Assembly (NCBI RefSeq): GCF_000738775.1
Contig: NZ_JPOC01000029.1
Coordinates: 1 to 64,000 of the forward strand
Length of the DNA stretch: 64,000 nt
DNA from: Prescottella defluvii
GTDB lineage: Bacteria; Actinomycetota; Actinomycetes; Mycobacteriales; Mycobacteriaceae
Direction of reading: 5' to 3'
Part shown: piece by piece, positions 1 to 64,000 of the stretch
Position numbering within the stretch: the stretch's first letter is position 1
How the letters are laid out: each line of letters starts with the position of its first letter
Position numbers and translations under genes: made by a program
Notes under the pieces: model-generated
Told to the model about the DNA's origin: nothing
The model's database searches: none
The model's input: only the letters and a program-made list of their open reading frames with translations

Positions 1-63
1 CACTCGGAGGTTCTCTTCACATCAAGCCGACACGCCCGCTACCAACGTCCTGACCGGGTACAC

Positions 64-1245
64 CTAGGGCGCGGCGTACGGCAACCGGCCCCGCACCCGA
101 TAGCCGCCGCCCGGCACCGGTCCGGCGACGAGCCTGCCGCCGTGCAGCTTGGCGCGCTCGGTCATGCCGATGACGCCCTGCCCGCCGGGGGCAGCGTCGA
201 TCAGGGCGGCCGCGCCGCCGCGACCGTCGTCGTCGACGACGAGTTCGACGTCGTCGCCGCCCCAGTTCACCTCGACCCGCGCCAGCGCTCCCGGCCCGGC
301 ATGCTTGAGCACGTTGGTGAGCGACTCCTGGACGATGCGGTACGCCGTGAGCCCGGTACCGGTGGACAACTCGCGGGGCTCCCCGGTCACGGTCAGGTCG
401 ACGTCGAGACCGCCCCGCTGCAGCTCGGTCACCAATCCGGGAATGTCACCGGCGCCGGGCATGACCGCGAACTCGCGGGGCCGGTCCTCGCGCAGCACCG
501 ACAGCAACGCCCGCATGTCGGTCAGAGCCTGCCGACCGGTCGACGAGATGGTCTCGAGCGCATCGATCGCGGCCTGCGGATCCCGCGCGGCGCTGTAGCG
601 TCCGCCGTCGGCCTGCGCGATCACGACGGTGAGCGAGTGCGCGACGATGTCGTGCATCTCGCGGGCGATGCGGGTGCGCTCGTTGACGGCCGCCAGTTCC
701 GCCTCCTGGGCGCGCTCGAGTTCCAGCAACCGCGCCCGCTCGGCGAGTCCCTCGAGTTCCTGGATGCGCACCCGGCGCAGGTCGCCGAACGCCCACACCG
801 CGATGACGAACACGATCAGGAACGCCGAGTTGGCCGCTGCGCCCTGCCAGGTGCGCCCGTCGTACCCGAAGTACTCGACGCCGGCGGCGGTGGCCCCCAG
901 GATCGCGAGCGCCAGTGCCGTGTAGCTGCTCCACCGGGGCGTGTACGCCGCGAACGCGTACAGCGCGATCGGTACCGCGACCGCACTGGGCATCAAGGTG
1001 CCGGGGATCACCAGCAGGTGCACGACCGCGAACGCCGCGATCACGAACCCCGACGCGACGGGGCGCGAGCGCCGCCACGCGAGCGGCACCGTCATACCCA
1101 GCGAGACGATGATCCGCACGTCGCTGCCGTCGACGGCAGCGGCCAGGCAGACCAACGTCAGGAGCGCCGCCTCGACACGGTCGATTCCGACCGCGTGGGC
1201 GGCGCTCCAGCGATACCAACGCTCGCTCAGGGGGAACCGGGCCAT
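64..1245 (-). CDS. NarL-family sensor histidine kinase
   Basis: This is a 393-residue membrane sensor kinase. The N-terminal 155 residues carry about five hydrophobic segments and form the input domain. A coiled linker (about 158-190) leads to a HisKA_3 dimerisation domain with the phospho-accepting His198 in the MHDIVAHSL motif. The C-terminal HATPase domain shows an N-box-like ESLTNVLKHA, a DDDGRGG motif and GQGVIGM. This arrangement is typical of kinases that signal to LuxR-type response regulators. The partner would be expected just downstream, beyond position 64, and is not visible. The signal sensed cannot be told from the sequence. Family is clear; specific role unknown. Confidence 0.93.
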   Translation of the reverse strand: MARFPLSERWYRWSAAHAVGIDRVEAALLTLVCLAAAVDGSDVRIIVSLGMTVPLAWRRSRPVASGFVIAAFAVVHLLVIPGTLMPSAVAVPIALYAFAAYTPRWSSYTALALAILGATAAGVEYFGYDGRTWQGAAANSAFLIVFVIAVWAFGDLRRVRIQELEGLAERARLLELERAQEAELAAVNERTRIAREMHDIVAHSLTVVIAQADGGRYSAARDPQAAIDALETISSTGRQALTDMRALLSVLREDRPREFAVMPGAGDIPGLVTELQRGGLDVDLTVTGEPRELSTGTGLTAYRIVQESLTNVLKHAGPGALARVEVNWGGDDVELVVDDDGRGGAAALIDAAPGGQGVIGMTERAKLHGGRLVAGPVPGGGYRVRGRLPYAAP

Positions 1246-1275
1246 CCCGTCAGCCTAGAACCCGGATCCGGCTGC

Positions 1276-1785
1276 TCAGCCGAGCAGCTTGGCGCGCAGC
1301 GCCGCGTCCTTCTCCAGGACCATCTGCTCGAGACCCGCTTGGAAGTCGGCCATCCGCTGCTGCAGGGCCGGATCCGACGCGCCGAGGATGCGCGCGGCCA
1401 GCAGGCCCGCGTTGCGCGCGCCGCCGATCGACACCGTCGCGACCGGGACCCCGGCCGGCATCTGCACGATCGACAGCAGCGAGTCCATGCCGTCGAGGTA
1501 CTTGAGCGGTACCGGCACGCCGATCACCGGCAGCGGCGTCGCCGACGCCACCATGCCGGGCAGGTGCGCGGCGCCACCGGCACCGGCGATGATGACCTTG
1601 ATGCCGCGGCCCGCGGCGTCGCGCGCGTAGTCGAGCATGCGCTGCGGGGTGCGGTGCGCGGACACGACGCCCACCTCGAACCGGATACCGAACTCGGCGA
1701 GCGCCTCGGCGGCGGCCTCCATCGTCGGCCAGTCCGAATCGCTGCCCATGATCAGCCCGACTGCGGGCCCGTTCGAATCACTCAC
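1276..1785 (-). CDS. purE: N5-carboxyaminoimidazole ribonucleotide mutase PurE
   Basis: Class I PurE converts N5-CAIR to 4-carboxy-AIR in de novo purine synthesis, in the cytoplasm. The motifs [18 protein letters not shown] and [11 protein letters not shown], which form the substrate pocket and carry the catalytic Ser and His, are all present. The chosen GTG start gives 169 residues and places eight residues before the [11 protein letters not shown] strand, as in mycobacterial PurE. It overlaps the purK stop by 8 bp, so the two are probably translationally coupled. An in-frame ATG at 1803 is an alternative; neither has a strong ribosome binding site. Confidence 0.95.
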
Positions 1786-3064
1786 CGTGAGAATCCCATC
1801 CATCAGTCCATTCGGCGTGCGACAGCCAGTGTGCCGCCCGTTCCGCGCGCTCACGCACGGCCGCCACGTAGTCCGGGTCGGTGACGGACCCGCCGGCTGC
1901 GCCGACGATGTTCACGTGCCCGATCTTGCGGTCCTTGCGTTCGCCCTTGCCGTACAGGTGCACCTTCGCGTCGGGCATCCGCGCGAACAGGTGGTGCAGG
2001 CGCTCGTCCATGCTCATGGCCGGAGCCTCCGGGGCCCCCAGCACGTTCGCCATCACCGTGACCGGCGCGAGGGGCGACGTGTCGCCGAGCGGGTAGTCGA
2101 GAACCGCACGCAGGTGCTGTTCGAACTGCGACGTCCGCGCGCCGTCCTGGGTCCAGTGGCCCGAGTTGTGGGGGCGCATCGCCAGTTCGTTCACGATCAG
2201 CGTGCCGCCGGTGGTCTCGAACAGCTCCACGGCCATCGATCCGACGACACCGAGTTCGGCCGCGATCTGCAGCGCGAGCTGCTCGGCCTCGGACGCCAGC
2301 TCAGCCGACAGCTGCGGCGCCGGCGCGAGCACCACCGCGCACTGACCGCTGCGCTGCACGGTCTCGACGACCGGCCACGACGCCCCCTGACCGAACGGCG
2401 ACCGCGCCACCATCGCGGACAGCTCACGGGTGAAGTCGACGGCCTGCTCGACCATCAGTTCGACGCCCTTGTCGAGCTGCTCGGTGACGATGGCCTCGGC
2501 CTCGTCGGAGTCGTCGGTGATCCACACGCCACGGCCGTCGTAGCCGCCGCGCACCGCCTTGAGGACGATCGGCCAACCGTGCTCGGCACCGAAACGGATC
2601 ACGTCCTCGGCCCACGTGACCTCGGCGAAGGCCGGGACCGGGGCGCCCATCTCACTGAGCTTGCGGCGCATCGCCAGCTTGTCCTGCGCGTACACGAGCG
2701 CCTGCGGCGGCGGCTGCACGTTGACACCCTCGGCCACCAGCACCTCGAGGTGCTCGGTGGGGACGTGCTCGTGGTCGAACGTCAGCGCATTCGAGCCGAG
2801 CGCGGCCTTGCGCAGCGCCGCGAGATCTTCGTGGCTGCCCAGGACGACGTCGGGGCTGACCTGGGCGGCGGGTTCGTCGATGCTGCCGGACAGCACCCGC
2901 AGCGTCTGGCCCAGCTCGACTGCGGCCTGGTGGGTCATGCGCGCGAGCTGGCCACCACCGATCATCGTCACCACGGGCATACCGCTGGGCAGATCGCGCG
3001 GAGGGGCGGGGCGAGGTTCGGAATCAGATTTGCCGGTCACGACACACCATGGTGTCACGTTCAC
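1778..3064 (-). CDS. purK: N5-carboxyaminoimidazole ribonucleotide synthase PurK
   Basis: PurK is an ATP-grasp enzyme that carboxylates AIR with bicarbonate, giving the substrate of the adjacent PurE. The [17 protein letters not shown] motif starts the N-terminal domain, [15 protein letters not shown] is the ATP-grasp lid and [14 protein letters not shown]-like residues ([14 protein letters not shown]) mark the active site. The 428-residue form includes about 28 extra residues before [10 protein letters not shown]; actinobacterial PurK proteins often carry such a tail, but an internal start is possible. It is divergent from gtrA and upstream of purE in one operon. Confidence 0.95.
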
Positions 3065-3157
3065 CTCGGAACGGTTCTTCCGAGGTCATCGACGGTCCCA
3101 AGCTGTGGAGAACCTGATAATGGACAGTCCGCTGCATCGATCGAGATCCCGGGTTCG

Positions 3158-3163
3158 TAGAAT
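3158..3163 (+). promoter_or_regulatory. Candidate -10 box of gtrA
   Basis: TAGAAT lies 8 nt before the GTG of the GtrA gene. A transcript starting the usual 6-8 nt downstream would begin at or next to the start codon. No convincing -35 was seen. Confidence 0.4.
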
Positions 3164-3171
3164 ACGATGTT

Positions 3172-3807
3172 GTGTCTTTCGTCGACGCGGCGATGAGCCG
3201 AGTTCCTCAGCCGTTCAGAGCCATCGTTCTTCGCCACCACGAATTGATCAAGTTCGCAATCGTCGGCGGCACGACGATGGTGGTCGACCTCGCGATCTTC
3301 TACTCCCTGAGCCTCACGATCCTCGAGCAGAAGCCCGTGGTCGCGAAGATCCTCTCGGGTGTGGTGGCGACCGTCCTGAGCTACATCCTCAACCGCGAAT
3401 GGTCGTTCAAGCATCGCGGCGGCCGCGAACGCCACCACGAGGCACTGCTCTTCTTCACGATCTCCGGCATCGGTGTCCTCATCGCCGCGGCACCGCTGTG
3501 GATCGCGAACAACCTCTTCGACATCCGCACGTCCCTGGGCTTCGGGACGCTGGTGGTGGTCGACTTCGTTCTGAACTACATCATCGGCAACCTGTTCCAG
3601 ATGGTGTTCCGGTTCTGGTCGTTCCGGCGGTGGGTGTTCCCCGAGGACAACTCTGACAACTCTGACAACTCCGCCGACATCGCGAACACCGCGAAGACCG
3701 CCGACGCCGCCGCTCCTGCGACCGCTGCGCCCGTGGCCGCCGTCCACGAGGTGATCGAGCAGCCGGAGCAGGTCGAACTCGCCGGCGAGGACCCCGCCCG
3801 CTCCTAG
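3172..3807 (+). CDS. GtrA-family membrane protein
   Basis: A 211-residue protein with four membrane segments in the GtrA pattern: KFAIVGGTTMVVDLAIF, a VSYILNREWSF loop and a last pair ending FRFWSFRRWVF. GtrA-like proteins are thought to move lipid-linked sugars across the membrane for cell-envelope glycan assembly; the substrate here is unknown. The tail of about 60 residues is hydrophilic and rich in Ala, Thr and Asp, starting with a triple DNS repeat. The GTG start lies 8 nt after a -10-like TAGAAT and has no Shine-Dalgarno, suggesting a leaderless message; ATG at 3193 is the alternative. Syntenic with mycobacterial Rv3277. Confidence 0.9.
   Translation: MSFVDAAMSRVPQPFRAIVLRHHELIKFAIVGGTTMVVDLAIFYSLSLTILEQKPVVAKILSGVVATVLSYILNREWSFKHRGGRERHHEALLFFTISGIGVLIAAAPLWIANNLFDIRTSLGFGTLVVVDFVLNYIIGNLFQMVFRFWSFRRWVFPEDNSDNSDNSADIANTAKTADAAAPATAAPVAAVHEVIEQPEQVELAGEDPARS
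3646..3672 (+). repeat. Three tandem 9-bp repeats inside gtrA
   Basis: GACAACTCT occurs three times in a row, the last copy ending in C instead of T. The unit keeps the reading frame and encodes Asp-Asn-Ser three times at the start of the GtrA C-terminal tail. Confidence 0.9.
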
Positions 3808-5129
3808 CGCGGTTCGTGGATGCCGACCACCCGGGTCGGCGCCTCGTTCTTGACCGGGGCGAGGAACACCGCGAACAACGCCGGACGTCGCCGCTGCAGT
3901 TCCAGCCGGCCTCCGTCCGCCTCCACGAGCGCCCGCGCGAGCGCCAGTCCGACGCCGGTCGATCCGGCCCCGGAGAAGCCCCGATCGAAGATGTGCGGCG
4001 CGAGCTCGTCGCTCACCCCCTCGCCCTCGTCCGACACCTCGACGCACACCCGCGAGCCCTTGCCGGAGTCGTGGCCCACCGGTCCGGACACCAGGCGCAC
4101 GGACACCGTGCAGGTGCCGGCGCCGTGTTGGAGGGCGTTGTCGATCAGCACGGACACGGCCTCCCGGAGCCGTGATCCGGTCGCCGACGATGTCAACCGT
4201 GGTTCTCCGCGCAATCGCAGCACGCGGCCCGCGTCCTTGAACGGTCCCTGCCAGTCGGCGACGACGCTCGCGAGTTCGCCCACCACCGATACCGGTTCCC
4301 GGTCGGCGGCACCGTTGGCCCGCGAGGAGCGCACCAGGTCGTCCACGGCGACGGTGAGCCGGTCGACCTGGGCCATCGCTTCCTCGGCTTCGTGGACCAC
4401 GGCCGGGTCCGGATGGCCCGACAGTTCGTCGAGCCGCAACCGCACAGCGGTGAGGCGGCTGCGCAGCTGGTGTGAGACGTCGCCGACGAGGGCGTGTTCG
4501 CGTTGCAGACGTCCGGCGATCTCCACCGTCGCCGAGTCGAGCACGTCGGACACGCGGTCGAGTTCGGGAATGTCGTGTCGTCGGGAGTCCGGCCGGAAGT
4601 CGCCCTCGGCGAGCCGGGCCGCGCGCTCGGCGACGTCCTTGAGCGGGTCGGCGAGACGTTTTGCGGTGACTACGGCGACACCGGCGCCGGCGCCCATCGA
4701 CGCGAACACCAGCAGGGTCACGGCGCCGACGGCCTGCTGTTGCAGGGTCCGCATCCGATTCGACGGCACCTCGAGGCGCAGCGACCCCGACGTCCCCATC
4801 GACAGGGATTCGACGAGCGGGGACTCCACCGTGTCGGCGCCGATGTCCAGACGTGCCGCGCCCTCCTCGGGGGTCGGGTAGACGACCACGAGTTTGCCGC
4901 CCTCCGGGACGACCAGCCGCAGCCCTGTCGTGTCGAGTCCGCCTTCGACGACGCCGGAGGTGCCCTCCTGGACGATGATCTCGGCGGCCATCCGGTCGAG
5001 TCGGCCCTGCAGGTCGCTGCGGGTGAAGTCCTCCACCCACTGCCACGCGGTGTAGATCAGCGGCACGCCGAGCAACAGGCCGGTGAAGATGACGACGGCG
5101 AGGATCGATTGCAGGATTCTGCGGCGCAC
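3804..5129 (-). CDS. HAMP-domain sensor histidine kinase
   Basis: A 441-residue two-component kinase. Membrane segments at about 6-28 and 132-155 bracket an extracytoplasmic sensor of about 100 residues. A HAMP linker follows, then HisKA with the phospho-acceptor His220 in DVSHQLRSRL, and a HATPase domain with N-box VLIDNALQHG and G-box motifs VSDEGEGV and GAGSTGVGLAL. It starts with GTG 12 nt after the response regulator stop at 5142, so the two are one operon. It is convergent with gtrA, overlapping by 4 bp. The stimulus is not evident. Confidence 0.94.
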   Translation of the reverse strand: MRRRILQSILAVVIFTGLLLGVPLIYTAWQWVEDFTRSDLQGRLDRMAAEIIVQEGTSGVVEGGLDTTGLRLVVPEGGKLVVVYPTPEEGAARLDIGADTVESPLVESLSMGTSGSLRLEVPSNRMRTLQQQAVGAVTLLVFASMGAGAGVAVVTAKRLADPLKDVAERAARLAEGDFRPDSRRHDIPELDRVSDVLDSATVEIAGRLQREHALVGDVSHQLRSRLTAVRLRLDELSGHPDPAVVHEAEEAMAQVDRLTVAVDDLVRSSRANGAADREPVSVVGELASVVADWQGPFKDAGRVLRLRGEPRLTSSATGSRLREAVSVLIDNALQHGAGTCTVSVRLVSGPVGHDSGKGSRVCVEVSDEGEGVSDELAPHIFDRGFSGAGSTGVGLALARALVEADGGRLELQRRRPALFAVFLAPVKNEAPTRVVGIHEPR

Positions 5130-5141
5130 GGCGCGGGAGAC

Positions 5142-5822
5142 CTAGTCGGTGTTGATGCGGAAGCCGACTCCACGCACGGTCGAGATCCGGCGGTCGGCGC
5201 CCGCTCCCTCGTCACCGATCTTGCGGCGCAGCCAGGACATGTGCATGTCGAGCGTCTTCGATCCGCGCAGTTCGACGTCGCCCCACACCTCGCGCAGGAT
5301 CGTGTCGCGGGAGACGACCTGGCCGGCATGCTCGAGCAGCACGCGCAGCAGTTCGTACTCCTTGTTGGCCAGCGCCACCTCGGATCCGTTGACGAGCACT
5401 CGACGGGCCGCGGGCTCGAGGCGGATTCCGGCCACCTCGACGACCACGTCCTCCCCGCCGCCGCTGCGACGGAGCAGGGCCCGCACGCGTGCCATCAGTT
5501 CGGCGAGGCGGAACGGTTTGCCGACGTAGTCGTCGGCGCCGGCATCGAGACCGACCACGAAGTCGACCTCGTCGGTGCGTGCGGTCAGCATCAGCACGGC
5601 GAGGTCCAGGCTGTGGGCCCGCAGTTGGCGGCACACCTCGAGGCCGTCCATCCCGGGCAGACCGAGGTCGAGGATGAGGAGTTCGAACTCGCCGGTCAGT
5701 GCGCGGTCGAGCGCCGAGGGCCCGGTCTGTTCGATCGTGACGGTGTAGCCCTCGCGTCCGAGTGCACGCGACAGTGGCGCAGCGATGGCCTCGTCATCTT
5801 CGGCAAGTAGTACAGCGGTCAC
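5142..5822 (-). CDS. OmpR-family response regulator
   Basis: A 226-residue DNA-binding regulator. The receiver domain has the acidic pair E8-D9-D10 in LLAEDDEA, the phospho-acceptor Asp52 in LLILDLGLPGMDG, and the conserved Thr and Lys in MLTARTDE and VGKPF. The C-terminal half is a winged helix of the OmpR/PhoB type, with LANKEYELLRVLLEHAG and a conserved KTLDMHMSWLRRKIG recognition region. It is the first gene of a pair with the downstream HAMP kinase. The start is a GTG at 5822. Target genes are not known. Confidence 0.95.
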   Translation of the reverse strand: MTAVLLAEDDEAIAAPLSRALGREGYTVTIEQTGPSALDRALTGEFELLILDLGLPGMDGLEVCRQLRAHSLDLAVLMLTARTDEVDFVVGLDAGADDYVGKPFRLAELMARVRALLRRSGGGEDVVVEVAGIRLEPAARRVLVNGSEVALANKEYELLRVLLEHAGQVVSRDTILREVWGDVELRGSKTLDMHMSWLRRKIGDEGAGADRRISTVRGVGFRINTD

Positions 5823-5860
5823 GACGACAGCCTACGGTCGGTGTCGTCGGCGCGGCCCCA

Positions 5861-6451
5861 TTACCAGCCTTTCCGGAGATTCCGGCCGTCGTCCCCGGGG
5901 TCGTCCGGTGTCTGTCCCGGCCCCGGGTACTCCCCGCGATGGTCGTTGCGGGGCATGGAGGTGGAATCGAACACCTGGTGGTACAGCCGCGAATGCACCT
6001 TCTGCACGTCGGGAATGTCGTCGAACTCGAGGGGGTCGTCGGACGACGAGACGATGACGAGCGTTCCGGTGCGCAGCATCCGGTCCACCAGTCCGTGCCG
6101 GAACTGCACGTTGCTGATTCTGTTCATCGGGATGTCGATGCCGGTGTGGGTCATCACCCCGTGCCGGATCATCACCCGGCGGTCGGTGACGATGAAGTGC
6201 GTCGAGTTCCACCGGAGCACCGGCACGAGCACCCGCCATCCGACGACGGCGACCCACAGGGCGGCGATCACGAGGAGCACGACGGTCACGGCGCCGCCAC
6301 TCAACTGCGACTGCGCGATTCCCGCCGCGAAACCCGCGACCGCGGTGGCCAGGATGAAGATCAGCGCCGGGACGACGAGCATCTTCCAGTGCGGGTGCCG
6401 GTGCAGCACCAGCTCCTCGTCGACCGCCAGCGCGTCCTGCGGATAGCCCAT
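5861..6451 (-). CDS. PH-domain membrane protein (YdbT/DUF304-like)
   Basis: A 196-residue protein that corresponds by synteny to mycobacterial Rv3278c. After a short leader (ELVLHRHPHWKML) there are two membrane segments (about 25-70), followed by a bacterial PH-like domain with WNSTHFIVTDRRVMIRHGVMTHTGIDIPMNRISNVQF, quoted here only as landmarks: residues TDRRVMI and IPMNRISNV are the family signature. The C-terminus is hydrophilic, with many Pro, Asp and Gly. The function of the family is unknown, though membrane association is clear. Strand order places it after the HdeD-like gene with 165 bp between. Confidence 0.85.
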   Translation of the reverse strand: MGYPQDALAVDEELVLHRHPHWKMLVVPALIFILATAVAGFAAGIAQSQLSGGAVTVVLLVIAALWVAVVGWRVLVPVLRWNSTHFIVTDRRVMIRHGVMTHTGIDIPMNRISNVQFRHGLVDRMLRTGTLVIVSSSDDPLEFDDIPDVQKVHSRLYHQVFDSTSMPRNDHRGEYPGPGQTPDDPGDDGRNLRKGW

Positions 6452-6617
6452 GCGAAGAGTGTGACAGGTCGCCGGTCCGGCGAGGTGCCCGACGGTTCAC
6501 GGACCTCCCACGCGGGATCGCCCAGTCCGGTCGGTTCGTCGGGACCGGCGACTGCCGAATGTTCTTGCGCGCCATCGGACCTCCACTCGCCGTGGGACCC
6601 GATTCAGGTCCGGCGGA

Positions 6618-7211
6618 TCAGCTCGCGCGTCGAGTGAGGAAGGCCGCCGCGACCACGATGACGCCGTACAGGACCATCCAGACGCCCACGACGATCACGA
6701 AGACCTCGAGCGACAGCTGCGGCTGGAGCAGCACGATCGCACCCGCCACGACACTGATCAGTCCCAGCACGATCCCGACAGCACGGTTGCCCGGGACCTC
6801 CGACGCTCCGGCGACGATGTCGAGGACACCACGGAACACCCACCACGCTCCGATGACGAGCGCGATGACCACGAGCGTCTGCAGTGGACTGCGGAGCACG
6901 AGGAACCCCAGCAGGATCGCCAGAGCACCCGACAGGCCGGTGAGGGTGCGCGCCGAGCTCGGTGCGCCGACCTCGGCGAACGACCGCACGATCTGGATGA
7001 TGCCGAACGCGAACACCTGGATCGCGATGAGGACGGCCGCCACCACCAGGGTCGCGCTGGGCCAGACGAGCATCGCGATGCCGAGGCCGACCGTCAGCAG
7101 TCCGAAGACGACGGTCAGTCCGGTCAGGAAGCGGCGGGCGGTTTCCCACTGCCCGGAATCGCCGGCCCAGACATCGTCCAATCCTGTCGTCTCGCTCTGT
7201 CGACCATTCAT
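6618..7211 (-). CDS. HdeD-family (DUF308) membrane protein
   Basis: A 197-residue integral membrane protein with six evenly spaced hydrophobic helices and little loop sequence, matching the HdeD/DUF308 pattern of repeated two-helix units. In Escherichia coli HdeD is linked to acid resistance, but the actinobacterial relatives have no assigned role. A strong GGAGGGG ribosome binding site precedes the ATG. It is divergent from the small membrane protein at 7422. Confidence 0.85.
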   Translation of the reverse strand: MNGRQSETTGLDDVWAGDSGQWETARRFLTGLTVVFGLLTVGLGIAMLVWPSATLVVAAVLIAIQVFAFGIIQIVRSFAEVGAPSSARTLTGLSGALAILLGFLVLRSPLQTLVVIALVIGAWWVFRGVLDIVAGASEVPGNRAVGIVLGLISVVAGAIVLLQPQLSLEVFVIVVGVWMVLYGVIVVAAAFLTRRAS

Positions 7212-7316
7212 CGTCTTCCCCTCCGCAATCGTGGATGAGCGTCAAAGTAGCAGCAATTCACGCTATTTCCAGTGCGGGAGCGTTTTGTCCTTCTCTCGTG
7301 CGACTTCATGCGGTTT

Positions 7317-7376
7317 CACCCGCAGCGGGTGAGGTTCCCGAGCAGAATTCGAGGCGACACTCCTCCTGAAGGAGTG
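7317..7376 (+). promoter_or_regulatory. Two inverted repeats in the leader of the 7422 gene
   Basis: A perfect CACCCGC/GCGGGTG palindrome with one central base lies at 7317-7331, and a second perfect 7-bp hairpin (CACTCCT/AGGAGTG, 5-nt loop) lies at 7358-7376. Both sit between the divergent HdeD and DUF7144-type genes. The first looks like an operator; the second could be a leader stem. No regulator is assigned. Confidence 0.4.
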
Positions 7377-7421
7377 GCTTCTCCCACGATGTCTACTCGA
7401 CCGATCGAAAGGGGAACTGCG

Positions 7422-7841
7422 ATGACGGATCGCACACCGACTACCCACAGTTCGGGCGGCGCCAAACAGGGCTTCGCTGCGGGAACGTCGATCGCCGCCG
7501 CGATCATTCTCATGACTGTCGGAATCCTGCAGATCTTCCAGGGAATCTCCGCACTCGCGGACGACAACTTCTTCGTCGTCGGCCCCGAGTACGTCTACCA
7601 GTTCGACCTCACCACCTGGGGTTGGATCCACCTGGTCCTCGGCATCGTCGTGGTCCTCGTCGGGCTGGGGCTGTTGACCGGTGCGACGTGGGCGCGGGTG
7701 ACCGCGATCGTCATCGCGGCGCTGTCGATCATCGCGAACTTCCTGTGGATCCCGTGGTACCCGATGTGGTCGATCCTGATCATCGCGCTCGACATCGTGG
7801 TGATCTGGGCCGTGTCCACGTGGGACACCGAGCGCGCCTGA
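7422..7841 (+). CDS. Four-helix membrane protein (DUF7144-type)
   Basis: A 139-residue protein with four predicted membrane helices. Landmarks are GILQIFQGISAL, FDLTTWGWIHLVLGI, TGATWARVTAIVIA and a final WSILIIALDIVVIWA, which fit the small actinobacterial DUF7144 family. No enzymatic motif is visible and the function is unknown. The ATG at 7422 was chosen because GAAAGGGG lies 8-15 nt upstream; longer in-frame starts reach into a leader with two hairpins and give a non-membrane, unconserved-looking extension. It is convergent with birA, ending 3 nt from it. Confidence 0.8.
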   Translation: MTDRTPTTHSSGGAKQGFAAGTSIAAAIILMTVGILQIFQGISALADDNFFVVGPEYVYQFDLTTWGWIHLVLGIVVVLVGLGLLTGATWARVTAIVIAALSIIANFLWIPWYPMWSILIIALDIVVIWAVSTWDTERA

Positions 7842-7844
7842 CGC

Positions 7845-8690
7845 TCACAGACGACGCAGATGGGTGATGTCGCCGGCCGATACCGCGACCGGCGACTCGC
7901 CCTCTGCCGTGATCACGATCCGCCCCTCGACATCGACATCGGTCGCGATCCCGATCAGTTCCCGATCGCCGGGGAGCTCCGCGCGAACCAACTGTCCGAG
8001 GGTGCCGCACCGCTCCCGGTAGGCGGCCGTGAGGTCCTCCACTCGCCACCCCACCGATTGCCAGTCCCGCCAGCGCCGCGCCAGCTCCCGGAGCACGGCC
8101 CGCAGCAGAATGTCACGGTCGGCGACGTCCGCTTCCTCCAACACCAGTGACGTCGCGGTGGGCACCGGCAACTCGTCCTCGGTCAGGCTCACGTTCAGTC
8201 CGATCCCGACGACGACCGTCGGCACGGGCGCAGTAGCCGCCACCTCCGCGAGAATGCCGGCGACCTTCTTCCCCCCGATGAGGACGTCGTTGGGCCACTT
8301 GAGTTCTGCGTCGACCTTCGCGACGTTGCGCAGGGCGTCCACCACCGCGATCCCGGACAGCAGCGGAAGCCACCCGATGTCGGACAGTTCCAAGCCGGGC
8401 ATGTCGAGCACCGCGGACACCGTCACGAGCGCCCGGGGTGCGCTCACCCACGGTCGCGCGTGCCGCCCGCGACCACCCGACTGGTATTCCGCGACGAGCA
8501 CGCTGCGGGCGTAGTCGCCGTCCCGGGGCCGCGCCAGTAGATCAGCGTTGGTGGAACCGGTCTCGGCCACCACGTCGACACGGGACCAGAACGCGTCCGG
8601 GTCACCCCCGGCGTCGCGGACGAGCGCACGTCGGAGCGCGTCGGCATTCAGCGGGGGTCGGTTGAGATCGGTCCACATGTCTCCAGCCAT
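7845..8690 (-). CDS. birA: Biotin-[acetyl-CoA-carboxylase] ligase
   Basis: BirA activates biotin as biotinyl-AMP and attaches it to the carrier lysine, here most likely of AccA3 encoded in this same window. The biotin/ATP loop SGGRGRHARPW and KWPNDVLIGGKKVAGILAE are present, followed by the small C-terminal SH3-like domain. At 281 residues it lacks the N-terminal helix-turn-helix of bifunctional BirA, so it is a monofunctional ligase. It is divergent from accD5 with 128 bp between. The start may be the ATG at 8690, which would be leaderless, or the ATG at 8678. Confidence 0.95.
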   Translation of the reverse strand: MAGDMWTDLNRPPLNADALRRALVRDAGGDPDAFWSRVDVVAETGSTNADLLARPRDGDYARSVLVAEYQSGGRGRHARPWVSAPRALVTVSAVLDMPGLELSDIGWLPLLSGIAVVDALRNVAKVDAELKWPNDVLIGGKKVAGILAEVAATAPVPTVVVGIGLNVSLTEDELPVPTATSLVLEEADVADRDILLRAVLRELARRWRDWQSVGWRVEDLTAAYRERCGTLGQLVRAELPGDRELIGIATDVDVEGRIVITAEGESPVAVSAGDITHLRRL

Positions 8691-8696
8691 TCGCCC

Positions 8697-8702
8697 AGCC
8701 TA
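8697..8702 (-). promoter_or_regulatory. Candidate -10 box of birA
   Basis: TAGGCT on the minus strand ends 6 nt before the birA ATG at 8690 and no Shine-Dalgarno precedes that ATG, suggesting a leaderless transcript. Confidence 0.4.
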
Positions 8703-8804
8703 GAATGCACCCGGGGGCACTACTGGAATGTGACTCGTCAGTAGCTTAGGTTGAATAATTCAGCGCAACCCGACCTCACTCGACGGAGGCCTCGGAGACC
8801 TGGT

Positions 8805-8810
8805 TAAGCT
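8805..8810 (+). promoter_or_regulatory. Candidate -10 box of accD5
   Basis: TAAGCT ends 8 nt before the accD5 ATG. Polypurine tracts upstream (CGGAGG, near 8785) are too far from the start to act as a ribosome binding site, which again fits a leaderless message. Confidence 0.35.
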
Positions 8811-8818
8811 CACTGCCC

Positions 8819-10459
8819 ATGACCAGTGTGCAGGAGCCAGCCGCGGCGGAGGCGGCGAATACCCCCGATATCCACACGACGGCGGGAAAGCTCGCTGACC
8901 TGCGGAACCGTCAGGCGCAGGCAATGCAGCCGATGGGTGAGGCCGCAGTCGAGAAGGTCCATGCGAAGGGCAAGCTGACGGCGCGCGAGCGCATCACCGC
9001 GCTCCTGGACGAGGGCTCGTTCGTCGAGCTCGACGCCCTGGCCCGGCACCGCAGCACCAACTTCGGCCTCGCCGACAACCGCCCCGTCGGTGACGGCGTC
9101 GTCACGGGCTACGGCACCATCGACGGCCGCGACGTCTGCGTCTTCAGCCAGGACGCCACCGTGTTCGGCGGCTCGCTCGGCGAGATCTACGGCGAGAAGA
9201 TCGTCAAGGTCATGGACCTGGCGATCAAGACCGGCCGCCCGCTGATCGGCATCAACGAAGGTGCCGGCGCGCGTATCCAGGAGGGCGTCGTCTCGCTCGG
9301 CCTGTACGGCGAGATCTTCCACCGCAACGTCCAGGCCTCGGGTGTCATCCCGCAGATCTCCCTGATCATGGGCCCGGCCGCCGGTGGACACGTCTACTCC
9401 CCCGCGCTGACCGACTTCGTGGTCATGGTCGACGAGGCCAGCCAGATGTTCGTCACCGGCCCGGACGTCATCAAGACCGTCACCGGCGAGGACGTCACCA
9501 TGGAGGACCTGGGCGGCGCCCGGACCCACATGGCCAAGTCGGGTGTCGCGCACTACGTCGCCTCCGGCGAGCAGGACGCGCTCGACTACGTCAAGGACCT
9601 GCTGTCCTACCTGCCGAGCAACAACCAGGCCGCGACCCCGCGCCTGGCCCCGACCGATCCGATCGTCGGCTCGATCGAGGACTCGCTCACCGACGAGGAC
9701 CGCGAGCTCGACACGCTGATCCCGGACTCGGCCAACCAGCCGTACGACATGCACGAGGTCATCCGTCGCATCCTCGACGACGACGAGTTCCTCGAGGTGC
9801 AGGCCGGCCGTGCCATGAACGTCATCGTCGGCTACGGCCGCGTCGACGGCCGCAGCGTCGGCATCGTCGCGAACCAGCCCACCCAGTTCGCGGGCTGCCT
9901 CGACATCGATGCGTCCGAGAAGGCCGCGCGCTTCGTCCGCACCTGCGACGCGTTCAACGTCCCGATCATCACCCTGGTCGACGTCCCGGGCTTCCTCCCG
10001 GGCACCGAGCAGGAGTACAACGGCATCATCCGCCGCGGCGCGAAGCTGCTGTACGCGTACGGCGAGGCGACGGTCGGCAAGATCACCGTCATCACCCGCA
10101 AGGCGTACGGCGGCGCGTACGACGTCATGGGCTCCAAGCACATGGGCGCCGACGTCAACCTGGCGTGGCCGACCGCACAGATCGCGGTCATGGGCGCGTC
10201 CGGCGCTGTCGGCTTCGTCTACCGCAAGCAGCTGCTCGAGGCCGCCAAGAACGGTGAAGACGTCGATGCACTGCGCCTGAAGCTGCAGCAGGAGTACGAG
10301 GACACCCTGGTGAACCCGTACGTTGCGGCCGAGCGCGGCTACATCGACGCGGTCATCCCGCCGTCGCACACCCGCGGACAGATCGTCTCCGCTCTGCGTC
10401 TGCTCGAGCGCAAGATGGTTTCGCTTCCGCCCAAGAAGCATGGGAACATCCCCCTATGA
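8819..10459 (+). CDS. accD5: Propionyl/acyl-CoA carboxylase beta subunit
   Basis: A 546-residue carboxyltransferase that moves the carboxyl group from biotin to an acyl-CoA, making (methyl)malonyl-CoA for fatty, methyl-branched and mycolic acid synthesis. The N-domain has the acyl-CoA oxyanion motif [10 protein letters not shown] and the C-domain the biotin-side [15 protein letters not shown]. The Asp in AYDVMGS is the residue tied to propionyl- rather than acetyl-CoA preference in the Streptomyces homologue PccB. It lies between birA and accE5 as in mycobacteria, and overlaps accE5 by 4 bp. The alpha subunit AccA3 is about 9 kb downstream. Confidence 0.96.
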
Positions 10460-10791
10460 CAGCGACCACCCCGGAAGAAGTGCTCACCGACGCCGCGCTG
10501 CTGGACGCGTCCTCGCTCGAAGGAGCTGCGTTGGCCGACGCTGTCGCCGGACTCGAGCCCGCCATCACGTCGGGCCCGCAATCGCCGATGATCACGATCG
10601 TCAAGGGCAACCCGACCGACGAGGATGTCGCCGTGCTTGTTGCGGTGCTGTCCGCGGCGGCCGCCTCGGGTGCGCCGGCCGGTGACGGCCTGCCGCCCGA
10701 GACCTGGGGCGCGCCCACCCGCATGCATCGCGGGCACGCGCCGTTCTCGCCGTACTCGTTCGGCAACCCGGTCGCCGCGCGCCCGTTCTGA
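10456..10791 (+). CDS. accE5: Acyl-CoA carboxylase epsilon subunit
   Basis: A 111-residue small subunit that in mycobacteria and Streptomyces stimulates the alpha-beta carboxylase complex. The N-terminal half is acidic and Ala-rich with low complexity; the diagnostic part is [20 protein letters not shown], one helix of the AccE fold. The C-terminus carries the Trp and aromatic patch ([14 protein letters not shown]) seen in the family. It overlaps the accD5 stop by 4 bp (ATGA), indicating coupled translation. The position directly after accD5 supports the call. Confidence 0.92.
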
Positions 10792-10808
10792 TCGATCGGT
10801 CCGCACAA

Positions 10809-11453
10809 GTGACACACCTGGTTCTCGCCTCGGCGTCCCCGGCACGGCTTTCCGTGCTGCGGGGCGCCGGGGTCGAACCCACCGTCCGCGTCTCCGGCGT
10901 GGACGAGGATGCAATCATCGACCGCCTGGGGCCGTCCGCCGCCCCCGAACTGGTCGTCACCACGCTCGCCGAGGCCAAGGCCCGCGACGTGATTCCCGCC
11001 CTGAATGCCGAGGGCATCACCGACGCCGTCGTGATCGGCTGCGATTCGATGCTGCTCATCGACGGCGAACTGCAGGGCAAGCCGCACACCGTCGACGTCG
11101 CCCGCCGCCGCTGGAAGTCCATGGCCGGCCGCAGCGCGACGCTCCTGACGGGGCACAGTGTGCTCCGCACCGCCGACGGTGCGGTCGTCGCCGAGTCGTC
11201 GGATCACAGTGGCACCGTCGTGCACTTCGCATCGCCGTCCGATGCGGACCTCGAGGCGTATCTCGCGACCGGGGAGCCGTTGAAGGTCGCCGGCGCCTTC
11301 ACCCTCGACAGCCTCGGCGGCTGGTTCGTGGAGCGGATCGAGGGCGATCCGTCGAGCGTCGTCGGGATCGGCCTGCCGCTGGTGCGGCATCTGCTCACCG
11401 ATGTCGGCGTCGGGATCGCCGACCTGTGGGCCGCGAACACTCCGGTTCGCTAG
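10809..11453 (+). CDS. maf: Maf-like nucleoside triphosphate pyrophosphatase
   Basis: Maf proteins hydrolyse non-canonical or specific nucleoside triphosphates (dTTP/UTP types) to monophosphates and have been linked to cell-division arrest. The N-terminal signature LVLASASPARLSVLR and the central GCDSMLLIDGELQGKP are present, as are GRSATLLTGH and EPLKVAGAFTLDSLGG. It is 214 residues long, normal for the family. The GTG start lies 17 bp after the accE5 stop, so it is probably in the accD5-accE5-maf operon, an order shared with mycobacteria. Confidence 0.94.
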   Translation: MTHLVLASASPARLSVLRGAGVEPTVRVSGVDEDAIIDRLGPSAAPELVVTTLAEAKARDVIPALNAEGITDAVVIGCDSMLLIDGELQGKPHTVDVARRRWKSMAGRSATLLTGHSVLRTADGAVVAESSDHSGTVVHFASPSDADLEAYLATGEPLKVAGAFTLDSLGGWFVERIEGDPSSVVGIGLPLVRHLLTDVGVGIADLWAANTPVR

Positions 11454-11460
11454 TCCCGGT

Positions 11461-11829
11461 TCAGTTCCACCCTCGCTGCAGGGCCGCAGCCATCGCCCGC
11501 GCCTTCGTCTTGGCCCGATCGGCGTTCGGTCCCGCGAACTCTTCGTCCACCACCGCGCACCACAACGCCAGCCAGCGTTCCAATCGTTCGCCCGCGAGGC
11601 CGTGCTGTCGGTGCAGCGCGTCGTGCACGGGTCCGAAATGCCCCTGATATCTGACCGTCCGGAACAGGATCTGTTCCCAGAAGTCGCCGACGACGGGTAG
11701 GTGCTCGTCGAGTCCCACCACCGCGAGCGTCTCGAACGCCGGCGCCAGGAGCGGGTCGACCAGCGCCCGCTCGTAGAACGCGCGCAGCAGTCGGTCGATG
11801 TCGGCGCGACCGGTGAGGTCGGGATCCAT
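11461..11829 (-). CDS. Group III truncated hemoglobin
   Basis: A 122-residue globin-like protein. The pattern LLRAFYERALVDPLLAPAFETL, then FWEQILFRTVRYQGHFGPVHDALH, fits group III truncated globins, which bind haem and small ligands such as O2 or NO; the likely proximal His is in the VHDALHRQHG stretch. The ATG follows the TAG stop of the upstream MFS gene with no spacer, so expression is tied to that transporter. It is convergent with maf. The physiological role is not known. Confidence 0.85.
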   Translation of the reverse strand: MDPDLTGRADIDRLLRAFYERALVDPLLAPAFETLAVVGLDEHLPVVGDFWEQILFRTVRYQGHFGPVHDALHRQHGLAGERLERWLALWCAVVDEEFAGPNADRAKTKARAMAAALQRGWN

Positions 11830-13593
11830 CTACCGCGAGTTCCCCACGGCGACACGCGCTTCGACCGGTTCCGACGACTCGACCGCGTCGTCCTCCTCGA
11901 CCCTGTTCCAGCGCGGCAGGGTGAGCGACCCGAGCGCGAGGAGGACACCGATGCCACCGACGACCCACAGCACTCGCCGCTCGGCCTGCAGGAACGCCTC
12001 ACCGGCCGCGGCCCGTGCCGAGTCCAGTGACACCGCCAGCGCCTTGTCGACGATCTGCTGCTGCGCGCCCGTCAGCGAGCCGCCCCCGCCGAGATCGGCG
12101 CAGCCGTCCGGCACCCGCGCCGGATGCGACGACGACAGCTGCTCGGTGGCGCAGTCCACGAACTTCTTCTCCACCTGCGGGATCAGCGGGGCGGGTACTC
12201 CGGCGGACGTCAGACCGGCCACCAGGTCGCCGCGCTGTTGCTGCACCGCGTCGGGGGCCGCGACCGCGACGAGGCCGAAGAACACCACACCGATCACCGA
12301 CAGACCGATTGCACTGCCCACCTGCTGGATGGTGGGCAGCAGGCCGGACACGATCCCGGCCTGCTCCTGACGGACCGAGGCCAGCACCGCCGTCTGCAGC
12401 GACGCGACGAACAGGCCGAGTCCGACACCGCCGACGACGAGTGGCCCGGCCAGCGCCGACAGGCCGGGATCGGTGCCCTCCCGGTGCAGGACCTCGGCCA
12501 GCGCCACCAGCGATCCGGCGAACAGCACCATGCCGAGCGGCAGGACCAGGTTGCCGATTCGCCGGTACACCAGTGCGGCCAGCGGGGCGGCCAGGCCGGT
12601 CCCCACGGCCCACGGCAGCGTGGTGACACCGGCCTTCAGCGCCGAGAACCCGAAGCCGAACTGGAGGGTCAGCGAGATCGTGAAGATCATCGACGTCAGG
12701 GTGCCGAAGAACAGGAACACCATGATCGCGCCGCGGGTGAAGGACCGGTCGGCGCACAGGTCGATGCGCAGTACCGGGTCGCCGCCGCGGCGCGCGAGTC
12801 GGCGCTCGTACACCACGAACACCACCAGGACCGGCACGGACATCGCGAGCATCGTGATCAGCACCGGTGGCCAGCCCCGCTCCCGGCCCTCGACGAGCGG
12901 CCAGATGAGCAGCAGCAGACCGAGCGCCGACAGTGCCGCTCCGACCGGGTCCAGTCGCCGGGGCGTCGGTGGGCGGGCGTCGAGCAGATACCGCCAGGCG
13001 ACGCCGAGGGCGAGCAGGCCCAGCGGCAGATTGACCAGGAAGATCGTTCGCCAGCCCCATCCGAACAGGTCCCAGGCGATCAGCAGACCACCGACGAGCG
13101 GGCCGGAGACGGTGGCCAGGCCGATCGTCGCACCGTAGATGCCGAAGACGCGGGCGTGGCGCGACTTCGGGAACAGTCCGGCGATGAGGGCGAAGGTCTG
13201 CGCCGACATCGATCCGGCGGCCAGGCCCTGGACCGCGCGCGCCAGCACCAGCCACAGCGGGTCCTGCGCGAGACCGCACAGCAGGGACGCCAGCACGAAG
13301 ACGGACATCGCGGCGAGGAACACCCGTCGCCGGCCCAGCATGTCGCCGAGTCGGGCGGCTGTGATGAGGGTGCACGCGAACGCCAGGACGTACACGCTGA
13401 CCATGAGCAACTGCGCGGACGAGTCGGCGCCGAGGTCGGACGCGATGCTGGGCAGTGCGACGTTCATGATCGTCGTGTCGAGCAACTGCATGAACACCGC
13501 GAGCAGGCTGGCGGTCAGGCCCAGCCACGCCCGACGTGGGGGCGGGTACGTCACGGTGTCCGATGGCGTCGGATGCGGCTGCAAAGTTGACAC
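11830..13593 (-). CDS. DHA2-type MFS multidrug exporter
   Basis: A 587-residue member of the EmrB/QacA drug:H+ antiporter family with about 14 membrane helices. Motif C-like residues (GPLVGGLLI) follow the RHARVFGIYGA loop, and motif A-like residues (ADLGRRRVF form LGDMLGRRRVF) lie after helix 2. A large extracytoplasmic loop with two Cys (VDCATEQL, DGCADLGG) precedes the final helix, which is followed by a charged cytoplasmic tail. The substrate cannot be read from sequence. It is divergent from the first PapA-type acyltransferase, so export of the product of that cluster is possible, but this is inference. Confidence 0.9.
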   Translation of the reverse strand: MSTLQPHPTPSDTVTYPPPRRAWLGLTASLLAVFMQLLDTTIMNVALPSIASDLGADSSAQLLMVSVYVLAFACTLITAARLGDMLGRRRVFLAAMSVFVLASLLCGLAQDPLWLVLARAVQGLAAGSMSAQTFALIAGLFPKSRHARVFGIYGATIGLATVSGPLVGGLLIAWDLFGWGWRTIFLVNLPLGLLALGVAWRYLLDARPPTPRRLDPVGAALSALGLLLLIWPLVEGRERGWPPVLITMLAMSVPVLVVFVVYERRLARRGGDPVLRIDLCADRSFTRGAIMVFLFFGTLTSMIFTISLTLQFGFGFSALKAGVTTLPWAVGTGLAAPLAALVYRRIGNLVLPLGMVLFAGSLVALAEVLHREGTDPGLSALAGPLVVGGVGLGLFVASLQTAVLASVRQEQAGIVSGLLPTIQQVGSAIGLSVIGVVFFGLVAVAAPDAVQQQRGDLVAGLTSAGVPAPLIPQVEKKFVDCATEQLSSSHPARVPDGCADLGGGGSLTGAQQQIVDKALAVSLDSARAAAGEAFLQAERRVLWVVGGIGVLLALGSLTLPRWNRVEEDDAVESSEPVEARVAVGNSR

Positions 13594-13646
13594 AGGACGC
13601 CCTTCACTTTACCGATCTTGAAACGTGTTCTTTCCCAAGAATGCAT

Positions 13647-13682
13647 GAAAGTAGACACTTTCGAGACCTTCCCGCCTAATCT
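13647..13682 (+). promoter_or_regulatory. Candidate promoter and operator of the acyltransferase operon
   Basis: A perfect inverted repeat GAAAGT-AGAC-ACTTTC lies at 13647-13662. It covers a possible -35 (TAGACA, 13652-13657), which is 19 bp from a good -10 (TAATCT, 13677-13682). The site is between the divergent MFS exporter and the first acyltransferase, so one regulator could control both. Confidence 0.4.
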
Positions 13683-13740
13683 CGTGAGCGCGCTCGGGGG
13701 TGACTCTGAGCACACCCCACCACCACGACCGCGCGCAGCG

Positions 13741-13780
13741 CCTCCTGGCGACGAGTCGCGGGAGGTGTGCCCGCTACACC
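13741..13780 (+). promoter_or_regulatory. Overlapping leader hairpins before the first acyltransferase
   Basis: Stem one pairs CCTCC (13741-13745) with GGAGG (13761-13765) around an inner GCGA/TCGC stem. Stem two pairs GGTGT (13764-13768) with ACACC (13776-13780). The two share bases and cannot form together. The start codon is at 13796. Confidence 0.3.
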
Positions 13781-13795
13781 TTCGGAGTGCCTTGC

Positions 13796-15277
13796 ATGGA
13801 GCTCAACCTGATCACCCATTGGACGCCGCCATCGGGGCGGCTCGTCGAGTGGACGGTCAGTGATCACGCGGCTCGTGTCGCGGCGGAAGCCGCGATCGAT
13901 CCGGCACTGCCGTCCACAATCCAGGAGCGTCACCTGCGCCGGGCCGCGGTGACGGCACGGACCTCAGCCGCCCAGTCACCGTGGATCGGCATGGCCTTCG
14001 AGATCGAGGGCCCACTGGACGCCCCGGCCATGACGCGGGCCATCGAGACCTACCTGCGCCGGCACGAAACCTTCGCGAGCTGGTTTTCGTTCGAGGACCC
14101 CGACGCCGATCCCACCGATGCGGGCAACCCGATCCGCCGGCACGTCGTCCCGGCGGAGGGGATCGAGCTCGAGCCCCGGATCATCGACGAACACGCGAGC
14201 TCCGAGCAGATCCGCAAGCACGTCGAGCACCGGTTCGCGACCGGCACGTCGGCGCTGTCCTGGCCGGCGTTCGTGTTCGGCGCCGTCGAGCACGACACCG
14301 GCAGCGGCGAGACCGGGGCCGACGCGGCCCGGTTCACGGTGTTCCACGCCGTCGACCACGCGCACACCGATGCACAGTCGATGCTGCTCACGTTCGCCGA
14401 GCTGCGGACCCTGTACCTCGCCGAGGTGTCCGGCACGCCGGCCGAGCTGCCCGACGCGGGCAGTTTCGTCGAGTTCAGCCAGCAGGAGCAGGAGCGGGCC
14501 AAGGCGCTGACCCTGGCGTCGCCGCAGGTCACCGGCTGGCTGTCGCATCTCGCCGAGCACGGCGGCACCCTCCCCAGCTTCCCCCTCGACCTGGGTGTCG
14601 AGGACGGTCCCCGGCCCGCGGTGGGCTCGCGCTTCGACCTGGCGGACCCCGTGCAGAGCGCGCGGTTCACCGAGGTCGCGGCGGCGCACGGCGGGAACGC
14701 CATCGGCGCGTGGTTCGCGGCGCTGGCGATCGTCGAGCACGAGCTCGCCGGTCGGGACCGGTACCTGGGGCTCACTCCGGTGGGCACCCGCGGGGCCGAC
14801 TTCGCCTGGTCGCAGGGCTGGTTCATCAACGTCATCCCGGTGAGCTTCGGCCTCGACGGCGCCACCAGTTTCTCCGAACTCGCCTCCCGCGCGCGGGAGG
14901 CCTACCGGGGCGGTCGCGCGCTCGCGGACGTCTCGGTTCACCGGGTGATCGACATGGTGCTGGCCGCCGCCGGCGACGGCGCCTCGGTCGCCCCGTCGAC
15001 GCTGTCGGTACCGCCGATCGTGTCGTACCTCGATGTGCACCGACTGCCGCTCGACGCGGCCACGGTCGCGGCGTCCCACATCACCGGCCTCGTCGGCGGC
15101 AAGGACACCTCCATCGTGTCGATGTGGATCAACCAGTTGCACGACAGCACCTGGATCGCACTGTCCCACCCCGACACCCCGGCTGCGCACGACTCCGTGA
15201 GCCGCTACGCGGAGCGGTTGGGCGTCATCATTCGCACCGTCGCCGACACCGGCGACTACACAATCGGAAAGGGGTGA
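13796..15277 (+). CDS. PapA-type condensation-domain acyltransferase 1
   Basis: A 493-residue enzyme of the chloramphenicol acetyltransferase/condensation superfamily, in the branch of mycobacterial PapA proteins that transfer acyl groups from a thioester to an alcohol on a lipid. The catalytic HxxxD is His188-Asp192 (DHAHTDA); the usual Gly after Asp is Ala. [10 protein letters not shown] (about 260) and SQGWFINVIPV (the channel loop) are shared with the two other copies nearby. The ATG at 13796 was chosen because it aligns with the starts of the paralogues. It is 5 nt from the next gene, so an operon. Acyl donor and acceptor are unknown. Confidence 0.85.
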   Translation: MELNLITHWTPPSGRLVEWTVSDHAARVAAEAAIDPALPSTIQERHLRRAAVTARTSAAQSPWIGMAFEIEGPLDAPAMTRAIETYLRRHETFASWFSFEDPDADPTDAGNPIRRHVVPAEGIELEPRIIDEHASSEQIRKHVEHRFATGTSALSWPAFVFGAVEHDTGSGETGADAARFTVFHAVDHAHTDAQSMLLTFAELRTLYLAEVSGTPAELPDAGSFVEFSQQEQERAKALTLASPQVTGWLSHLAEHGGTLPSFPLDLGVEDGPRPAVGSRFDLADPVQSARFTEVAAAHGGNAIGAWFAALAIVEHELAGRDRYLGLTPVGTRGADFAWSQGWFINVIPVSFGLDGATSFSELASRAREAYRGGRALADVSVHRVIDMVLAAAGDGASVAPSTLSVPPIVSYLDVHRLPLDAATVAASHITGLVGGKDTSIVSMWINQLHDSTWIALSHPDTPAAHDSVSRYAERLGVIIRTVADTGDYTIGKG

Positions 15278-15282
15278 TCGAC

Positions 15283-16659
15283 ATGCACGTCACCGCTATC
15301 GACCGCTACCACGTCACACCCGGCGAGCTGACGGAATGGCTGGTCACCCCGGACCCGGGGACGGTCACCGACTCCGATCTGCTGCCGTCGTACAACCAGC
15401 ACTTCCACCTCGAGACCGCGCGGATCCACGGCGCCGGGCGCAGCGTGTGGATGGCCGCGGCCTTCGACCTGCCGATCCGCCTCGACCGGGAGGCGCTGGC
15501 GCGGGCGTTCCGGTTGTTCATCGAGCGGCACGACAGCCTGCACACCGGGTTCGAGGTGACTCCGGATTCGATCGGCCGGGTCGATTTCGATCCTCGGCAG
15601 GTACGCGTGACCCCGTCGCCGTCGCAGGTGTTCACCGCGTCGGACGATCTGCGCGACCACCTGCGCGGCCGCTTCACCGAGGTGTGCGACCCGCTGACCG
15701 CACCCGCCTACATGTTCGCGACCATCGAGCGGGACACCTCGTCGACGATCATCGCCGCGTTCGACCACACCCTGGTCGACGGCTACTCGCTGGTGTTCGC
15801 GCTGGCGGACCTCCGTCGGCTGTACGAGGAGTGCGCCGGTCTGACACCGGCCGTCGATCCGCATCCGGCGGGCAGCTTCGTCGCGTTCTGCCGGGACGAG
15901 GCCCGGTCCCCCGCGATCGCCGACAGCGATCCGCGGATCGCCGCGTGGGCGCACTTCTACTCGCTCTGCGGCGGGACGTCGCCCAGTTTCCCGCTGGATC
16001 TGGGTGTGGAGGCGGGGTCGCCGGTGCGGCAGGCCGCCGACGTCCGTCCCCTGCTCGATGCCGAGGCCACCGCACAGTTCGAGCAGCTGTGTGTCGCCGC
16101 GGAGGGCAGCGTGTTCACCGGTGTGCTCACCGCGATGGGCACCGCGATCCGCCGCGCCGGCGGTCCGGCGCTGCTGCCGCTGCAGTTCCCGCTGCACGCC
16201 CGCAACGATTCGCGGTGGGCGGAGGCGATCGGCTGGCTGACCACCAACGGCCCGATCACGGTGTATGCCGACGACGTGGACTTCACGACCGATCTGGCGC
16301 GCACGCACGCCTCGTTCCGGGCGGCGCTGGACGTGCAGGGTGTGTCGATGGCGCAGGTCCGCAACAGCATGGGCGACCGGTACCGGCGGGTCCGCACGGA
16401 CGTCTTCATGGCGTCGTACATCGACTACCGACGGCTGCCGGGCACCGCCGACCACGCGACGCTCAACGCCCACCACATCAGCAATGTCACGGTGGCCGAC
16501 GACGCCCAGTTCTGGATCTCGCGCACCGAGTCGGGTCTGGCGTTGCGGTCCCGATTCCCCGACACCGCGGTGGCGCACGCGACGATCGAGGGGTTCCTCA
16601 CCGAGCTTCGTGCGGTGCTGACGGCCGCGTGCCGTCCGGCGGTGGTCCCGGCGACCTGA
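15283..16659 (+). CDS. PapA-type condensation-domain acyltransferase 2
   Basis: A 458-residue paralogue of the preceding gene. The catalytic motif is complete: His162-Thr-Leu-Val-Asp166-Gly167. N-terminal [15 protein letters not shown] and the [10 protein letters not shown] motif match copies 1 and 3, as does [10 protein letters not shown], the counterpart of the channel-floor loop. A GGAAAGGGG ribosome binding site spans the end of copy 1, so the two are co-transcribed. PapA-type enzymes act on cytoplasmic carrier-bound acyl chains; the lipid made here cannot be named. The protein is well below 50 percent identical to copy 1 by eye, so an old rather than recent duplication. Confidence 0.87.
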
Positions 16660-16744
16660 GGCTCGCGGTGACCTGAGGCAGGTTGTGCGGGTGCGACTAG
16701 AATCGACACGCACAGCCTGCCACCACTGCTTCAGGAGCCCACCC

Positions 16745-17656
16745 GTGCCCGTCGCGCCCGACCCCCATCCCGCGTTCGCTGCGTATACCCATCCGGAGCG
16801 ACTCGTCTCGACCGAGTGGCTGTCCGTCAACCTGGGCACCCCCGGTGTGAAGGTGGTCGAGTCGGACGAGGACGTCCTGTTGTACGACATCGGCCACATC
16901 CCCGGCGCGGTGAAGATCGACTGGCATCTGGATCTCAACGATCCGGTCACCCGCGACTACATCGACGGTGCGGCGTTCGCGGACCTGATGAGCCGCAAGG
17001 GCATCTCCCGCGACGACACGGTGATCATCTACGGCGACAAGAGCAACTGGTGGGCGGCGTACGCGCTGTGGGTGTTCACGCTGTTCGGGCATCAGGATGT
17101 GCGCCTGCTCGACGGCGGCCGCGACGCGTGGCTGTCGGAGAACCGGGACACCACGCTCGACGTCCCGGCGCCGCCGCCGACGCAGTACCCGGTGATCGAG
17201 CGGGACGACACCACGATCCGGGCGTTCAAGGACGACGTGCTGGCGCATCTCGGTGCCGGTCCGCTGGTCGATGTGCGCTCCCCGCAGGAGTACACCGGCG
17301 AGCGCACCCACATGCCGGACTACCCGGAGGAGGGGGCGCTGCGCGGCGGTCACATCCCCACGGCGATCTCGATTCCGTGGGCGCGGGCCGCGGCGCCGGA
17401 CGGGCGGTTCCGCAGCCGTCCCGAGCTCGAGGAGATCTACGCCGACTTCTCGCGTGACGACGACATCGTCGCGTACTGCCGTATCGGGGAGCGGTCGAGC
17501 CACACGTGGTTCGTCCTCACCCATCTGCTCGGGTTCCCGAGCGTCCGCAACTACGACGGCTCGTGGACGGAGTGGGGCAACGTGGTGCGGGTGCCGATCG
17601 TCAAGGGCGACGCGCCGGGTCTGGTTCCGGGCGCCACCGAGGAGGCGGCGTCGTGA
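16745..17656 (+). CDS. sseA: Thiosulfate sulfurtransferase (double rhodanese)
   Basis: A 303-residue protein of two rhodanese domains that moves sulfane sulfur from thiosulfate or 3-mercaptopyruvate to a thiol acceptor. The N-domain (about 15-135) is inactive in form; the C-domain has the catalytic Cys245 in [10 protein letters not shown], with CRIGER as the active loop. The GTG at 16745 was chosen because AGGAG lies 7 nt before it and the conserved part begins soon after. It overlaps the SufE-like gene by 4 bp (GTGA). Position next to that gene and upstream of accA3 matches mycobacterial Rv3283. Confidence 0.95.
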
Positions 17657-18066
17657 GCGTGCCGGACAGCCTCGCCGAGATCGTCGACGACTTCGCCGCG
17701 GTCGGCGCGCAGGACAAGCTGCAGTTGCTGCTGGAGTTCAGTCGCGAGTTGGCACCGCTGCCCGCCGAGCTCGAGCAGGACGCGATGGAGCCGGTCCCGG
17801 AGTGCCAGTCGCCGCTGTTCCTGTTCGTCGACAGTTCGGACCGGGAGAAGGTGCGGTTGCATTTCAGTGCTCCCGCCGAGGCTCCGACGACGCGGGGCTT
17901 CGCGTCGATCCTCCATCAGGGGCTCGACGGGCACAGCGCCGCAACGATTCTCGCGGTTCCCGACGACTTCTACGCGGACCTCGGCCTGGCCGACGCCGTC
18001 AGCCCCCTGCGGTTGCGCGGTATGAGCGCGATGCTCGCACGGATCAAGCGGCACCTCCGCAACTGA
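17653..18066 (+). CDS. SufE-like sulfur acceptor protein
   Basis: A 137-residue SufE-family protein. The sulfur-accepting Cys sits at residue 51 ([14 protein letters not shown]), the same position as Cys51 of Escherichia coli SufE, and the downstream [13 protein letters not shown] and [21 protein letters not shown] match the family core. SufE takes persulfide sulfur from a cysteine desulfurase; the overlap with sseA suggests that here it may instead, or also, accept sulfur from the rhodanese. Corresponds to mycobacterial Rv3284. Start GTG overlaps the sseA stop. Confidence 0.93.
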
Positions 18067-18116
18067 TCGTGCGTCTCGCGTAACACCTGACCCAATTCAC
18101 CCGAAACAGCAATGAC

Positions 18117-18179
18117 CCGGGGAGCGACCCTCCCCGGCAACTTCGACTGTGACGATCTTCACTGCCGCCACCGCGGCGG
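18117..18179 (+). promoter_or_regulatory. Two hairpins between sufE-like gene and acyltransferase 3
   Basis: A perfect 8-bp stem (CCGGGGAG/CTCCCCGG, loop CGACC) occupies 18117-18137; a second stem (CCGCC/GGCGG) occupies 18165-18179. The first may terminate the sseA-sufE transcript, although no T-run follows; alternatively both belong to the leader of acyltransferase 3. Confidence 0.4.
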
Positions 18180-18202
18180 AACAAGAGACTGGATTCTCCA
18201 CG

Positions 18203-19630
18203 ATGGAATTCACCGAGCTCGCGGATTACGCGATCTCCCCCGGCATGCTCACCGAGTGGTTACCCGAAGCGGGGCCCGGGTGGGTGGAGGACGGCCGTCC
18301 CGCCTCCTACATCCACGAGGCGCACCTGCGGCGGACCGCGGACAGCACCCACGACGACGGCCGCGAGTCGTGGCTCGGGACCGCTTTCCGCCTGCCCGGG
18401 TCGCTCGATCACGACGCGTTCCGCACCGCGGTCCGTGCGTGGATCACCCGGCACGAGCCGCTGCGCAGCCAGGCGGAACTGCTCGCCGACGGGCGGGTCC
18501 GCCGGTACACGATCGACGCCGACCACATCGATCTCAATGAGGTTCGTCACGAGTACGAGTTCGACGCCGATACCGTCTTCGAGCGGGTGCACGATCTGTT
18601 CGACGAGCTGACCTCACCGCATCGCTGGCCGGCCTATCTGTTCGTCACGCTCGAACACTCGGACCCCGAGCCGGGCTGCACGGTGTTCTTCGCCGCGGAT
18701 CATTCGCTGATCGACGGACTGTCGGTGGTGCTGGTCGCGCACGAGATCACCCGTCTGTACACCGAGGCGCTGACGGGCAGCCCGTCGGATCTGGTTCCGG
18801 CCGGCAGCTACATCGATTTCGGTGCGGAGGAACGCGCCGCCGCGGCGACGGTCGATCACCGGCACCCGGCCGTCGACTGTTGGCGGACGGCCTTCGTGCG
18901 CAGCAAGGGCCGGCTGTCGGATTTCCCCCTCGATCTGGGGCCGCGGCCGGAGAATCGGGTCGCGCAGCAGGCGGTCTCGGAGTGGGTGTTCGACGCCCGC
19001 CAGGCCGCGGCCTTCAACACGGTGTGCCACCGCGCCGGGCAGAACTTCTTCGCCGGCGTTCTCGCGTGCCTGGCCCAGTCGAATGCCGAACTCACCGGCA
19101 ACACGGTGTTCCGGACGGTGACGCCGGTGCACACCCGCCACGATCCGCACTGGGCGACGTCACTCGGCTGGTTCGTGGGCCTGACCCCCGTCGAGTTCGA
19201 CATCGCCGGGGCCGCCGACTTCGCCGAGTCCGCGGCGCGCGCGGCTGCCGCGGTGTCGTCGACGAAGTCGGCGGCGAAGGTGCCGTTCGCCCGGGTGGAG
19301 GAGATCCTCGCGACTCCGATCCGACCCCGGTTCGTCGTGTCGTTCATGGATGTCCGTTTCGTTCCGATGGCTCAGCAGTGGCCCGAGGTCCAGGCGCGCG
19401 CCCTCCGCAGTCGTCACTACACCCACGACGTGTACATCTGGGTGAACCGAACGCCCCACGGGCTCAACGTCTCCGCACGGTTTCCGGGAACACCCACCGC
19501 GATCGAGGCGGTCCGGCTCTTCCTGAACCGGGCCAGGCGGGCCCTGCTGGAGGTGGTTCCGGCCGAGGAACCGGCCCGCACCGTCGCACCGGCCGTCGCC
19601 GCGGGAATCCATACCACTACTGATCAGTAG
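18203..19630 (+). CDS. PapA-type condensation-domain acyltransferase 3
   Basis: The third paralogue, 475 residues from the ATG at 18203. The HxxxDG motif is intact (His167, Asp171, Gly172, in DHSLIDGLS). Also shared are ADYAISPGMLTEWLP at the N-terminus, FPLDLGPRPE and SLGWFVGLTPVEF. An upstream in-frame GTG at 18149 would add 18 residues, but the chosen start aligns with the other copies. It is separated from copies 1 and 2 by sseA and the sufE-like gene and lies just before accA3. Likely esterifies a lipid or sugar alcohol with an acyl chain; the substrate is unknown. Confidence 0.87.
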   Translation: MEFTELADYAISPGMLTEWLPEAGPGWVEDGRPASYIHEAHLRRTADSTHDDGRESWLGTAFRLPGSLDHDAFRTAVRAWITRHEPLRSQAELLADGRVRRYTIDADHIDLNEVRHEYEFDADTVFERVHDLFDELTSPHRWPAYLFVTLEHSDPEPGCTVFFAADHSLIDGLSVVLVAHEITRLYTEALTGSPSDLVPAGSYIDFGAEERAAAATVDHRHPAVDCWRTAFVRSKGRLSDFPLDLGPRPENRVAQQAVSEWVFDARQAAAFNTVCHRAGQNFFAGVLACLAQSNAELTGNTVFRTVTPVHTRHDPHWATSLGWFVGLTPVEFDIAGAADFAESAARAAAAVSSTKSAAKVPFARVEEILATPIRPRFVVSFMDVRFVPMAQQWPEVQARALRSRHYTHDVYIWVNRTPHGLNVSARFPGTPTAIEAVRLFLNRARRALLEVVPAEEPARTVAPAVAAGIHTTTDQ

Positions 19631-19788
19631 GGTTGCGGCGCCGAACGCAGCCCTTAATGTGTAAGCCCGATCCGGTTACATCGTCTATCGGATTGGTGCC
19701 TACACTCCGATGAGATGCCATCAGATACCTGCCGGTGATGCTCACGGGTGAACCGCGGGGACAGACCATGCGAAACACAGGAGGCTCA

Positions 19789-21579
19789 GTGCCCAGTCAT
19801 GCCAGCGCGCACATCACGAAGGTGCTTGTCGCCAACCGCGGCGAGATCGCTGTGCGGGTCATCCGAGCCGCTAAGGACGCCGGATACGGCAGCGTCGCTG
19901 TCTACGCGGAGCCCGATGCGGACGCACAGTTCGTGAAGCTCGCCGACGAGGCATTCGCCCTCGGTGGTCAGACGTCCGCCGAGTCCTACCTGGTGTTCGA
20001 CAAGATCCTCGACGCCGCGAAGAAGTCCGGCGCCGACGCGGTCCACCCCGGCTACGGCTTCCTGTCGGAGAACGCCGACTTCGCGCAGGCCGTCATCGAC
20101 GCGGGCCTGATCTGGATCGGCCCGTCGCCGCAGTCCATCCGCGACCTCGGCGACAAGGTCACCGCCCGCCACATCGCCGAGCGCGCGAACGCTCCGATGG
20201 CGGCCGGCACCAAGGATCCGGTCAAGAACGCCGACGAGGTCGTCGAGTTCGCCAAGCAGTACGGCGTCCCGGTCGCGATCAAGGCTGCCTTCGGTGGCGG
20301 CGGTCGCGGCATGAAGGTCGCGCAGACCATCGAGGAGATCCCCGAGCTGTTCGAGTCGGCCACCCGTGAGGCCATCGCCGCCTTCGGTCGCGGCGAGTGC
20401 TTCGTCGAGCAGTACCTGGACAAGGCCCGCCACGTCGAGGCCCAGGTCATCGCCGACCAGCACGGCAACGTCGTCGTCGCCGGCACCCGCGACTGCTCGC
20501 TGCAGCGCCGCTTCCAGAAGCTCGTCGAGGAGGCCCCCGCGCCGTTCCTGACCGACGACCAGCGCGCCCGCATCCACGCGTCCGCGAAGGCCATCTGCAA
20601 GGAGGCCGGCTACTACGGCGCCGGCACGGTCGAGTACCTGGTGCAGGGCGACACCGTCTCCTTCCTCGAGGTCAACACCCGCCTGCAGGTCGAGCACCCC
20701 GTCACGGAAGAGACCGCGGGCATCGACCTGGTGCGTCAGCAGTTCCTGATCGCCAACGGTGAAGAGCTCTCCATCAAGGAAGATCCCACCCCGCGCGGTC
20801 ACTCCTTCGAGTTCCGCATCAACGGCGAGGACGCCGGCCGCGGCTTCATGCCGGCTCCCGGCCCCGTCGCCGTCTACCGCGAGCCCTCGGGCCCCGGCGT
20901 GCGCGTCGATTCCGGTGTCGTCGCCGGCGACGTCATCGGCGGACAGTTCGACTCGATGCTCGCCAAGCTCATCGTCACCGGAGCCACCCGCGAAGAAGCC
21001 CTCCAGCGAGCATCGCGCGCTCTGGCCGAGTTCGAGATCGACGGCCTCGCGACCGTCCTCCCGTTCCACCGCCACATCGTCGAGAACCCGGCATTCGTCG
21101 GCAACGGCGAGTCGTTCGACATCTACACCAAGTGGATCGAGACCGACTGGGTCAACACCATCGAGCCGTACGCCGGCGCCGGTGTCGTTGCCGATGACGA
21201 GGAGAACCTGCCCCGTCAGCAGGTCGTCGTCGAGGTCGGTGGCCGTCGTGTCGAGGTCTCGCTGCCCGGTTCGTTCTCGGTCGGCAATTCTGGCGGTGCC
21301 AGCGGCGCTGTTCGTAAGAAGCCGAAGGCGCGCAAGCGCGGTGGCGCCGGTGCCGGTGCCGCGTCCGGTGACGCCGTGACCGCCCCGATGCAGGGCACCG
21401 TCGTCAAGGTCGCCGTCGAGGAGGGCCAGGAGGTCGCCGAGGGCGATCTGATCGCGGTCCTCGAGGCCATGAAGATGGAGAACCCGGTCACCGCCCACAA
21501 GGCCGGTGTCGTGACGGGTCTGTCGGTCGAGGCCGGCGCCGCCATCACCCAGGGAACGGTCCTCGCCGAACTGAAGTGA
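19789..21579 (+). CDS. accA3: Acyl-CoA carboxylase alpha subunit (biotin carboxylase/carrier)
   Basis: A 596-residue fusion of biotin carboxylase (about 8-455) and a C-terminal biotin carrier domain. The carboxylase part has [22 protein letters not shown], the ATP-grasp glycine loop [11 protein letters not shown] and the catalytic [15 protein letters not shown]. Biotin is attached to Lys562 in EAMKMENP, the substrate of BirA. A basic, Ala/Gly-rich hinge ([14 protein letters not shown]) joins the domains. The GTG start was chosen because AGGAGG lies 5 nt upstream. In mycobacteria AccA3 is the shared alpha subunit for AccD4, AccD5 and AccD6 complexes. A strong terminator follows. Confidence 0.97.
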
Positions 21580-21604
21580 TGCTCCGGTAGGAACACCCAG
21601 CATT

Positions 21605-21639
21605 CTGTGCGCGCCTCGCGATTCGCGAGGCGCGCACAG
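21605..21639 (+). terminator. Strong hairpin after accA3
   Basis: A perfect 16-bp stem (21605-21620 with 21624-21639) closes on an ATT loop, 26 nt after the accA3 stop. There is no clear T-run, as is common for terminators in this GC-rich group. Confidence 0.8.
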
Positions 21640-21663
21640 TGCTGTTCGGGGCTGTTCGGGCAG

Positions 21664-21669
21664 TAGTCT
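21664..21669 (+). promoter_or_regulatory. Candidate -10 box of the DUF1707 gene
   Basis: TAGTCT ends 7 nt before the ATG at 21677 and there is no Shine-Dalgarno, pointing to leaderless transcription. Confidence 0.35.
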
Positions 21670-21676
21670 CTACGGC

Positions 21677-22081
21677 ATGTCCGATCTTCCGGAAATTCGC
21701 GTCGGCACCGTCGAACGCGAACACGCACTCGACGCGCTGACGCAGCACCTCTCCGACGGCCGGCTCACCGTCACCGAGTTCGACGAGCGCAGCGGGCGGA
21801 TCGCCGCGGCCACGACGCGTGGGCAACTGGACCGGGTGTTCGACGATCTGCCGGCGCTCACACCGTCGGCGGCGGCGGCGAAGGTCTCACCCGAGGCCGA
21901 GAGTGCCGCCCCGGAGAAGCCGTGGCGCAACATCGTCATGGCGGTGATCCCGTTCGTGGCGCTGGCACTGTTCTTCCTGGTGCCGATCGACAACAGTTGG
22001 CTGTTCTTCCTCCTGATTCCCGCGACAGGGGCGATCCTGTTCGGCGGCGGGGACGGCAGGAGAGGACGCGGCGGCCACTGA
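21677..22081 (+). CDS. DUF1707 membrane protein
   Basis: A 134-residue protein. The N-terminal 55 residues form the DUF1707 helical domain: REHALDALTQHLSDGRLTVTEFDERSGRIAAATTRGQLD, recognised by RLTVTEFDER and TRGQLD. A linker leads to two membrane helices (about 85-122) and a basic Gly/Arg-rich end. DUF1707 proteins are frequent in actinobacteria, usually as short membrane-tethered proteins; the function is unknown. Its TGA overlaps the ATG of the next gene by one base, so the downstream GNAT-like and VanZ-like genes are probably co-transcribed. Confidence 0.88.
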   Translation: MSDLPEIRVGTVEREHALDALTQHLSDGRLTVTEFDERSGRIAAATTRGQLDRVFDDLPALTPSAAAAKVSPEAESAAPEKPWRNIVMAVIPFVALALFFLVPIDNSWLFFLLIPATGAILFGGGDGRRGRGGH

Positions 22082-22422
22082 TGGAACCGATCGAGATCAA
22101 CGCCGGTTCGTGGTACCTGCGCGCGCTGCGGGCGGACGAGCGGGTCGACGACCGTCCGGCGCTTCGTGACGGCGGCATCACCGACCCCGGCTACGTCGCC
22201 GAGCGGGCCCGTCAGTGGGCCGCCGACGAACACTATTCCTGGGCCGTGTGTGAGCCGACGACGGGTGAACTGCTCGCCGAGGTCGGTGTGACGCCCTCCG
22301 CCGACGTCGGCGCCGTGAGCGGCTGGGCGCGCCCCGGGCACGAGGACGCCCTCGCCACCGCCACGGACGCGGTCCGACGATTCACCGAGGGCGCCCTCGG
22401 GCTGGCCCTCACCGAGCGCTGA
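22081..22422 (+). CDS. Short GNAT-like protein
   Basis: A 113-residue protein whose N-terminal part resembles the start of GNAT acetyltransferases: WYLRALRADERVDDRPAL, then YSWAVCEPTTGELLAEVGV. The typical acetyl-CoA loop (Q/RxxGxG/A) is not visible and the protein is shorter than normal GNAT enzymes (about 150-180), so it may be a truncated or non-catalytic member. It overlaps the DUF1707 stop by one base and lies 8 nt before the VanZ-like gene. Confidence 0.6.
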   Translation: MEPIEINAGSWYLRALRADERVDDRPALRDGGITDPGYVAERARQWAADEHYSWAVCEPTTGELLAEVGVTPSADVGAVSGWARPGHEDALATATDAVRRFTEGALGLALTER

Positions 22423-22430
22423 GGGGCCCC

Positions 22431-22784
22431 GTGTTCGACAGGATCGATCGGCGTTTCGTGCCGCTCGCGATCGCGACGGTCGTCGTTCTCGTGATGCTGT
22501 TCTCCCCCGGTTCGACGGTCCCGAGTGGACCGGAGAACAGCGACAAGGTCACGCACGCACTGATGTTCGCGGCGTTGGCGCTGACGTCCCGCTACGCCCG
22601 CATCGGCGTGGCGTGGACGGCGGCGTGGCTGCTGGCGTTCGCGGCGGTGTCAGAGGTGCTGCAGGGCGCGCTGCCCATCCAGCGCAGCGGATCGGTGTGG
22701 GACGCGGCCGCCGACGCCGTCGGTATCGCACTCGGACTGGTCCTGGCCCGGGTGCTCGCGCGGCCGTTGCGGATACCTGTCTGA
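22431..22784 (+). CDS. VanZ-like membrane protein
   Basis: A 117-residue protein with three or four membrane helices. The signature DKVTHALMFAALAL followed by SEVLQGALPIQRSGSVWDAAADAVGIALG matches VanZ-like proteins (HxxxF, then S-E-x-x-Q and D-x-x-x-N/D-x-x-G). VanZ is named for teicoplanin resistance, but most chromosomal relatives have no defined role. Starts with GTG. Convergent with the phosphatase gene, stops 3 nt apart. Confidence 0.8.
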   Translation: MFDRIDRRFVPLAIATVVVLVMLFSPGSTVPSGPENSDKVTHALMFAALALTSRYARIGVAWTAAWLLAFAAVSEVLQGALPIQRSGSVWDAAADAVGIALGLVLARVLARPLRIPV

Positions 22785-22787
22785 CCG

Positions 22788-23603
22788 TCAGCCCTCGATG
22801 AGGTGCTCGCGGATGGTCTGCTGGCCGTCCCGGTCGATGCCGAGACCGTCGGTGAAGTAGCCCTCGATCGTGCCGAACGTCTCCCGCATCTGTGCGAGCG
22901 CCGCGTGCAGGTATTCGGCTCGGACACCGAGAATGTCCTTGAGGGTCTCCGGGTCGCCGCCGGCTGCACCGAACTTGTCGAACGCGCTCGCGAACGTCGG
23001 CAGCAGCAGCGTATTGGTGAGCAGGTAGTCGGTGAAGACGTCGTCCTCGTCGACCCCGAGGAGCATCAGCAGCGACGCCGTGGCCCACCCGGTGCGGTCC
23101 TTGCCGGTGGTGCAGTGCACGAGCGCGGGCAGTGTCTCGCGGGCCGCGAGATCGGTGAACATCGAACGGTACGACGCGATCGCGCTCGGCATCGTCACGA
23201 AGTCCCGGTAGCTGCCCAGCATGTAGCCGCGGGCCTTGTGCTCCCCGAGCATCGACACCGCGATGGACGGGTCCTCGAGGAACGCCTTCATCTGCGCCGG
23301 GACTGCCTGCGTCGCCCGGTCCGCGAGGACGTCGAGCGCCACCTCGCGCGCCGACGGGGGCAGCCGGTCGGGTGCGGCTTCGCGCTCGGAGTGCGTGCGC
23401 AGGTCGAACACGGTGACCAGGCCCAGGTCCGCGAGTCGCGGCGCGTCGTCGACGGTGATCTTGCTGAGGTCGGTCGACCGGTAGAAGCGTCCGAACCGGA
23501 CCGTGCCACCGTCGCCCGTCCGGTAGCCGCCGACGTCGCGCAGGTTCGGGACGGACTGGATGGGGATGCTCGCGCCGGGCGTCGCACCGGAAATTGACGT
23601 CAT
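22788..23603 (-). CDS. PtpB-type tyrosine/phosphoinositide phosphatase
   Basis: A 271-residue protein phosphatase of the Y_phosphatase3 family, to which the secreted Mycobacterium tuberculosis PtpB belongs. The P-loop is HCTTGKDRTG with nucleophile Cys164 and Arg170; the Asp and Lys within it (KD) are the family hallmark and give dual phosphotyrosine/phosphoinositide specificity in PtpB. N-terminal SVPNLRDVGGYRTGDGGTVRFGRFYRS is also typical, as are DLRTHSER and the lid-like C-terminal helices. No signal peptide is visible. Targets are unknown. Confidence 0.92.
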   Translation of the reverse strand: MTSISGATPGASIPIQSVPNLRDVGGYRTGDGGTVRFGRFYRSTDLSKITVDDAPRLADLGLVTVFDLRTHSEREAAPDRLPPSAREVALDVLADRATQAVPAQMKAFLEDPSIAVSMLGEHKARGYMLGSYRDFVTMPSAIASYRSMFTDLAARETLPALVHCTTGKDRTGWATASLLMLLGVDEDDVFTDYLLTNTLLLPTFASAFDKFGAAGGDPETLKDILGVRAEYLHAALAQMRETFGTIEGYFTDGLGIDRDGQQTIREHLIEG

Positions 23604-23621
23604 ATGCCCACGGTAAACGAG

Positions 23622-23659
23622 ACCGCCGGCCGGGGCTGTCGAAAGCTCCGGCCGGCGGT
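23622..23659 (-). terminator. Terminator after the MBL-Rieske gene
   Basis: A stem of 16 pairs (one G-T), with perfect outer 12-bp arms at 23622-23633 and 23648-23659 and a six-base loop. It lies 24 bp beyond the stop of the minus-strand gene and upstream of the phosphatase start. Confidence 0.7.
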
Positions 23660-23683
23660 GTCGTGTCGTACGAGGTGGGGCGG

Positions 23684-25234
23684 TCAGCCCAGCTTCTTGG
23701 ACCGCAGTTCGTGCCCCTTCGAGGTCTTGCAGCGCCCGGTCTCGAGGTCCCACTGCCAGCCGTGCAGGTTGCACGTCAGGTTGGAGCCCTCGACGACACC
23801 GAACTTGCTGAGGTCTGCCTTGAGGTGCGGGCAGCGGCGCTGGATCTCGTAGCCGCCGACCTCGATCGACGCGCTGTCGTCGTGCGCCTCGGAGAACCAG
23901 CCGTCCGCGTAGGCGATGCGCTCGTCGGTCAGGCACTTGAAGAACGTGTAGAGGAACTCGTTGTAGCCGCCGACGCGCCACGCCTCGAAGCGGGTGGACA
24001 GGAAGATCGTGTTGACCCAGTCCGGCTCGTCGTCGCGCAGCACGGTGCGCACCAGTTCGGGTGCGATGCGGAAGCCGTACCGGTACTTGCCGTCGCCCTC
24101 CTGCGGCTCCCGGACCGTTCGGTTCGGGAAGTCGAGGACCACGGTCTCGTCCCCCATCACCAGGCCCACGGGGTAGCCGATGCCGTCGCAGATCAGGTCG
24201 GACTGCGCCATGATCGGCTCGAACTTGGCCTTGAGCGGGCCGAGCAGCGGCTCGCCCTCCGCCGGCGCCCACGTCGCCTTCTCGGCTGCGATGACCGGCG
24301 CCAGACGCTGCGCCATGTCCTCGATGTAGGCGGCCTTGTCGGTGAAGATCTTGTCGACGTCGGCGTCCGGGATCGGGTGCGCCAGCGTGGCCTTCTCGCC
24401 GTGGATGTCGACGGTCGAGCCGGGGATCATCAGCAGGCCGCCGTCGTTGCCGTGGAGGCGCATCTGCTCGAGGAACACGATCTGGTCGGGGAAGATGTTG
24501 CCCTCGTCGCCGTGATCGTCGTTCAGGTCGCGGAGCGCGTCGTCGAGGAACACCGGCGGGCCGGCGGACGGCACGACCCAGGTGGCGCCGACCTGCTCGA
24601 TGTAGCTGCGGCAGCGGTCCATGCCGCGCTGACGCTTCTGCTTGCCGAAGTTGCGCTTGGTGCCGGCCGGGATGTCGTACACCATCGGGTACCAGATGGC
24701 GCCCGAGTACTGCAGCAGGTGGATGTCGATCTTGCCGAACGCCTCGAGCATCGGGTCCATGTCGACGGGCCGGGCGTCGTTCATGTTGAAGCACACGGTC
24801 TCACCGTCGGAGACGACCAGGCCGGAGTCGCCGATCGGGCCGTCCGCGGGGGCGCGCAGCGCGACGATCATGACGTCCAGGTCGCCCTTGGGACCGCTCA
24901 CCGTGTGCTTGACGGAGTCCTGGGTCTCGAAGAACTTGGTGAAGCCCAGCTTGCGCAGTTCCCGCTCGAGGTCCGGCACCGGGTAGTCCGGCAGCAGGAC
25001 GGTCGCGTCCTTGTTGACGTGCTTGGTGAGCGTCTCCGGATCGAAGTGATCCTTGTGCAGGTGCGAGACGTACAGGTAGTCGACGTCGCCGAGGGCGTCC
25101 CAGTCGAGTCCGGTGTTGTCCGGGAACGGGAACCACGACGCGAAGTACGCGGGGTTTACCCACGGGTCGCAGAGAATCGACCCCGCCTCGGTCTGGATGT
25201 GGAATCCGGCGTGTCCGACGCTGGTGATCTGCAC
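23684..25234 (-). CDS. Metallo-beta-lactamase fold protein with C-terminal Rieske domain
   Basis: A 516-residue fusion. Residues 1-260 are a metallo-beta-lactamase fold with an intact HxHxDH metal motif (His58, His60, Asp62, His63). After a central region of about 190 residues of unknown fold, a Rieske [2Fe-2S] domain ends the protein: Cys468-Pro-His470 and Cys488-Asn-Leu-His491. The combination recalls CMP-N-acetylneuraminate hydroxylase, but there the Rieske domain is N-terminal. An oxygenase or redox hydrolase role is inferred. The GTG at 25234 was chosen for the GAGGAGG site 6-12 nt upstream. It follows lat on the same strand. Confidence 0.85.
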   Translation of the reverse strand: MQITSVGHAGFHIQTEAGSILCDPWVNPAYFASWFPFPDNTGLDWDALGDVDYLYVSHLHKDHFDPETLTKHVNKDATVLLPDYPVPDLERELRKLGFTKFFETQDSVKHTVSGPKGDLDVMIVALRAPADGPIGDSGLVVSDGETVCFNMNDARPVDMDPMLEAFGKIDIHLLQYSGAIWYPMVYDIPAGTKRNFGKQKRQRGMDRCRSYIEQVGATWVVPSAGPPVFLDDALRDLNDDHGDEGNIFPDQIVFLEQMRLHGNDGGLLMIPGSTVDIHGEKATLAHPIPDADVDKIFTDKAAYIEDMAQRLAPVIAAEKATWAPAEGEPLLGPLKAKFEPIMAQSDLICDGIGYPVGLVMGDETVVLDFPNRTVREPQEGDGKYRYGFRIAPELVRTVLRDDEPDWVNTIFLSTRFEAWRVGGYNEFLYTFFKCLTDERIAYADGWFSEAHDDSASIEVGGYEIQRRCPHLKADLSKFGVVEGSNLTCNLHGWQWDLETGRCKTSKGHELRSKKLG

Positions 25235-25330
25235 TCGTCTGCCTCCTCGATAGACCCCGCCAATCGTAACGAGGCGAGGCCGCTGCTTTGTCCGGCGCAC
25301 CACGGTTGTGGGCCGAAACACCTGGTATCG

Positions 25331-25344
25331 GGGACTTCGGTCCC
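25331..25344 (-). terminator. Short hairpin abutting the lat stop codon
   Basis: GGGAC/GTCCC arms around a TTCG loop (plus-strand reading), touching the stop codon of lat. Small, so may be only a weak terminator. Confidence 0.3.
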
Positions 25345-26684
25345 TACGAGCCGACCAGTACGAGCACCCGGTCGAGGGCGTCGACGGCGGCGTCGAGTTC
25401 GGCGATGGTCACCGTCAGCGGCGGCCGGAAGCGGATCCCCCGTTCGCCGGTCGCCAGGAACAGCACGTGTTCGTGCTCCCGCAGTTGCGCCACCAGCCGG
25501 TCCCGATACTCGGCCGTGGGCAGCGTGATCGCGCACATCAGGCCGCGGCCGCGGGGTTCGGTGACGGCGTCGTGCCGGGTTGCCAGGTCTTCGAGTCGGC
25601 GCAGCAGATGCGTCCCGCACAGCCGGGCGCGGTCGATCAGCCGGTCCTCCTCGATCACCTCGAGGATGCGCCGGGCCCGGACCATGTCGGCGAGGTTGCC
25701 GCCCCACGTCGAGTTGATCCGCGAGCTGACCGCGAAGACGTTGTCGTGGACCTCGTCGACCCGCCCGCCGGCCATGATCCCGCACACCTGGGTCTTCTTG
25801 CCGAACGCGACGACGTCGGGGGTGACACCCAGCTGCTGGTAGGCCCAGGCAGTGCCGGTGAGCCCGCAGCCGGTCTGCACCTCGTCGAAGATCAGCAGTG
25901 CGTCGTGTTCGCGGCACAACTGCTGCATGCGGGCGAAGAACTCGGGGCGGAAGTGGTGGTCGCCGCCCTCCCCCTGGATCGGCTCGGCGACGAAGCATGC
26001 GATGTCGTGTGGGTGCGCGTCGAACGCCCGGCGGGCCTGATCCAGCGCCCGGTCCTCGGCGGCCACGACGTCCCGGCCCTCGGACAGATAGGGCGCATCG
26101 ATCCGCGGCCAGTCGAACTTGGGGAACCGGGCGATCTTGGCGGGGTCGGTGTTGGTGAGCGACAGCGTGTAGCCGCTGCGGCCGTGGAACGCCTCGGTCA
26201 GGTGCAGTACCCGCGTGCCGAGCGCCGGATCGCGGCCGGCGGCGTCGTTGCGGCGGCTCTTCCAGTCGAACGCGACCTTGAGGGCGTTCTCCACCGCGAG
26301 GGTGCCGCCGTCGACGAAGAACAGGTGCGGCAGCGCCGGGTCGCCGAGGACCCGCGCGAAGGTGTCGACGAAGCGCGCCATCGGGACGGTGTAGATGTCG
26401 GAGTTGCTGGGCTTGTTGATCGCGGCGGTGACGAGTTCGTGGCGGAACTGTTCGTCGTCGGCGAGCGCCGGGTGGTTCATGCCGAGCGCGGACGACGCGA
26501 AGAACCCGAACATGTCCAGATAAGTCGTGCCGTCACGGAGATCGACGACGCGGACGCCGCGGGACGTCTCGAGGTCGAGGACGAGGTCGAACCCGTCCGC
26601 GAGCATGTGCGCTCGCAGGACGTCGTGTACTCGCCCGGCCGGCAGGTCCGAGTCACCGGCCGCGGGGCGGACCGCGGTGCTCAT
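25344..26684 (-). CDS. lat: L-lysine 6-transaminase
   Basis: A 446-residue class III PLP aminotransferase that moves the epsilon-amino group of lysine to 2-oxoglutarate, giving 2-aminoadipate 6-semialdehyde. It follows the Lat pattern: YLDMFGFFASSALGMNHPAL, FVDGGTLAVENALKVAFDWK, LTEAFHGRSGYTLSLTNTDP, DEVQTGCGLTG and the PLP lysine in VAFGKKTQVCG. It is divergent from hglS and the semialdehyde dehydrogenase, which carry the same pathway further. In mycobacteria an Lrp-type gene lies next to lat; here the 65-bp gap to hglS has none. Confidence 0.95.
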   Translation of the reverse strand: MSTAVRPAAGDSDLPAGRVHDVLRAHMLADGFDLVLDLETSRGVRVVDLRDGTTYLDMFGFFASSALGMNHPALADDEQFRHELVTAAINKPSNSDIYTVPMARFVDTFARVLGDPALPHLFFVDGGTLAVENALKVAFDWKSRRNDAAGRDPALGTRVLHLTEAFHGRSGYTLSLTNTDPAKIARFPKFDWPRIDAPYLSEGRDVVAAEDRALDQARRAFDAHPHDIACFVAEPIQGEGGDHHFRPEFFARMQQLCREHDALLIFDEVQTGCGLTGTAWAYQQLGVTPDVVAFGKKTQVCGIMAGGRVDEVHDNVFAVSSRINSTWGGNLADMVRARRILEVIEEDRLIDRARLCGTHLLRRLEDLATRHDAVTEPRGRGLMCAITLPTAEYRDRLVAQLREHEHVLFLATGERGIRFRPPLTVTIAELDAAVDALDRVLVLVGS

Positions 26685-26734
26685 ACGAAAAGGCTACGTC
26701 AGCATTCCGGGTCACGGAGGGCTGTCGGGACTCG

Positions 26735-26740
26735 TACGAT
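26735..26740 (+). promoter_or_regulatory. Candidate -10 box of hglS
   Basis: TACGAT ends 9 nt before the ATG at 26750. A GAGGGG just before the ATG may still allow a very short leader. Confidence 0.3.
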
Positions 26741-26749
26741 CGAGGGGCG

Positions 26750-28000
26750 ATGGCCGAAATCCACGAACTGCGGTCGAGATTCGCTGCGGCGCTGTCTCGT
26801 ATGTACGGCCGCGAGGTGCCCGCCTACACGACCCTGATGGAGGTCACCGAACAGGTCAATGCGGACTTCCTCGCCGCGCATCCGGATTCGGCGCAGCGCC
26901 TCGGCAGCATCGCCCGGGTGACGGCGGAGCGGCACGGTGCGATCCGGGTCGGCACCGCGGCCGAGATGCACGACGTCGCAGTCCTGTTCGCCGGATTCGG
27001 CATGTACCCGGTCGGCTTCTACGACCTGCGGGAGGCCACTGCACCGGTTCCGGTGGTGTCGACGGCGTTCCGCCCGATCGAACCCGACGAACTGGCCCGC
27101 AACCCGTTCCGGGTGTTCACGTCGATGCTCACCACCGCCGACCGGCGCTTCTTCGACTCCGGCCTGCAGCGGCGACTCGACGCCGCTGCAGGCCGGCGCC
27201 GACTGTTCCCGGACGTGCTGCTGTCGCTGGCCCGCCGCGCGGCCGACGACGGTGGGCTCGACGAGTCGCAGGCGCAGCGGTTCCTCACGTTGGCGACCGG
27301 AGTGTTCGAGCTGTCCGGCGAGCCGGTCGACCGGGCCTGGTACCGCGAACTCGAGCAGGTCTCCGCGGTCGCCGCCGACATCGGCGGCGTCACCAGCACC
27401 CACATCAACCACCTGACGCCGCGGGTGCTCGACATCGACGACCTGTATGCGCGGATGTCGGCGCGCGGCATCGCGATGATCGACCGGATCCAGGGACCGC
27501 CGCGGTGGGACGGACCGGCCGTGCTGCTGCGGCAGACGTCGTTCCGGGCGCTGGCCGAGTCGCGCCGGTTCCTCGAACCGGACGGCACGATCACCGATGG
27601 CGCGCTGCGGGTGCGGTTCGGTGAGGTCGAGGCCCGCGGGATCGCACTCACCCCGGAGGGCCGGTCCCTGTACGACGAGCTGATGGACACCGATCCGTCC
27701 AACGAGAAACGGTTGTGGGACACACGGTTCCCGCGGTCCGAGGACGAGCTCGAGAAGCAGGGCACGGCCTACTTCACGTACCACGACGGGGTCCGCGCAC
27801 CGATCGTCTACGAGGACTTCCTGCCGAGATCGGCGGCCGGGATCTTCCGGTCGAACCTGGACTCGGACACCCCGATGCACGACGCGTCCGGCACCGAGTT
27901 CTCCCTCGATGCGCTGGCCGCGGTGATCGGCCGTGAGGTACACGACCCGTACGAGTTGTATCGACGTCAGCAGGAACGGTCAGGAGGGCCACGATCATGA
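26750..28000 (+). CDS. hglS: 2-oxoadipate dioxygenase/decarboxylase HglS (DUF1338)
   Basis: A 416-residue member of the DUF1338 family of VOC-fold Fe(II) enzymes. The characterised member, HglS of Pseudomonas putida, turns 2-oxoadipate and O2 into D-2-hydroxyglutarate and CO2 in lysine catabolism. Landmarks are AVLFAGFGMYPVGFYDLRE, the likely metal-ligand region VTSTHINHLTPRVLDID with its His residues, and QTSFRALAE followed by VRFGEVEARGIALTPEGR, which supplies the Glu. Placement between lat and the semialdehyde dehydrogenase supports the pathway. It overlaps the next gene by 4 bp. Mycobacterial Rv3292 is in the same place. Confidence 0.9.
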   Translation: MAEIHELRSRFAAALSRMYGREVPAYTTLMEVTEQVNADFLAAHPDSAQRLGSIARVTAERHGAIRVGTAAEMHDVAVLFAGFGMYPVGFYDLREATAPVPVVSTAFRPIEPDELARNPFRVFTSMLTTADRRFFDSGLQRRLDAAAGRRRLFPDVLLSLARRAADDGGLDESQAQRFLTLATGVFELSGEPVDRAWYRELEQVSAVAADIGGVTSTHINHLTPRVLDIDDLYARMSARGIAMIDRIQGPPRWDGPAVLLRQTSFRALAESRRFLEPDGTITDGALRVRFGEVEARGIALTPEGRSLYDELMDTDPSNEKRLWDTRFPRSEDELEKQGTAYFTYHDGVRAPIVYEDFLPRSAAGIFRSNLDSDTPMHDASGTEFSLDALAAVIGREVHDPYELYRRQQERSGGPRS

Positions 28001-29526
28001 CACTTCCCGGTACCGGCGTGTTGGCGGGTCGCGCGATCGCGGCGCTCGGCCGTTGCGGTGCAACACTTCCCGAGATCGCCGGTGATGCCGGACCCGCCCC
28101 GCTCACCGCGCGCACCCCCATCGACGGTTCGGTCCTGGCGTTTCTGCATCCGACGACGAACGCCGCCGTCGACGCGGCGGTGGGGCGCGCGGCCGAGGCG
28201 TTCGTGGCGTGGCGGACCGTCCCCGCACCGAAGCGCGCCGCGGTGGTGCGCCGACTGGGCGAACTGCTCACCGGCCACAAGCAGGATCTGGCCGATCTGG
28301 TGACGCTCGAGGCCGGCAAGATCCGCTCCGAGGCGCTCGGCGAGGTGCAGGAGATGATCGACGTCTGCGAGTTCGCGGTGGGACTGTCCCGGCAGCTGTA
28401 CGGCCGCACGATGGCGTCGGAGCGTCCCGGCCACCGCCTGTCGGAGACGTGGCACCCACTGGGGGTGGTGGCGGTGATCTCGGCGTTCAACTTCCCGGTC
28501 GCGGTGTGGTCGTGGAACACCGCGCTGGCGCTGGTGTGCGGCGACCCGGTGGTGTGGAAGCCGTCGGAGACCACCCCGCTCACCGCGATGGCGTGCGACG
28601 CCCTGCTGCACCGGGCGATCGTGGATTGCGGCGCCCCCGACGGCCTGCACCACGTGCTGCTCGGGACGGCGGTGGTGGGCGAGCAACTCGTCGACGATCC
28701 GCGGGTGGCGCTCGTCAGCGCCACCGGGTCGGTGCGGATGGGACGGGCCGTGGCACCGCGGGTGGCGGCCCGCTTCGGCCGCTGTCTGCTGGAGTTGGGC
28801 GGCAACAACGCCGCGGTGGTGACCCCGTCCGCCGACCTGGACCTGGCGGTGCGGGCGGTCGTGTTCGCGGCCGCCGGCACCGCGGGCCAGCGGTGCACGA
28901 CGTTGCGCCGGTTGATCGTGCACCGCTCGATCGTCGACGACGTCACGGACCGGATCGCCGGCGCGTACCGGCAGTTGCCGGTCGGCGACCCGTTCGACGA
29001 CGGCATCCTGGTGGGTCCGCTGATCTCCGGGGCCGCGCTGCACGCGATGCACGCCGCCCTGGACACCGCCCGCGCCGACGGCGGCGTGGTGGTGACCGGC
29101 GGTGAGCGGGTCGGCGGCGGTGGCTCGTTCTACGTGACGCCCGCGCTCGTCCGCATGCCGTCGCAGACCGCGATCGTGCGGGCCGAGACGTTCGCGCCGA
29201 TCCTGTACGTCCTCACCTACGACACGTTCGGCGAGGCGATCGAACTGCACAACGCTGTCCCGCAGGGCTTGTCGTCGGCGATCTTCACCACCGACCAGCG
29301 TGAGGCCGAACGTTTCCTCGCCGCCGACGGCTCCGACTGCGGCATCGCGAACGTCAACATCGGGACGTCCGGCGCCGAGATCGGGGGCGCGTTCGGCGGC
29401 GAGAAGGAGACCGGCGGTGGACGTGAATCCGGGTCGGACGCCTGGAAGGCGTACATGCGCCGCGCCACCAACACCGTCAACTACTCGGACGAACTGCCCC
29501 TCGCGCAGGGGGTGCAGTTCGGTTGA
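27997..29526 (+). CDS. 2-aminoadipate 6-semialdehyde dehydrogenase
   Basis: A 509-residue NAD(P)-dependent aldehyde dehydrogenase that would oxidise the semialdehyde made by Lat to 2-aminoadipate (AmaB/Pcd role). Visible motifs are AFNFPVAVWSWNTALAL and WKPSETTPLTA for cofactor binding, the catalytic Glu in LLELGGNNAAV and the nucleophilic Cys in GQRCTTLRR. The end EIGGAFGGEKETGGGRESGSD is characteristic of the AmaB/ALDH7 branch. It overlaps hglS (ATGA), so the two are co-translated. Mycobacterial pcd (Rv3293) is the positional equivalent. Confidence 0.93.
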   Translation: MTLPGTGVLAGRAIAALGRCGATLPEIAGDAGPAPLTARTPIDGSVLAFLHPTTNAAVDAAVGRAAEAFVAWRTVPAPKRAAVVRRLGELLTGHKQDLADLVTLEAGKIRSEALGEVQEMIDVCEFAVGLSRQLYGRTMASERPGHRLSETWHPLGVVAVISAFNFPVAVWSWNTALALVCGDPVVWKPSETTPLTAMACDALLHRAIVDCGAPDGLHHVLLGTAVVGEQLVDDPRVALVSATGSVRMGRAVAPRVAARFGRCLLELGGNNAAVVTPSADLDLAVRAVVFAAAGTAGQRCTTLRRLIVHRSIVDDVTDRIAGAYRQLPVGDPFDDGILVGPLISGAALHAMHAALDTARADGGVVVTGGERVGGGGSFYVTPALVRMPSQTAIVRAETFAPILYVLTYDTFGEAIELHNAVPQGLSSAIFTTDQREAERFLAADGSDCGIANVNIGTSGAEIGGAFGGEKETGGGRESGSDAWKAYMRRATNTVNYSDELPLAQGVQFG

Positions 29527-29624
29527 CGGGTGTAATGCCCGCACGCCTCCCGCCGACAATGCAGATGTAGCCGCGGTGCCGTCAGCAGACCCGCACCGTC
29601 GGCGACTCGACAGGAGGGGGCTCC

Positions 29625-30173
29625 ATGAACATGAGGACAGCAACCGGACGCGCGCTGGTGGGGGTGGTCGCGGCGATCGCGATCGGCGGCGCAGCGGCCG
29701 CACCGGCGGGGGCGGCGGCGGATCCACTTGCACCGATCACGGCAAGTCTCGGGAGTGTTGCGGCGCCGCAGGGCATCACGACCCAGACGCTGATCGCGGC
29801 CCGGAACGCCGGGTTCCCGATCTATGAGGCGATCGGGACTACGGAGTATCCCGCGCCGAAAAGGTCGTTCACACTGACCGAGTATCGGCGCGTGTACGAC
29901 CTGAACGCACTGAGCTCCCCGACGGCGAAGTTCGTCGGCACGGGTGCGGTTGCCCCGGACACGTTCTGGGTCCTGCACGGCCGCACCCTCGCGAACTCGA
30001 TCATCGTGAACCTGCACGAGACGTGGCAGGACAATGTCAGCTTCCCGCTGATGGCATGGGACGACACGACCCTGAAGTTCACCGGCAGCCCACTCGTGCA
30101 ACTTCCCGACGGCGGCCCCGCCGCCGGCATCGCGGTGGTCACGGCCGGGACCGGTTCGACGTCGTCGAGTTGA
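29625..30173 (+). CDS. Secreted protein of unknown function
   Basis: A 182-residue protein with a Sec signal peptide: basic MNMRTATGR, a hydrophobic stretch to about residue 28 and a likely cleavage after Ala-Gly-Ala near 31. The mature part is about 150 residues of mixed beta-like sequence, without Cys; LNALSSPTAKFVGTGAVAPDTFW and WQDNVSFPLMAWDDTTLKF show alternating hydrophobics. It ends in a Thr/Ser tail. A strong AGGAGGGGG site precedes the ATG. No family was recognised. Convergent with the SDR gene. Confidence 0.7.
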   Translation: MNMRTATGRALVGVVAAIAIGGAAAAPAGAAADPLAPITASLGSVAAPQGITTQTLIAARNAGFPIYEAIGTTEYPAPKRSFTLTEYRRVYDLNALSSPTAKFVGTGAVAPDTFWVLHGRTLANSIIVNLHETWQDNVSFPLMAWDDTTLKFTGSPLVQLPDGGPAAGIAVVTAGTGSTSSS

Positions 30174-30194
30174 CGGGCGGCGGCGGGCGGACGG

Positions 30195-31022
30195 TCACTG
30201 ACGTTCGCCCCGCCGCAACCGCGCGTCGTAGTCGGCGCGGGCGGTGGGGTCGACGCGGGTCAGTGCCCGCTCGCCGCCGACGGCCCGGCGGATCAAGCGC
30301 ACCAACCGTTCCGGAGCCACCGCCAGGCCCAGGTCGAGGGCCGCGAGGTAGCCGGGGACGGGTGTCTCGGCGCGCCGGGTCCGCAGGGTGCGCACGATGG
30401 CGTCGGCGATGTCCTCGGGGTCGACGGTGGGCAGGCCCTTACCGAGCGGGATGCCCGACGTGAGTGTCGTGCGAACGGCGCTCGGCAGGACGGTGGACAC
30501 GCTCACCCCGTGATCGGCGAATTCGAGCCGGGCCGCGGACGAGAGGCCTACGGCCGCATACTTGCTCGCGTTGTACACCGCGAGTCCGGGGATCGCGATC
30601 TTCCCGGCCAGCGAGGCGACGTTCACGACGTGGCCGCGTCCGCGTTCGATCATGCCGGGCACCACCGCCCGCATGCCGTGGATCGGCCCCCACACATTGA
30701 CGTCGATCGTCATCTCCCCGGTCGCGTCCGCCTCCTCGAGGAAACCGCCGACCGGCATGACGCCGGCGTTGTTGACCAGGATGTCGATGGGGCCCACCTC
30801 GCCGACACACGCGTCCCACGACGCGCGCGATCGGACGTCGAGCACGTGCGCGGTGCCGAGACCGTCGGCGGCGGATTCGACCGCGGTCCGGTCGACGTCG
30901 GCGAGGGCAACGGTCGCGCCGCGGGCCGCGAACGCCCGCGCGGTGGCCCTGCCGATGCCGCGTCCGGCACCGGTGACGAGGACGCGGGCACCGCTCGGGT
31001 CGATATCGGGATACCGGGTCAT
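30195..31022 (-). CDS. Short-chain dehydrogenase/reductase
   Basis: A 275-residue NAD(P)-dependent classical SDR. The cofactor loop is VTGAGRGIG, ADVD follows the second strand (Asp favours NAD), NNAG is at 85-88, and the catalytic set is Ser137, Tyr150 and Lys154 (YNASK). The C-terminal extension of about 40 residues is common in SDRs that act on long or bulky alcohols. It overlaps the monooxygenase gene by 4 bp and is last in a three-gene operon; oxidation of an alcohol to the ketone used by that enzyme is inferred. Confidence 0.9.
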   Translation of the reverse strand: MTRYPDIDPSGARVLVTGAGRGIGRATARAFAARGATVALADVDRTAVESAADGLGTAHVLDVRSRASWDACVGEVGPIDILVNNAGVMPVGGFLEEADATGEMTIDVNVWGPIHGMRAVVPGMIERGRGHVVNVASLAGKIAIPGLAVYNASKYAAVGLSSAARLEFADHGVSVSTVLPSAVRTTLTSGIPLGKGLPTVDPEDIADAIVRTLRTRRAETPVPGYLAALDLGLAVAPERLVRLIRRAVGGERALTRVDPTARADYDARLRRGERQ

Positions 31023-32485
31023 GACGTGACCTCCGTGGATGTCAGGTAGGCAGATTCGTCGAAGTCCCGCAGCCGCTCCCGCATCCGCCCGGTGGACCAC
31101 GGCCAGTTGAAACTGTTGCGGCCGTTGACGTCGAGGAAGTAGCTCTGGCAGCCTCCGGCGTTGTAGACGGTGGTGCCCAGCGCCTGCTGCACCTCCGCGT
31201 TGAACGCGGCCTGCACCTCGGGGCGGGTCTCCATCCGGGTCCAGCCGGCCTCGCGGGCGGCGGCGATCGCGGCCGTCAGATAGTCGAGTTGCGCCTCGAG
31301 GATCATGAACGCCGACGTGTGCCCGGTGCCGAGCGCGGGCCCCAGCAGCACGAACGCGTTGGGGAATCCGGCAACGGTGGTGCCTAGGTAGGCCTGCGGG
31401 CTGCCCTTCCAGTGGTCGCCCAGGCTGCGACCGTGACCGTCGAACACCCGTGACGCGATGGGCATGTCGAGGATGTGGAACCCGGTGCCGAAGATGATGG
31501 CGTCGACTTCGCGTTCCTGACCGTCGGCACCGACCACGACGTTGCCGCGCACCGACTGCACCGCGTTCGCGTGCACCTCGACGTTGGGGCGGCCGAGCGC
31601 CGGGTAGTAGGTGTTCGACATCAGCAGCCGCTTGCAGCCGAGCGTGTAGTCGGGGGTGAGCGATCGCCGCAGTCGCGGGTCGCGCACCTGGGCGCGCAAC
31701 TGGAGTCGTCCGATCTGCTGGATCACCCGCAGGATCCACGGGTTGCGGAAGCCGACGCCGAGCGCCTCCATGATCCCGTACTGGATGCGCCGCAGCGCAT
31801 TCAGTGATCCGGGAATCGCGCCGATCGCCGCACGAACCGGGCCGGGCAGGGCGGTGTCGGGCTTGGGCAGCACCCACTGCGCAGTGCGCTGATACAGGTG
31901 CAACTCCCCCACCGTCGGTGCGATCTCCGGTACGAACTGCACCGCCGACGCGCCCGTCCCGACGACCGCGACGCGTTTGCCGGACAGGTCGTAGTCGTGG
32001 TTCCAGCACGACGAGTGGAATACCTCGCCGGTGAAGCCGTCGAGCCCTGGAATGTCCGGGACCAGCGGCTGGTTCCACGGGCCGGCGGCCGCGATCACCG
32101 TGTTCGCGGTGAAGGTCCCCGTACTGGTGTCCAGCACCCATCGCCGCGCCGTCTCGTCCCACTGGGCGCGCAGCAGTTCGGTACCGAACTCGATGCGCTC
32201 GTGCACGTCGTGAGCGGCAGCGGCCTTCTCGATGTATTCGCGGATCTCGTTCTGACCCGCGAACAATCGGCTCCAGCCGGGGTTGGGCGCGAACGAGTAC
32301 GAGTACAGCGCCGACGGCACGTCGCACGCGCACCCGGGGTAGGTGTTGTCGCGCCAGGTTCCGCCGAGCGCGTCGGACTTCTCGAGGATCACGACGTCGC
32401 CGATCCCCATGCGCTGCAGCCGGATCACGGCGCCGATGCCCGAGATTCCGGCGCCGACGACGATCACGTCGTGGTGGCGGGTCAT
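31019..32485 (-). CDS. Flavin-dependent Baeyer-Villiger-type monooxygenase
   Basis: A 488-residue FAD/NADPH enzyme. GAGISGIG at 11-18 binds FAD and GTGASAVQ near 176 binds NADPH. Between them is the Baeyer-Villiger fingerprint FxGxxxHxxxW (Phe151-Gly153-His157-Trp161), ending in Asn rather than Pro or Asp. Such enzymes insert oxygen next to a ketone, making an ester or lactone. Neighbours on both sides overlap by 4 bp: a patatin-like hydrolase upstream and an SDR downstream, forming a plausible alcohol-ketone-ester-hydrolysis route. Related to the MymA/EthA group of mycobacteria. Substrate unknown. Confidence 0.9.
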   Translation of the reverse strand: MTRHHDVIVVGAGISGIGAVIRLQRMGIGDVVILEKSDALGGTWRDNTYPGCACDVPSALYSYSFAPNPGWSRLFAGQNEIREYIEKAAAAHDVHERIEFGTELLRAQWDETARRWVLDTSTGTFTANTVIAAAGPWNQPLVPDIPGLDGFTGEVFHSSCWNHDYDLSGKRVAVVGTGASAVQFVPEIAPTVGELHLYQRTAQWVLPKPDTALPGPVRAAIGAIPGSLNALRRIQYGIMEALGVGFRNPWILRVIQQIGRLQLRAQVRDPRLRRSLTPDYTLGCKRLLMSNTYYPALGRPNVEVHANAVQSVRGNVVVGADGQEREVDAIIFGTGFHILDMPIASRVFDGHGRSLGDHWKGSPQAYLGTTVAGFPNAFVLLGPALGTGHTSAFMILEAQLDYLTAAIAAAREAGWTRMETRPEVQAAFNAEVQQALGTTVYNAGGCQSYFLDVNGRNSFNWPWSTGRMRERLRDFDESAYLTSTEVTS

Positions 32486-33429
32486 GCGCGGGCTCCCGTC
32501 TCGAGGGCACGCTCCACCGCGGTGCGGGTGCTGCGCAGCGAGTGTTCGAGAGTCGCGAGCCGGCGTCGGTCGTCCATGAAGTTCGCGCCCATCACGGCGA
32601 GGTCGTCGGCGGTCGCGTCGATCCGGATCACCCGGGTGCCGGACGCCTCCAATGCCGCGCACTCGGCGTCGAGGCCGGCGCTCATCCAGTTCCGGAGCAC
32701 CAGCCGTTCGAGGACGGCCGAGCCGCGGCCGGGGATCCGCCCGCGGGAGGCCATCGGCGCCAGCACGATCACCTCGTCGAGTCCGCGGCCGGCCAGCAGG
32801 TCGGCCGACGCGGTGGACGCCGCTCCGCCGTCGACGAACCGCCTGCCGCCGATCCGGACGGGTGACATCCAACCCGGGATCGCCCATGACGCTCGCAGCG
32901 CCTCCGACAGCGTCACGTTCGGCGCCCCCTGCGCGCCGAACGCCACTCGCCCGCCGGTGGCAGCGTCCATCGCGACCAGCCACGTCTGCGGATGTGCGAC
33001 CCAGCCGCCGGCGTCCGCGACGCCGGTGGCCAGACGGTCCAGCCACCCCGCGTTGCCGCGGCCCTCGGGCAGCAATCCGCTCAGCCTGGTCATGGTGGGC
33101 AACTCGCGACGCAGCAGTCCGGGCGCACCCGGGCGCGGTCGCGGCAGCGGCGGGAAGCGGCCCGGCGCGCCCGCGAAATGGCCGGCGAGGACCGGATGCG
33201 TCGACTCCCCCAGTTGCATCGCGAGGATCTCGTCGACGCCGATGCCGCTCCCGAGCATCGTGACGAGTTCGGCTCCCGCCGATGTGCCGACCAGGACGTC
33301 CGCGTCGCGCGGATCCCAGCCGAGCGCGTCCCGCACCGCGACCAGTGCCGCGACGGTCCACGCGGCCCCCAGCGTTCCCCCGCATCCGATGACCAAGCCG
33401 CGACTGAGATGTGTGTCACTCGACGTCAT
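32482..33429 (-). CDS. Patatin-like phospholipase/esterase
   Basis: A 315-residue serine hydrolase with a Ser-Asp dyad. The oxyanion loop is GCGGTLGAAW, the nucleophile is Ser50 in VGTSAGAE, and the catalytic Asp200 is in RRFVDGGAAS. The length is typical of bacterial patatins, which cleave acyl esters or lysophospholipids. It is the first gene of the operon with the monooxygenase and SDR, overlapping the next start by 4 bp, so cleavage of the ester made by the monooxygenase is a reasonable guess. Divergent from the TetR gene. Confidence 0.9.
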   Translation of the reverse strand: MTSSDTHLSRGLVIGCGGTLGAAWTVAALVAVRDALGWDPRDADVLVGTSAGAELVTMLGSGIGVDEILAMQLGESTHPVLAGHFAGAPGRFPPLPRPRPGAPGLLRRELPTMTRLSGLLPEGRGNAGWLDRLATGVADAGGWVAHPQTWLVAMDAATGGRVAFGAQGAPNVTLSEALRASWAIPGWMSPVRIGGRRFVDGGAASTASADLLAGRGLDEVIVLAPMASRGRIPGRGSAVLERLVLRNWMSAGLDAECAALEASGTRVIRIDATADDLAVMGANFMDDRRRLATLEHSLRSTRTAVERALETGARA

Positions 33430-33453
33430 ACTCAGAAACTAACAGCATTCAGA

Positions 33454-33464
33454 TACCGGCGGTA
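33454..33464. promoter_or_regulatory. Candidate operator in the TetR/patatin intergenic region
   Basis: TACCG-G-CGGTA, a perfect short palindrome, lies in the 61-bp gap between the divergent TetR gene and the patatin-monooxygenase-SDR operon. Confidence 0.35.
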
Positions 33465-33490
33465 GCCCAATCGTCGGGGAGAATGACCGC

Positions 33491-34123
33491 ATGGCACGTT
33501 TGACCAGATCGGAGAGCCAGGCCCGCACCCGCGCGGACCTGCTCGCGACCGCGCGCGACCTGTTTCTCACCGACGGCTACGCGGCGACATCCCTCGAGAA
33601 GGTCGCCGAGGAGGCCGGGTACTCGAAGGGCGCGGTGTACTCGAATTTCCGCGGCAAGAAGGAGCTGTGCCTCGAGGTCCTCGACCTCATCCACACGACG
33701 AAGTTCGAGGAGGTCGCAGCGCTCCTGGCCGCGGACGGCGGCCTCGACGAACTCCTCGACCGCATCCAGGCCTGGGCCGAACGCACCCTCGGCGACGTGG
33801 GCTGGACGATGCTCGAGTTCGAGTTCATCGCGGCCTGCCGGCACGACCCCGAGGTGCAGGCCGCACTCGCGTCGACTCTCGGCATGGCGCACGGAATGGT
33901 TCAGGCCCTGGTGAATTCGCTGATCACGGCGACCGGGATCGAGCTGCCGTTCCCACCCGAGGACGCGGCCCGCAGCATCCTCAGTCTCGGTGTGGGACTT
34001 GGTATCCAGCGCGCCATCGACCCCGGTATCTCGGCGCGCATCGTCACCGACAACCTGCGCGCACTCCTGCGCCAGGGCTCGCCCCTCCCCGACCCTGGGG
34101 CGAGCGACCGGCCCGGTCAGTAG
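33491..34123 (+). CDS. TetR-family regulator
   Basis: A 210-residue repressor-type protein. The N-terminal helix-turn-helix is complete: TRADLLATARDLFLTDGYAATSLEKVAEEAGYSKGAVYSNFRGKKELC, recognised by GYAATSLEKVA and SKGAVYSNFRGKKEL. The C-terminal ligand domain (about 75-195) contains the usual helices with ERTLGDVGWTMLEFEFIAA. Divergent placement suggests control of the patatin-monooxygenase-SDR operon, with ligand likely the substrate or an intermediate. Its end overlaps the convergent secreted-protein gene by 7 bp. Confidence 0.93.
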   Translation: MARLTRSESQARTRADLLATARDLFLTDGYAATSLEKVAEEAGYSKGAVYSNFRGKKELCLEVLDLIHTTKFEEVAALLAADGGLDELLDRIQAWAERTLGDVGWTMLEFEFIAACRHDPEVQAALASTLGMAHGMVQALVNSLITATGIELPFPPEDAARSILSLGVGLGIQRAIDPGISARIVTDNLRALLRQGSPLPDPGASDRPGQ

Positions 34124-34710
34124 AGCGTGGCGATGAAATCGAAGACCGCGGGCTGCGCCGCCGGATTCGCAGCGTTGATGCCGTTCGCTGCACCGATCGC
34201 GCCACCGATCGCCGCTCCGGGAATGCACCCGACGAACAGGAACAGCACGCATCCGACGACCGCACCGACGCCGGCACCGACCTGCGCATTCATCTGACCG
34301 CCGGCGTTCCAGCCCTTCTCGATCTCACGGACCATGTTGGAGTAGGCATCCTGTCGGGCGTCGACGTCGTGCAGCGCCGCGACACCCTGCGCCGGGATCG
34401 CCGGTGCGAGGGTGAGCCTGTTGCCGTCGACGATCGCGGACAGCGGCACGGTGGTGCCGGCGACCGGGTACGTCAGCGGGATGGTGCCGACCGTGGCACC
34501 GGACGGGGCCACGACGTCGACGACGCCACCGGCGACGCGGAACGTGCCGGAGTCGAGGACGGTGTCGAGCGAGGTGCCGTTCGCGCCGATCTGGGTCTGG
34601 TAGTGGATCACCTCGGGCGGCGCGCCCGGTTCCGCGTACGCGGTGCCGGTCGCAACGCCGAGTGCCGCGATTGCCAGTACGGACACGGCAGCGGTTCTGT
34701 GGAGTTTCAC
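34117..34710 (-). CDS. Secreted or membrane-anchored protein with glycine-rich C-terminus
   Basis: A 197-residue protein starting at GTG 34710, where GGAGGGGAGC lies just upstream. Residues 1-26 are a Sec signal peptide with probable cleavage after TAYA. The mature N-terminal domain (about 30-120) is a repeated beta pattern: VIHYQTQIGANGTSLDTVLDSGTF, VDVVAPSGATVGTIPLTYPV. The C-terminal half holds a hydrophobic glycine-zipper-like stretch (GAGVGAVVGCVLFLFVG, GAAIGGAIGAANG) that may insert in a membrane. Similar proteins (DUF8020-like) are numerous in rhodococci; the role is unknown. Confidence 0.75.
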   Translation of the reverse strand: MKLHRTAAVSVLAIAALGVATGTAYAEPGAPPEVIHYQTQIGANGTSLDTVLDSGTFRVAGGVVDVVAPSGATVGTIPLTYPVAGTTVPLSAIVDGNRLTLAPAIPAQGVAALHDVDARQDAYSNMVREIEKGWNAGGQMNAQVGAGVGAVVGCVLFLFVGCIPGAAIGGAIGAANGINAANPAAQPAVFDFIATLY

Positions 34711-34930
34711 GGGGAGCTCCCCTCCTTGCAGGAAGACGGCCCCGACCTGGTCAAAGACCGTCCGGAACATCCATTAGACTAGTGAGTGGAGGCCGGTCTG
34801 TACGGCCTTACCGGGATTCTCGACCGAATCTCGAGCACTTTCGACGACGCGGCCCGTCGCCCGTTCGGCAGCGCACCCCACTGTCCGATTCGACCGCATT
34901 TCCTTCCTCCCGAAAATGTTCCGGGACAAC

Positions 34931-34962
34931 GGAACTCCACCGGGTTGCCCCGGTGGAGTTCC
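34931..34962 (-). terminator. Terminator after the acyl-CoA synthetase gene
   Basis: A perfect 14-bp stem (34931-34944 with 34949-34962) with a four-base TTGC loop ends 3 nt from the stop codon of the minus-strand gene. The 255-bp gap 34711-34965 holds nothing else recognised. Confidence 0.85.
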
Positions 34963-34965
34963 CGA

Positions 34966-36474
34966 TCAGACCGCCTCGGTGAGCAGGCGATCGCGGAGCG
35001 TGTTCTTCTGGACCTTGCCCGTGGCCGTCGTCGGCAACGCCTCGATGAAACGGATCCGGGTCGGCACCTTGAACCGTGCCAACCGCTGTCGCGCGAAGGC
35101 GATGACGTCGTCCTCGGTGAGTACGGCGCCCTCGGCCGCCACGACGAAGGCCACCGGGGTCTCCCCCCACTTCTCGTGCGCGGCGGCGACCACCGCGACG
35201 TCGCGCACACCGGGCATCTCCGCGATCACCACCTCCACCTCACGGGAGTACACGTTCTCGCCGCCGCTGATGAGCATGTCCTTCTTCCGGTCGACCAGGG
35301 TGATGAAACCCTCGTCGTCCACTCGTGCCAGGTCCCCGGTGTGGAACCAGCCGCCCCGTAGCGCGTGGGACGTCTCCTCGGGGCGCATCCAGTACCCGGC
35401 GAACACGTTGTCGGCGCGGACCAACAGTTCTCCGACCGTTCCGACCGGAACATCGCGGTCCAGGTCGTCGACCAACCGCGTGTCGATCCCGAAGAGCGGT
35501 CGGCCGATCGATCCGGCCTTCTCGCGTACGAACTCGGAGTCGAGCAGGGAGATCGACGGGGCGCATTCGGTCATTCCGAATCCTTCCCGGAACGGGATAC
35601 CGCTGCGGGCCAGGAAGTCGAGCACCGAGACGGGCGCGGGGGCACCGGATGTCAGGGCGCACTCGAGCGAGGACAGGTCGTAGCTCTCCAGGTCGGGCAC
35701 ACCCATGACGGCCTGCCACATCGTGGGCACCAGCAGCAGTTGGGTCGCCCGGTGCGCCACCACCGCGTCGAGGACCGCGACCGGATCGAACGACGGCATG
35801 ATCACGTTCCTGGCGCCCACGTAGATGAAGGGCAGTGTGTAGAGCCCCAGCCCACCGATGTGGAACATCGGAAGCGCCGTCACGGTGACGTCGGACGAGC
35901 GGAGTCCGAACGCCGAGACGACGGCCGCCGCATTCGCCCGAAGGTTCTCGTGCGTGATCATGGCGCCCTTGGGCCGCCCCGTGGTGCCGGACGTGTACAT
36001 GATGACCGCGACGTCGTGACGATCCGCAATCGTCGGCAACGGTGCCGGATCGGCCGTCGCCACCAGTGCGTCGTACTCCGTCCCCAGCGCGACGACGTCA
36101 CGCACCCGTACGCCCGGTTCGTTCACAGCGTCCGACGCCTGCGGGAACGCGCCGTGCACGAAGAGCAGTTGCGCACCGAGATCGGCCAGCACATAGCCGA
36201 TCTCGGACGTCGTCAGCCGGACGTTGACCGGCGTGAAGATCGCGCCGAGTTTGGCTGCCGCGAAAAGGATCTCGAGGCATTCCACGGACGTGGGCACGAC
36301 CGCGGCGATGCGGTCCCCGCGCCTGACGCCGAACCGATCCCGTAGCTGGTTCGCCAACCGGTTGGTGCGGTCGTCGAACTCACCGTAGGTCCACGACCGA
36401 CCACCGGCCACGAAAGCGACCTTGTCTCCGCTCAATTGGGCCCGCCTGGTGGCCCAGTCACCGATTCCGTGCAT
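34966..36474 (-). CDS. Acyl-CoA synthetase (FadD-like AMP-binding enzyme)
   Basis: A 502-residue adenylate-forming ligase. Motif A5-like MYTSGTTGRPKGAM binds ATP, GFGMTECAPSISL is the second core motif, WFHTGDLARVDDEGFITLVDRKKDM holds the catalytic Asp and hinge, and VQKNTLRDRL near the end carries the adenylation lysine (GKVQKNTL). It activates a carboxylic acid as its CoA thioester. Position after the acyl-CoA dehydrogenase and PaaX-like gene, same strand, indicates catabolism of an aromatic or fatty acid. GAAGGAG precedes the ATG. The acid is not identifiable. Confidence 0.92.
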   Translation of the reverse strand: MHGIGDWATRRAQLSGDKVAFVAGGRSWTYGEFDDRTNRLANQLRDRFGVRRGDRIAAVVPTSVECLEILFAAAKLGAIFTPVNVRLTTSEIGYVLADLGAQLLFVHGAFPQASDAVNEPGVRVRDVVALGTEYDALVATADPAPLPTIADRHDVAVIMYTSGTTGRPKGAMITHENLRANAAAVVSAFGLRSSDVTVTALPMFHIGGLGLYTLPFIYVGARNVIMPSFDPVAVLDAVVAHRATQLLLVPTMWQAVMGVPDLESYDLSSLECALTSGAPAPVSVLDFLARSGIPFREGFGMTECAPSISLLDSEFVREKAGSIGRPLFGIDTRLVDDLDRDVPVGTVGELLVRADNVFAGYWMRPEETSHALRGGWFHTGDLARVDDEGFITLVDRKKDMLISGGENVYSREVEVVIAEMPGVRDVAVVAAAHEKWGETPVAFVVAAEGAVLTEDDVIAFARQRLARFKVPTRIRFIEALPTTATGKVQKNTLRDRLLTEAV

Positions 36475-36508
36475 TGATCGACTCCTTCGACATTGTGTTC
36501 CGGGGAGC

Positions 36509-36529
36509 GGTCGGCTCAGTCAGCCGACC
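36509..36529 (-). terminator. Hairpin at the end of the acyl-CoA dehydrogenase gene
   Basis: GGTCGGCT/AGCCGACC arms with loop CAGTC, overlapping the stop codon and lying before the acyl-CoA synthetase gene. It could lower, rather than abolish, read-through. Confidence 0.5.
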
Positions 36530-38148
36530 TTCGAGGTGACGCGATCGATGATTGCCGCGAAGTCGACGCCGGCGGGCAGCGTTCCGTACACGCTGCCCCG
36601 GTCACCGTTCAGCCGGGTCGCGATGAACGCATCGGCGACCGCAGGATTGCCGTACCGCACCAGGAGCGACGCCTGCAGGACCAGCGCCATCTTCTCGATC
36701 ACACGGCGGGCCAGGACCTCGGCGTCCGCCAGATCGGCCAACTGGGAGCGGATCTCGCGGACCGCGCGCTGAATGCTCGGTTCGGGGCCGGCCGCCGCGA
36801 CCTCACCGAAGAAGGCGTCGACCGTGCCGGGGTTCTTGCCCATTGCTCGCAGAACATCGAGCGCCGCAACGTTTCCGCTGCCTTCCCAGATCCCGTTGAG
36901 TGGGGATTCCCGGAACAGGCGCGGCATCTGAGATTCCTCGATGAAGCCGTTGCCGCCGAAGCATTCCATCGCCTCGGCCGCATGTGCGGGCCACCGCTTG
37001 CAGACCCAGTACTTGCCGACCGCGAGCGCCAACCGGAGGAACGCGGACTCCGCCGCGTCCCCGCGCGTGGCCCGATCGTGGGCACCCGCCAGTCGCATCA
37101 TCAGCAGCGACGCCGCCTCCGACTCCACGGCCAGGTCGGCCAGGACGTTCTTCATCAGGGGCTGGTCGATGAGGTACCGGCCGAATGCCTTCCGGTGGGT
37201 GGCGTGATGCACGGCCTGGGTGACACCGCGACGCATCCCGGACGCTGCCCCGATCAGGCAGTCGAGCCGGGTCATGTTGACCATCTTGATGATCGTCGGC
37301 ACGCCGCGGCCCTCGTCACCGATCCGCCACGCGACCGCGTTCTCGTACTCGATCTCCGCCGACGGGTTCGACCGGTTGCCCAGCTTGTCCTTGAGCCGCA
37401 TCAGGCGAACGTTGTTGCGGGTGCCGTCCTCCAGCACGCGCGGCACCAGGAAGCAGGTGACCCCGGCGTCGGTCTGGGCGAGCACGAGGAACAGGTCGGC
37501 CATCGTCGCGGAGGTGAACCACTTGTGGCCGACGATCCGGTACGTCCCGTCCGACTGCCGGGTGGCACGGGTGGTGTTGGCGCGGATGTCGGAACCGCCC
37601 TGCTTCTCCGTCATCGACATCGTGGCGAGCAGACCCGGCTTCTCCAGCGGTGTCCGGAGACCGCCCTCGTAGAAGGCGTTCGACAGCAACGGCTCGTAGA
37701 TCGCGGCCAGTTCGGGGGTGTCCCGCAGTGCCGGCACCGATGCATAGGTCGCCGAGATCGGACAGGTGTGACCTGCTTCGACGTTGCTCCACACGTAGAA
37801 CTTGGCGGCGCGCGCGACGTGGCTGCCCGCCCTGGGGTCGCTCCACGGGGCCCCGTGCATCCCGTTGGCGACCGCCACGGACATCAGTTCGTGCCACGCC
37901 GGATGGAACTCGATGTCGTCGATGCGGTGGCCGAATCGATCGTAGGGCCGCAGAACGGGCGGATTCTCGTTCGCGAGTCGGCCCCATTCCTGGACCTGCT
38001 CGGTTCCGGCGAGCGTGCCGAGCCGGTCGACGTCGTCGACCGCCCAATCGGCACCTTCGCGGACCAGCCCCTCGAGCAGGGTCGCATCGTCGGCGACGTT
38101 GTGGCCGTAGAGCGGTACGGACTGGTTGAACACCTCGTGTGTCTGCAT
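36520..38148 (-). CDS. Acyl-CoA dehydrogenase (AidB-like)
   Basis: A 542-residue flavoprotein of the acyl-CoA dehydrogenase superfamily, in the long AidB/FadE branch (normal acyl-CoA dehydrogenases are about 380 residues). Visible are SMTEKQGGSDIRANTT (flavin and substrate contact), KWFTSATMADLFLVLAQ, RLDCLIGAASGMRRGV and the FAD-dimer helix ECFGGNGFIEESQMPRLFRESPLNGIWEGSGNV region, with GGNGFIEE and IWEGSGN as landmarks. Members may oxidise acyl-CoA or bind DNA as in AidB; the neighbouring ligase favours catabolism. AGGAGG lies upstream of the ATG. Confidence 0.9.
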   Translation of the reverse strand: MQTHEVFNQSVPLYGHNVADDATLLEGLVREGADWAVDDVDRLGTLAGTEQVQEWGRLANENPPVLRPYDRFGHRIDDIEFHPAWHELMSVAVANGMHGAPWSDPRAGSHVARAAKFYVWSNVEAGHTCPISATYASVPALRDTPELAAIYEPLLSNAFYEGGLRTPLEKPGLLATMSMTEKQGGSDIRANTTRATRQSDGTYRIVGHKWFTSATMADLFLVLAQTDAGVTCFLVPRVLEDGTRNNVRLMRLKDKLGNRSNPSAEIEYENAVAWRIGDEGRGVPTIIKMVNMTRLDCLIGAASGMRRGVTQAVHHATHRKAFGRYLIDQPLMKNVLADLAVESEAASLLMMRLAGAHDRATRGDAAESAFLRLALAVGKYWVCKRWPAHAAEAMECFGGNGFIEESQMPRLFRESPLNGIWEGSGNVAALDVLRAMGKNPGTVDAFFGEVAAAGPEPSIQRAVREIRSQLADLADAEVLARRVIEKMALVLQASLLVRYGNPAVADAFIATRLNGDRGSVYGTLPAGVDFAAIIDRVTSKVG

Positions 38149-38157
38149 GACTGCCTC

Positions 38158-38202
38158 CTTCGACTGCCCGATCCGGACATTACGTTTCGAAAACAGTCGA
38201 AG
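38158..38202. promoter_or_regulatory. Inverted repeat upstream of the acyl-CoA dehydrogenase
   Basis: CTTCGACTG (38158-38166) and CAGTCGAAG (38194-38202) are perfect 9-bp inverted arms, 27 bp apart, in the gap after the PaaX-like gene. They may be the binding site of that regulator. Confidence 0.45.
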
Positions 38203-38219
38203 TCAATAGGTAATACAGG

Positions 38220-38978
38220 TCAGTTCGTGTGGCCGACCTCCGGAATCGACACGAACTCCTCCTGGTACGCAGCCCATGCCTCGTACACCCGGTCGACCGT
38301 CCACGGATTCGGCCGAAGTTCCTGAGGCAGAACAGGGTCGGTGAGCAGGTGTCGGACGATCGCGGTTGCGACGGTGAATCGGTCGACGGTGCTCTCGGCC
38401 CGATCCATCAGGTCGAGCAGCCGCCGGGACTCTTCCTCCCAGGCCGGCAGATCCCACAACGAACCGAGCAGTTCGACGGCGTCGCGCACCGGGCTTCCAG
38501 CCAACACCTCCACCGGTTCGTCGGCCAGGTCCAGAGAGCGCGCCAGATTGGCCGGACGAAGCCAGACGCCCTCGCGCAGTTCCGCCAGCCGGAGCCGGGA
38601 CAGTCGGGAGCGCAACGCGGCCCGATCACCGGGATCGCGCCCGGTCCCGGTGACGATGACCATCTCCCAGCCCCCGTTCCACGGGCGGGTCTCCTGCTCG
38701 ACCTCGTGCATCACCCGTTGACGACGCTCGAGGAGCGGCCCACTCAGCAGGAAGCCGTCGGGGGTGCGGATCAGGTCACCGCCGGAAACCATCCGACTCA
38801 ACGCGACTCGCGCCGCGGATTCCTTGATCCCGAACACGCCCGCCGCGCGAACGACCTGCGCCGGCGTCGGCCGCGCCGGATGGTTGCTCACGAGGAGACT
38901 GAGAATCACTCCGCGCGCCGTCAGTCGCGGCAGATGAGCCCCCAGGTCGAGCGGCGGAGAGCCGATCGCATCGTCCAC
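38220..38978 (-). CDS. PaaX-family transcriptional regulator
   Basis: A 252-residue regulator. The N-terminal winged helix is LTARGVILSLLVSNHPARPTPAQVVRAAGVFGIKESAARVALSRMVSGGDLIRTPDGFLL, with ESAARVALSRMV as the recognition helix; the central part has WEMVIVTG and ELREGVWLRPANL, and the C-terminus VRHLLTDPVLPQELRPNPW, all as in PaaX. PaaX represses phenylacetate catabolism in response to phenylacetyl-CoA. Here it precedes fadE- and fadD-like genes, so an acyl-CoA signal is likely but not proven. The GTG at 38978 was chosen for AAGGAG upstream. Divergent from lhr. Confidence 0.9.
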   Translation of the reverse strand: MDDAIGSPPLDLGAHLPRLTARGVILSLLVSNHPARPTPAQVVRAAGVFGIKESAARVALSRMVSGGDLIRTPDGFLLSGPLLERRQRVMHEVEQETRPWNGGWEMVIVTGTGRDPGDRAALRSRLSRLRLAELREGVWLRPANLARSLDLADEPVEVLAGSPVRDAVELLGSLWDLPAWEEESRRLLDLMDRAESTVDRFTVATAIVRHLLTDPVLPQELRPNPWTVDRVYEAWAAYQEEFVSIPEVGHTN

Positions 38979-39149
38979 GTTGTTTCGCTCCTTGTCACGC
39001 AGGCAGGGCAACGAGACATGCCCCTGCGGCATCGTCCAACCGTAAGGATTTCACCGCTGCTCCAGACCGAGGGGGCCGATCCGGTGCCCCCGGACCCCGG
39101 CAGAGCGGCGAGACCGACATGCCGCCGCGCCCGGGGAGACGTCTGCCGC

Positions 39150-42100
39150 ATGTCGGACCCTGCGGGCAAGATGGAGCGCATGGACGCCGTCCTCGACCGC
39201 TTCTCCGCCCCCACCCGGGAGTGGTTCGACGGTGCCTTCGATGCGCCCACGGCCGCGCAGCTCGGTGCGTGGGACTCGATCGCGAGCGGGTCGCACACCC
39301 TGGTCGTGGCGCCCACCGGGTCCGGCAAGACGCTGTCGGCGTTCCTGTGGGCGCTGGACCGGCTGGCGACGTCGACGGAGACGGACCGGGCCACCCGCGT
39401 CCTGTACATCTCGCCGCTCAAGGCCCTCGGTGTCGACGTCGAGCGCAACCTGCGCGCCCCACTGGTCGGGATCACCCAGACCGCGAAGCGCCTCGGCGCC
39501 GAGCCGCCGGAGATCCGCGTCGGCGTCCGTTCCGGTGACACCCCCACCGGCGAGCGTCGCAAGCTGATCAAGACCCCGCCCGACATCCTCATCACGACGC
39601 CCGAGTCGCTGTTCCTGATGCTGACGTCGGCGGCGCGGGAGACCCTGGCCGGGGTGGAGACGGTGATCGTCGACGAGGTCCATGCCGTCGCGGGCACCAA
39701 GCGCGGCGCGCACCTCGCCCTCTCGCTCGAACGCCTCGATCAACTCCTCACGAGGCCCGCGCAGCGGATCGGGCTGTCGGCGACCGTCCGTCCGCACGAG
39801 GAGGTGGGCCGGTTCCTGGCAGGTTCCGCGCCCATCCGGATCGTGGCACCCCCGGCCGCCAAGACGTTCGATCTCACGGTGCGGGTCCCGGTCGAGGACA
39901 TGACCGAACTCGGTGTCGCGGAACCGAATCCGGACTCACTGTCGCCGGCGCCGCAGGCCGGGTCCATCTGGCCGCACGTCGAGGAGCAGATCGTGGACCT
40001 GATCCTCGAACATCGCTCGTCGATCGTGTTCGCGAATTCGCGGCGGCTCGCCGAGAAGCTCACCGCGCGGCTCAACGAGATCTACGCCGAACGCCTCGGC
40101 GGCACCGTCGAGAAGCAGGGCAAACCGCCCGCACAGATCGGGGCTCCCACCGAGGTGAACTACGGCGCCGATCCGCTGCTGGCCCGCGCCCACCACGGCT
40201 CGGTGAGCAAGGACCAGCGCGCGATCATCGAGGACGACCTCAAGTCGGGCCGGCTGCGCTGCGTCGTCGCCACCAGCAGCCTCGAACTCGGCATCGACAT
40301 GGGTGCGGTCGACCTCGTCGTCCAGGTCGAGGCGCCGCCGTCGGTCGCGAGCGGTCTCCAACGCGTCGGCCGCGCCGGACACCAGGTGGGCGAGATCTCC
40401 CGCGGCGTGCTGTTCCCCAAGCACCGCACCGACCTCATCCACTGCGCCGTCACCGTCGAACGCATGACCACCGGGCAGATCGAGGCCCTCGACATCCCCG
40501 CCAATCCGCTCGATATCCTCGCGCAGCAGACGGTCGCCGCCACCGCGCTCGAACCCCTCGACGTGGAGCAGTGGTTCGACACCGTCCGGCGCAGCGGATC
40601 GTTCGCGACGCTGCCCCGGTCGGCCTACGAGTCGACGCTGGATCTGCTCGCCGGCCGCTACCCGTCCGACGAGTTCGCCGAACTGCGACCACGGCTGGTG
40701 TGGGACCGCGATGCCGGAACCCTCACCGGACGGCCCGGATCCCAGCGCCTCGCGGTCACCTCCGGCGGCGCCATCCCCGACCGCGGCCTGTTCGCCGTCT
40801 ACATGGTGGGCGAGCGGCAGTCGCGGGTGGGCGAACTCGACGAGGAGATGGTCTACGAGTCCCGCGTCGGCGACGTCTTCGCGCTCGGGGCCACCAGTTG
40901 GCGGATCGAGGAGATCACCTTCGACCGCGTGCTCGTCAGTCCCGCGTACGGCCTGCCCGGACGGCTGCCGTTCTGGCACGGCGACGGACTGGGCCGCCCC
41001 GCCGAACTCGGTGAGGCGCTCGGCGGGTTCCTGCGCGAGGTGTCCACCAGCACGCCCGACGCGGTAGCCACCCGGCTCGCCGCGAGCGGCCTCGACACCA
41101 ACGCCACCACCAACCTCACCGCACTGATCGCCGACCAGCAGCAGGCCACCGGACGCGTACCCACCGACAAGACACTGGTGGTCGAGCGGTTCCGCGACGA
41201 ACTCGGTGACTGGCGACTGGTCCTGCACTCCCCCTACGGCCTGCGGGTGCACGCGCCGTGGGCGCTCGCGGTCGGCGCCCGGTTGCGGGAACGGTTCGGC
41301 GTGGACGCCGCGCCCACCGCCTCCGACGACGGCATCATCGTCCGCCTCCCGGACACCGAGGACACCCCGCCCGGCGCGGACCTGTTCGCGTTCGAGCGCG
41401 ACGAGATCGAGGACATCGTCACCGACGAGGTGGGCGGCTCGGCCCTGTTCGCGTCCCGGTTCCGCGAATGTGCCGCGCGCGCACTGCTGTTGCCGCGCCG
41501 CACCCCCGGCAAGCGCGCACCGCTGTGGCAGCAGCGGCAACGCTCGGCGCAGTTGCTCGACGTCGCCCGCAAATACCCGACGTTCCCGATCCTGCTCGAG
41601 ACGGTGCGCGAGTGCCTGCAGGACGTCTACGACCTCCCCGCGCTGCGGGAGATGTTCGGCCGCATCGGACGTCGGCAGATCCGTATCGTCGAGGTGGAGA
41701 CCGCCACGCCGTCGCCGTTCGCGAGTGCGCTGCTGTTCGACTACGTCGGCGCATTCATGTACGAGGGAGACAGCCCCCTCGCCGAACGCCGCGCCGCCGC
41801 CCTGTCGCTCGACTCGACACTGCTCGCGGAACTGCTCGGACGGGTGGAACTGCGCGAACTGCTCGACGCCGACGTCATCGCGAAGGCCGAGAGCGAACTG
41901 CAACGACTGGTTCCCGAACGCCATGCGCGGGACACGGAAGGCATGGCCGACCTGTTGCGTCTGCTGGGTCCGGTCACCACCGAGGAGGCCGCCGCCCGCG
42001 CCACCGCCGACCCACTACCGTGGCTCGAGGAACTGGTGGAACACCGCCGGGCGCTGCACGTCTCGTTCGCGGGCCGGCAGTGGTGGACCGCGATCGAGGA

Positions 42101-43712
42101 CGCCGCCCGGCTACGCGACGGCCTCGGGGTACCGCTGCCGATCGGCACGCCCGCGGCGTTCATCGAACCGGTCGACGACCCACTGGGCGATCTGGTGAGC
42201 CGCTTCGCGCGCACCCACGGCCCGTTCACACTCGCCGAGGCCGCCGCCCGGTTCGGCATCGGCTCGGCAGTCGCGCGGGACGTCCTGGTCCGGCTCGCGA
42301 ACGACAAGCGCGTCGTCGAGGGCGAGTTCCGTCCCGGCGCCACCGGCAGCGAGTGGTGCGACACCGAGGTACTGCGGCGCCTGCGCCGGCGTTCGCTGGC
42401 CGCGGCCCGCGAGGACGTCGAACCGGTGAGCACCGCCACCCTCGGCCGGTTCCTGCCGGGCTGGCAGCATGTCGGGGGGTCGCTGCGCGGCATCGACGGC
42501 GTCGCGACCGTCGTGGAACAGCTTGCGGGCGTTCCGGTTCCGGCGTCCGCTCTCGAGACCCTGATCCTGGGCTCCCGGGTCCGCGACTACTCCCCCGCGA
42601 TGCTCGACGAACTCACCTCCACCGGCGAGGTGCTGTGGTCGGGCGCCGGGCAGATCTCCGGCAAGGACGGCTGGGTGAGCCTGCACCTCGCCGAGTCGTC
42701 ACCGCTCACGCTCGCCGCGCCCGCCGACATCGAGCTCACGGACATGCACCGCGCCGTTCTCGACACCCTCGCTGGCGGTGGCGCGTACTTCTTCCGGCAA
42801 CTGTCCGACACCCTCGGCGCGACCGACGACACCGCACTCACCGCCGCCCTGTGGGACCTGGTGTGGGCCGGATACATCGGCAACGACACGCTGGCGCCGC
42901 TGCGGGCACTGCTGTCGGACACCTCGCGGTCCACGCCCAGCCATCGCACACCGCGGCGTGCTCCCCGCGCGCACGCCTATCGGCGACTGGGCCGGCCCAC
43001 GATGCCCACCCGGCCCGGACCACCCACCGCGGGCGGACGCTGGTCCCTGCTCCCCGAACCCGAGCCGGATCCGACGCTGCGCGCGCACGCCACCGCGGAC
43101 CTGCTGCTCGAACGGTACGGTGTCGTCACCCGCGGATCGGTGGTGAGCGAGAACGTTCCCGGCGGATTCGCGTTGATGTACAAGGTCTTCAGCGGCTTCG
43201 AGGACGGCGGACGCTGCCGCCGCGGCTACTTCGTCGACACCCTCGGCGGCGCCCAGTTCTCCACCTCCGACGTCGTCGACCGACTCCGCAGCCACAGCGA
43301 CTCGATCGAGGGCCGGCACACGTCCGCCCCCGCCGTCACGCTCGCGGCATGCGATCCCGCGAACCCGTACGGCGCAGCACTGCCGTGGCCGCCGACGATG
43401 TCGGGCGAGAATGCCCCGAAACATCGGCCCGGCCGCAAGGCCGGGGGCCTGGTGGTGCTCGTCGAGGGCGAACTGGTGCTGTTCGTCGAGCGCGGTGGTC
43501 GCACCGTCCTCACCTTCACCGACGACATCGGGGCGCTGCGCACCGCCGCGGAATCGCTCGCCGGCACCGTCAAACGCGGCGGCATCGACAAGGTCGTGGT
43601 CGAGAAGGTCGACGGAGTGAGCATCCACGAACGGGACGCCGCCGACTTCGGCCAGTTGCTCGCGGAGGTCGGTTTCTCGGCGACGCCGCGCGGATTCCGC
43701 CTGCGGGCGTGA
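39150..43712 (+). CDS. lhr: ATP-dependent helicase Lhr
   Basis: A 1520-residue superfamily 2 helicase, the usual size for actinobacterial Lhr, a 3'-5' translocase active in DNA repair. RecA domain 1 has Walker A GSGKT (57-61) and DEVH box (175-178); domain 2 has VATSSLELGIDMGAVD and QRVGRAGHQVGE (motif VI). A winged-helix and Lhr-specific beta-barrel follow, then the long C-terminal extension (about 860 to end). ATGs at 39150, 39171 and 39180 are all possible. The nei gene begins 6 nt after its stop, as in mycobacteria (Rv3296-Rv3297). Confidence 0.96.
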   Translation: MSDPAGKMERMDAVLDRFSAPTREWFDGAFDAPTAAQLGAWDSIASGSHTLVVAPTGSGKTLSAFLWALDRLATSTETDRATRVLYISPLKALGVDVERNLRAPLVGITQTAKRLGAEPPEIRVGVRSGDTPTGERRKLIKTPPDILITTPESLFLMLTSAARETLAGVETVIVDEVHAVAGTKRGAHLALSLERLDQLLTRPAQRIGLSATVRPHEEVGRFLAGSAPIRIVAPPAAKTFDLTVRVPVEDMTELGVAEPNPDSLSPAPQAGSIWPHVEEQIVDLILEHRSSIVFANSRRLAEKLTARLNEIYAERLGGTVEKQGKPPAQIGAPTEVNYGADPLLARAHHGSVSKDQRAIIEDDLKSGRLRCVVATSSLELGIDMGAVDLVVQVEAPPSVASGLQRVGRAGHQVGEISRGVLFPKHRTDLIHCAVTVERMTTGQIEALDIPANPLDILAQQTVAATALEPLDVEQWFDTVRRSGSFATLPRSAYESTLDLLAGRYPSDEFAELRPRLVWDRDAGTLTGRPGSQRLAVTSGGAIPDRGLFAVYMVGERQSRVGELDEEMVYESRVGDVFALGATSWRIEEITFDRVLVSPAYGLPGRLPFWHGDGLGRPAELGEALGGFLREVSTSTPDAVATRLAASGLDTNATTNLTALIADQQQATGRVPTDKTLVVERFRDELGDWRLVLHSPYGLRVHAPWALAVGARLRERFGVDAAPTASDDGIIVRLPDTEDTPPGADLFAFERDEIEDIVTDEVGGSALFASRFRECAARALLLPRRTPGKRAPLWQQRQRSAQLLDVARKYPTFPILLETVRECLQDVYDLPALREMFGRIGRRQIRIVEVETATPSPFASALLFDYVGAFMYEGDSPLAERRAAALSLDSTLLAELLGRVELRELLDADVIAKAESELQRLVPERHARDTEGMADLLRLLGPVTTEEAAARATADPLPWLEELVEHRRALHVSFAGRQWWTAIEDAARLRDGLGVPLPIGTPAAFIEPVDDPLGDLVSRFARTHGPFTLAEAAARFGIGSAVARDVLVRLANDKRVVEGEFRPGATGSEWCDTEVLRRLRRRSLAAAREDVEPVSTATLGRFLPGWQHVGGSLRGIDGVATVVEQLAGVPVPASALETLILGSRVRDYSPAMLDELTSTGEVLWSGAGQISGKDGWVSLHLAESSPLTLAAPADIELTDMHRAVLDTLAGGGAYFFRQLSDTLGATDDTALTAALWDLVWAGYIGNDTLAPLRALLSDTSRSTPSHRTPRRAPRAHAYRRLGRPTMPTRPGPPTAGGRWSLLPEPEPDPTLRAHATADLLLERYGVVTRGSVVSENVPGGFALMYKVFSGFEDGGRCRRGYFVDTLGGAQFSTSDVVDRLRSHSDSIEGRHTSAPAVTLAACDPANPYGAALPWPPTMSGENAPKHRPGRKAGGLVVLVEGELVLFVERGGRTVLTFTDDIGALRTAAESLAGTVKRGGIDKVVVEKVDGVSIHERDAADFGQLLAEVGFSATPRGFRLRA

Positions 43713-43718
43713 GGCGAT

Positions 43719-44504
43719 ATGCCCGAGGGAGACACCGTGTGGCAGGCGGCGCACCGCCTCGACACCGCGCTCACCGGCCGCGTCCTCACCGAATGCGACG
43801 TCCGGGTGCCGCGCTACGCCACCGTCGACCTGTCCGGGCGGACGGTCGATTCGGTCGTGGCCCGAGGCAAGCACCTGCTGACCCGCATCGGCGAGCACAC
43901 GATCCACACCCACCTGAAGATGGAGGGTGCGTGGCACGTGTACCCGCGCGGCGCGCGGTGGAAGCGCCCCGCCCATCAGGCTCGCATCATTCTGGGAACC
44001 GAAGAAGCTGTCGCCGTGGGTTTCTCACTCGGCATCACCGAGGTGATCGGCCGGGCACAGGAGAACGACGTGGTGGGACATCTGGGACCCGACCTGCTCG
44101 GCACCGACTGGGACGCCGTCGTCGCGACCGCGAATCTGGCGGCAGCAGGACACCGTCCGATCGGTGAAGCACTGCTGGACCAGCGCGTCATGGCGGGCAT
44201 CGGCAACGTGTACCGCAACGAGATCTGCTTTCTGCGCGGCATCGATCCACGCACCCCCACCGACCAGGTTCCGGACCTCGGCAAGGTGGTCGACCTCGCG
44301 CACCGACTGCTGAACGCCAACCGCGACCGCCCCGTCCGCGTCACCACCGGTGATCGGCGACCCGGACGACGGGACTGGGTGTACGGGCGCGGCGGCAAAC
44401 CGTGCCTGCGCTGTGGCTCACTGATCGTCGCCGACGAGTTCGGCGAGGAACCCGGCCGGGAGCGTTCGATCTTCTACTGTCCCCGCTGTCAGCCGCGGCG
44501 CTGA
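43719..44504 (+). CDS. nei: Endonuclease VIII-like DNA glycosylase Nei
   Basis: A 261-residue Fpg/Nei-family glycosylase/AP lyase that removes oxidised pyrimidines. It starts MPEGD, so Pro2 is the Schiff-base nucleophile and Glu3 the catalytic acid. Lys in HTHLKMEG is the beta-hairpin lysine, VMAGIGNVYRNE is the helix-two-turn-helix and the C-terminal zinc finger is CLRC-x19-CPRC. The gene follows lhr by 6 nt, indicating one repair operon. It is convergent with and overlaps the TetR gene by 16 bp. Confidence 0.95.
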   Translation: MPEGDTVWQAAHRLDTALTGRVLTECDVRVPRYATVDLSGRTVDSVVARGKHLLTRIGEHTIHTHLKMEGAWHVYPRGARWKRPAHQARIILGTEEAVAVGFSLGITEVIGRAQENDVVGHLGPDLLGTDWDAVVATANLAAAGHRPIGEALLDQRVMAGIGNVYRNEICFLRGIDPRTPTDQVPDLGKVVDLAHRLLNANRDRPVRVTTGDRRPGRRDWVYGRGGKPCLRCGSLIVADEFGEEPGRERSIFYCPRCQPRR

Positions 44505-45091
44505 CCGGCCCCGGACACCAGTTCGACGCAGTGCGCCACGAACCGCTCCCGCGAAGCGGTGACCGTGCCGTCGAGGTAGCCGATGAACAGGCTCGTGAGA
44601 GCACCGACGAGTGCAACCGCGGTCATCTGCCGTTCCTCGGGATCGGTGAGCTGCGCCAGTTGCTCGTGCACCAGGAGCACGAAGGCCGGCGCGAGCTGCA
44701 ACCCCTGCCCGCCCAGCGCCGGCTCGGTCAGCGGCGCGAGCAGCAGCACCCGGCCGCGCGCCGGGTCGTCGACCATCATCTCGACGAAGGCCGCCACCGC
44801 CGCAGCAGCTCGATCCTGCGGCGACACGGAGGAGCCGACGGCCTCGACAAGGGCGTCGTGCGCCTGCCGACCGACATGGTCGTACACCGCCCGCACGAAT
44901 TGGTCGCGGTCGGCGAAACTCTCGTAGAAGTACCGTTCGGTGAGCCCGGCGGCGCGGCACACCGCCCGGACCCCGACGATTGCACCGCCCTGCGCGCCCA
45001 GCAGTTCGATGCCCGCGGCGAGCAGGGCGTCCCGCCGGGCGGCACGGCGTTCCTCGATGCCGGTGCCCGCCCACGTCCGCTGCGTACCCAC
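44489..45091 (-). CDS. TetR-family regulator
   Basis: A 200-residue regulator with the helix-turn-helix ARRDALLAAGIELLGAQGGAIVGVRAVCRAAGLTERYFYESFADRDQF, recognised by GVRAVCRAAGLTERYFYESF. The ligand domain is of the kind found in many mycobacterial TetR proteins (DRAAAAVAAFVEMMVDDPARGRVLL). The GTG at 45091 is preceded by GGAGG four bases upstream, rather close, so the start is uncertain by a few codons. It is divergent from the MpaB-type oxygenase gene, its most likely target. Confidence 0.9.
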   Translation of the reverse strand: MGTQRTWAGTGIEERRAARRDALLAAGIELLGAQGGAIVGVRAVCRAAGLTERYFYESFADRDQFVRAVYDHVGRQAHDALVEAVGSSVSPQDRAAAAVAAFVEMMVDDPARGRVLLLAPLTEPALGGQGLQLAPAFVLLVHEQLAQLTDPEERQMTAVALVGALTSLFIGYLDGTVTASRERFVAHCVELVSGAGQRRG

Positions 45092-45134
45092 CGCACCTCC
45101 GACCCTTGACCGCGTACCGCACCCGATCCTAATC

Positions 45135-45152
45135 TGACAACGGGTGTAGTCA
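45135..45152. promoter_or_regulatory. Candidate TetR operator upstream of the MpaB-type gene
   Basis: TGAC and GTCA arms 10 bp apart, with further CACCCG/CGGGTG and TTGAC/GTCAA pairs around them (45105-45153), lie in the 84-bp divergent gap. Nested symmetry of this kind suits a TetR dimer pair. Confidence 0.4.
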
Positions 45153-45175
45153 ATTGCTTCCGGGAGGCGGCTCGC

Positions 45176-46114
45176 ATGACCCGTTCGGACACGTCGGCGC
45201 CGATACCGCTCGGCCCCGACTCGCTCACGTGGCGCTACTTCGGCGACTGGCGCGGCATGCTGCAAGGCCTGTGGGCGGGGTCGATGCAGAACATGCACCC
45301 CGGACTGGGTGCCGGCGTGGAGCAGCACTCCCGGTTCTTCGAGGAGCGGTGGGAACGCCTGTTCCGCTCGCTCTATCCGATCGGCGGCGTGGTGTTCGAC
45401 GGCGACCGCGCGCAGCAGACGGCCGAGGAGGTCCGCGACTACCACCGCGACATCAAGGGCGTCGACGCGCAGGGCCGCCGCTATCACGCACTCGATCCGG
45501 AGACGTTCTACTGGGCGCACGCCACGTTCTTCATGGGCACGATCCTCACCGCCGACAACTTCGCCGGCGGCATCACCGAGGCCCAGAAGCGGCAACTGTT
45601 CACCGAACACATCCAGTGGTATCGGCTGTACGGGATGAGCATGCGCCCGGTGCCGCAGACGTGGGAGGACTTCCAGAAGTACTGGGATCACATGTGCCGC
45701 AACGTCCTCGAGGACAACAAGGCCACCCGCGATGTACTCGACCTGTCGGACATCGGCCGTCCCCCCTTCCTGATGTGGATGCCGGAACCGATCTGGAGGA
45801 TTGCCCGCATCCCGGTGTCGAAGGGGTTCGTGTGGCTCACGGTCGGGATGTACGACCAGCCGGTGCGGGATCTGCTCGGCTACCGCTGGGGACCGGTGGA
45901 CGCGTGGGCGCACCGCCGCGTCGGCCGCCTCGTGAACGCCGTCTTCCGTCTCGTCCCGGAGCGCAAACGCAAGCACCCGCGGGCCCGCGGAGGCATGGAC
46001 CGGGTCAGTGGACGGTCACCGGCGGATGCGCCGCTGGTACACACCCCCGCGCGTAATCTGCCGCCGCTCGCGCAGCGCAACGATCCGAGCCACTACTCCC
46101 CACCGGTGGTCTGA
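45176..46114 (+). CDS. MpaB/DUF2236-type oxygenase
   Basis: A 312-residue protein of the DUF2236 family, which includes haem-dependent rubber oxygenase Lcp and fungal MpaB oxygenases. Shared landmarks are LTWRYFGDWRGMLQGLWAG, MQNMHPGLGAGVEQHS, FYWAHATFFMGTILTAD, with conserved His residues that would hold haem or metal, and HIQWYRLYGMSMRPVPQTW. No signal peptide is visible, unlike secreted Lcp. The reaction is unknown. GGGAGG precedes the ATG. The C-terminal 40 residues are basic and Pro-rich. Confidence 0.85.
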   Translation: MTRSDTSAPIPLGPDSLTWRYFGDWRGMLQGLWAGSMQNMHPGLGAGVEQHSRFFEERWERLFRSLYPIGGVVFDGDRAQQTAEEVRDYHRDIKGVDAQGRRYHALDPETFYWAHATFFMGTILTADNFAGGITEAQKRQLFTEHIQWYRLYGMSMRPVPQTWEDFQKYWDHMCRNVLEDNKATRDVLDLSDIGRPPFLMWMPEPIWRIARIPVSKGFVWLTVGMYDQPVRDLLGYRWGPVDAWAHRRVGRLVNAVFRLVPERKRKHPRARGGMDRVSGRSPADAPLVHTPARNLPPLAQRNDPSHYSPPVV

Positions 46115-46134
46115 CCTGTGCGAAGCTCTGATGC

Positions 46135-46674
46135 ATGCCATCGGATCTCGAATCCTTCATGCACGGCCCACTACTGAGCCGCTCGAAGCCACTCGACAAG
46201 GACAACGCGGCGAGCCGCATCAGCGCGTACGTGTACGGCAACATCTTGATCCTCGCGGCGCTGATTCCCGAGACCGTGGCCCGCAACGACACTCGCACCA
46301 TCGCGATCGTCGCGGGAACCGCATTGTCGACCTTCATCGCCCACGCCTTCGCCGAGGGCGTGGGCAAATCGGTCCGCTCCGGCCGGCAACTGACGGCCGG
46401 CGAACGGCTCGCGGAGTTGCGCGACTCCGTACCGGTCCTCAGTTCCGCGGTCGTCCCGATCGCCGTCCTGGCGACCGCGGTCTTCGGGTGGCTGGAGCCG
46501 TTCACCGCACAGGTGATCGCCGAGGTCGCGATCCTGATCCGCATCGCGTCGATGGTCTTTGTCATCACCCGACTGCGCGGCGAACGCCCCTCCGGCAGCA
46601 CGCTGTTCGCCGCCGGCGCGCTGGCAGTGGTCGCGACGGCGATCGTGATCCTCAAGGTCGTGCTGACCCACTAG
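46135..46674 (+). CDS. Membrane protein of unknown function
   Basis: A 179-residue protein. After a hydrophilic start (about 30 residues) come about five hydrophobic segments: YVYGNILILAALIP, TIAIVAGTALSTFIAHAFAEG, VPVLSSAVVPIAVLATAVF, QVIAEVAILIRIASMVFV and LFAAGALAVVATAIVILKVV. HAFAEGVGKSVRSGRQLTAGERL is the only notable loop. It starts 20 bp after the MpaB-type gene and may be co-transcribed. No family was recognised. Confidence 0.75.
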   Translation: MPSDLESFMHGPLLSRSKPLDKDNAASRISAYVYGNILILAALIPETVARNDTRTIAIVAGTALSTFIAHAFAEGVGKSVRSGRQLTAGERLAELRDSVPVLSSAVVPIAVLATAVFGWLEPFTAQVIAEVAILIRIASMVFVITRLRGERPSGSTLFAAGALAVVATAIVILKVVLTH

Positions 46675-46688
46675 CGGCGATCCGCCCC

Positions 46689-48422
46689 CTAGTTGCCGCC
46701 CTTCACCGGTTCCAGGATCTCCGCCCGCGCCTCGGGTGCCGCGGCCCGCAGGGCGTCGGCGGAGGCGTCGTCGGGTTGTGCCTGCGACAGGATCTCGGCC
46801 TCGACCCGCGCCCGGTAGGTCTCCACCTCGCGGTCGATCGTGGCCGCGTCCCAACCGAGGATCGGCGCGACGAGCTTGGCGACCTGCTCGGCGCAGTCCA
46901 CGCCGCGGTGCGGGTATTCGATCGAGATGCGGGTGCGCCGCGCCAGGATGTCCTCGAGGTGCAGGGCGCCCTCGGCCGCGGCCGCGTACACGGCCTCCAC
47001 TTGCAGGTAGTCGGGCGCGTCGGTGATCGGCTGGAGCAGTTCGGGCGCGTCCTTGCCCAGTTCCAGGACCTCGTCGATGAGCGAGCCGTACCGGTCGAGC
47101 AGATGCTTGACGCGGTACGGGTGCAGCCCGTGGAGCTGACCGAGGTGGACGGCCTGGTTGACGAGCGCGAAGTAGCCGTCGGCACCGACCAGCGGCACCT
47201 TCTCGGTGATCGACGGCGCGACGCGGGCCGGAATGTCCTCCGACGCCAGGTCGACGGCGTCCTCCCCCATCACCCGGTACGTCGTGTACTTGCCGCCCGC
47301 GATCGCGACGAGCCCCGGCGCGACCCGTGCGACGGCGTGCTCGCGGGACAGCTTCGACGTCTCGTCGCTCTCCCCTGCCAGCAGCGGACGCAGGCCCGCG
47401 TACACGCCGTCGATGTCGTCGTGGGTGAGCGGGGTGACCAGCACCTCGTTGACGTGGCCGAGGATGTAGTCGATGTCCGCCTTGGTCGCGGCGGGATGCG
47501 CGAGGTCGAGATTCCAGTCGGTGTCGGTGGTGCCGATGATCCAGTGGCCACCCCACGGAATCACGAACAGCACCGACTTCTCGGTGCGCAGGATGATCGC
47601 GGCATCGCTGACGATCCGGTCGCGCGGAACCACGATGTGCACGCCCTTGGACGCCCGCACCCGGAACCGTCCACGCTGCCGGGACAGCGACTGGATCTCG
47701 TCGGTCCACACCCCCGTGGAATTGATGACGACGTGACCACAGACCTCGGTGGTCTCGCCGGTCTCGGAATCCCGGACCCGCACACCGGACACCCGGTCGG
47801 CCTCCCGCAGGAAGCCCACCACCTGGGTGGAGGTCCGGACGACCGCACCGTAGTGCGCCGCGGTACGCGCCACCGTCATGGTGTGGCGGGCGTCGTCGAC
47901 GACGGTGTCGTAGTAGCGGATTCCACCGACGAGCGAATGCCGCTTGAGTCCGGGGGCCATCCGCAGCGCGCCCGCCCGCGTCAGATGCTTCTGCGCCGGC
48001 ACCGATTTCGCGCCGCCCATCCGGTCGTAGAGGAGGAATCCGGCCGCCATGTACGGCCGCTCCCACACCCGATGCGTCAGCGGGAAGAGGAACTTCAACG
48101 GCTTGACCAGGTGCGGCGCGAGCGTCGACATCGACAGTTCCCGCTCGTGCAGCGCCTCGGCCACCAGACCGAACTCGAGCTGCTCCAGGTAGCGCAGGCC
48201 GCCGTGGAACATCTTCGACGAACGCGACGACGTCCCGGACGCGAAATCGCGCGCCTCCACGAGCGCCACCTTGAGTCCGCGCGTCGCGGCGTCGAGAGCC
48301 GCTCCGGCACCGACGACGCCGCCACCGATCACCACGACGTCGAACTGCTCGGACCCCAACTTCTCCCAGGCCTGCTCACGCTGCTGCGGACCGAGGAATT
48401 GCACACCAGGCTGCTTGTCCAA
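46689..48422 (-). CDS. glpD: Glycerol-3-phosphate dehydrogenase
   Basis: A 577-residue FAD-dependent, membrane-associated dehydrogenase that oxidises glycerol 3-phosphate to dihydroxyacetone phosphate and passes electrons to quinone. The N-terminal VVVIGGGVVGAGAALDAATRG binds FAD, and SSKMFHGGLRYLEQLEFGLV, IPWGGHWIIGTTDTDWN and AIAGGKYTTYR are family signatures. It closely follows mycobacterial GlpD2. No ATG fits; TTG at 48422 with GGGAG 6 nt upstream is preferred, GTG at 48404 is the alternative. Divergent from glpK across 75 bp. Confidence 0.95.
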   Translation of the reverse strand: MDKQPGVQFLGPQQREQAWEKLGSEQFDVVVIGGGVVGAGAALDAATRGLKVALVEARDFASGTSSRSSKMFHGGLRYLEQLEFGLVAEALHERELSMSTLAPHLVKPLKFLFPLTHRVWERPYMAAGFLLYDRMGGAKSVPAQKHLTRAGALRMAPGLKRHSLVGGIRYYDTVVDDARHTMTVARTAAHYGAVVRTSTQVVGFLREADRVSGVRVRDSETGETTEVCGHVVINSTGVWTDEIQSLSRQRGRFRVRASKGVHIVVPRDRIVSDAAIILRTEKSVLFVIPWGGHWIIGTTDTDWNLDLAHPAATKADIDYILGHVNEVLVTPLTHDDIDGVYAGLRPLLAGESDETSKLSREHAVARVAPGLVAIAGGKYTTYRVMGEDAVDLASEDIPARVAPSITEKVPLVGADGYFALVNQAVHLGQLHGLHPYRVKHLLDRYGSLIDEVLELGKDAPELLQPITDAPDYLQVEAVYAAAAEGALHLEDILARRTRISIEYPHRGVDCAEQVAKLVAPILGWDAATIDREVETYRARVEAEILSQAQPDDASADALRAAAPEARAEILEPVKGGN

Positions 48423-48497
48423 CTCGGGCTCCCGTGGTTGTCGGCGAATCTGCCCCCAGGCTAGTAGCTTCGTGCGCAGACTGCCCGAGAGACGAGG

Positions 48498-50012
48498 ATG
48501 CCCGTGAGCCAGTACATCGCCGCGATCGACCAGGGAACCACGTCGAGCAGATGCATGATCTTCGACCACGACGGCCTGGTCGTGGGCGTCGCGCAGAAGG
48601 AACACACCCAGATCTTCCCGAAACCGGGCTGGGTGGAGCACGATGCGGGCGAACTGTGGAACAACACCCGCGAGATGGTCGGCTCGGTGCTCGCGAAGAC
48701 GAACCTCACGGCGCAGGACATCGCCGCGGTCGGCATCACGAATCAGCGCGAGACCACCGTGGTGTGGGACCGCGCAACCGGCGAACCCGTCTACAACGCG
48801 ATCGTCTGGCAGGACACCCGCACCGATCGACTCTGTGACGAGCTGGCCGGCGACGACGGCCGCGACCGCTTCCGCGACGCCACCGGGCTTCCGCTGTCGA
48901 CGTACTTCTCGGGCCCCAAGGTGCGCTGGATCCTCGACAACGTCGACGGCGCCCGCGAGCGCGCCGAGGCCGGCGAACTGTGTTTCGGCACCATCGACTC
49001 GTGGATCGTCTGGAATCTCACCGGCGGACTGCACATCACGGACGTGACCAACGCGTCACGCACCATGCTGATGAATCTGCGGACCCTCGACTGGGATCGG
49101 GACATCTGCGACGCGATGGGCATCCCGATGTCGATGCTGCCGGAGATCCGCAGTTCCTCCGAGGTGTACGGCGATCTCGCACTGCCCGGCATCTCCGGGG
49201 GTATCCCCATCGCGGGCATCCTCGGTGACCAGCAGGCCGCGACGTTCGGTCAGGCATGCCTGTCCGAGGGCGAAGCCAAGAACACCTACGGCACCGGCAA
49301 CTTCCTGCTGCTCAACACCGGCACCACGCCGGTGCACAGTGAACACGGCCTGCTCACCACCGTCTGTTACAAGCTGGGCGACAAGCCGGCCGTCTACGCA
49401 CTGGAGGGTTCGGTCGCCGTCACCGGATCACTCGTCCAGTGGCTGCGCGACAACCTGGGAATCATCCAGTCCGCCAAGGACATCGAGCCGCTCGCCCAGA
49501 CCGTCGACGACAACGGCGGCGCCTACTTCGTGCCCGCGTTCTCGGGCCTGTTCGCACCCCGCTGGCGACCGGATGCCCGCGGCGTCATCGCCGGCCTGAC
49601 CCGTTTCGTCAACAAGGGGCACCTCGCCCGCGCCGCACTCGAGGCCACTGCCTACCAGACCCGCGAGGTCATCGAGGCGATGCGCGCGGACTCCGGCGTC
49701 GCACTGAGCTCGCTCAAGGTGGACGGCGGCATGGTCGTCAACGAGACGCTCATGCAGTTCCAGTCCGACATCCTCGACGTCCCGGTCACCCGGCCCGTCG
49801 TGAACGAGACCACCGCGCTCGGCGCCGCGTACGCCGCCGGACTCGCGGTGGGCTTCTGGAAGAGCGAGGACGACATCCGCGACAACTGGGCACAGGACAA
49901 GACCTGGGAGCCGCAGATGGACGAGTCCGAGCGCGAACGCCTCTACCGCGGCTGGAACCGGGCCGTCGAACGCACCTACGGCTGGACCGACGAGGACGAG
50001 CCGGCGTCCTGA
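48498..50012 (+). CDS. glpK: Glycerol kinase
   Basis: A 504-residue FGGY-family kinase that phosphorylates glycerol, feeding GlpD. The phosphate-binding [16 protein letters not shown] and [11 protein letters not shown] loops are present, as are the glycerol-site residues in [12 protein letters not shown] (Arg-Glu) and [14 protein letters not shown] (Asp). The FGGY signature region [20 protein letters not shown] is near 405. GACGAGG precedes the ATG; a GTG two codons later is a possible start. Divergent from glpD, convergent with the aminotransferase. Confidence 0.96.
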
Positions 50013-50036
50013 TCCGGCCGTCCCGCGCGCAGATTC

Positions 50037-50070
50037 ACCTCCCGCACACGCAATCGCGGACGCGGGAGGT
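50037..50070. terminator. Bidirectional hairpin between glpK and the aminotransferase gene
   Basis: ACCTCCCGC (50037-50045) pairs with GCGGGAGGT (50062-50070) in the 57-bp convergent gap; its last bases touch the aminotransferase stop codon. Confidence 0.6.
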
Positions 50071-51296
50071 CAATTCGCGCGCGGCGTGGGGTCGAGCGTG
50101 AACGCATCGTGGGCGGTGCGCAGCCTCTCGACGCCGTCGGCGAGCACCGCGCCGTCGTACGTCGCGAAGCACAGGCGGGCCGCGGACGGATGCGGGTCGG
50201 CGACGCCGAACGCCCCGCCCGGCACATAGGCGACGCCGTGCCGTACCGCGGCGTCCAGAAGCGTCGCGGTGTCGGTGCCGTCGGAGAACTCGACCCAGCA
50301 GAACATGCCGCCGTGAATCGGGGCGTGCGAGATCCGATCGCCGAAAGCCGACCCCAGAGCACGCACGAGCGCACCCGCCCGGGCCGCGTAGGCCGCGCGG
50401 ACCGAGTCGAGGTGGCCGTCGAGCCACTCGGTGTCATCGAGCAGTTCGGCGGCGATCCGCTGGGTCAGCGACGAACCACACAGGTCGGCACCCTGTTTGA
50501 GGAGTTCGACGGCCTCGCACACTCGCCGGTCGCCGTGCAGCCACCCGATCCGCAACGCCGGCGCGAGGGTCTTGGAACCGCTCGACAGTCGCAGCACCCG
50601 ATCCGAGTGCGTCGCGACGGGGTCGGGCGCCGGTTCGTCGAACCACAGTTCGCCGTACGGATCGTCCTCGATGATCCAGAACCCGTACCGGTCGGCGAGA
50701 TTCGCGAGGTGCGCGCGCCGCTCCGCGGACAGCACCACCCCACGTGGGTTGTGGAAGTTGCTGACCGTGTGGACGACCTTGGGGCGCAGGCCTTCCCGTA
50801 GCGACCGCTCGAGCGCGACGGTGTCCATGCCGTCCGCGTCCAGTCCGACGGGAACCAACGTGGCCTGCGCGGTGCGGAACACCTGCAGGGCTCCCGTGTA
50901 GCCGGGCTCCTCGACCACGACGACATCACCCGGATCGAGCAGCACCTGCGCGAGCAGGCTCAGCGCCTGCTGCGAGCCGTGCGTGACGACCACCTCGGCC
51001 GACTCGATCCGACGCCCCACCCGCTCACTCTCGCGGGCGGCGAGGGTCTCGCGCAGCGGCGCCCAGCCGGACGTCTCGCCGTACTGGACGGAGCGCGGAT
51101 CGGCGAGCGCGCGCTGGGCTGCCTCGGCAATTCGTTCGCGGGGAACGAGTTCCGTGGCCGGCAATCCGCCGGCGAGGCTGATCACATCCGGGCGGGCGGT
51201 GAGGGTGAGCAGATCGCGGATGGCGGAACTGCGCAGCCCGGCCATCCGCGAGGACAGGTGCAGGGGCGAATCGAGCGAGGACGAATCGAGTGACAT
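50070..51296 (-). CDS. Class I/II PLP aminotransferase (LysN-like)
   Basis: A 408-residue fold-type I aminotransferase without the N-terminal DNA-binding domain of MocR proteins. It matches the LysN/2-aminoadipate aminotransferase group: DVISLAGGLPATELVP, VQYGETSGWAPLRETLA, NFHNPRGVVLS and the PLP lysine in SSGSKTLAPALRIGW. LysN-like enzymes use 2-aminoadipate, leucine or aromatic amino acids. This would fill the missing step between the semialdehyde dehydrogenase and HglS encoded about 21 kb away, but specificity is inferred only. Confidence 0.88.
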   Translation of the reverse strand: MSLDSSSLDSPLHLSSRMAGLRSSAIRDLLTLTARPDVISLAGGLPATELVPRERIAEAAQRALADPRSVQYGETSGWAPLRETLAARESERVGRRIESAEVVVTHGSQQALSLLAQVLLDPGDVVVVEEPGYTGALQVFRTAQATLVPVGLDADGMDTVALERSLREGLRPKVVHTVSNFHNPRGVVLSAERRAHLANLADRYGFWIIEDDPYGELWFDEPAPDPVATHSDRVLRLSSGSKTLAPALRIGWLHGDRRVCEAVELLKQGADLCGSSLTQRIAAELLDDTEWLDGHLDSVRAAYAARAGALVRALGSAFGDRISHAPIHGGMFCWVEFSDGTDTATLLDAAVRHGVAYVPGGAFGVADPHPSAARLCFATYDGAVLADGVERLRTAHDAFTLDPTPRAN

Positions 51297-51319
51297 GGAG
51301 CGACTCCGCGGCGGGGACG

Positions 51320-51339
51320 GCCGTCGTACACACGACGGC
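51320..51339. promoter_or_regulatory. Inverted repeat upstream of the aminotransferase
   Basis: GCCGTCGT and ACGACGGC arms (51320-51327, 51332-51339) with ACAC between, 24 bp before the minus-strand start. Could be an operator or a leader stem. Confidence 0.35.
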
Positions 51340-51392
51340 GAAGGACGAAGGCAGGAACACCCAGGTCGTCCCGGATCCACGGGGCGGAGAGC

Positions 51393-51428
51393 GATGCGAG
51401 GGGCCGACGGTTCTCGACCCCTCGCATC
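51393..51428 (-). terminator. Terminator after lpdA
   Basis: GATGCGAGGGG (51393-51403) pairs perfectly with CCCCTCGCATC (51418-51428) around a 14-nt loop. It lies 58 bp beyond the lpdA stop. Confidence 0.7.
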
Positions 51429-51486
51429 ATCCCACATCACATCCACTATCTGGAAATCGTCTCCCAGATGTCGGGATCGATCGGGG

Positions 51487-52890
51487 TCAGTCCAGGTCGT
51501 CGTGTCGCATCAGCTGACGCGAGGCCTCGGTGATGGAACCCGACAGCGACGGGTAGACCGAGAACGTCTGCGCCAGATCGTTGACCGTCAGGTTGTTCTG
51601 CACCGCGATCGCGATGGGCAGGATCAGCTCCGACGCCGTTGCCGCAACCACGACACCGCCGATGACCACGCCGGTGGCCGGGCGGCAGAAGATCTTCACG
51701 AAGCCACGACGCAGACCCGACATCTTGGCGCGCGGGTTCGTGTTGAGCGGCAGCATCACGGTGCGGGCCGGGACCTCGCCGCTGTCGATCGCGGCCTGGC
51801 TGACGCCGACGTTCGCGATCTCGGGACGGGTGAACACCGCGGAGGCGACCGTCTTGAGCTTGATCGGGCTCACGCCCTCGCCGAGCGCGTGGTACATCGC
51901 GATACGGCCCTGCATCGCGGCCACCGACGCCAGCGGCAGCAGACCCGTGCAGTCACCGGCCGCGTAGATCCCCGAGACCGACGTGCGCGAGACCCGGTCG
52001 ACGCGGAGGTAGCCGCCCTGGTCGAGTTCGATGCCGACCTTCTCGAGCCCCAGGCCCTCAGTGTTCGGCGTGGAACCGACCGCCATCAGGGCGTGGCTGC
52101 CGTACACCGTCCGGCCGTCCGCGAGCTTGACGACGACGCCGTCCTCGGTGCGCTCGACCGCGTCGGCACGCGCGTGCTTGACGAGCGTCACACCGCGCTC
52201 GGCGAGCACGTCCTCGAGCACGAGCGCCGCGTCGGCGTCCTCGTGCGGCATGACGCGATCCCGGCTGGACACCAGCGTCACCTTGACGCCCATCTCGGTG
52301 TACGCGGACACGAACTCGGCACCCGTGACACCGGAACCGACGACCACCAGGTGCGACGGCAGCTCCTCGAGGTCGTACAGGTGGCGCCACGTGAGGATCC
52401 GCTCCCCGTCCGGCACCGCGCCGGGCAGCACGCGCGGGCTGGCACCGGTCGCGACGAGCACGACGTCGGCATCGAGGACCTTCTCCTCACCGGTGGTCAA
52501 CGTGGCGCGGACCTGATGCTCGGCCATACCGATCTGCGAGTCGATGATCTCGGCGGTGCCCGACAGCAGCTGGACACCCACGCTCTGTAAGCGGGCCCGG
52601 ATGTCGGAGGACTGGACCTGGGCGAGGTTCTTGACGCGGGAGTTGATCTGCGGCAGCGAGATGGTCGCGCTCGCGGGATCGAGAGAAATCCCCAGGTCGG
52701 TGGCGCGACGCATGTCGGTGCGGATGCCGGTGGACGCGATGAACGTCTTGGAGGGAACGCAGTCGAACAGCACACACGCACCGCCGATGCCGTCGGAGTC
52801 GACCAGAGACACCGAAGCGCCGTACTGTGCGGCCACCAGCGCTGCCTCGTATCCAGCAGGTCCGCCACCGATGATTACGATCCGGGTCAT
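51487..52890 (-). CDS. lpdA: NAD(P)H quinone reductase LpdA
   Basis: A 467-residue flavoprotein with the dihydrolipoamide dehydrogenase fold but the quinone-reductase features of mycobacterial Rv3303c. FAD binds VIIGGGPAGYEAALVAA; NAD(P)H binds VVVGSGVTGAEFVSAY; IYAAGDCTGLLPLA is the second FAD loop. The redox pair Cys39-x4-Cys44 (GGACVLFDCVPSK) is complete, whereas the tuberculosis protein, from memory, has Ala at the first. The C-terminal HxxxxE dyad of true lipoamide dehydrogenases is missing (VYPSLSGSITE). GGAGGA precedes the ATG. Confidence 0.93.
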   Translation of the reverse strand: MTRIVIIGGGPAGYEAALVAAQYGASVSLVDSDGIGGACVLFDCVPSKTFIASTGIRTDMRRATDLGISLDPASATISLPQINSRVKNLAQVQSSDIRARLQSVGVQLLSGTAEIIDSQIGMAEHQVRATLTTGEEKVLDADVVLVATGASPRVLPGAVPDGERILTWRHLYDLEELPSHLVVVGSGVTGAEFVSAYTEMGVKVTLVSSRDRVMPHEDADAALVLEDVLAERGVTLVKHARADAVERTEDGVVVKLADGRTVYGSHALMAVGSTPNTEGLGLEKVGIELDQGGYLRVDRVSRTSVSGIYAAGDCTGLLPLASVAAMQGRIAMYHALGEGVSPIKLKTVASAVFTRPEIANVGVSQAAIDSGEVPARTVMLPLNTNPRAKMSGLRRGFVKIFCRPATGVVIGGVVVAATASELILPIAIAVQNNLTVNDLAQTFSVYPSLSGSITEASRQLMRHDDLD

Positions 52891-53080
52891 TCGTCCTCCA
52901 AGCTCACCGCGCCGGCCGGGATCTCCAGCCAGGCCCGCGTACAACGCTATTCCAGTGACCGGGAACACGCAGGCCGTGGCCCCCTTTTCGACCACCGCCG
53001 ATGTGCAATCGGAACCGTCGAGAGCATCGGATCGCGACCGCCGACGGTTCGCCCGCTACCCCCACGCCGAGAACACCGAT

Positions 53081-53086
53081 TAGGCT
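53081..53086 (+). promoter_or_regulatory. Candidate -10 box of the gamma-glutamylcyclotransferase-like gene
   Basis: TAGGCT ends 7 nt before the GTG at 53094, with no Shine-Dalgarno. Confidence 0.4.
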
Positions 53087-53093
53087 TGCCGCC

Positions 53094-53564
53094 GTGCCGA
53101 TCTATGCCGCCTACGGGTCCAACATGCATCCGGAACAGATGCTCGAACGCTGCCCGCATTCGCCGATGGCGGGCACCGGATGGCTCCGAGGCTGGCGGTT
53201 GACCTTCAGCGGGGGCGACATCGGCTGGGAGGGTGCGCTCGCGACGGTCGTCGAGGATCCCGACAACCCGGACGCCAAGGTGTTCGTCGTGCTGTACGAC
53301 GTCCCCGCCGAGGACGAGGAGCGCCTCGACCGCTGGGAGGGCTCCGAACTCGGCATCCACCGCAAGATCCGCCTGCGCGTCGACACCGCCGACGGCCCCA
53401 CCCTGGCCTGGCTGTACGTGCTCGATGCCTACGAGGGCGGGCTCCCGTCCGCCCGCTACCTGGGCGTGATGGCCGACGCCGCGGAGATCGCCGGCGCCCC
53501 CGCCGACTACGTGCGGAGCCTGCGCACCCGCAACAGCCGCAACGTGGGACCGGGCACCCCGTAA
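53094..53564 (+). CDS. Gamma-glutamylcyclotransferase-like protein
   Basis: A 156-residue protein with the GGCT fold. The N-terminal IYAAYGSNMHPEQMLERCP is the characteristic YxxYGSN glycine loop, and RWEGSELGIHRKIRLRV holds the conserved Glu expected for catalysis. The end YLGVMADAAEIAGAPADYV is typical of the single-domain group found next to lpdA in mycobacteria (Rv3304). Its natural substrate is unknown; gamma-glutamyl-amines or peptides are possible. The GTG start is supported by the immediate beginning of the fold. Confidence 0.85.
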   Translation: MPIYAAYGSNMHPEQMLERCPHSPMAGTGWLRGWRLTFSGGDIGWEGALATVVEDPDNPDAKVFVVLYDVPAEDEERLDRWEGSELGIHRKIRLRVDTADGPTLAWLYVLDAYEGGLPSARYLGVMADAAEIAGAPADYVRSLRTRNSRNVGPGTP

Positions 53565-53571
53565 CCGGCCC

Positions 53572-54723
53572 TCAGGACTGCAGCACCAGGTTCGTCAACA
53601 CCCGGACGCCGGTCGTCAGCGCCCGCTCGTCCAGGTCGAACGTCGGTTGGTGGATGTCGAGTTGTTCCCCGTGGCCCGACCACACCCCCAGTCGCGCCAT
53701 CGCACCCGGCGCCTCCTCGAGATACCAGGAGAAGTCCTCACCGCCGCCGGACTGCGGCGTGTCGGCCAGAGCGTCGGGCCCGATCGCCCGGACCGCGTCC
53801 TCGAACATGCGCGCCGACACCTCGTCGTTGACGACGGGCGGCACCCCGCGACGGTAGTTCAACTCGTACCGCACGCCGGTCGGCGCCAGCAGTCCGTGCA
53901 CGATCTCCCGCACCGTCGGTTCGAGCAGCGCCCACGTGTCGTGGTCGCCGGTCCGGACGGTTCCGGTGAGGATGCCGCTGCGCGGGATCGCGTTGGGCGC
54001 CTGGCCCGCACTCACCGCGCCCCACACCATCACGGTGCCGCTGCGCGGATCGATGCGGCGGCTGAGCATGCCCGGCAGTCCCGTGATCACGGTGCCGATC
54101 GCGTACACCAGATCGGTTGTCAGGTGCGGCCGGGACGTGTGCCCGCCCGGTGAGTCCAGCACGAGTTCGACGGTGTCGGCCGCCGAGGTGATCGCGCCGA
54201 CGCGGACCCCCACCCGGCCCGCCTCGAGCCGCGGATCGCAGTGCAGCGCGAAGATCCGCGACACCCCCTGCATGCCACCGGCGGCGACGACGTCGAGCGC
54301 GCCACCGGGCATCACCTCCTCCGCCGGCTGGAAGATGAAACGCACCCCGATCGGCAACTGCGGCAACGAATTCAATGCCAGTGCGGTGCCCAGTAGGATC
54401 GCGGTGTGCGCATCGTGGCCGCACGCGTGGGCCACCCCCGGCACCGTCGACGAGTACGGCGCGCCGGTGGCCTCCTGCAGCGGCAGTGCATCCATGTCGC
54501 CGCGCAGACCGATCCGCATCCCGCCGGGACCGATGTCGCAGATCACGCCCGTCCCACCGGGCAGCAGCAACGGCGACATCCCGGCCGCCGACAGGTGACG
54601 CGCGACGAAGGCGGTGGTCGCGAACTCGCGCCGGGCCAGTTCCGGATTCGCGTGGAAGTGCCGCCGCCAGCGCGACAGGTCGATCGTGTGCTCGGCGAGC
54701 CACCTCTCGATGCCCTCGTTCAC
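53572..54723 (-). CDS. amiA1: M20-family amidohydrolase AmiA1-like
   Basis: A 383-residue metal-dependent amidohydrolase. The metal ligands are in GDMDALPL (not the fused Asp of aminopeptidases), HACGHDAHTAILLG and QPAEEVMPGGA; a dimerisation domain of about 110 residues sits in the middle and the final ligand in the C-terminal QSGGGEDFSWY / HQPTFDLDE region. Members cleave N-acyl amino acids or indole amides; substrate unknown. GTG overlaps the upstream amiB1-like stop by 4 bp, so the two form an operon, as Rv3305c-Rv3306c do. Confidence 0.9.
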   Translation of the reverse strand: MNEGIERWLAEHTIDLSRWRRHFHANPELARREFATTAFVARHLSAAGMSPLLLPGGTGVICDIGPGGMRIGLRGDMDALPLQEATGAPYSSTVPGVAHACGHDAHTAILLGTALALNSLPQLPIGVRFIFQPAEEVMPGGALDVVAAGGMQGVSRIFALHCDPRLEAGRVGVRVGAITSAADTVELVLDSPGGHTSRPHLTTDLVYAIGTVITGLPGMLSRRIDPRSGTVMVWGAVSAGQAPNAIPRSGILTGTVRTGDHDTWALLEPTVREIVHGLLAPTGVRYELNYRRGVPPVVNDEVSARMFEDAVRAIGPDALADTPQSGGGEDFSWYLEEAPGAMARLGVWSGHGEQLDIHQPTFDLDERALTTGVRVLTNLVLQS

Positions 54724-55907
54724 CGTCGCGCCACCCCCTCGAGCAGGCGCGCGCGCTGACCCTCGTCGAGTGCGGCGCGGATCGCCGTGCGCGCCAACGC
54801 CGTAGCGCCGTCCAGTACGGCCCGGTCGGCCGACTCGCTGACCGCGGCCGCCGCAAACTCGGGCTGGTGGGTCACCGCGCCACCGGAGTCGATCCCCACC
54901 ACCGGATGGATGCCGGGGAGAACGTGCGTCACGTTGCCCATGTCCGTACTGCCCAGCGGGCGAGACGATTCCAGTTCCACCGGGAGCGGTGTGCGGCCGA
55001 GGTCGACGATCTCCTCGCGGTAGGCGTCCGCCAGCCACGGATCGGGCCGCAACTCGGTGTAGGCGGGCGAGACCGTCCGCACGTCGTGGGTGCACCCGGT
55101 CGCCAGGGCACCCGCCGCGAAACATGCCCCGGCGCGGGCGGCCAGTTCGTCGAGCGACTCCGCGGTCCGTGCCCGCAGGTAGTACAGCATCTCGGCGTGC
55201 GCCGGGACGATGTTGGGCGCCACGCCACCGTCGCTGACGATGCCGTGCAACTGCTGCCCGGGCGACAGATGCTGCCGCAGCAGCGCCAGCGCAACCTGCG
55301 CCACGGTGGTCGCGTCGGCGGCGTTACGCCCGAACTCCGGCGCGGCCGACGCGTGCGCCTCCCGGCCCGTGTAGGTGACCGCGATGTCGGCCAGCGCGAG
55401 CGAGGCCGCGCCGACGATGTCGAACGGACCCGGATGCACCATCAACGCCGCGGCCACGTCGTCGAACACGCCGCGCTCGAGCATCAGGACCTTGCCGCCG
55501 CCCGATTCCTCCGCCGGAGTCCCGATCACACGGACGGTGATCCCCAGGGCGTCGGCGATCGGTGCAAGCGCGAGGCCGGCGCCGACCGCGGAGGCGGCAA
55601 TGACGTTGTGCCCGCACGCATGCCCGATCTCGGGCAACGCGTCGTACTCGGCGAGGACGGCGAGCACCAGATCTCCGCTACCGAAGGACGCGTCGAACGC
55701 AGTCGACAGGTCCGCCACCCCGGTGCGCACCTCGAACCCGCGCTCCCGCAACATCTGGGCGACCTTGGCCGCACTGCGATGCTCCTCGAACGCGAGCTCG
55801 GGCTCGGCGTGGACCGAGTGCGACAACGCGACCAGATCGGATCGCGCCGCCGACACCGTGTCCGACACCGAGGCGGACAGAGCGGCCGACGGGGATCCTG
55901 GCTTCAC
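54720..55907 (-). CDS. amiB1: M20-family amidohydrolase AmiB1-like
   Basis: A 395-residue paralogue of the following gene, closer to p-aminobenzoyl-glutamate hydrolase-like proteins. Key features are LAVLAEYDALPEIGHACGHNVIAASA (metal ligands), IGTPAEESGGGKVLML and the final DMGNVTHVLPGIHPVVGID. The GTG at 55907 is chosen because everything upstream lacks coding character and would run into the enoyl-CoA hydratase-like gene; the ribosome binding site is weak. Heterodimer formation with the AmiA1-like partner, as seen for AbgA/AbgB, is possible but not shown. Confidence 0.88.
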   Translation of the reverse strand: MKPGSPSAALSASVSDTVSAARSDLVALSHSVHAEPELAFEEHRSAAKVAQMLRERGFEVRTGVADLSTAFDASFGSGDLVLAVLAEYDALPEIGHACGHNVIAASAVGAGLALAPIADALGITVRVIGTPAEESGGGKVLMLERGVFDDVAAALMVHPGPFDIVGAASLALADIAVTYTGREAHASAAPEFGRNAADATTVAQVALALLRQHLSPGQQLHGIVSDGGVAPNIVPAHAEMLYYLRARTAESLDELAARAGACFAAGALATGCTHDVRTVSPAYTELRPDPWLADAYREEIVDLGRTPLPVELESSRPLGSTDMGNVTHVLPGIHPVVGIDSGGAVTHQPEFAAAAVSESADRAVLDGATALARTAIRAALDEGQRARLLEGVARR

Positions 55908-55944
55908 AGATCCCAGTCTCTCACCCCCGCGCGGCCGGGCCCGT

Positions 55945-56643
55945 CTATCCGAACTTGAAGTTGCTCTCGTCGGTCGCGGTGCGCAGCGCCTCGAGCGTCT
56001 CGCGGTGGAGACCGCGCTTGATGCCGGACAGGTTCGCGCCGTGGGTCGACACCAGTGCCGACGCGCGCGCGACGGCCGCACCGAGCACCAGGTCCCCCTC
56101 GACGGCGTCGTCGACGATCCCCGCGGCGAGCGCGTCGGCGCCGCCGTACCGGCGACCGGTCGTCATCGCCTCCACCGCGGTCTGACGGGGCAGCCGCGTC
56201 GACAGCAGCGTCGACATCCCCACCGTGAACGGCATGCTGAGGTTGACCTCGGGCAGGCAGTAGTAGCCGCGGTCGCTGCGCATCACCCGGAAGTCGTGCG
56301 AGCTGGCGAGCATGGCACCGGCGCCGAACGCGTGCCCCTGCACTGCCGCGACCGTCGCCATCGGGAACTCGAGGATGCGCGAGAACACCGTGTGGACGCG
56401 ATCGAGATAGCCGGGCAGCTTGTCGAGGTTGCCGAAGATCCAGTCCGTGTCGAGGCCGTTGGTGAAGAACTTGCCGGTGGCCGTGGTGACCAGCGCCGCG
56501 GGGCCCTCGTGCGCTTCGACCTCGTCCAACGACGCGTGCATCGCGTCGATCCAGTCCGGATGGAACCGATTCTCGTTGTCCGTCTCGCCCTCGTTGCCGA
56601 GGTGGAGGACGAAGACGTCGCCTTGGCGATTCAGGTATGGCAT
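55945..56643 (-). CDS. Enoyl-CoA hydratase/isomerase family protein
   Basis: A 232-residue crotonase-fold protein. TGKFFTNGLDTDWIFG and VQGHAFGAGAMLASSHDFRVM are the two oxyanion-hole stretches; the usual hydratase Glu pair is not obvious, which fits a delta3-delta2-enoyl-CoA isomerase. The following EVNLSMPFTVGM includes the Glu seen in isomerases. It is 37 bp upstream of the amiB1-like gene on the same strand and divergent from the purine nucleoside phosphorylase. Substrate unknown. Confidence 0.85.
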   Translation of the reverse strand: MPYLNRQGDVFVLHLGNEGETDNENRFHPDWIDAMHASLDEVEAHEGPAALVTTATGKFFTNGLDTDWIFGNLDKLPGYLDRVHTVFSRILEFPMATVAAVQGHAFGAGAMLASSHDFRVMRSDRGYYCLPEVNLSMPFTVGMSTLLSTRLPRQTAVEAMTTGRRYGGADALAAGIVDDAVEGDLVLGAAVARASALVSTHGANLSGIKRGLHRETLEALRTATDESNFKFG

Positions 56644-56651
56644 GAACCGGA

Positions 56652-56666
56652 TACTACCCGTGAGTA
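56652..56666. promoter_or_regulatory. Imperfect palindrome between the hydratase-like and deoD genes
   Basis: TACT and AGTA half-sites separated by 7 bp in the 66-bp divergent gap. A weak operator candidate only. Confidence 0.2.
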
Positions 56667-56709
56667 ACATTTCGTGGCGCGGCTACCGCTCGCACTACTG
56701 TGTCCCTTC

Positions 56710-57495
56710 ATGGGCACACTCGAGCAGCAGGCCGCCGACGTCCTCGCCGACCGCACCGGCATCGCGAAGCACACAGCAGCCGTCGTCCTCGGGTCCGGCT
56801 GGCAGGCCGCGGCCGACGCACTCGGGCACGCATCCACCGCCGTCCCGATGGCGGACCTCCCCGGCTTCGCGACACCGTCCGCATCCGGCCACGCCGGGAC
56901 CGTGCTGTCGGTCCGGGTCGGCGACACTCCGGTACTGGTGCTGCTCGGCCGCACCCACGCCTACGAGGGCCACGACCTGCCGCGCGTCGTGCACCCGGTG
57001 CGGACCGCGATCACAGCCGGCGCCGGAACCGTCATCCTCACCAATGCCGCCGGCGGCATCCGGGAGGGAATGCACGTCGGGCAGCCGGTCCTCGTCAGCG
57101 ACCACCTCAACCTCACCGCCCGCTCCCCCCTGGTGGGCGCGCAGTTCGTCGACCTGGTCGACGCCTACAGCCCACGACTGCGCGGACTCGCCCGCGAGAT
57201 CGACCCGACGCTGAGCGAAGGGGTCTACGCGGGCCTGCCCGGACCGCACTACGAGACGCCCGCCGAGATCCGGATGCTGCGCACCCTCGGCGCCGACCTC
57301 GTCGGGATGTCCACCGTGCACGAGACCATCGCCGCCCGCGCACTCGGCGCCGAGGTGCTCGGCATCTCGCTGGTCACCAACCTCGCGGCCGGGATCACCG
57401 GTCAACCGCTCGACCACGCCGAGGTCCTCGCCGCCGGACAGGCGTCCGCCGCCCGCATGGGCGCACTGCTGCGCGAACTGCTGGCCCGGCTGTGA
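56710..57495 (+). CDS. deoD: Purine nucleoside phosphorylase
   Basis: A 261-residue trimeric-type (class II) phosphorylase that splits purine nucleosides with phosphate for salvage. Motifs: VVLGSGW (phosphate), [24 protein letters not shown] (purine), [13 protein letters not shown] and [11 protein letters not shown]. The ATG at 56710 is used, as residues before it are not typical. It overlaps the phosphohexomutase start by 4 bp (GTGA); the same gene order (deoD-pmmB) is found in mycobacteria. Confidence 0.95.
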
Positions 57496-58997
57496 CCGGC
57501 CACCCCCTCCGCTTCGGCACCGCGGGCCTGCGCGGGCCCGTCGGCGACGGACCCGGCTGCATCAACGTCGGCGTGGTCGAACGGACCACCGCCGGACTCG
57601 CACGGTGGCTGCGCGACCGCTGCCTCGGCGGCGGGACCGTGGTCGTCGGCCGGGACGCCCGACACGGGTCGGCGGAGTTCGCCCGCGCCGCCGCGGAGGT
57701 CCTGGCCGCGGAGGGGTTCGCGGTGACCCTGCTGCCGCGACCGCTACCCACGCCGCTGGTCGCGTTCGCGGTGCGCCGCCTCGGTGCGGTGGCCGGCGTC
57801 CAGATCACCGCGTCGCACAATCCGCCCACCGACAACGGCTACAAGGTGTACCTGTCGGGTGGCGCGCCGCTCGCCGCGCCCGCCGACCGCGAGATCGAGG
57901 ACGCGATCGGGCGGGTCGAGCAGATCCGGCGCAGCCCGGTCGCACCGGTCGACGACGCACTGCTCGACGACTATCTCGCGCGCGTCGCCACCCTGCCCCG
58001 CGGCGACAGCCGAACGATCCGGATCGCACTGACCGCACTGCACGGGGCCGGTGGCGAGACCGCGGTGGCCGCGCTGCGCGCCGCCGGATTCACCGACATC
58101 CACACCGTCGCTGCGCAGTTCGAACCCGACCCGGACTTCCCCACCGTCACCTTCCCCAATCCCGAGGAGCCCGGCACGACGGATGCACTGCTGGCCCTGG
58201 CCGCCGAGATCGACGCGGACGTCGCGATCGCCCTCGACCCCGACGCCGACCGATGCGCCGTCGGAATCCCCGACGGGGACGGCTGGCGGATGCTCACCGG
58301 CGACGAGACCGGCGCCCTGCTCGGGCAGCGGATCCTGCAACACGCCCCGCCCGGATCGCTCGTCGCGACCACGATCGTGTCGTCGACGCTGCTCGGAAAG
58401 ATCGCGACCGCCCGCGGATTCCGGTCGGCCCGCACCCTGACCGGCTTCAAATGGCTCGTCCGCGCCGGCGACGGCCTGGTCTACGCGTACGAGGAGGCCG
58501 TCGGGCACTGCGTGGACCCCGATGTCGTGCGCGACAAGGACGGCATCTCGGCATCGGTCCTCATCGCCGACCTGGTCGCCGACCTCGCGGCGTCCGGCCG
58601 CACCGTGCAGAGCACACTCGACGCCCTGGCCGTCGAATTCGGTGTCCACGTCACCGGTCAGGTGTCGCGTCGCACCGAGGACGTCGCCGACATCGCCCGG
58701 ATCATGGAACGACTGCGTACCGACCCCCCGGCCGACATCGCCGGAACTGCCGTCGAGGCAACCGATCTCGCCGCGGCGCGGGGACCGCTTCGCACCGACG
58801 CCGTCACCCTGTCCGGCCCCGGACTGCACGTAACGGTCCGGCCGTCGGGTACCGAGCCGAAGCTCAAGGCCTACTTCGAGGTGATCGAACCGGTGCCGAG
58901 CGCCGGGCACCTCACGGCCGCGCGTGCCGCCGCCCGGGCCCGCGCCGACCTGATCCGGACACGACTTGCGGCGGCCGATCGACCCGGCACATCCTGA
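57492..58997 (+). CDS. pmmB: Phosphomannomutase/phosphoglucomutase
   Basis: A 501-residue alpha-D-phosphohexomutase. The phosphoserine loop is [16 protein letters not shown], the magnesium loop is [11 protein letters not shown], the sugar loop is [12 protein letters not shown] (where GEESG is more usual) and the phosphate loop is [15 protein letters not shown]. It interconverts hexose 1- and 6-phosphates for envelope polysaccharides or, given the coupled phosphorylase, pentose phosphates released in nucleoside salvage. Start GTG overlaps the deoD stop. Confidence 0.94.
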
Positions 58998-59041
58998 AGG
59001 GCCGAGAACTCCCACCCGAAGACCACGGAACGGAGAACAAG

Positions 59042-59656
59042 ATGCCTCGCCCGAACAGATCGACATCGAGAACCAGGACCGCAGCGCTCGTGATCGCGGG
59101 GGCCGCACTCGTCGCTCTCGCCGGGTGCGGTGACGACGACGGTGCCCAGGACTCCACCACGACCACCACGACCACCAGCGCGACCGCTGCCACGACCACG
59201 GGCGCGGCCGGCACCGCCGCCCCGAGCACCGGGACACTCGAGCGGGCCGCCGTCACCGCGGTCGCGGCGGTACCCGGCAGCGTCCTGGTGTCGATCGAAT
59301 CGGAGCACGACCGGACGTGGGAGACCCAGGTCGTCACGCCCGACGGGGTGGAACACCATGTCGACGTGTCCGCCGACGGAGCCACCGTCGTCGGCACGCC
59401 CCGGATCGACGACGAGGACGAAGCCGACCGCGCGGAGCACCGCGCCCGCGTGCAGGCAGCGACGCTCGACGTCGCCGCGGCCGCGGCCGCCGTCCTCACC
59501 GAAGTCCCGGGCGGCACCGTCACCGAACTGAACCTCGACACCGACAAGGGCACCACGGTGTGGGAGGCCGACGTGATCGACGGATCCGGCACCAGACACG
59601 AAGTCACGATCGACGCCGCCACCGGCGTGGTTCTCGCGAACTCGACCGGCCGCTGA
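59042..59656 (+). CDS. PepSY-type lipoprotein 1
   Basis: A 204-residue lipoprotein. The signal peptide ends in a lipobox LVALAGC with acylated Cys29. After an acidic and Thr-rich linker (about 30-60) come two repeats of a PepSY-like fold: [37 protein letters not shown], then [43 protein letters not shown]. PepSY proteins inhibit or sense proteases and other extracytoplasmic partners. Lies 44 bp after pmmB and next to a paralogue. Confidence 0.88.
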   Translation: MPRPNRSTSRTRTAALVIAGAALVALAGCGDDDGAQDSTTTTTTTSATAATTTGAAGTAAPSTGTLERAAVTAVAAVPGSVLVSIESEHDRTWETQVVTPDGVEHHVDVSADGATVVGTPRIDDEDEADRAEHRARVQAATLDVAAAAAAVLTEVPGGTVTELNLDTDKGTTVWEADVIDGSGTRHEVTIDAATGVVLANSTGR

Positions 59657-59754
59657 CCGTTCGACCACCGCCGATTTCCACCCGCCCACATGAGTCGAAC
59701 TCTGGTACAAACATTTCGACAGATGTGAGCGGCTATATGAGGGGTTTCGGCGAT

Positions 59755-60432
59755 ATGAGAATTTTCCGCAACAGCGTCACGTCACGGGTGGGCACGGCCG
59801 CAGTGGCCGGCTTCGCAGTCGTGGCCCTCGTCGGCTGCAGCAGCGACGACAGCAGCAGCAGCGCCGCCACCACGACCTCGGCTGCGGCCGCCACGACGAG
59901 CACGTCCAAGGCCTCCGGCGCGCCGGGTTCCGCCGGCGCCGAAGCCGCGGCGTCGACCGCGACGTCACCGGCCGGTGCGACCGGTGCGGCAGGCGCCACG
60001 CAGACCCGCGCACCGGGCTGGAACGCGAAGGTCTTCGAGCACGCCGGCCGGACCGCGGTCGCGGCGGTTCCCGGCAGCTCGCTGATCTCCATCGAGGAGA
60101 ACATCGACGGCAGTTGGGAGGTCCGCGTCGCCAACGCCGACGGGACCATCATCATCGTCGGCCTCTCCCCCGACGGCGACAGCGTCATCGCAGGACCGTC
60201 GCCCGCCGGGGAACGGAACACGAGCAGCCAGGAAGCGAACCTCGACTACAGCGCGGCCACCGGCATCGTCCTCGGAGAGGTCCCGGGCGGCCGGATCGTC
60301 GACCTGGAACTCGTCGTGGAGAAGGGCGGCACGTACGTGTGGGAGGCCGACGTGATCGACGCCTCCGGAGCGCAGCGCGCAGTGGACGTCGACGCGGTCT
60401 CCGGTCGAGTCCTGCAGAACGCGCCGCGCTAG
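59755..60432 (+). CDS. PepSY-type lipoprotein 2
   Basis: A 225-residue paralogue of the previous gene. The lipobox is VVALVGC with Cys28; the linker of about 65 residues is rich in Ser, Thr and Ala. PepSY-like repeats follow: [26 protein letters not shown] and [44 protein letters not shown]. The ATG at 59755 is preferred for GAGGGG 10 nt upstream; ATG at 59737 is in frame. It is convergent with upp, overlapping it by 4 bp. Confidence 0.87.
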
Positions 60433-61052
60433 CGGGGACCGAACTGCCGGTCGCCGGCGTCGCCGAGTCCGGGAACGATGAAGGCGTTCTCGTCGAGGCG
60501 CTCGTCCACGGTCGCCGTGATCAGCCGCACCGGGTGGCCGGAGTTCGCGAGTGCGTCCACACCCGGCGGGGCCGCGACGACGCACACGGCGGTGACGTCG
60601 GTGGCGCCACGGGCGACCAGCAGGTCGATCGTGTGCACCATCGAACCACCGGTCGCGAGCATCGGATCGAGCACGTAGACGGGCAGACCGGACAGGTCGG
60701 CGGGCAGCGACTCCAGATACGGCACCGGCTGGTGCGTCTCCTCGTCCCGCGCCATGCCGACGAACCCGACCCGGGACTGCGGGATCATCGAGCTGGCCTG
60801 CTCCACCATGCCGAGACCGGCCCGCAGCACCGGGACCAGCAGCGGCGGCTGCGCCAACCGGATGCCGGTGGTCACCGCCACCGGCGTCCGGACCTCGAAC
60901 TCCTCGACCGGGGCGTCGCGGATGGCCTCGTAGATCAACATCTGGGTGAGTTCACGCAACGCGGACCGGAACGTGGCGTTGCTGCTGCGTTCGTCCCGCA
61001 TCGTCGTGAGGAGTGCCGCTGCGAGCGGATGGTCGACTACGTGCGTTTCCAT
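60429..61052 (-). CDS. upp: Uracil phosphoribosyltransferase
   Basis: A 207-residue enzyme of pyrimidine salvage, making UMP from uracil and PRPP. The PRPP loop is [14 protein letters not shown], the flexible loop [10 protein letters not shown] and the uracil-contact C-terminus [15 protein letters not shown] are all complete. The ATG at 61052 has a -10 like TATCCT just 8 nt upstream and no Shine-Dalgarno, suggesting leaderless expression. Its position after pmmB and the two lipoproteins matches mycobacterial Rv3309c. Confidence 0.96.
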
Positions 61053-61060
61053 GACTTAAC

Positions 61061-61066
61061 AGGATA
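61061..61066 (-). promoter_or_regulatory. Candidate -10 box of upp
   Basis: TATCCT on the minus strand, 8 nt before the upp start codon. Confidence 0.4.
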
Positions 61067-61181
61067 GTGGGGTGCCCTGCCCCGCCGAACTCGCCCGGAA
61101 AATCGCCGGAACCGAATGAATCGCCCGTGCGTCCAACCTTGCAACGGAACCAGTTTCGACGGGGATGCACGGGGGGATGCG

Positions 61182-61508
61182 ATGAGCGAGTTGTCGGAGT
61201 TCTCAGCGGCGACGGAGGGAATCGCCGCGTTCGGCGTGACCGCCGCCGCCATGGCAGGCCGGACCGAGGCCGCGCGGGCGGGGGCCGCGGCGGCAGGACC
61301 TGCTGCGCTCGGGCCGGTGTTCGGACTTGTCGGCGGCGACTTCGTCACGGCGTTCGGGGCCGCCCAGGCCGCGCACGCGGCGGAACTCGGACGCCTGGCG
61401 TCCGCCTGGTCGGCGATGAGCGCGGCAGCGGCGACCACTGCCGCCGCCTACGACGCCACCGACACCGGGACCGCGACGGCCCTGGGGGCGACCGGAGTCG
61501 CGCCGTGA
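61182..61508 (+). CDS. EspC-like type VII secretion substrate
   Basis: A 108-residue, Ala-rich, all-helical protein of the EspC/DUF2580 type. Two long helices are separated by a Gly/Pro-containing turn (AAAGPAALGPVFGLVGGDF). Close to the C-terminus is Tyr90-x-x-x-Asp94 (YDATD), the secretion signal YxxxD/E used by type VII substrates. Very low charge and many Ala and Gly fit a secreted helical hairpin. GGGGGG lies about 7 nt before the ATG. Its GTGA overlap with the next gene suggests the two products act together. Confidence 0.8.
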   Translation: MSELSEFSAATEGIAAFGVTAAAMAGRTEAARAGAAAAGPAALGPVFGLVGGDFVTAFGAAQAAHAAELGRLASAWSAMSAAAATTAAAYDATDTGTATALGATGVAP

Positions 61509-62671
61509 TCGACCTCCTCGCCCGCCCCGTCGTCGACCTCCTCGGATCCTTCGGTTCCGGCGCCCTGCCCGGCGGATCCCCCGCCGACGCCATCCGCGCC
61601 GCATCCGATGCCGTCGACGCCGTCCACGCGCTCGGCCGCACCGGGATCAGCGACCTCGGCGGCGTCTGGACCGGGACCGCCGCCGATGCGGCGATCGACA
61701 AGGCCGAGGCGACGCAGGCCGCGTCGGTGCACCTGTCCGACCGGGGCCGGGAGATCGCGGTGGTCGTCGAGGCCGCGTCCGAGTGCGTCCGCGTCGGCAC
61801 CGCCGAACTGCAGGGCATCCTCGAGTCCTTCCTGTCGATCGCCTCCTCAGCGCTGCCGCTGCTCGCGACACCGGTCGGACAGACCATGCTGATCAGCGCC
61901 GCGGTCGAACACCTCGGACGGGCCCTGGCCGTGGTGGAACGGGTCCGCGGCGAACTGGCCGGGCACACCGGCCGGATGATCGAACTCACCACGCCGGACC
62001 CCGTGCCGAGCGATGCGCGCACCGTCGCGGCCTCGGTCGGTGCGCCGGCACCGGTTACACCCGCTGCCACCGTGCCGTCCGCGGTCACCCCGCAGTCCGA
62101 CGCGGCGGGCCGCGTCGTGTCGGCGTTCGCCGGTTCCTACGGTCGACCGGCCCCGGCGGCCGGCCCCGCACCCGCCCGCACCGTCTCCCACGCCCCGTCC
62201 GCGGGATCCACAGGATCCGGCGGATCCACCGAGACCGGCAGCGGGTCCGGCTCGTACGACCCCCGGTTCGGTGGCAGCGGCGTCGAGATCCTGCTGCCCG
62301 ACGGCAGCACCGCCGTCGCCCCCAACGAGGAGGCCGCCAACGCCGTCCGCAACGCCCTCACCCAGCAGGGCGTCCCCTATCAGTGGGGCGGCACCACCCC
62401 CGGCCAGGGACTGGACTGCAGCGGCCTCACGCAGTGGGCGTACGGCGAGGCCGGCATCGAACTGCCGCGACTCGCGCAGGAACAGAGCGTCGGAGTACCC
62501 GTCGACCAGGACAACCTCATGCCCGGTGATCTCGCCGTGTGGGACGGCCACGTGGCCATGGTGATCGGCAACGGCCAGATGGTCGAGGCCGGCGATCCGG
62601 TCTCGGTGAGCTCGATCCGTACGACGAACAGCGGCATGGGCTTCCACGGCTTCTACCGCCCCACCGAGTGA
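61505..62671 (+). CDS. WXG-like/NlpC-P60 cell-wall peptidase
   Basis: A 388-residue protein. Residues 25-155 form a helical domain with a WxG turn (GVWTG, Trp55), like WXG100 partners of type VII secretion. A Pro/Ala/Gly/Ser linker runs to about 255. The C-terminal NlpC/P60 domain has catalytic Cys305 (LDCSGLTQW) and His349 (DGHVAMVIG), so it probably cuts stem peptides in the cell wall. There is no Sec signal, so export with the EspC-like partner is likely. GTG start overlaps that gene by 4 bp. Related to mycobacterial Rip/NlpC-type hydrolases. Confidence 0.88.
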   Translation: MIDLLARPVVDLLGSFGSGALPGGSPADAIRAASDAVDAVHALGRTGISDLGGVWTGTAADAAIDKAEATQAASVHLSDRGREIAVVVEAASECVRVGTAELQGILESFLSIASSALPLLATPVGQTMLISAAVEHLGRALAVVERVRGELAGHTGRMIELTTPDPVPSDARTVAASVGAPAPVTPAATVPSAVTPQSDAAGRVVSAFAGSYGRPAPAAGPAPARTVSHAPSAGSTGSGGSTETGSGSGSYDPRFGGSGVEILLPDGSTAVAPNEEAANAVRNALTQQGVPYQWGGTTPGQGLDCSGLTQWAYGEAGIELPRLAQEQSVGVPVDQDNLMPGDLAVWDGHVAMVIGNGQMVEAGDPVSVSSIRTTNSGMGFHGFYRPTE

Positions 62672-62681
62672 CCGGAGGATC

Positions 62682-63026
62682 ATGACCCACGAACCACCAC
62701 TTCCGCCCGCACCCGAGGTCGCGACCGCGGTCAACCGCCCTCGGACCGTCGCGGTCCGCGCCACCGAGACCGGTCTGCCCCTCGACATTCGCATCGACGA
62801 ACGCGAACTGCGGTACGGCGGCGCACGTCTGGCCGACGAGATCCTCCGCCTGTGCCGGGAGGCCGCGCGGGAGGCGGGGACGCGCCGACGCGAGCAGCTC
62901 GCGTACGACGGTATGCCCGCCGACGTCCTCGACCGGCTCGGGTTGCCGACCCGCGAGCAGGTCGCCGTCGCCCAGCAGGCCGAGGACGAGGACCACGCCC
63001 CGACGAGCTGGATGCGACCGGTATGA
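62682..63026 (+). CDS. YbaB-like protein of the secretion-linked cassette 1
   Basis: A 114-residue protein with a beta-rich start (TVAVRATETGLPLDIRIDERELRYGG) leading to a helix (ARLADEILRLCREAAREAG), which is the second half of the YbaB/EbfC fold; the N-terminal helix is absent. The C-terminus is acidic and ends in WMRPV. YbaB-like proteins commonly lie beside type VII genes in actinobacteria and may bind DNA or act as chaperones. It overlaps the next gene by 4 bp, and lies 10 nt after the NlpC/P60 gene. Confidence 0.65.
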   Translation: MTHEPPLPPAPEVATAVNRPRTVAVRATETGLPLDIRIDERELRYGGARLADEILRLCREAAREAGTRRREQLAYDGMPADVLDRLGLPTREQVAVAQQAEDEDHAPTSWMRPV

Positions 63027-63328
63027 GCGGGCACGACATGGACGCGATCGTGGCGCGCGCGTCGGCGCAGTTGAATCTGTTCGACGACGCCCTGTCGGGG
63101 CTGCGGTCCATTCGGGCCCACGCGGTCAGCGACGACGGCGTCGTCCGCGTCGAGGTCGACGGGAACGGCAGTCCGACCGGGATGTGGCTCAGCGATTCAC
63201 TGCTCGGGCTCGACGCCAGGGCCCTCGCCCGGACGATCACCCACACCGCGCACCGGGCGGCGGCCGCCGCTGCGGAGGAACGGAACCGGATCACCGCAGC
63301 GCTGTTCACCGACTTCACGAACAGCTGA
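63023..63328 (+). CDS. YbaB-like protein of the secretion-linked cassette 2
   Basis: A 101-residue protein with a fuller YbaB/EbfC pattern: a first helix (MDAIVARASAQLNLFDDALSGL), strands (IRAHAVSDDGVVRVEVDGNGSPTGMWLSD) and a second helix pair (ALARTITHTAHRAAAAAAEERNRITAAL). It starts within the stop of the preceding gene (ATGA) and closes the four-gene cassette. A complex with the preceding protein is plausible. Function in secretion is inferred from location only. Confidence 0.7.
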   Translation: MSGHDMDAIVARASAQLNLFDDALSGLRSIRAHAVSDDGVVRVEVDGNGSPTGMWLSDSLLGLDARALARTITHTAHRAAAAAAEERNRITAALFTDFTNS

Positions 63329-63363
63329 CCGGTGTCCGGCTATATCTTTGCCCGCGAGCTGGC

Positions 63364-63369
63364 TAGGCT
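63364..63369 (+). promoter_or_regulatory. Candidate -10 box of the last gene
   Basis: TAGGCT ends 7 nt before the ATG at 63377, the same spacing and sequence as upstream of 53094. Confidence 0.4.
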
Positions 63370-63376
63370 TCCGGCC

Positions 63377-64000
63377 ATGGCTGGAGACATCGTCCCGATC
63401 GAACTCGGTCTCACCCGAGGCGACCTCGTCACGCTGTGGGCTCCTCGCTGGCGCGAGGGCGACGACGAGTGGGAGGCGTTCCTCGGCCACGAGGAGGACC
63501 TGTACGGGTTCACCACCGTCGCCGAGCTGGCCGCCTTCATCCGCACCGACGACGACAACGACCTCGTCGAGCACCCGTCGTGGCCGGTCGTCTCCAAGCT
63601 GGCCGCCCCCGAACTCGAACCGGACGAGAGCTTCGCGTTCGATCTGATCGGTGTGCCCGAACTGGCCGCCGGCGATCCGGAGGGACTGACCGTCTCGGAG
63701 CTCGAGAGCACGCTGGCGATGGTGCGCAACATCGGCGAGGTGTGCGATCTCGAACCGGTGATCAAGTTCTTCGAGAACCACCCCGAACTCGCCTACCTGC
63801 GCGGCGGGGTCGACGAGTTCGCCGGCCGCGAGGGCGAGGCCCTGTGGGACCGGATCGGTTCCGCGGTCGCCGAGGACTGGGATGCCGTCCTCGACGCGAT
63901 CGATTCGATTGTCACCACCCCGGACGTCGACGCCGACGCGCTGGCGGTCGCGGAGGCCGAGATCCTCGCGGCGGAGGAGAACGTGGTCGACGCCGACGAC
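63377..64000 (+). CDS. Rv3311-like conserved protein (partial)
   Basis: At least 208 residues, cut by the window end. It is acidic, with GLTRGDLVTLWAPRWREGDDEWEAFLGHEEDLYGF and TVAELAAFIRTDDDNDLVEHPSW as the most conserved-looking parts. By place and from memory it matches mycobacterial Rv3311, a conserved actinobacterial protein sometimes labelled primosomal without evidence. No catalytic motif is visible. TAGGCT 7 nt upstream suggests leaderless transcription. Confidence 0.75.
   Translation, partial: MAGDIVPIELGLTRGDLVTLWAPRWREGDDEWEAFLGHEEDLYGFTTVAELAAFIRTDDDNDLVEHPSWPVVSKLAAPELEPDESFAFDLIGVPELAAGDPEGLTVSELESTLAMVRNIGEVCDLEPVIKFFENHPELAYLRGGVDEFAGREGEALWDRIGSAVAEDWDAVLDAIDSIVTTPDVDADALAVAEAEILAAEENVVDADD

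Follow-up and report, generated by a model that had tools for sequence, protein, structure and literature searches.

Background

In Mycobacterium tuberculosis, the acyltransferase PapA3 works together with Pks3/4, FadD21, Chp2 and MmpL10, and the sulfolipid enzymes work with Chp1 and MmpL8 (PMC4183827, PMC6996325, both as excerpted). According to the former excerpt, PapA3 places two groups alone (PMC4183827), and the trehalose lipid described for Rhodococcus fascians BD8 carries just one acyl chain, a branched one (PMC6198247, as excerpted); together, these cases indicate that 'one PapA, one chain' is no general rule. In rhodococci, the putative acyl-CoA transferase TlsA of Rhodococcus sp. SD-74 is assigned a key role in the synthesis of succinoyl trehalose lipid, and its nearest homologs in Rhodococcus sp. 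I2R, about 30% similar, are four papA genes in one cluster: three of 1461, 1431 and 1404 bp and, after a gap of about 1.5 kb, one of 1488 bp (PMC8396431). In the same excerpted account, strain I2R, which is placed near R. yunnanensis and R. fascians, is a producer of succinoyl trehalose lipids, namely succinoyl di-, tri- and tetraesters in which the disaccharide and the trisaccharide were assigned as trehalose and trehalose plus glucose; the excerpt describes the cluster with no mention of accA3 (PMC8396431). Mentions of papA also exist for R. opacus S8, an Arctic Rhodococcus and serpentinite strains, in excerpts that report no test of function.

Three papA genes in the accA3 locus of Prescottella defluvii

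The window analyzed here is a stretch of 64,000 nucleotides of the contig NZ_JPOC01000029.1 from Prescottella defluvii, which is related to Rhodococcus equi. The relevant genes, in the order MFS (on the opposite strand), papA_a, papA_b, sseA, sufE, papA_c and accA3, are the following:

11461..11829, minus strand: small ORF, presumably trHb-like (haemoglobin-like), marking the edge of the MFS-papA_a-papA_b block; no Pfam family reaches its cut-off
11830..13593, minus strand: MFS transporter (DHA2/EmrB-like), divergent from papA_a, candidate exporter; MFS_1 157.5 bits, EmrB model 216.3 bits, slightly below its cut-off of 230.2
13796..15277, plus strand: papA_a, predicted PapA1/2/3-type acyltransferase of orthogroup a, which holds M. 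tuberculosis PapA2; 493 aa, Condensation 49.1 bits, PapA2 E-value 2.9e-47, clade support 99, HAHTD
15283..16659, plus strand: papA_b, predicted PapA-type acyltransferase of orthogroup b; 458 aa, Condensation 42.1 bits, PapA2 E-value 4.5e-28, clade support 99, HTLVD
16685..17656 (ORF), plus strand: sseA, rhodanese-domain protein, core gene; Rhodanese 116.2 bits
17650..18066, plus strand: SufE-domain protein, core gene; SufE 106.3 bits
18149..19630, plus strand: papA_c, predicted PapA-type acyltransferase between sufE and accA3; 493 aa, Condensation 85.8 bits, PapA2 E-value 8.1e-42, HSLID
19735..21579, plus strand: accA3, biotin carboxylase/carrier subunit of acyl-CoA carboxylase, core gene; Biotin_carb_N/C, CPSase_L_D2, Biotin_lipoyl

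All three papA ORFs are open and lie on the plus strand, two before sseA and one after sufE, as the initial annotation had described. The alignment suggests that sseA starts near position 16745, which is more likely than the ORF start at 16685. A scan for sigma-70 promoters and terminators, a promoter type that may not fit this organism, found none.

The three proteins belong to the PapA branch of the Condensation family

Condensation is the sole Pfam family reported at E<=0.1 for papA_a, papA_b and papA_c, and all three proteins exceed its cut-off of 30.6 bits. They are free-standing single-domain proteins of 458-493 aa, not embedded with adenylation or carrier modules, and share only 24.7-28.6% pairwise identity. 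The best PDB match for each is PapA2, to which they are 25-29% identical (papA_b is the lowest, at 24.8%). The likeness to PapA1, PapA2 and PapA3 of M. tuberculosis comprises the Condensation family, the HxxxD motif and the free-standing form, PapA2 being the one sequence that was compared. The histidine and the aspartate of HxxxD are conserved in 99 of 100 aligned rows. The initial annotation had thus correctly recognized several divergent PapA-type condensation-domain proteins that share FPLDLG and HxxxD; its N-terminal (S/T)PG motif holds for papA_b (TPGELTEW) and papA_c (SPGMLTEW) and fails for papA_a (PPSGRLVEW).

Two other acyltransferase assignments were rejected. The NCBIfam model of PapA5, with a cut-off of 396 bits, gives 14.4 bits for papA_a, no match for papA_b and 22.8 bits for papA_c, which also speaks against PapA5-type transfer to a lipid alcohol. 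No Pfam family of wax ester synthases/DGAT was matched at E<=0.1.

A quick tree was built from 83 rows, comprising 80 PapA-like proteins (PapA2 included) and 3 NRPS condensation domains as the outgroup. The alignment took in BLAST-matched ORFs if 380 or more residues aligned, which left out the papA_c pieces of locus L046 and one small piece of L056; 8 near-duplicates and then 13 more rows (12 PapA and one NRPS) were removed before tree construction. The window genes fall in three separate old groups, with PapA2 in the group of papA_a. Support is 99 for orthogroup a, 99 for b and 100 for a fourth group, x; for orthogroup c, the union has support of only 44 and its two parts 77 and 100. Inside clade a, support for pairing papA_a from the window with PapA2 is 85, lower than the 99 of the clade as a whole.

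The match of the three proteins to PF00668 could also be read as that of stray condensation domains serving in trans the large NRPS enzymes of this genome, where PF00668 has 55 matches and open frames of 2,617-8,953 aa account for 50. We set this reading aside as very improbable: the tree speaks against it, with all 80 PapA-like rows forming one group apart from the three NRPS domains (support 100), and the conserved neighbors of the genes are sseA, sufE and accA3. The three proteins are likely acyltransferases that make sugar lipids, with a likely lipid-acylating role.

Distribution and synteny

In a census of one genome per genus (30 representatives, with the upstream part shortened by contig ends in L152, L163 and L177), papA_c is located between sufE and accA3 in 10. 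Two further sets of loci, of 20 and 10 regions, were picked for their papA hits and overstate frequency. The papA genes had been taken for an accessory pathway built into this particular locus, a view that finds no support in the census or in the four-papA operons of several genera. The operon papA_x, papA_a, papA_b, sseA, sufE, papA_c, accA3 was found in loci of genera g6, g9, g10, g16 and g18; maf is placed between papA_b and sseA in two of the g6 loci, and the set is reordered in one g30 locus. The order MFS-papA_a-papA_b-sseA-sufE-papA_c-accA3 recurs in 9 of 9 accA3-operon loci examined from g23, an R. erythropolis-type genus. The MFS gene, already noted as divergent at this locus, goes with papA_a and papA_b: it is divergent from papA_a in all 10 loci that have papA_a-papA_b without papA_x (in two pieces in L106). 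Since relatives of all three proteins occur in the same gene order in other genera, a chance arrangement is ruled out. The g29 representative has accD5-maf-sseA-sufE-accA3 without papA, and the M. tuberculosis locus, maf-sseA-Rv3284-accA3 according to the initial annotation, is not known to carry papA-type genes. One g21 locus (L154) carries a large condensation-domain ORF upstream of sseA.

The window has a three-enzyme form of a four-enzyme set (papA_x-a-b plus papA_c) that is seemingly older. Its genes and their order are like those of the g23 operon, for which the papers examined give no description as a system; the papA and MFS proteins of the two are 44-68% identical (80% for one MFS fragment), and the trHb-like gene is placed differently. 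The I2R cluster is close to the four-papA accA3 operon of g6 in gene number, lengths and gap, a likeness of lengths and spacing: in the g6 locus L144, the ORFs measure 1506, 1470 and 1380 bp when counted from the first possible start, and a gap of about 1.57 kb with sseA and sufE separates them from a fourth, of 1449 bp. The window differs from I2R, as excerpted, in having three papA genes rather than four, in lacking papA_x and a nearby glycosyltransferase gene, and in having the MFS gene. TlsA of SD-74 is likened to the window proteins by its description in the excerpted account (PMC8396431). The genes are part of an old set that also occurs in related bacteria and resembles a set linked in print to trehalose surfactant lipids.

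Origin of the MFS-papA_a-papA_b block

We see an even chance that the block was transferred into this Prescottella as opposed to being inherited from an ancestor shared with g23 and lost from the other species. In favor of transfer, papA_a is present in 1 of 14 Prescottella genomes, that of the window; in the near relative G142 (L107), with 94% identity in papA_c, the trHb-like gene and sseA are only some 100 bp apart, and the trHb-like ORF adjoins sseA in the remaining Prescottella loci examined. Furthermore, the window has the block between the trHb-like gene and sseA, and L105 and L106 have it between maf and the trHb-like gene (the trHb-like gene was not detected in L049, L051-L053 and L108). 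Transfer is disfavored by a divergence that is not small, with ratios of window-g23 to within-g23 distances of 1.19 for papA_a, 1.27 for papA_b and 1.66 for MFS, all within the 0.64-2.41 of the other genes, by the GC content of the block (0.70-0.71 vs 0.68-0.69 in the flanks), and by the lack of a repeat pair at its two ends in an ungapped scan of 11300-16900. Recent transfer from a sampled Rhodococcus was rejected, with best identities of 60% for papA_a and 65% for papA_b, both among the matches listed, and 68% for MFS over its full length.

Acyl donor and acceptor

The initial annotation had noted that PapA enzymes esterify surface lipids with (methyl)malonyl-derived chains; such PKS chains find no support in this genome. 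The ketosynthase scan gave only three strong matches (285, 165.5 and 73 bits), namely Pks13 (2456 bits with its own model, cut-off 2100), KasA/KasB (723.6 bits, cut-off 560) and a FAS-I-like protein of 3158 aa, which makes polyketide donors unlikely. Nine more matches above the Pfam cut-off (20.5-30.4 bits, covering 32-86 of 252 positions) are tentatively read as thiolase-like. No Pks2/Pks3-4-type synthase was found adjacent to the locus or elsewhere in the draft genome (265 contigs, completeness 99.98%), from which a PKS could still be absent; a polyketide donor as in M. tuberculosis was rejected for want of a candidate PKS. MMPL matches lie on contigs C7, C8, C13, C29 (87866-89797), C47 and C51, with none in the locus and hence no adjacent MmpL8 or MmpL10, and the scan for the PE-PPE (Chp-type) domain gave one weak match, on another contig. 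The system differs from the sulfolipid/DAT system of M. tuberculosis in that no such PKS was found in this genome and the papA genes are in the accA3 operon together with an MFS gene.

With respect to the acceptor, there is an alternative that we regard as possible but doubtful: the acyl groups may go to a lipid alcohol, to a product that is a peptide or resembles a glycopeptidolipid, or to a glycoside assembled by GT28/GT2 enzymes. The acceptor is not readable from sequence, and glycosyltransferase genes are frequent next to the papA_x-a-b trio elsewhere: GT28/EryCIII-like genes, tallied by hand over the examined stretch of each locus, occur in 14 of 21 trio loci (7 lack GT28 in that stretch), in none of the 10 MFS-a-b loci and in 2 of the 47 remaining loci, where the query proteins came from L090 and L144, themselves among the 14 positives; GT2 genes accompany the trio as well. 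Within the window there is no GT28 or GT2 match, and the two EryCIII-like matches above the cut-off in the genome are both on other contigs. Among the PapA2 residues near the acceptor by docking, P171, T307, T324 and S384, S384 alone is found in all three window proteins and T324 in papA_b (PMC6996325, as excerpted), in line with a different acceptor. Against it, PapA2 falls within orthogroup a, and I2R, which makes trehalose-based esters, has a similarly arranged papA set (PMC8396431, as excerpted).

The model that we favor, with moderate confidence, is that the three enzymes acylate several sites of a trehalose-type glycolipid, drawing on acyl-CoA and on chains that are not PKS products. The PapA1/2/3-type O-acyltransferases, probably cytosolic, would each use the HxxxD histidine in transferring an acyl group from acyl-CoA to a sugar hydroxyl; trehalose or a glycolipid based on it is the most likely acceptor. 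Each may serve its own position, or they may work in turn on one intermediate after another; the suggestion of the initial annotation that a single acceptor receives two or three acyl groups is plausible. Acyl-CoA of FAS-I or beta-oxidation would supply the chains, with no mycocerosate-type PKS involved, and export of the product may be the task of the divergent MFS protein. The PapA2 matches, the tree, the conserved HxxxD residues, the four-papA operons, the glycosyltransferase genes beside the trio, the lipids and papA cluster of I2R and the ketosynthase scan speak for this model. Against it weigh the cases of PapA3 and strain BD8, the absence of a GT28 or GT2 match from the window, the 7 trio loci lacking GT28, the low identity of papA_b to PapA2, the weaker pairing of papA_a with PapA2 and the nine short ketosynthase matches.

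A broader scenario, which we consider improbable in its entirety, is that the ancestral accA3 operon of several Mycobacteriales genera held a PKS-free, four-enzyme pathway for a polyacylated glycolipid (papA_x, a, b and c), with one acyl position per enzyme. PapA2 of M. tuberculosis and its kin, of which PapA2 alone was placed in the tree, would have branched off orthogroup a and afterwards have been taken into the making of polyketide-bearing lipids, and papA_c, kept beside accA3 even where the others are gone, might hand over a dicarboxylic group linked to the carboxylase (malonyl, methylmalonyl or succinyl), yielding the acidic succinoyl group of the lipids.

Concluding remarks

Little is known about the genes behind trehalose acylation in rhodococcal surfactants, and the syntenic set of three or four PapA proteins common to several genera provides a defined group of genes with which the assembly of trehalose lipids can be tested. 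Should the favored reading be true, PapA enzymes would perform acylation without a PKS in relatives of mycobacteria, whose own acyltrehaloses need related enzymes and polyketide synthases. Within Prescottella, the MFS-papA_a-papA_b block marks one species whose lipids can be expected to differ from those of P. equi.

Gene organization of the locus

The genome that holds the window (G000; 5.13 Mb; the window is on contig C29) falls in genus code g1, which includes P. equi, P. agglutinans, P. subtropica and P. defluvii. In the window, accD5 and accE (presumably these genes, being named by their place) and maf, all on the forward strand, are followed by two reverse-strand genes, a small ORF that we take to be trHb-like (haemoglobin-like) and an MFS gene, and then by the forward-strand genes from papA_a to accA3:

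11830-13593, reverse strand, MFS gene
13796-15277, forward strand, papA_a
15283-16659, forward strand, papA_b
16685-17656, forward strand, sseA
17650-18066, forward strand, sufE
18149-19630, forward strand, papA_c
19735-21579, forward strand, accA3

The trHb-like ORF matched no Pfam family at its cut-off. The segment 16560-16760, directly 5' of sseA, is a leader common to Prescottella that lack the upstream papA genes; because this leader is shared, sseA likely starts near 16745 and retains its own leader. A full-text literature search, with most subscription journals outside its scope, found no earlier account of papA genes in the accA3 operon.

Family placement of the PapA proteins

Condensation is the sole domain in each of the three PapA proteins, which share 24.7-28.6% identity with one another. 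The initial annotation attributed both HxxxD and an (S/T)PG motif to all three; HxxxD is indeed kept in each, whereas (S/T)PG is present in papA_b and papA_c and is replaced by PPSGRLVEW in papA_a. The top PDB match in a phmmer search is PapA2, the trehalose-2-sulfate acyltransferase (6aef), for papA_a (E = 2.9e-47), papA_b (4.5e-28) and papA_c (8.1e-42) alike; the PapA5 model scored far below its cut-off for these proteins. NRPS genes are also present in this genome (contigs C8, C20 and C21), the longest reading frame being 8953 aa; condensation matches number 55 in total, the three of the window included.

In a tree with three NRPS condensation domains of this genome as the outgroup and support from SH-aLRT, a quick method, 80 PapA-like rows form a single group (support 100). 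Orthogroups b (99), a (99, with PapA2 inside) and x (100; a fourth orthogroup, papA_x, which the window lacks) are recovered, orthogroup c is split in two, with supports of 77 and 100 for the parts and just 44 for the whole, and a is joined with x and c at a support of 6. Within clade a, support is 85 for the pairing of the window protein, along with its relatives from g23, with PapA2 and one g29 gene. By this tree the three genes are old paralogues and did not arise by a recent local expansion. Of 100 aligned rows, 99 conserve the histidine and aspartate of HxxxD. The exception is R. ruber papA_c (L054:9998-11422), which has proline at the catalytic histidine and may be inactive; R. aetherivorans (L057) retains the histidine.

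Distribution across genera

The papA_c gene lies between sufE and accA3 in 20 of 20 Rhodococcus and Prescottella records returned by a papA_c search, which itself selects for this gene (L046 and L056 are in pieces and L050 is cut off upstream). One of these, the P. defluvii SampleD3_15 record (L046:4488-17152), carries birA, accD5, sseA, papA_c, accA3 and another gene in overlapping pieces, with papA_c spread over three; the splits look as if they came from read errors. In a census of one genome per genus, with L092, L095, L103 and L105 standing in for four genera and short stretches for g19, g14 and g3, accA3 was detected in 30 of 31 genera. It is preceded by papA_c in 10 of the 30 (g1, g6, g7, g9, g10, g16, g18, g21, g23, g30), and papA_a and papA_b lie upstream in five, accompanied by papA_x in g6, g10, g16 and g18 and by the MFS gene instead in g23 (which includes R. 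erythropolis and R. qingshengii; g27 includes R. gordoniae and R. coprophilus).

Among the matches listed, 58 of 201 genomes of the family have strong papA_b matches (E < 1e-64). Counted by hand, with denominators from 198 of the 201 genomes, these matches are found in g23 (14/14), g6 (12/15), g10 (9/9), g18 (8/8), g20 (4/4), g8 (2/2), g16 (1/1), g28 (1/1), g9 (3/14), g15 (1/4), g30 (1/14), g22 (1/14) and g1 (1/14). For g8, g15, g20, g22 and g28, the papA_x-a-b trio sits in a fetched stretch without accA3.

A second trio is present elsewhere in four g23 genomes among the matches listed (G083, G097, G122 and G155; gene order read in two). In R. erythropolis-type genomes, second trios resembling papA_x-a-b occupy L141:8753-13069 and L142:7098-11372, both in stretches without accA3; a pyridine-nucleotide oxidoreductase is encoded close to the L141 trio, as is a zinc dehydrogenase. 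Two g23 genomes contain an extra lone papA_b (54-57% identical) near an ORF of ~1300 aa (L143:9119-10522, L146:8905-10527), and a g23 stretch (L157:11071-14779) holds a second accD5-accA3 pair, the accA3 being 86% identical to that of the window, with no adjoining papA found.

The MFS-papA_a-papA_b block

Among 14 g1 genomes, papA_a is present in that of the window alone; in the other 13, the best matches are papA_c or NRPS domains. The near relative G142 (L107) has maf, the trHb-like gene, sseA, sufE, papA_c and accA3, with ~100 bp at the block site. The MFS gene is divergent from papA_a in all 10 loci that have papA_a-papA_b but lack papA_x (the window, L049, L051-L053, L105, L106, L108, L147 and L148). 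Gene order around the trHb-like gene suggests that the block was inserted separately; neither sequence divergence nor GC content suggests a recent transfer. In a g18 genome, the genes divergent from the papA set (L091:9741-11632) encode an ABC-2 type permease and an ABC ATPase, possibly an exporter that replaces the MFS protein.

Acyl donor and acceptor

A ketosynthase scan of the genome gave three strong matches: Pks13, KasA/KasB and a protein of 3158 aa, parts of which resemble FabD and FabF and which we read as a FAS-I. Nine weaker matches over the Pfam cut-off, one of them only when counted together with its neighbours (20.5-30.4 bits, spanning 32-86 of the 252 positions; the frames are 392-748 aa long), are presumably thiolases and the like. 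With strong matches limited to these three, a Pks2- or Mas-like donor appears unlikely and ordinary acyl-CoA the likelier acyl source.

As regards the acceptor, PapA2 is described in PMC6996325 as catalyzing the first acylation of sulfated trehalose, and M. tuberculosis PapA3, in PMC4183827, as attaching palmitoyl at position 2 of trehalose, followed by a polyketide chain at position 3. PMC8396431 reports that Rhodococcus sp. I2R (16S similarity of 98.6% to R. yunnanensis and 98.0% to R. fascians) produces succinoyl esters of two sugars, a disaccharide assigned as trehalose and a trisaccharide assigned as trehalose plus glucose, and that the closest I2R matches to TlsA of Rhodococcus sp. SD-74, a putative acyl-CoA transferase central to succinoyl trehalose lipid, are four papA genes on contig 9, ordered papA3, papA1, papA3, a gap of ~1.5 kb and papA3. 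This reported layout resembles the g6 accA3 operon (L144), whose gap holds sseA and sufE; judging from the lengths, the two would be the same locus. Because a trehalose lipid of R. fascians BD8 is described as having one chain (PMC6198247), and PapA3 alone places two groups, the number of papA genes cannot serve as a chain count.

GT28/EryCIII-like genes were counted by hand in the sequence fetched for each locus (8-21 kb, or 64 kb for the window): 14 of 21 trio loci have them (including L090 and L144, the source of the query proteins), compared with none of 10 MFS-block loci and two of 47 others, with L178 duplicating the L041 region. This pattern fits a sugar acceptor. The trio of L149 has genes for a thiolase and for an enoyl-CoA hydratase/hydroxyacyl-CoA dehydrogenase close by, which fit acyl-CoA donors.

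Follow-up and report, generated by a model that had tools for sequence, protein, structure and literature searches.

Three PapA2-like acyltransferases of three co-occurring classes at the sseA–sufE–accA3 locus of Prescottella defluvii

Three stand-alone condensation-domain proteins, P1, P2 and P3, are encoded around the sseA- and sufE-like genes of Prescottella defluvii. They are PapA2-like acyltransferases by family and motif, and each represents one of three deep classes (A, B and C) that occur together in a conserved order from Streptomyces to Gordonia. On balance, we lean towards the reading that the locus encodes a three-enzyme set acylating different hydroxyls of one small sugar, most likely trehalose, whose product would be exported by the adjacent MFS protein.

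Family, motifs and neighbours of the three enzymes

The window (64,000 nucleotides of contig NZ_JPOC01000029.1) contains the following features. The start codons of P1, P2, P3 and the SufE-like ORF were picked by eye.

11461..11829, minus strand: orf122, a small protein; left edge of the MFS–P1–P2 block
11809..16719, no strand assigned: MFS–P1–P2 block, 4.9 kb with sharp bounds; without counterpart in other sampled Prescottella
11830..13593, minus strand: MFS transporter, EmrB/DHA2 exporter-like; divergent from P1; candidate exporter of the acylated product
13796..15277, plus strand: P1, 493 aa; putative class B PapA2-like acyltransferase
15283..16659, plus strand: P2, 458 aa; putative class C PapA2-like acyltransferase, separated from P1 by 5 bp
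16745..17656, plus strand: sseA-like rhodanese (sulfurtransferase); PF00581, 116.6 bits
17653..18066, plus strand: SufE-like protein; PF02657, 106.3 bits
18203..19630, plus strand: P3, 475 aa; putative class A PapA2-like acyltransferase, the member long resident here
19768..21579, plus strand: biotin carboxylase, presumably accA3; matches biotin carboxylase models such as PRK08591 (539 bits, under the cut-off of 597); a neighbour

The first-pass annotation had placed two of the acyltransferase ORFs before sseA and one after the sufE-like gene, and this arrangement was confirmed. In a Pfam profile search, P1, P2 and P3 scored 49.1, 42.0 and 85.9 bits with PF00668 (cut-off 30.6 bits), the sole family listed; no second Pfam domain was found in any of them. 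The HxxxD motif claimed for the three proteins is present in each and kept across the aligned relatives. H188 and D192 were invariant in 23 P1-type sequences, chosen to include 18 of the 35 P1-type proteins, and H162 and D166 in 21 P2-type sequences, which include 16 of the 120 P2-type matches listed. In the P3-type alignment (20 sequences, chosen from 20 of 74 loci), D171 was invariant and H167 was kept in at least 90%; a few extra loci were added across the three alignments. The other two motifs, FPLDLG and an N-terminal PG-x-L-x-EW stretch, were likewise seen in all three translations, the latter reading SGRLVEW in P1. PapA2 reads FPLPLG at the corresponding position, which makes FPLDLG a family trait. 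The proteins diverge as widely as had been claimed (P3–P1 identity 32%, P3–P2 identity 31%).

Several comparisons bore out the PapA-type identity. PapA2, the trehalose-2-sulfate acyltransferase of M. tuberculosis (PDB 6aef), was the best solved relative by sequence for P1, P2 and P3 alike (E = 8.6e-42 for P3), with near full-length alignment and shared HxxxD and FPLxLG motifs. The predicted fold of P1 and P2 is PapA2-like: PapA2 was the closest structure to their models, 11–13 Z units over every NRPS domain among the matches listed, although identity in the structural alignment was 29% (P1) and 24% (P2). An excerpt of the literature assigns a zinc motif to PapA2 (PMC6996325). With the PapA5 model NF006787 (NCBIfam, cut-off 396 bits), P3 scored 22.9 bits and P1 and P2 were unlisted at E 0.01. 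Because all three lie far from this model, we describe them as PapA2-like rather than PapA5-like. No wax ester synthase/DGAT model matched P1, P2 or P3 (NCBIfam at E 0.01, Pfam at E 0.1).

The MFS protein scored 157.5 bits with PF07690 and 216.3 bits with TIGR00711, under the cut-off of 230.2 for the latter. For orf122, NCBIfam gave no match and Pfam a single sub-threshold one (13.9 against 27 bits). No glycosyltransferase or PKS was found among ten neighbouring proteins scanned with NCBIfam. In Rhodococcus, P1 and P2 overlap or lie at most 4 bp apart and sufE and P3 at most 21 bp apart in 15 of 15 loci measured, two of which (L113 and L134) are from one genome. The sufE–P3 gap is 136 bp here, so co-transcription is less clear than in Rhodococcus.

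The resident P3 and the origin of the MFS–P1–P2 block

P3 is a long-standing resident of the locus and no intrusion. Among 85 sampled genomes, at least 48 have a relative as the next gene after sufE; this minimum comes from 85 sufE places and 64 P3-type matches among those listed. This spread speaks against the proposal that an acylation pathway had been built into an otherwise free locus. Twelve of 14 Prescottella carry P3: ten others have a 77–94% identical copy at the same place, and an eleventh has a split copy. Since P1 and P2 accompany it in one of these genomes only, P3 must be able to function without them, a point against the three-enzyme reading. The M. tuberculosis locus is not known to contain such a PapA-type gene; because P3 relatives behind sufE are widespread in the family, this species more probably lost the gene.

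The distribution of P1, P2 and the MFS gene was different. Alignment to two genomes, G007 and G006, ended at 11808 and restarted at 16728 and 16720, respectively, and none of the 500-base bins from 12000 to 16000 aligned to any of ten congeners tried. In all 13 other Prescottella sampled, P1, P2 and the MFS gene were absent from the locus, and orf122, conserved between maf and sseA, directly adjoined sseA. The MFS–P1–P2 arrangement is nevertheless usual at this locus in Rhodococcus.

The block probably entered this lineage of Prescottella from a Rhodococcus-like donor. It may instead have been retained from an ancestor, with many losses in other Prescottella. The window is nested inside Prescottella in a five-protein species tree, several forks of which are not starred, and retention would thus need about eight losses against one gain. 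P3 is nearest to G007, but the five-protein tree puts G006 nearest, which indicates that recombination disturbs the tree. Some measurements speak against a recent gain. The P2/P3 ratio of divergence to Rhodococcus (0.56–0.67) is close to the mean of 0.65 within Rhodococcus, and the P1/P3 ratio (0.47–0.62) is under the internal mean of 0.77 and inside the internal range of 0.35–1.09. An 87% identical P1 on a 3.2-kb metagenome contig (P0006) also speaks against a recent gain. Base composition gave no sign of recent foreign origin, as the GC3 of the MFS, P1 and P2 genes (0.905–0.917) falls within the 0.837–0.941 of the other genes measured.

Three classes and their conserved order

The class tree resolved three deep clades (SH-aLRT 99 each), with P3 in A, P1 in B and P2 in C, and each clade contained both Streptomyces and Saccharopolyspora members. 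The tree came from a quick search without bootstrap, and 24 of its 93 inner forks are open; all 96 rows fell within the clade of their label. At 74 named loci, the class label was that of the best-matching window protein, and 19 of these loci are also on the class tree. An ordered A–B–C triad was found in 53 of them. The MFS–B–C arrangement occurred in 15, of which 14 have a class A gene behind sufE. The genus names are those of the record titles, and 14 loci titled Rhodococcus show a Rhodococcoides-type order. In 35 of the 74 loci, a complete triad was accompanied by an additional class A gene after sufE; the triad lay directly before sseA in 32 of these, with maf in between in the other 3. 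At locus L137, class C is in two pieces. Five genomes of the R. erythropolis group gave exactly six matches each (frames under 700 residues), making two A–B–C sets, the second of which was placed on the tree for one genome (L122).

The genes beside the classes varied. Within flanks of up to 10 kb, shorter at contig ends, 49 of the 53 triads had a relative of a GT1-type glycosyltransferase next to them, and 29 had a DrrB-type permease. For the B–C loci titled Rhodococcus, both counts were 0 of 16, and an MFS gene lay beside the B–C pair in 15 of 16; the transporter suggested earlier as a possible exporter is therefore a probable partner. The WS/DGAT-like label comes from one sub-threshold family match (L139, 41.9 bits against a cut-off of 309.95), and two L116 proteins with this label had no family match.

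It is possible, and we propose it tentatively, that classes A, B and C form a portable acylation module of three enzymes that predates the divergence of Streptomyces, Saccharopolyspora and the mycolate bacteria. One sugar hydroxyl would fall to each class. The order would have been kept while the parts around it were exchanged: GT1 and GT2 for making the acceptor, a Pks2-like PKS and perhaps WS/DGAT-like proteins for supplying acyl chains, and DrrAB or MFS for export. The sseA–sufE–accA3 genes would be a recurrent docking site.

Proposed function, alternatives and known relatives

In the proposed mechanism, P3, P1 and P2 would each use the HxxxD histidine for acyl transfer, with acyl-CoA as the probable donor of the chain. 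The acceptor would be one small sugar, probably common to all three and most likely trehalose, on which each enzyme would target a hydroxyl of its own. The product would be a di- or tri-acylated glycolipid, probably exported by the neighbouring MFS protein. The first-pass annotation had suggested that one acceptor might receive two or three acyl groups. This idea gained support, because the three classes travel together in fixed order and P1, P2 and P3 are one member of each. Completion of the pathway elsewhere in the genome was considered and rejected, as the sole GT1 relative is weak (E = 8.6e-11). A DrrB elsewhere in the genome (66% identity) was also rejected as part of the system: DrrA adjoins it, but the 20 kb fetched around the pair contain none of the GT1, GT2 and WS/DGAT-like relatives.

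The locus might also serve two functions, with P3 acylating its own acceptor as a core locus enzyme, and P1, P2 and MFS forming an independent two-step glycolipid cassette at the same address. Eleven other Prescottella have class A but neither B nor C, and the extra class A behind sufE in the 35 triad loci implies that this copy may have its own job. The single class A gene behind sufE, on the other hand, completes the three classes here and in 14 of 15 MFS–B–C loci, and we regard two separate functions as rather unlikely, though worth keeping in mind. Esterification of (methyl)malonyl-derived chains, as in mycobacterial polyketide lipids, would account for the position at a carboxylase locus, and both accD5- and accA3-like genes are in the neighbourhood. 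Behind the A–B–C triad of Streptomyces cinnamoneus lies a type I PKS of 2582 aa, whose score with the model for the sulfolipid PKS Pks2 was 1095 bits, against a cut-off of 2400. Relatives of this PKS, however, were found beside 1 of the 53 triads and in the flank of 1 of the 16 Rhodococcus B–C loci, and for 18 of the 53 triads the flanking sequence fetched contained no sseA and no accA3. The link to (methyl)malonyl chains made in the first-pass annotation is accordingly weak, and we consider such donors improbable. P1, P2 and P3 could also be condensation domains of the NRPS type, either inactive or forming peptide bonds; this would agree with their PF00668 membership and with the many NRPS-type frames in the genome that have the same domain. 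We judge it very improbable in view of the PapA2 match far over NRPS domains, the lack of a second Pfam domain, and the HxxxD motif kept in all three.

Parts of the literature bear on the preferred reading of a three-enzyme set for one sugar. Such papA genes are already on record for two genomes of Rhodococcus (PMC8396431, PMC9229178). According to excerpts of PMC8396431, Rhodococcus sp. I2R has a group of four papA genes, the first two with starts 1478 bases apart, as at L181 (7089 and 8567), and the gap before the fourth fits sseA–sufE. Its nearest 16S relatives, KRD197 (L181) and R. yunnanensis (L138), both have the order A–B–C–sseA–sufE–A in our data. Compared with the window, I2R carries an extra class A gene, and loci of this type have GT1 beside the triad and no MFS, whereas the window has an MFS gene. 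In the same excerpts, the case for succinoyl trehalose lipids in I2R is made by annotation and similarity and not by tests of the genes, and TlsA of R. erythropolis SD-74, a relative of the papA genes, has a key role in trehalose acylation for such lipids. By that account TlsA belongs among PapA-related trehalose-lipid acyltransferases, and the five R. erythropolis-group genomes searched show only the two A–B–C sets. With R. yunnanensis and KRD197 as proxies of I2R, R. erythropolis class B gave E-values of 6e-70 and 2e-90, respectively, and second-set class C gave 4e-80 to 9e-87. Compared with the TlsA–papA values in the excerpts (8e-70 to 8e-30), these single out no one class, and a placement of TlsA in class B was given up.

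Excerpts of PMC9229178 list two papA2 and one papA3 of R. opacus S8 as surfactant genes standard for Rhodococcus, and state that S8 forms two glycolipids. The three papA genes agree in number with R. opacus L129 (MFS–B–C–orf122–sseA–sufE–A), and they may be the genes of that R. opacus locus. Two points there count against the acylation proposal. No glycolipid was found in R. qingshengii VT6, and the R. qingshengii record L126 has the full locus; among the genes tested, dependence on the carbon source is given for alkB only. An excerpt of PMC13206832 places one papA3 of R. oxybenzonivorans SK11 near a glycosyltransferase.

With three classes at known gene positions, the question of which enzyme serves which sugar position becomes a plain deletion series. 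Strains with P3 alone and strains with P3, P1 and P2 within one genus offer a natural comparison of lipids.

Gene content of the locus

The locus contains accD5-like, maf, orf122, MFS, P1, P2, sseA, sufE, P3, and accA3-like genes, where the names accD5 and accA3 follow the mycobacterial gene order.

Features of the locus in the window
Between maf and the MFS gene, reverse strand: orf122, a small gene
11830-13593, reverse strand: MFS gene
13796-15277: P1, acyltransferase of class B
15283-16659: P2, acyltransferase of class C
16745-17656: sseA
17653-18066: sufE
18203-19630: P3, acyltransferase of class A
19768-21579: accA3-like gene

PF00668 was the sole Pfam family listed for each of P1, P2, and P3. 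The whole genome yielded 55 PF00668 matches, and because all those beyond P1, P2, and P3 lie in open frames of at least 878 residues, mostly several thousand, these three are the only stand-alone PF00668 proteins of the genome. An MmpL-type gene was located on the same contig (G000:C29:87866-89797), approximately 24 kb past the window end. A near-identical MmpL match occurs with equal coordinates at two contig starts (G000:C47:516-1520 and G000:C51:516-1520); this pair is probably an assembly duplicate.

P3 and the MFS-P1-P2 block in Prescottella and Rhodococcus

P3 was found in 12 of 14 Prescottella genomes, its own genome counted, with one copy being split. P1 and P2 were absent from all 13 other Prescottella genomes searched; P2 as query gave a single match each in 11 of them, and the ten matches with listed positions were P3. 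The extra DNA has sharp edges: alignment to the congeners G007 and G006 stops at 11808 and restarts at 16728 and 16720, respectively, and all ten congeners tried failed to align with any bin between these edges. Along positions 8500-22000, the nearest congener varies, being G007 from sseA to P3 (89-96% identity) and other species for parts of accD5 and accA3 (identity up to 98%), a pattern suggestive of recombination around the block. The P. defluvii assembly G002 (79% complete; L071:403-8394) has its P3 copy, accA3, sseA, and accD5 each broken across frames, so sequencing error is the likely cause.

At the equivalent site, Rhodococcus carries maf, MFS (reverse), P1, P2, sometimes orf122, sseA, sufE, P3, and accA3. 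Among the 74 named loci, which were fetched with the class C profile, 15 have the MFS-B-C arrangement, 14 of these with an additional class A gene behind sufE. The placement of orf122 is one point of difference: in the window it is found outside the block, flanked by maf and MFS, but between P2 and sseA in those Rhodococcus loci that have it. This difference favors a separate arrival of the block, although it is not proof. In all 13 other Prescottella genomes, orf122 directly precedes sseA. In the 15 Rhodococcus loci measured (14 genomes), P1 and P2 always overlap or are at most 4 bp apart, and the sseA-sufE-P3 spacing is always within 21 bp, so P1-P2 and sseA-sufE-P3 are likely two transcription units there; the sufE-P3 gap in the window, in contrast, is 136 bp. 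Some Rhodococcus have a further lone class C copy off the locus (L105:9449-10834, L111:9452-10849, and L112:9139-10521), with an ORF of ~1300 aa near those of L105 and L111.

Three classes and the A-B-C triad

In a 96-protein tree, the sequences fall into three groups with strong separation: P3 belongs to A, P1 to B, and P2 to C. Streptomyces and Saccharopolyspora members branch first in each class, with the mycolate genera above. In this tree, the eight sampled Rhodococcus sensu stricto sets together form the sister group of the window's P1 and P2, the eight holding together with SH-aLRT values of 97 in B and 96 in C; their joining with the window received 100 in B, whereas in C the value was only 84. 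When 22 of the 35 P1 relatives were placed in a bootstrapped tree, the sister position of P1 had only 81/69 support, and a metagenome protein, 87-88% identical, paired with P1.

In a class-wide sample, the class C profile matched 67 of 394 genomes at 1e-40, a count that is not specific to class C, since the window's own rows show it to pick up classes A and B as well. The 67 comprise 31 Mycobacteriaceae, 17 genomes of one large-genome genus of another family, and 19 elsewhere. A close sufE was present in 85 of 111 genomes of the Mycobacteriaceae sample, and a P3 relative stands directly behind it on the same strand in at least 48 of these 85 (11 of 23 genera).

Of the 74 named loci, 53 have one gene of each class side by side, ordered A-B-C. 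Directly before sseA, with an extra class A gene behind sufE, are 32 of these triads (Rhodococcoides-type loci, Williamsia, Gordonia soli, and one record titled Kitasatospora); three have maf between triad and sseA and likewise the extra class A gene, and 18 lie elsewhere (Gordonia, Nocardia, Millisia, Antrihabitans, Williamsia sterculiae, Saccharopolyspora, and Streptomyces). The record titled Kitasatospora arboriphila (L195) has a Williamsia-like A-B-C-sseA-sufE-A-accA3 locus and is probably mislabelled or contaminated. Relatives of a GT1-type glycosyltransferase and of a DrrB-type ABC permease adjoin 49 and 29 of the 53 triads, respectively. Beside the 16 B-C loci titled Rhodococcus, neither relative was found, and MFS was present at 15. 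In Streptomyces cinnamoneus (L186:13278-21026), the triad precedes a type I PKS of 2582 aa, which scores 1095 bits against the Pks2 sulfolipid model, below the 2400 cut-off.

A recurrent cluster combines a WS/DGAT-like gene (a weak label), GT1, GT2, a DrrA/DrrB ABC exporter, and the triad (loci L139, L144, L147, L149, L154, L161, L165, L180, L182, L185, and L190). It occurs in Gordonia, Williamsia, Nocardia, Millisia, and Antrihabitans, and also in Rhodococcoides trifolii. It looks like a complete glycolipid pathway.

Acceptor, donor, and export

Our best guess for the acceptor is trehalose, based on the PapA2 likeness and on the R. erythropolis group. Each of five genomes of this group carries exactly six stand-alone matches, which form two A-B-C sets. 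TlsA of R. erythropolis SD-74 is said in PMC8396431 to be key in trehalose acylation and related to PapA; as there are only six such matches per genome, TlsA should be one of them if SD-74 is typical. The same paper places four papA genes on one contig of Rhodococcus sp. I2R, with a spacing that fits the order A-B-C-[sseA-sufE]-A, and ties them to succinoyl trehalose lipids through annotation and similarity. For R. opacus S8, PMC9229178 gives two papA2 and one papA3 as surfactant genes and reports two glycolipids formed. It shows no glycolipid for R. qingshengii VT6, which argues against carriers of the locus always producing glycolipid. MFS is linked to export of the product by association only.

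In the open-licence papers examined, there was no description of the division into three classes, of the fixed triad, or of the sseA-sufE-accA3 link. The first-pass annotation had proposed an accessory lipid pathway woven into this core locus, a view at odds with the residence of P3 (12/14 Prescottella; at least 48/85 sufE genomes). As for the donor, nothing in the analysis singles out methylmalonyl-derived chains. The feature itself is real and conserved. A glycolipid acylation set of the Rhodococcus type, in which one member is resident and two are carried by the block, accounts for it better than a new pathway built into the core locus.
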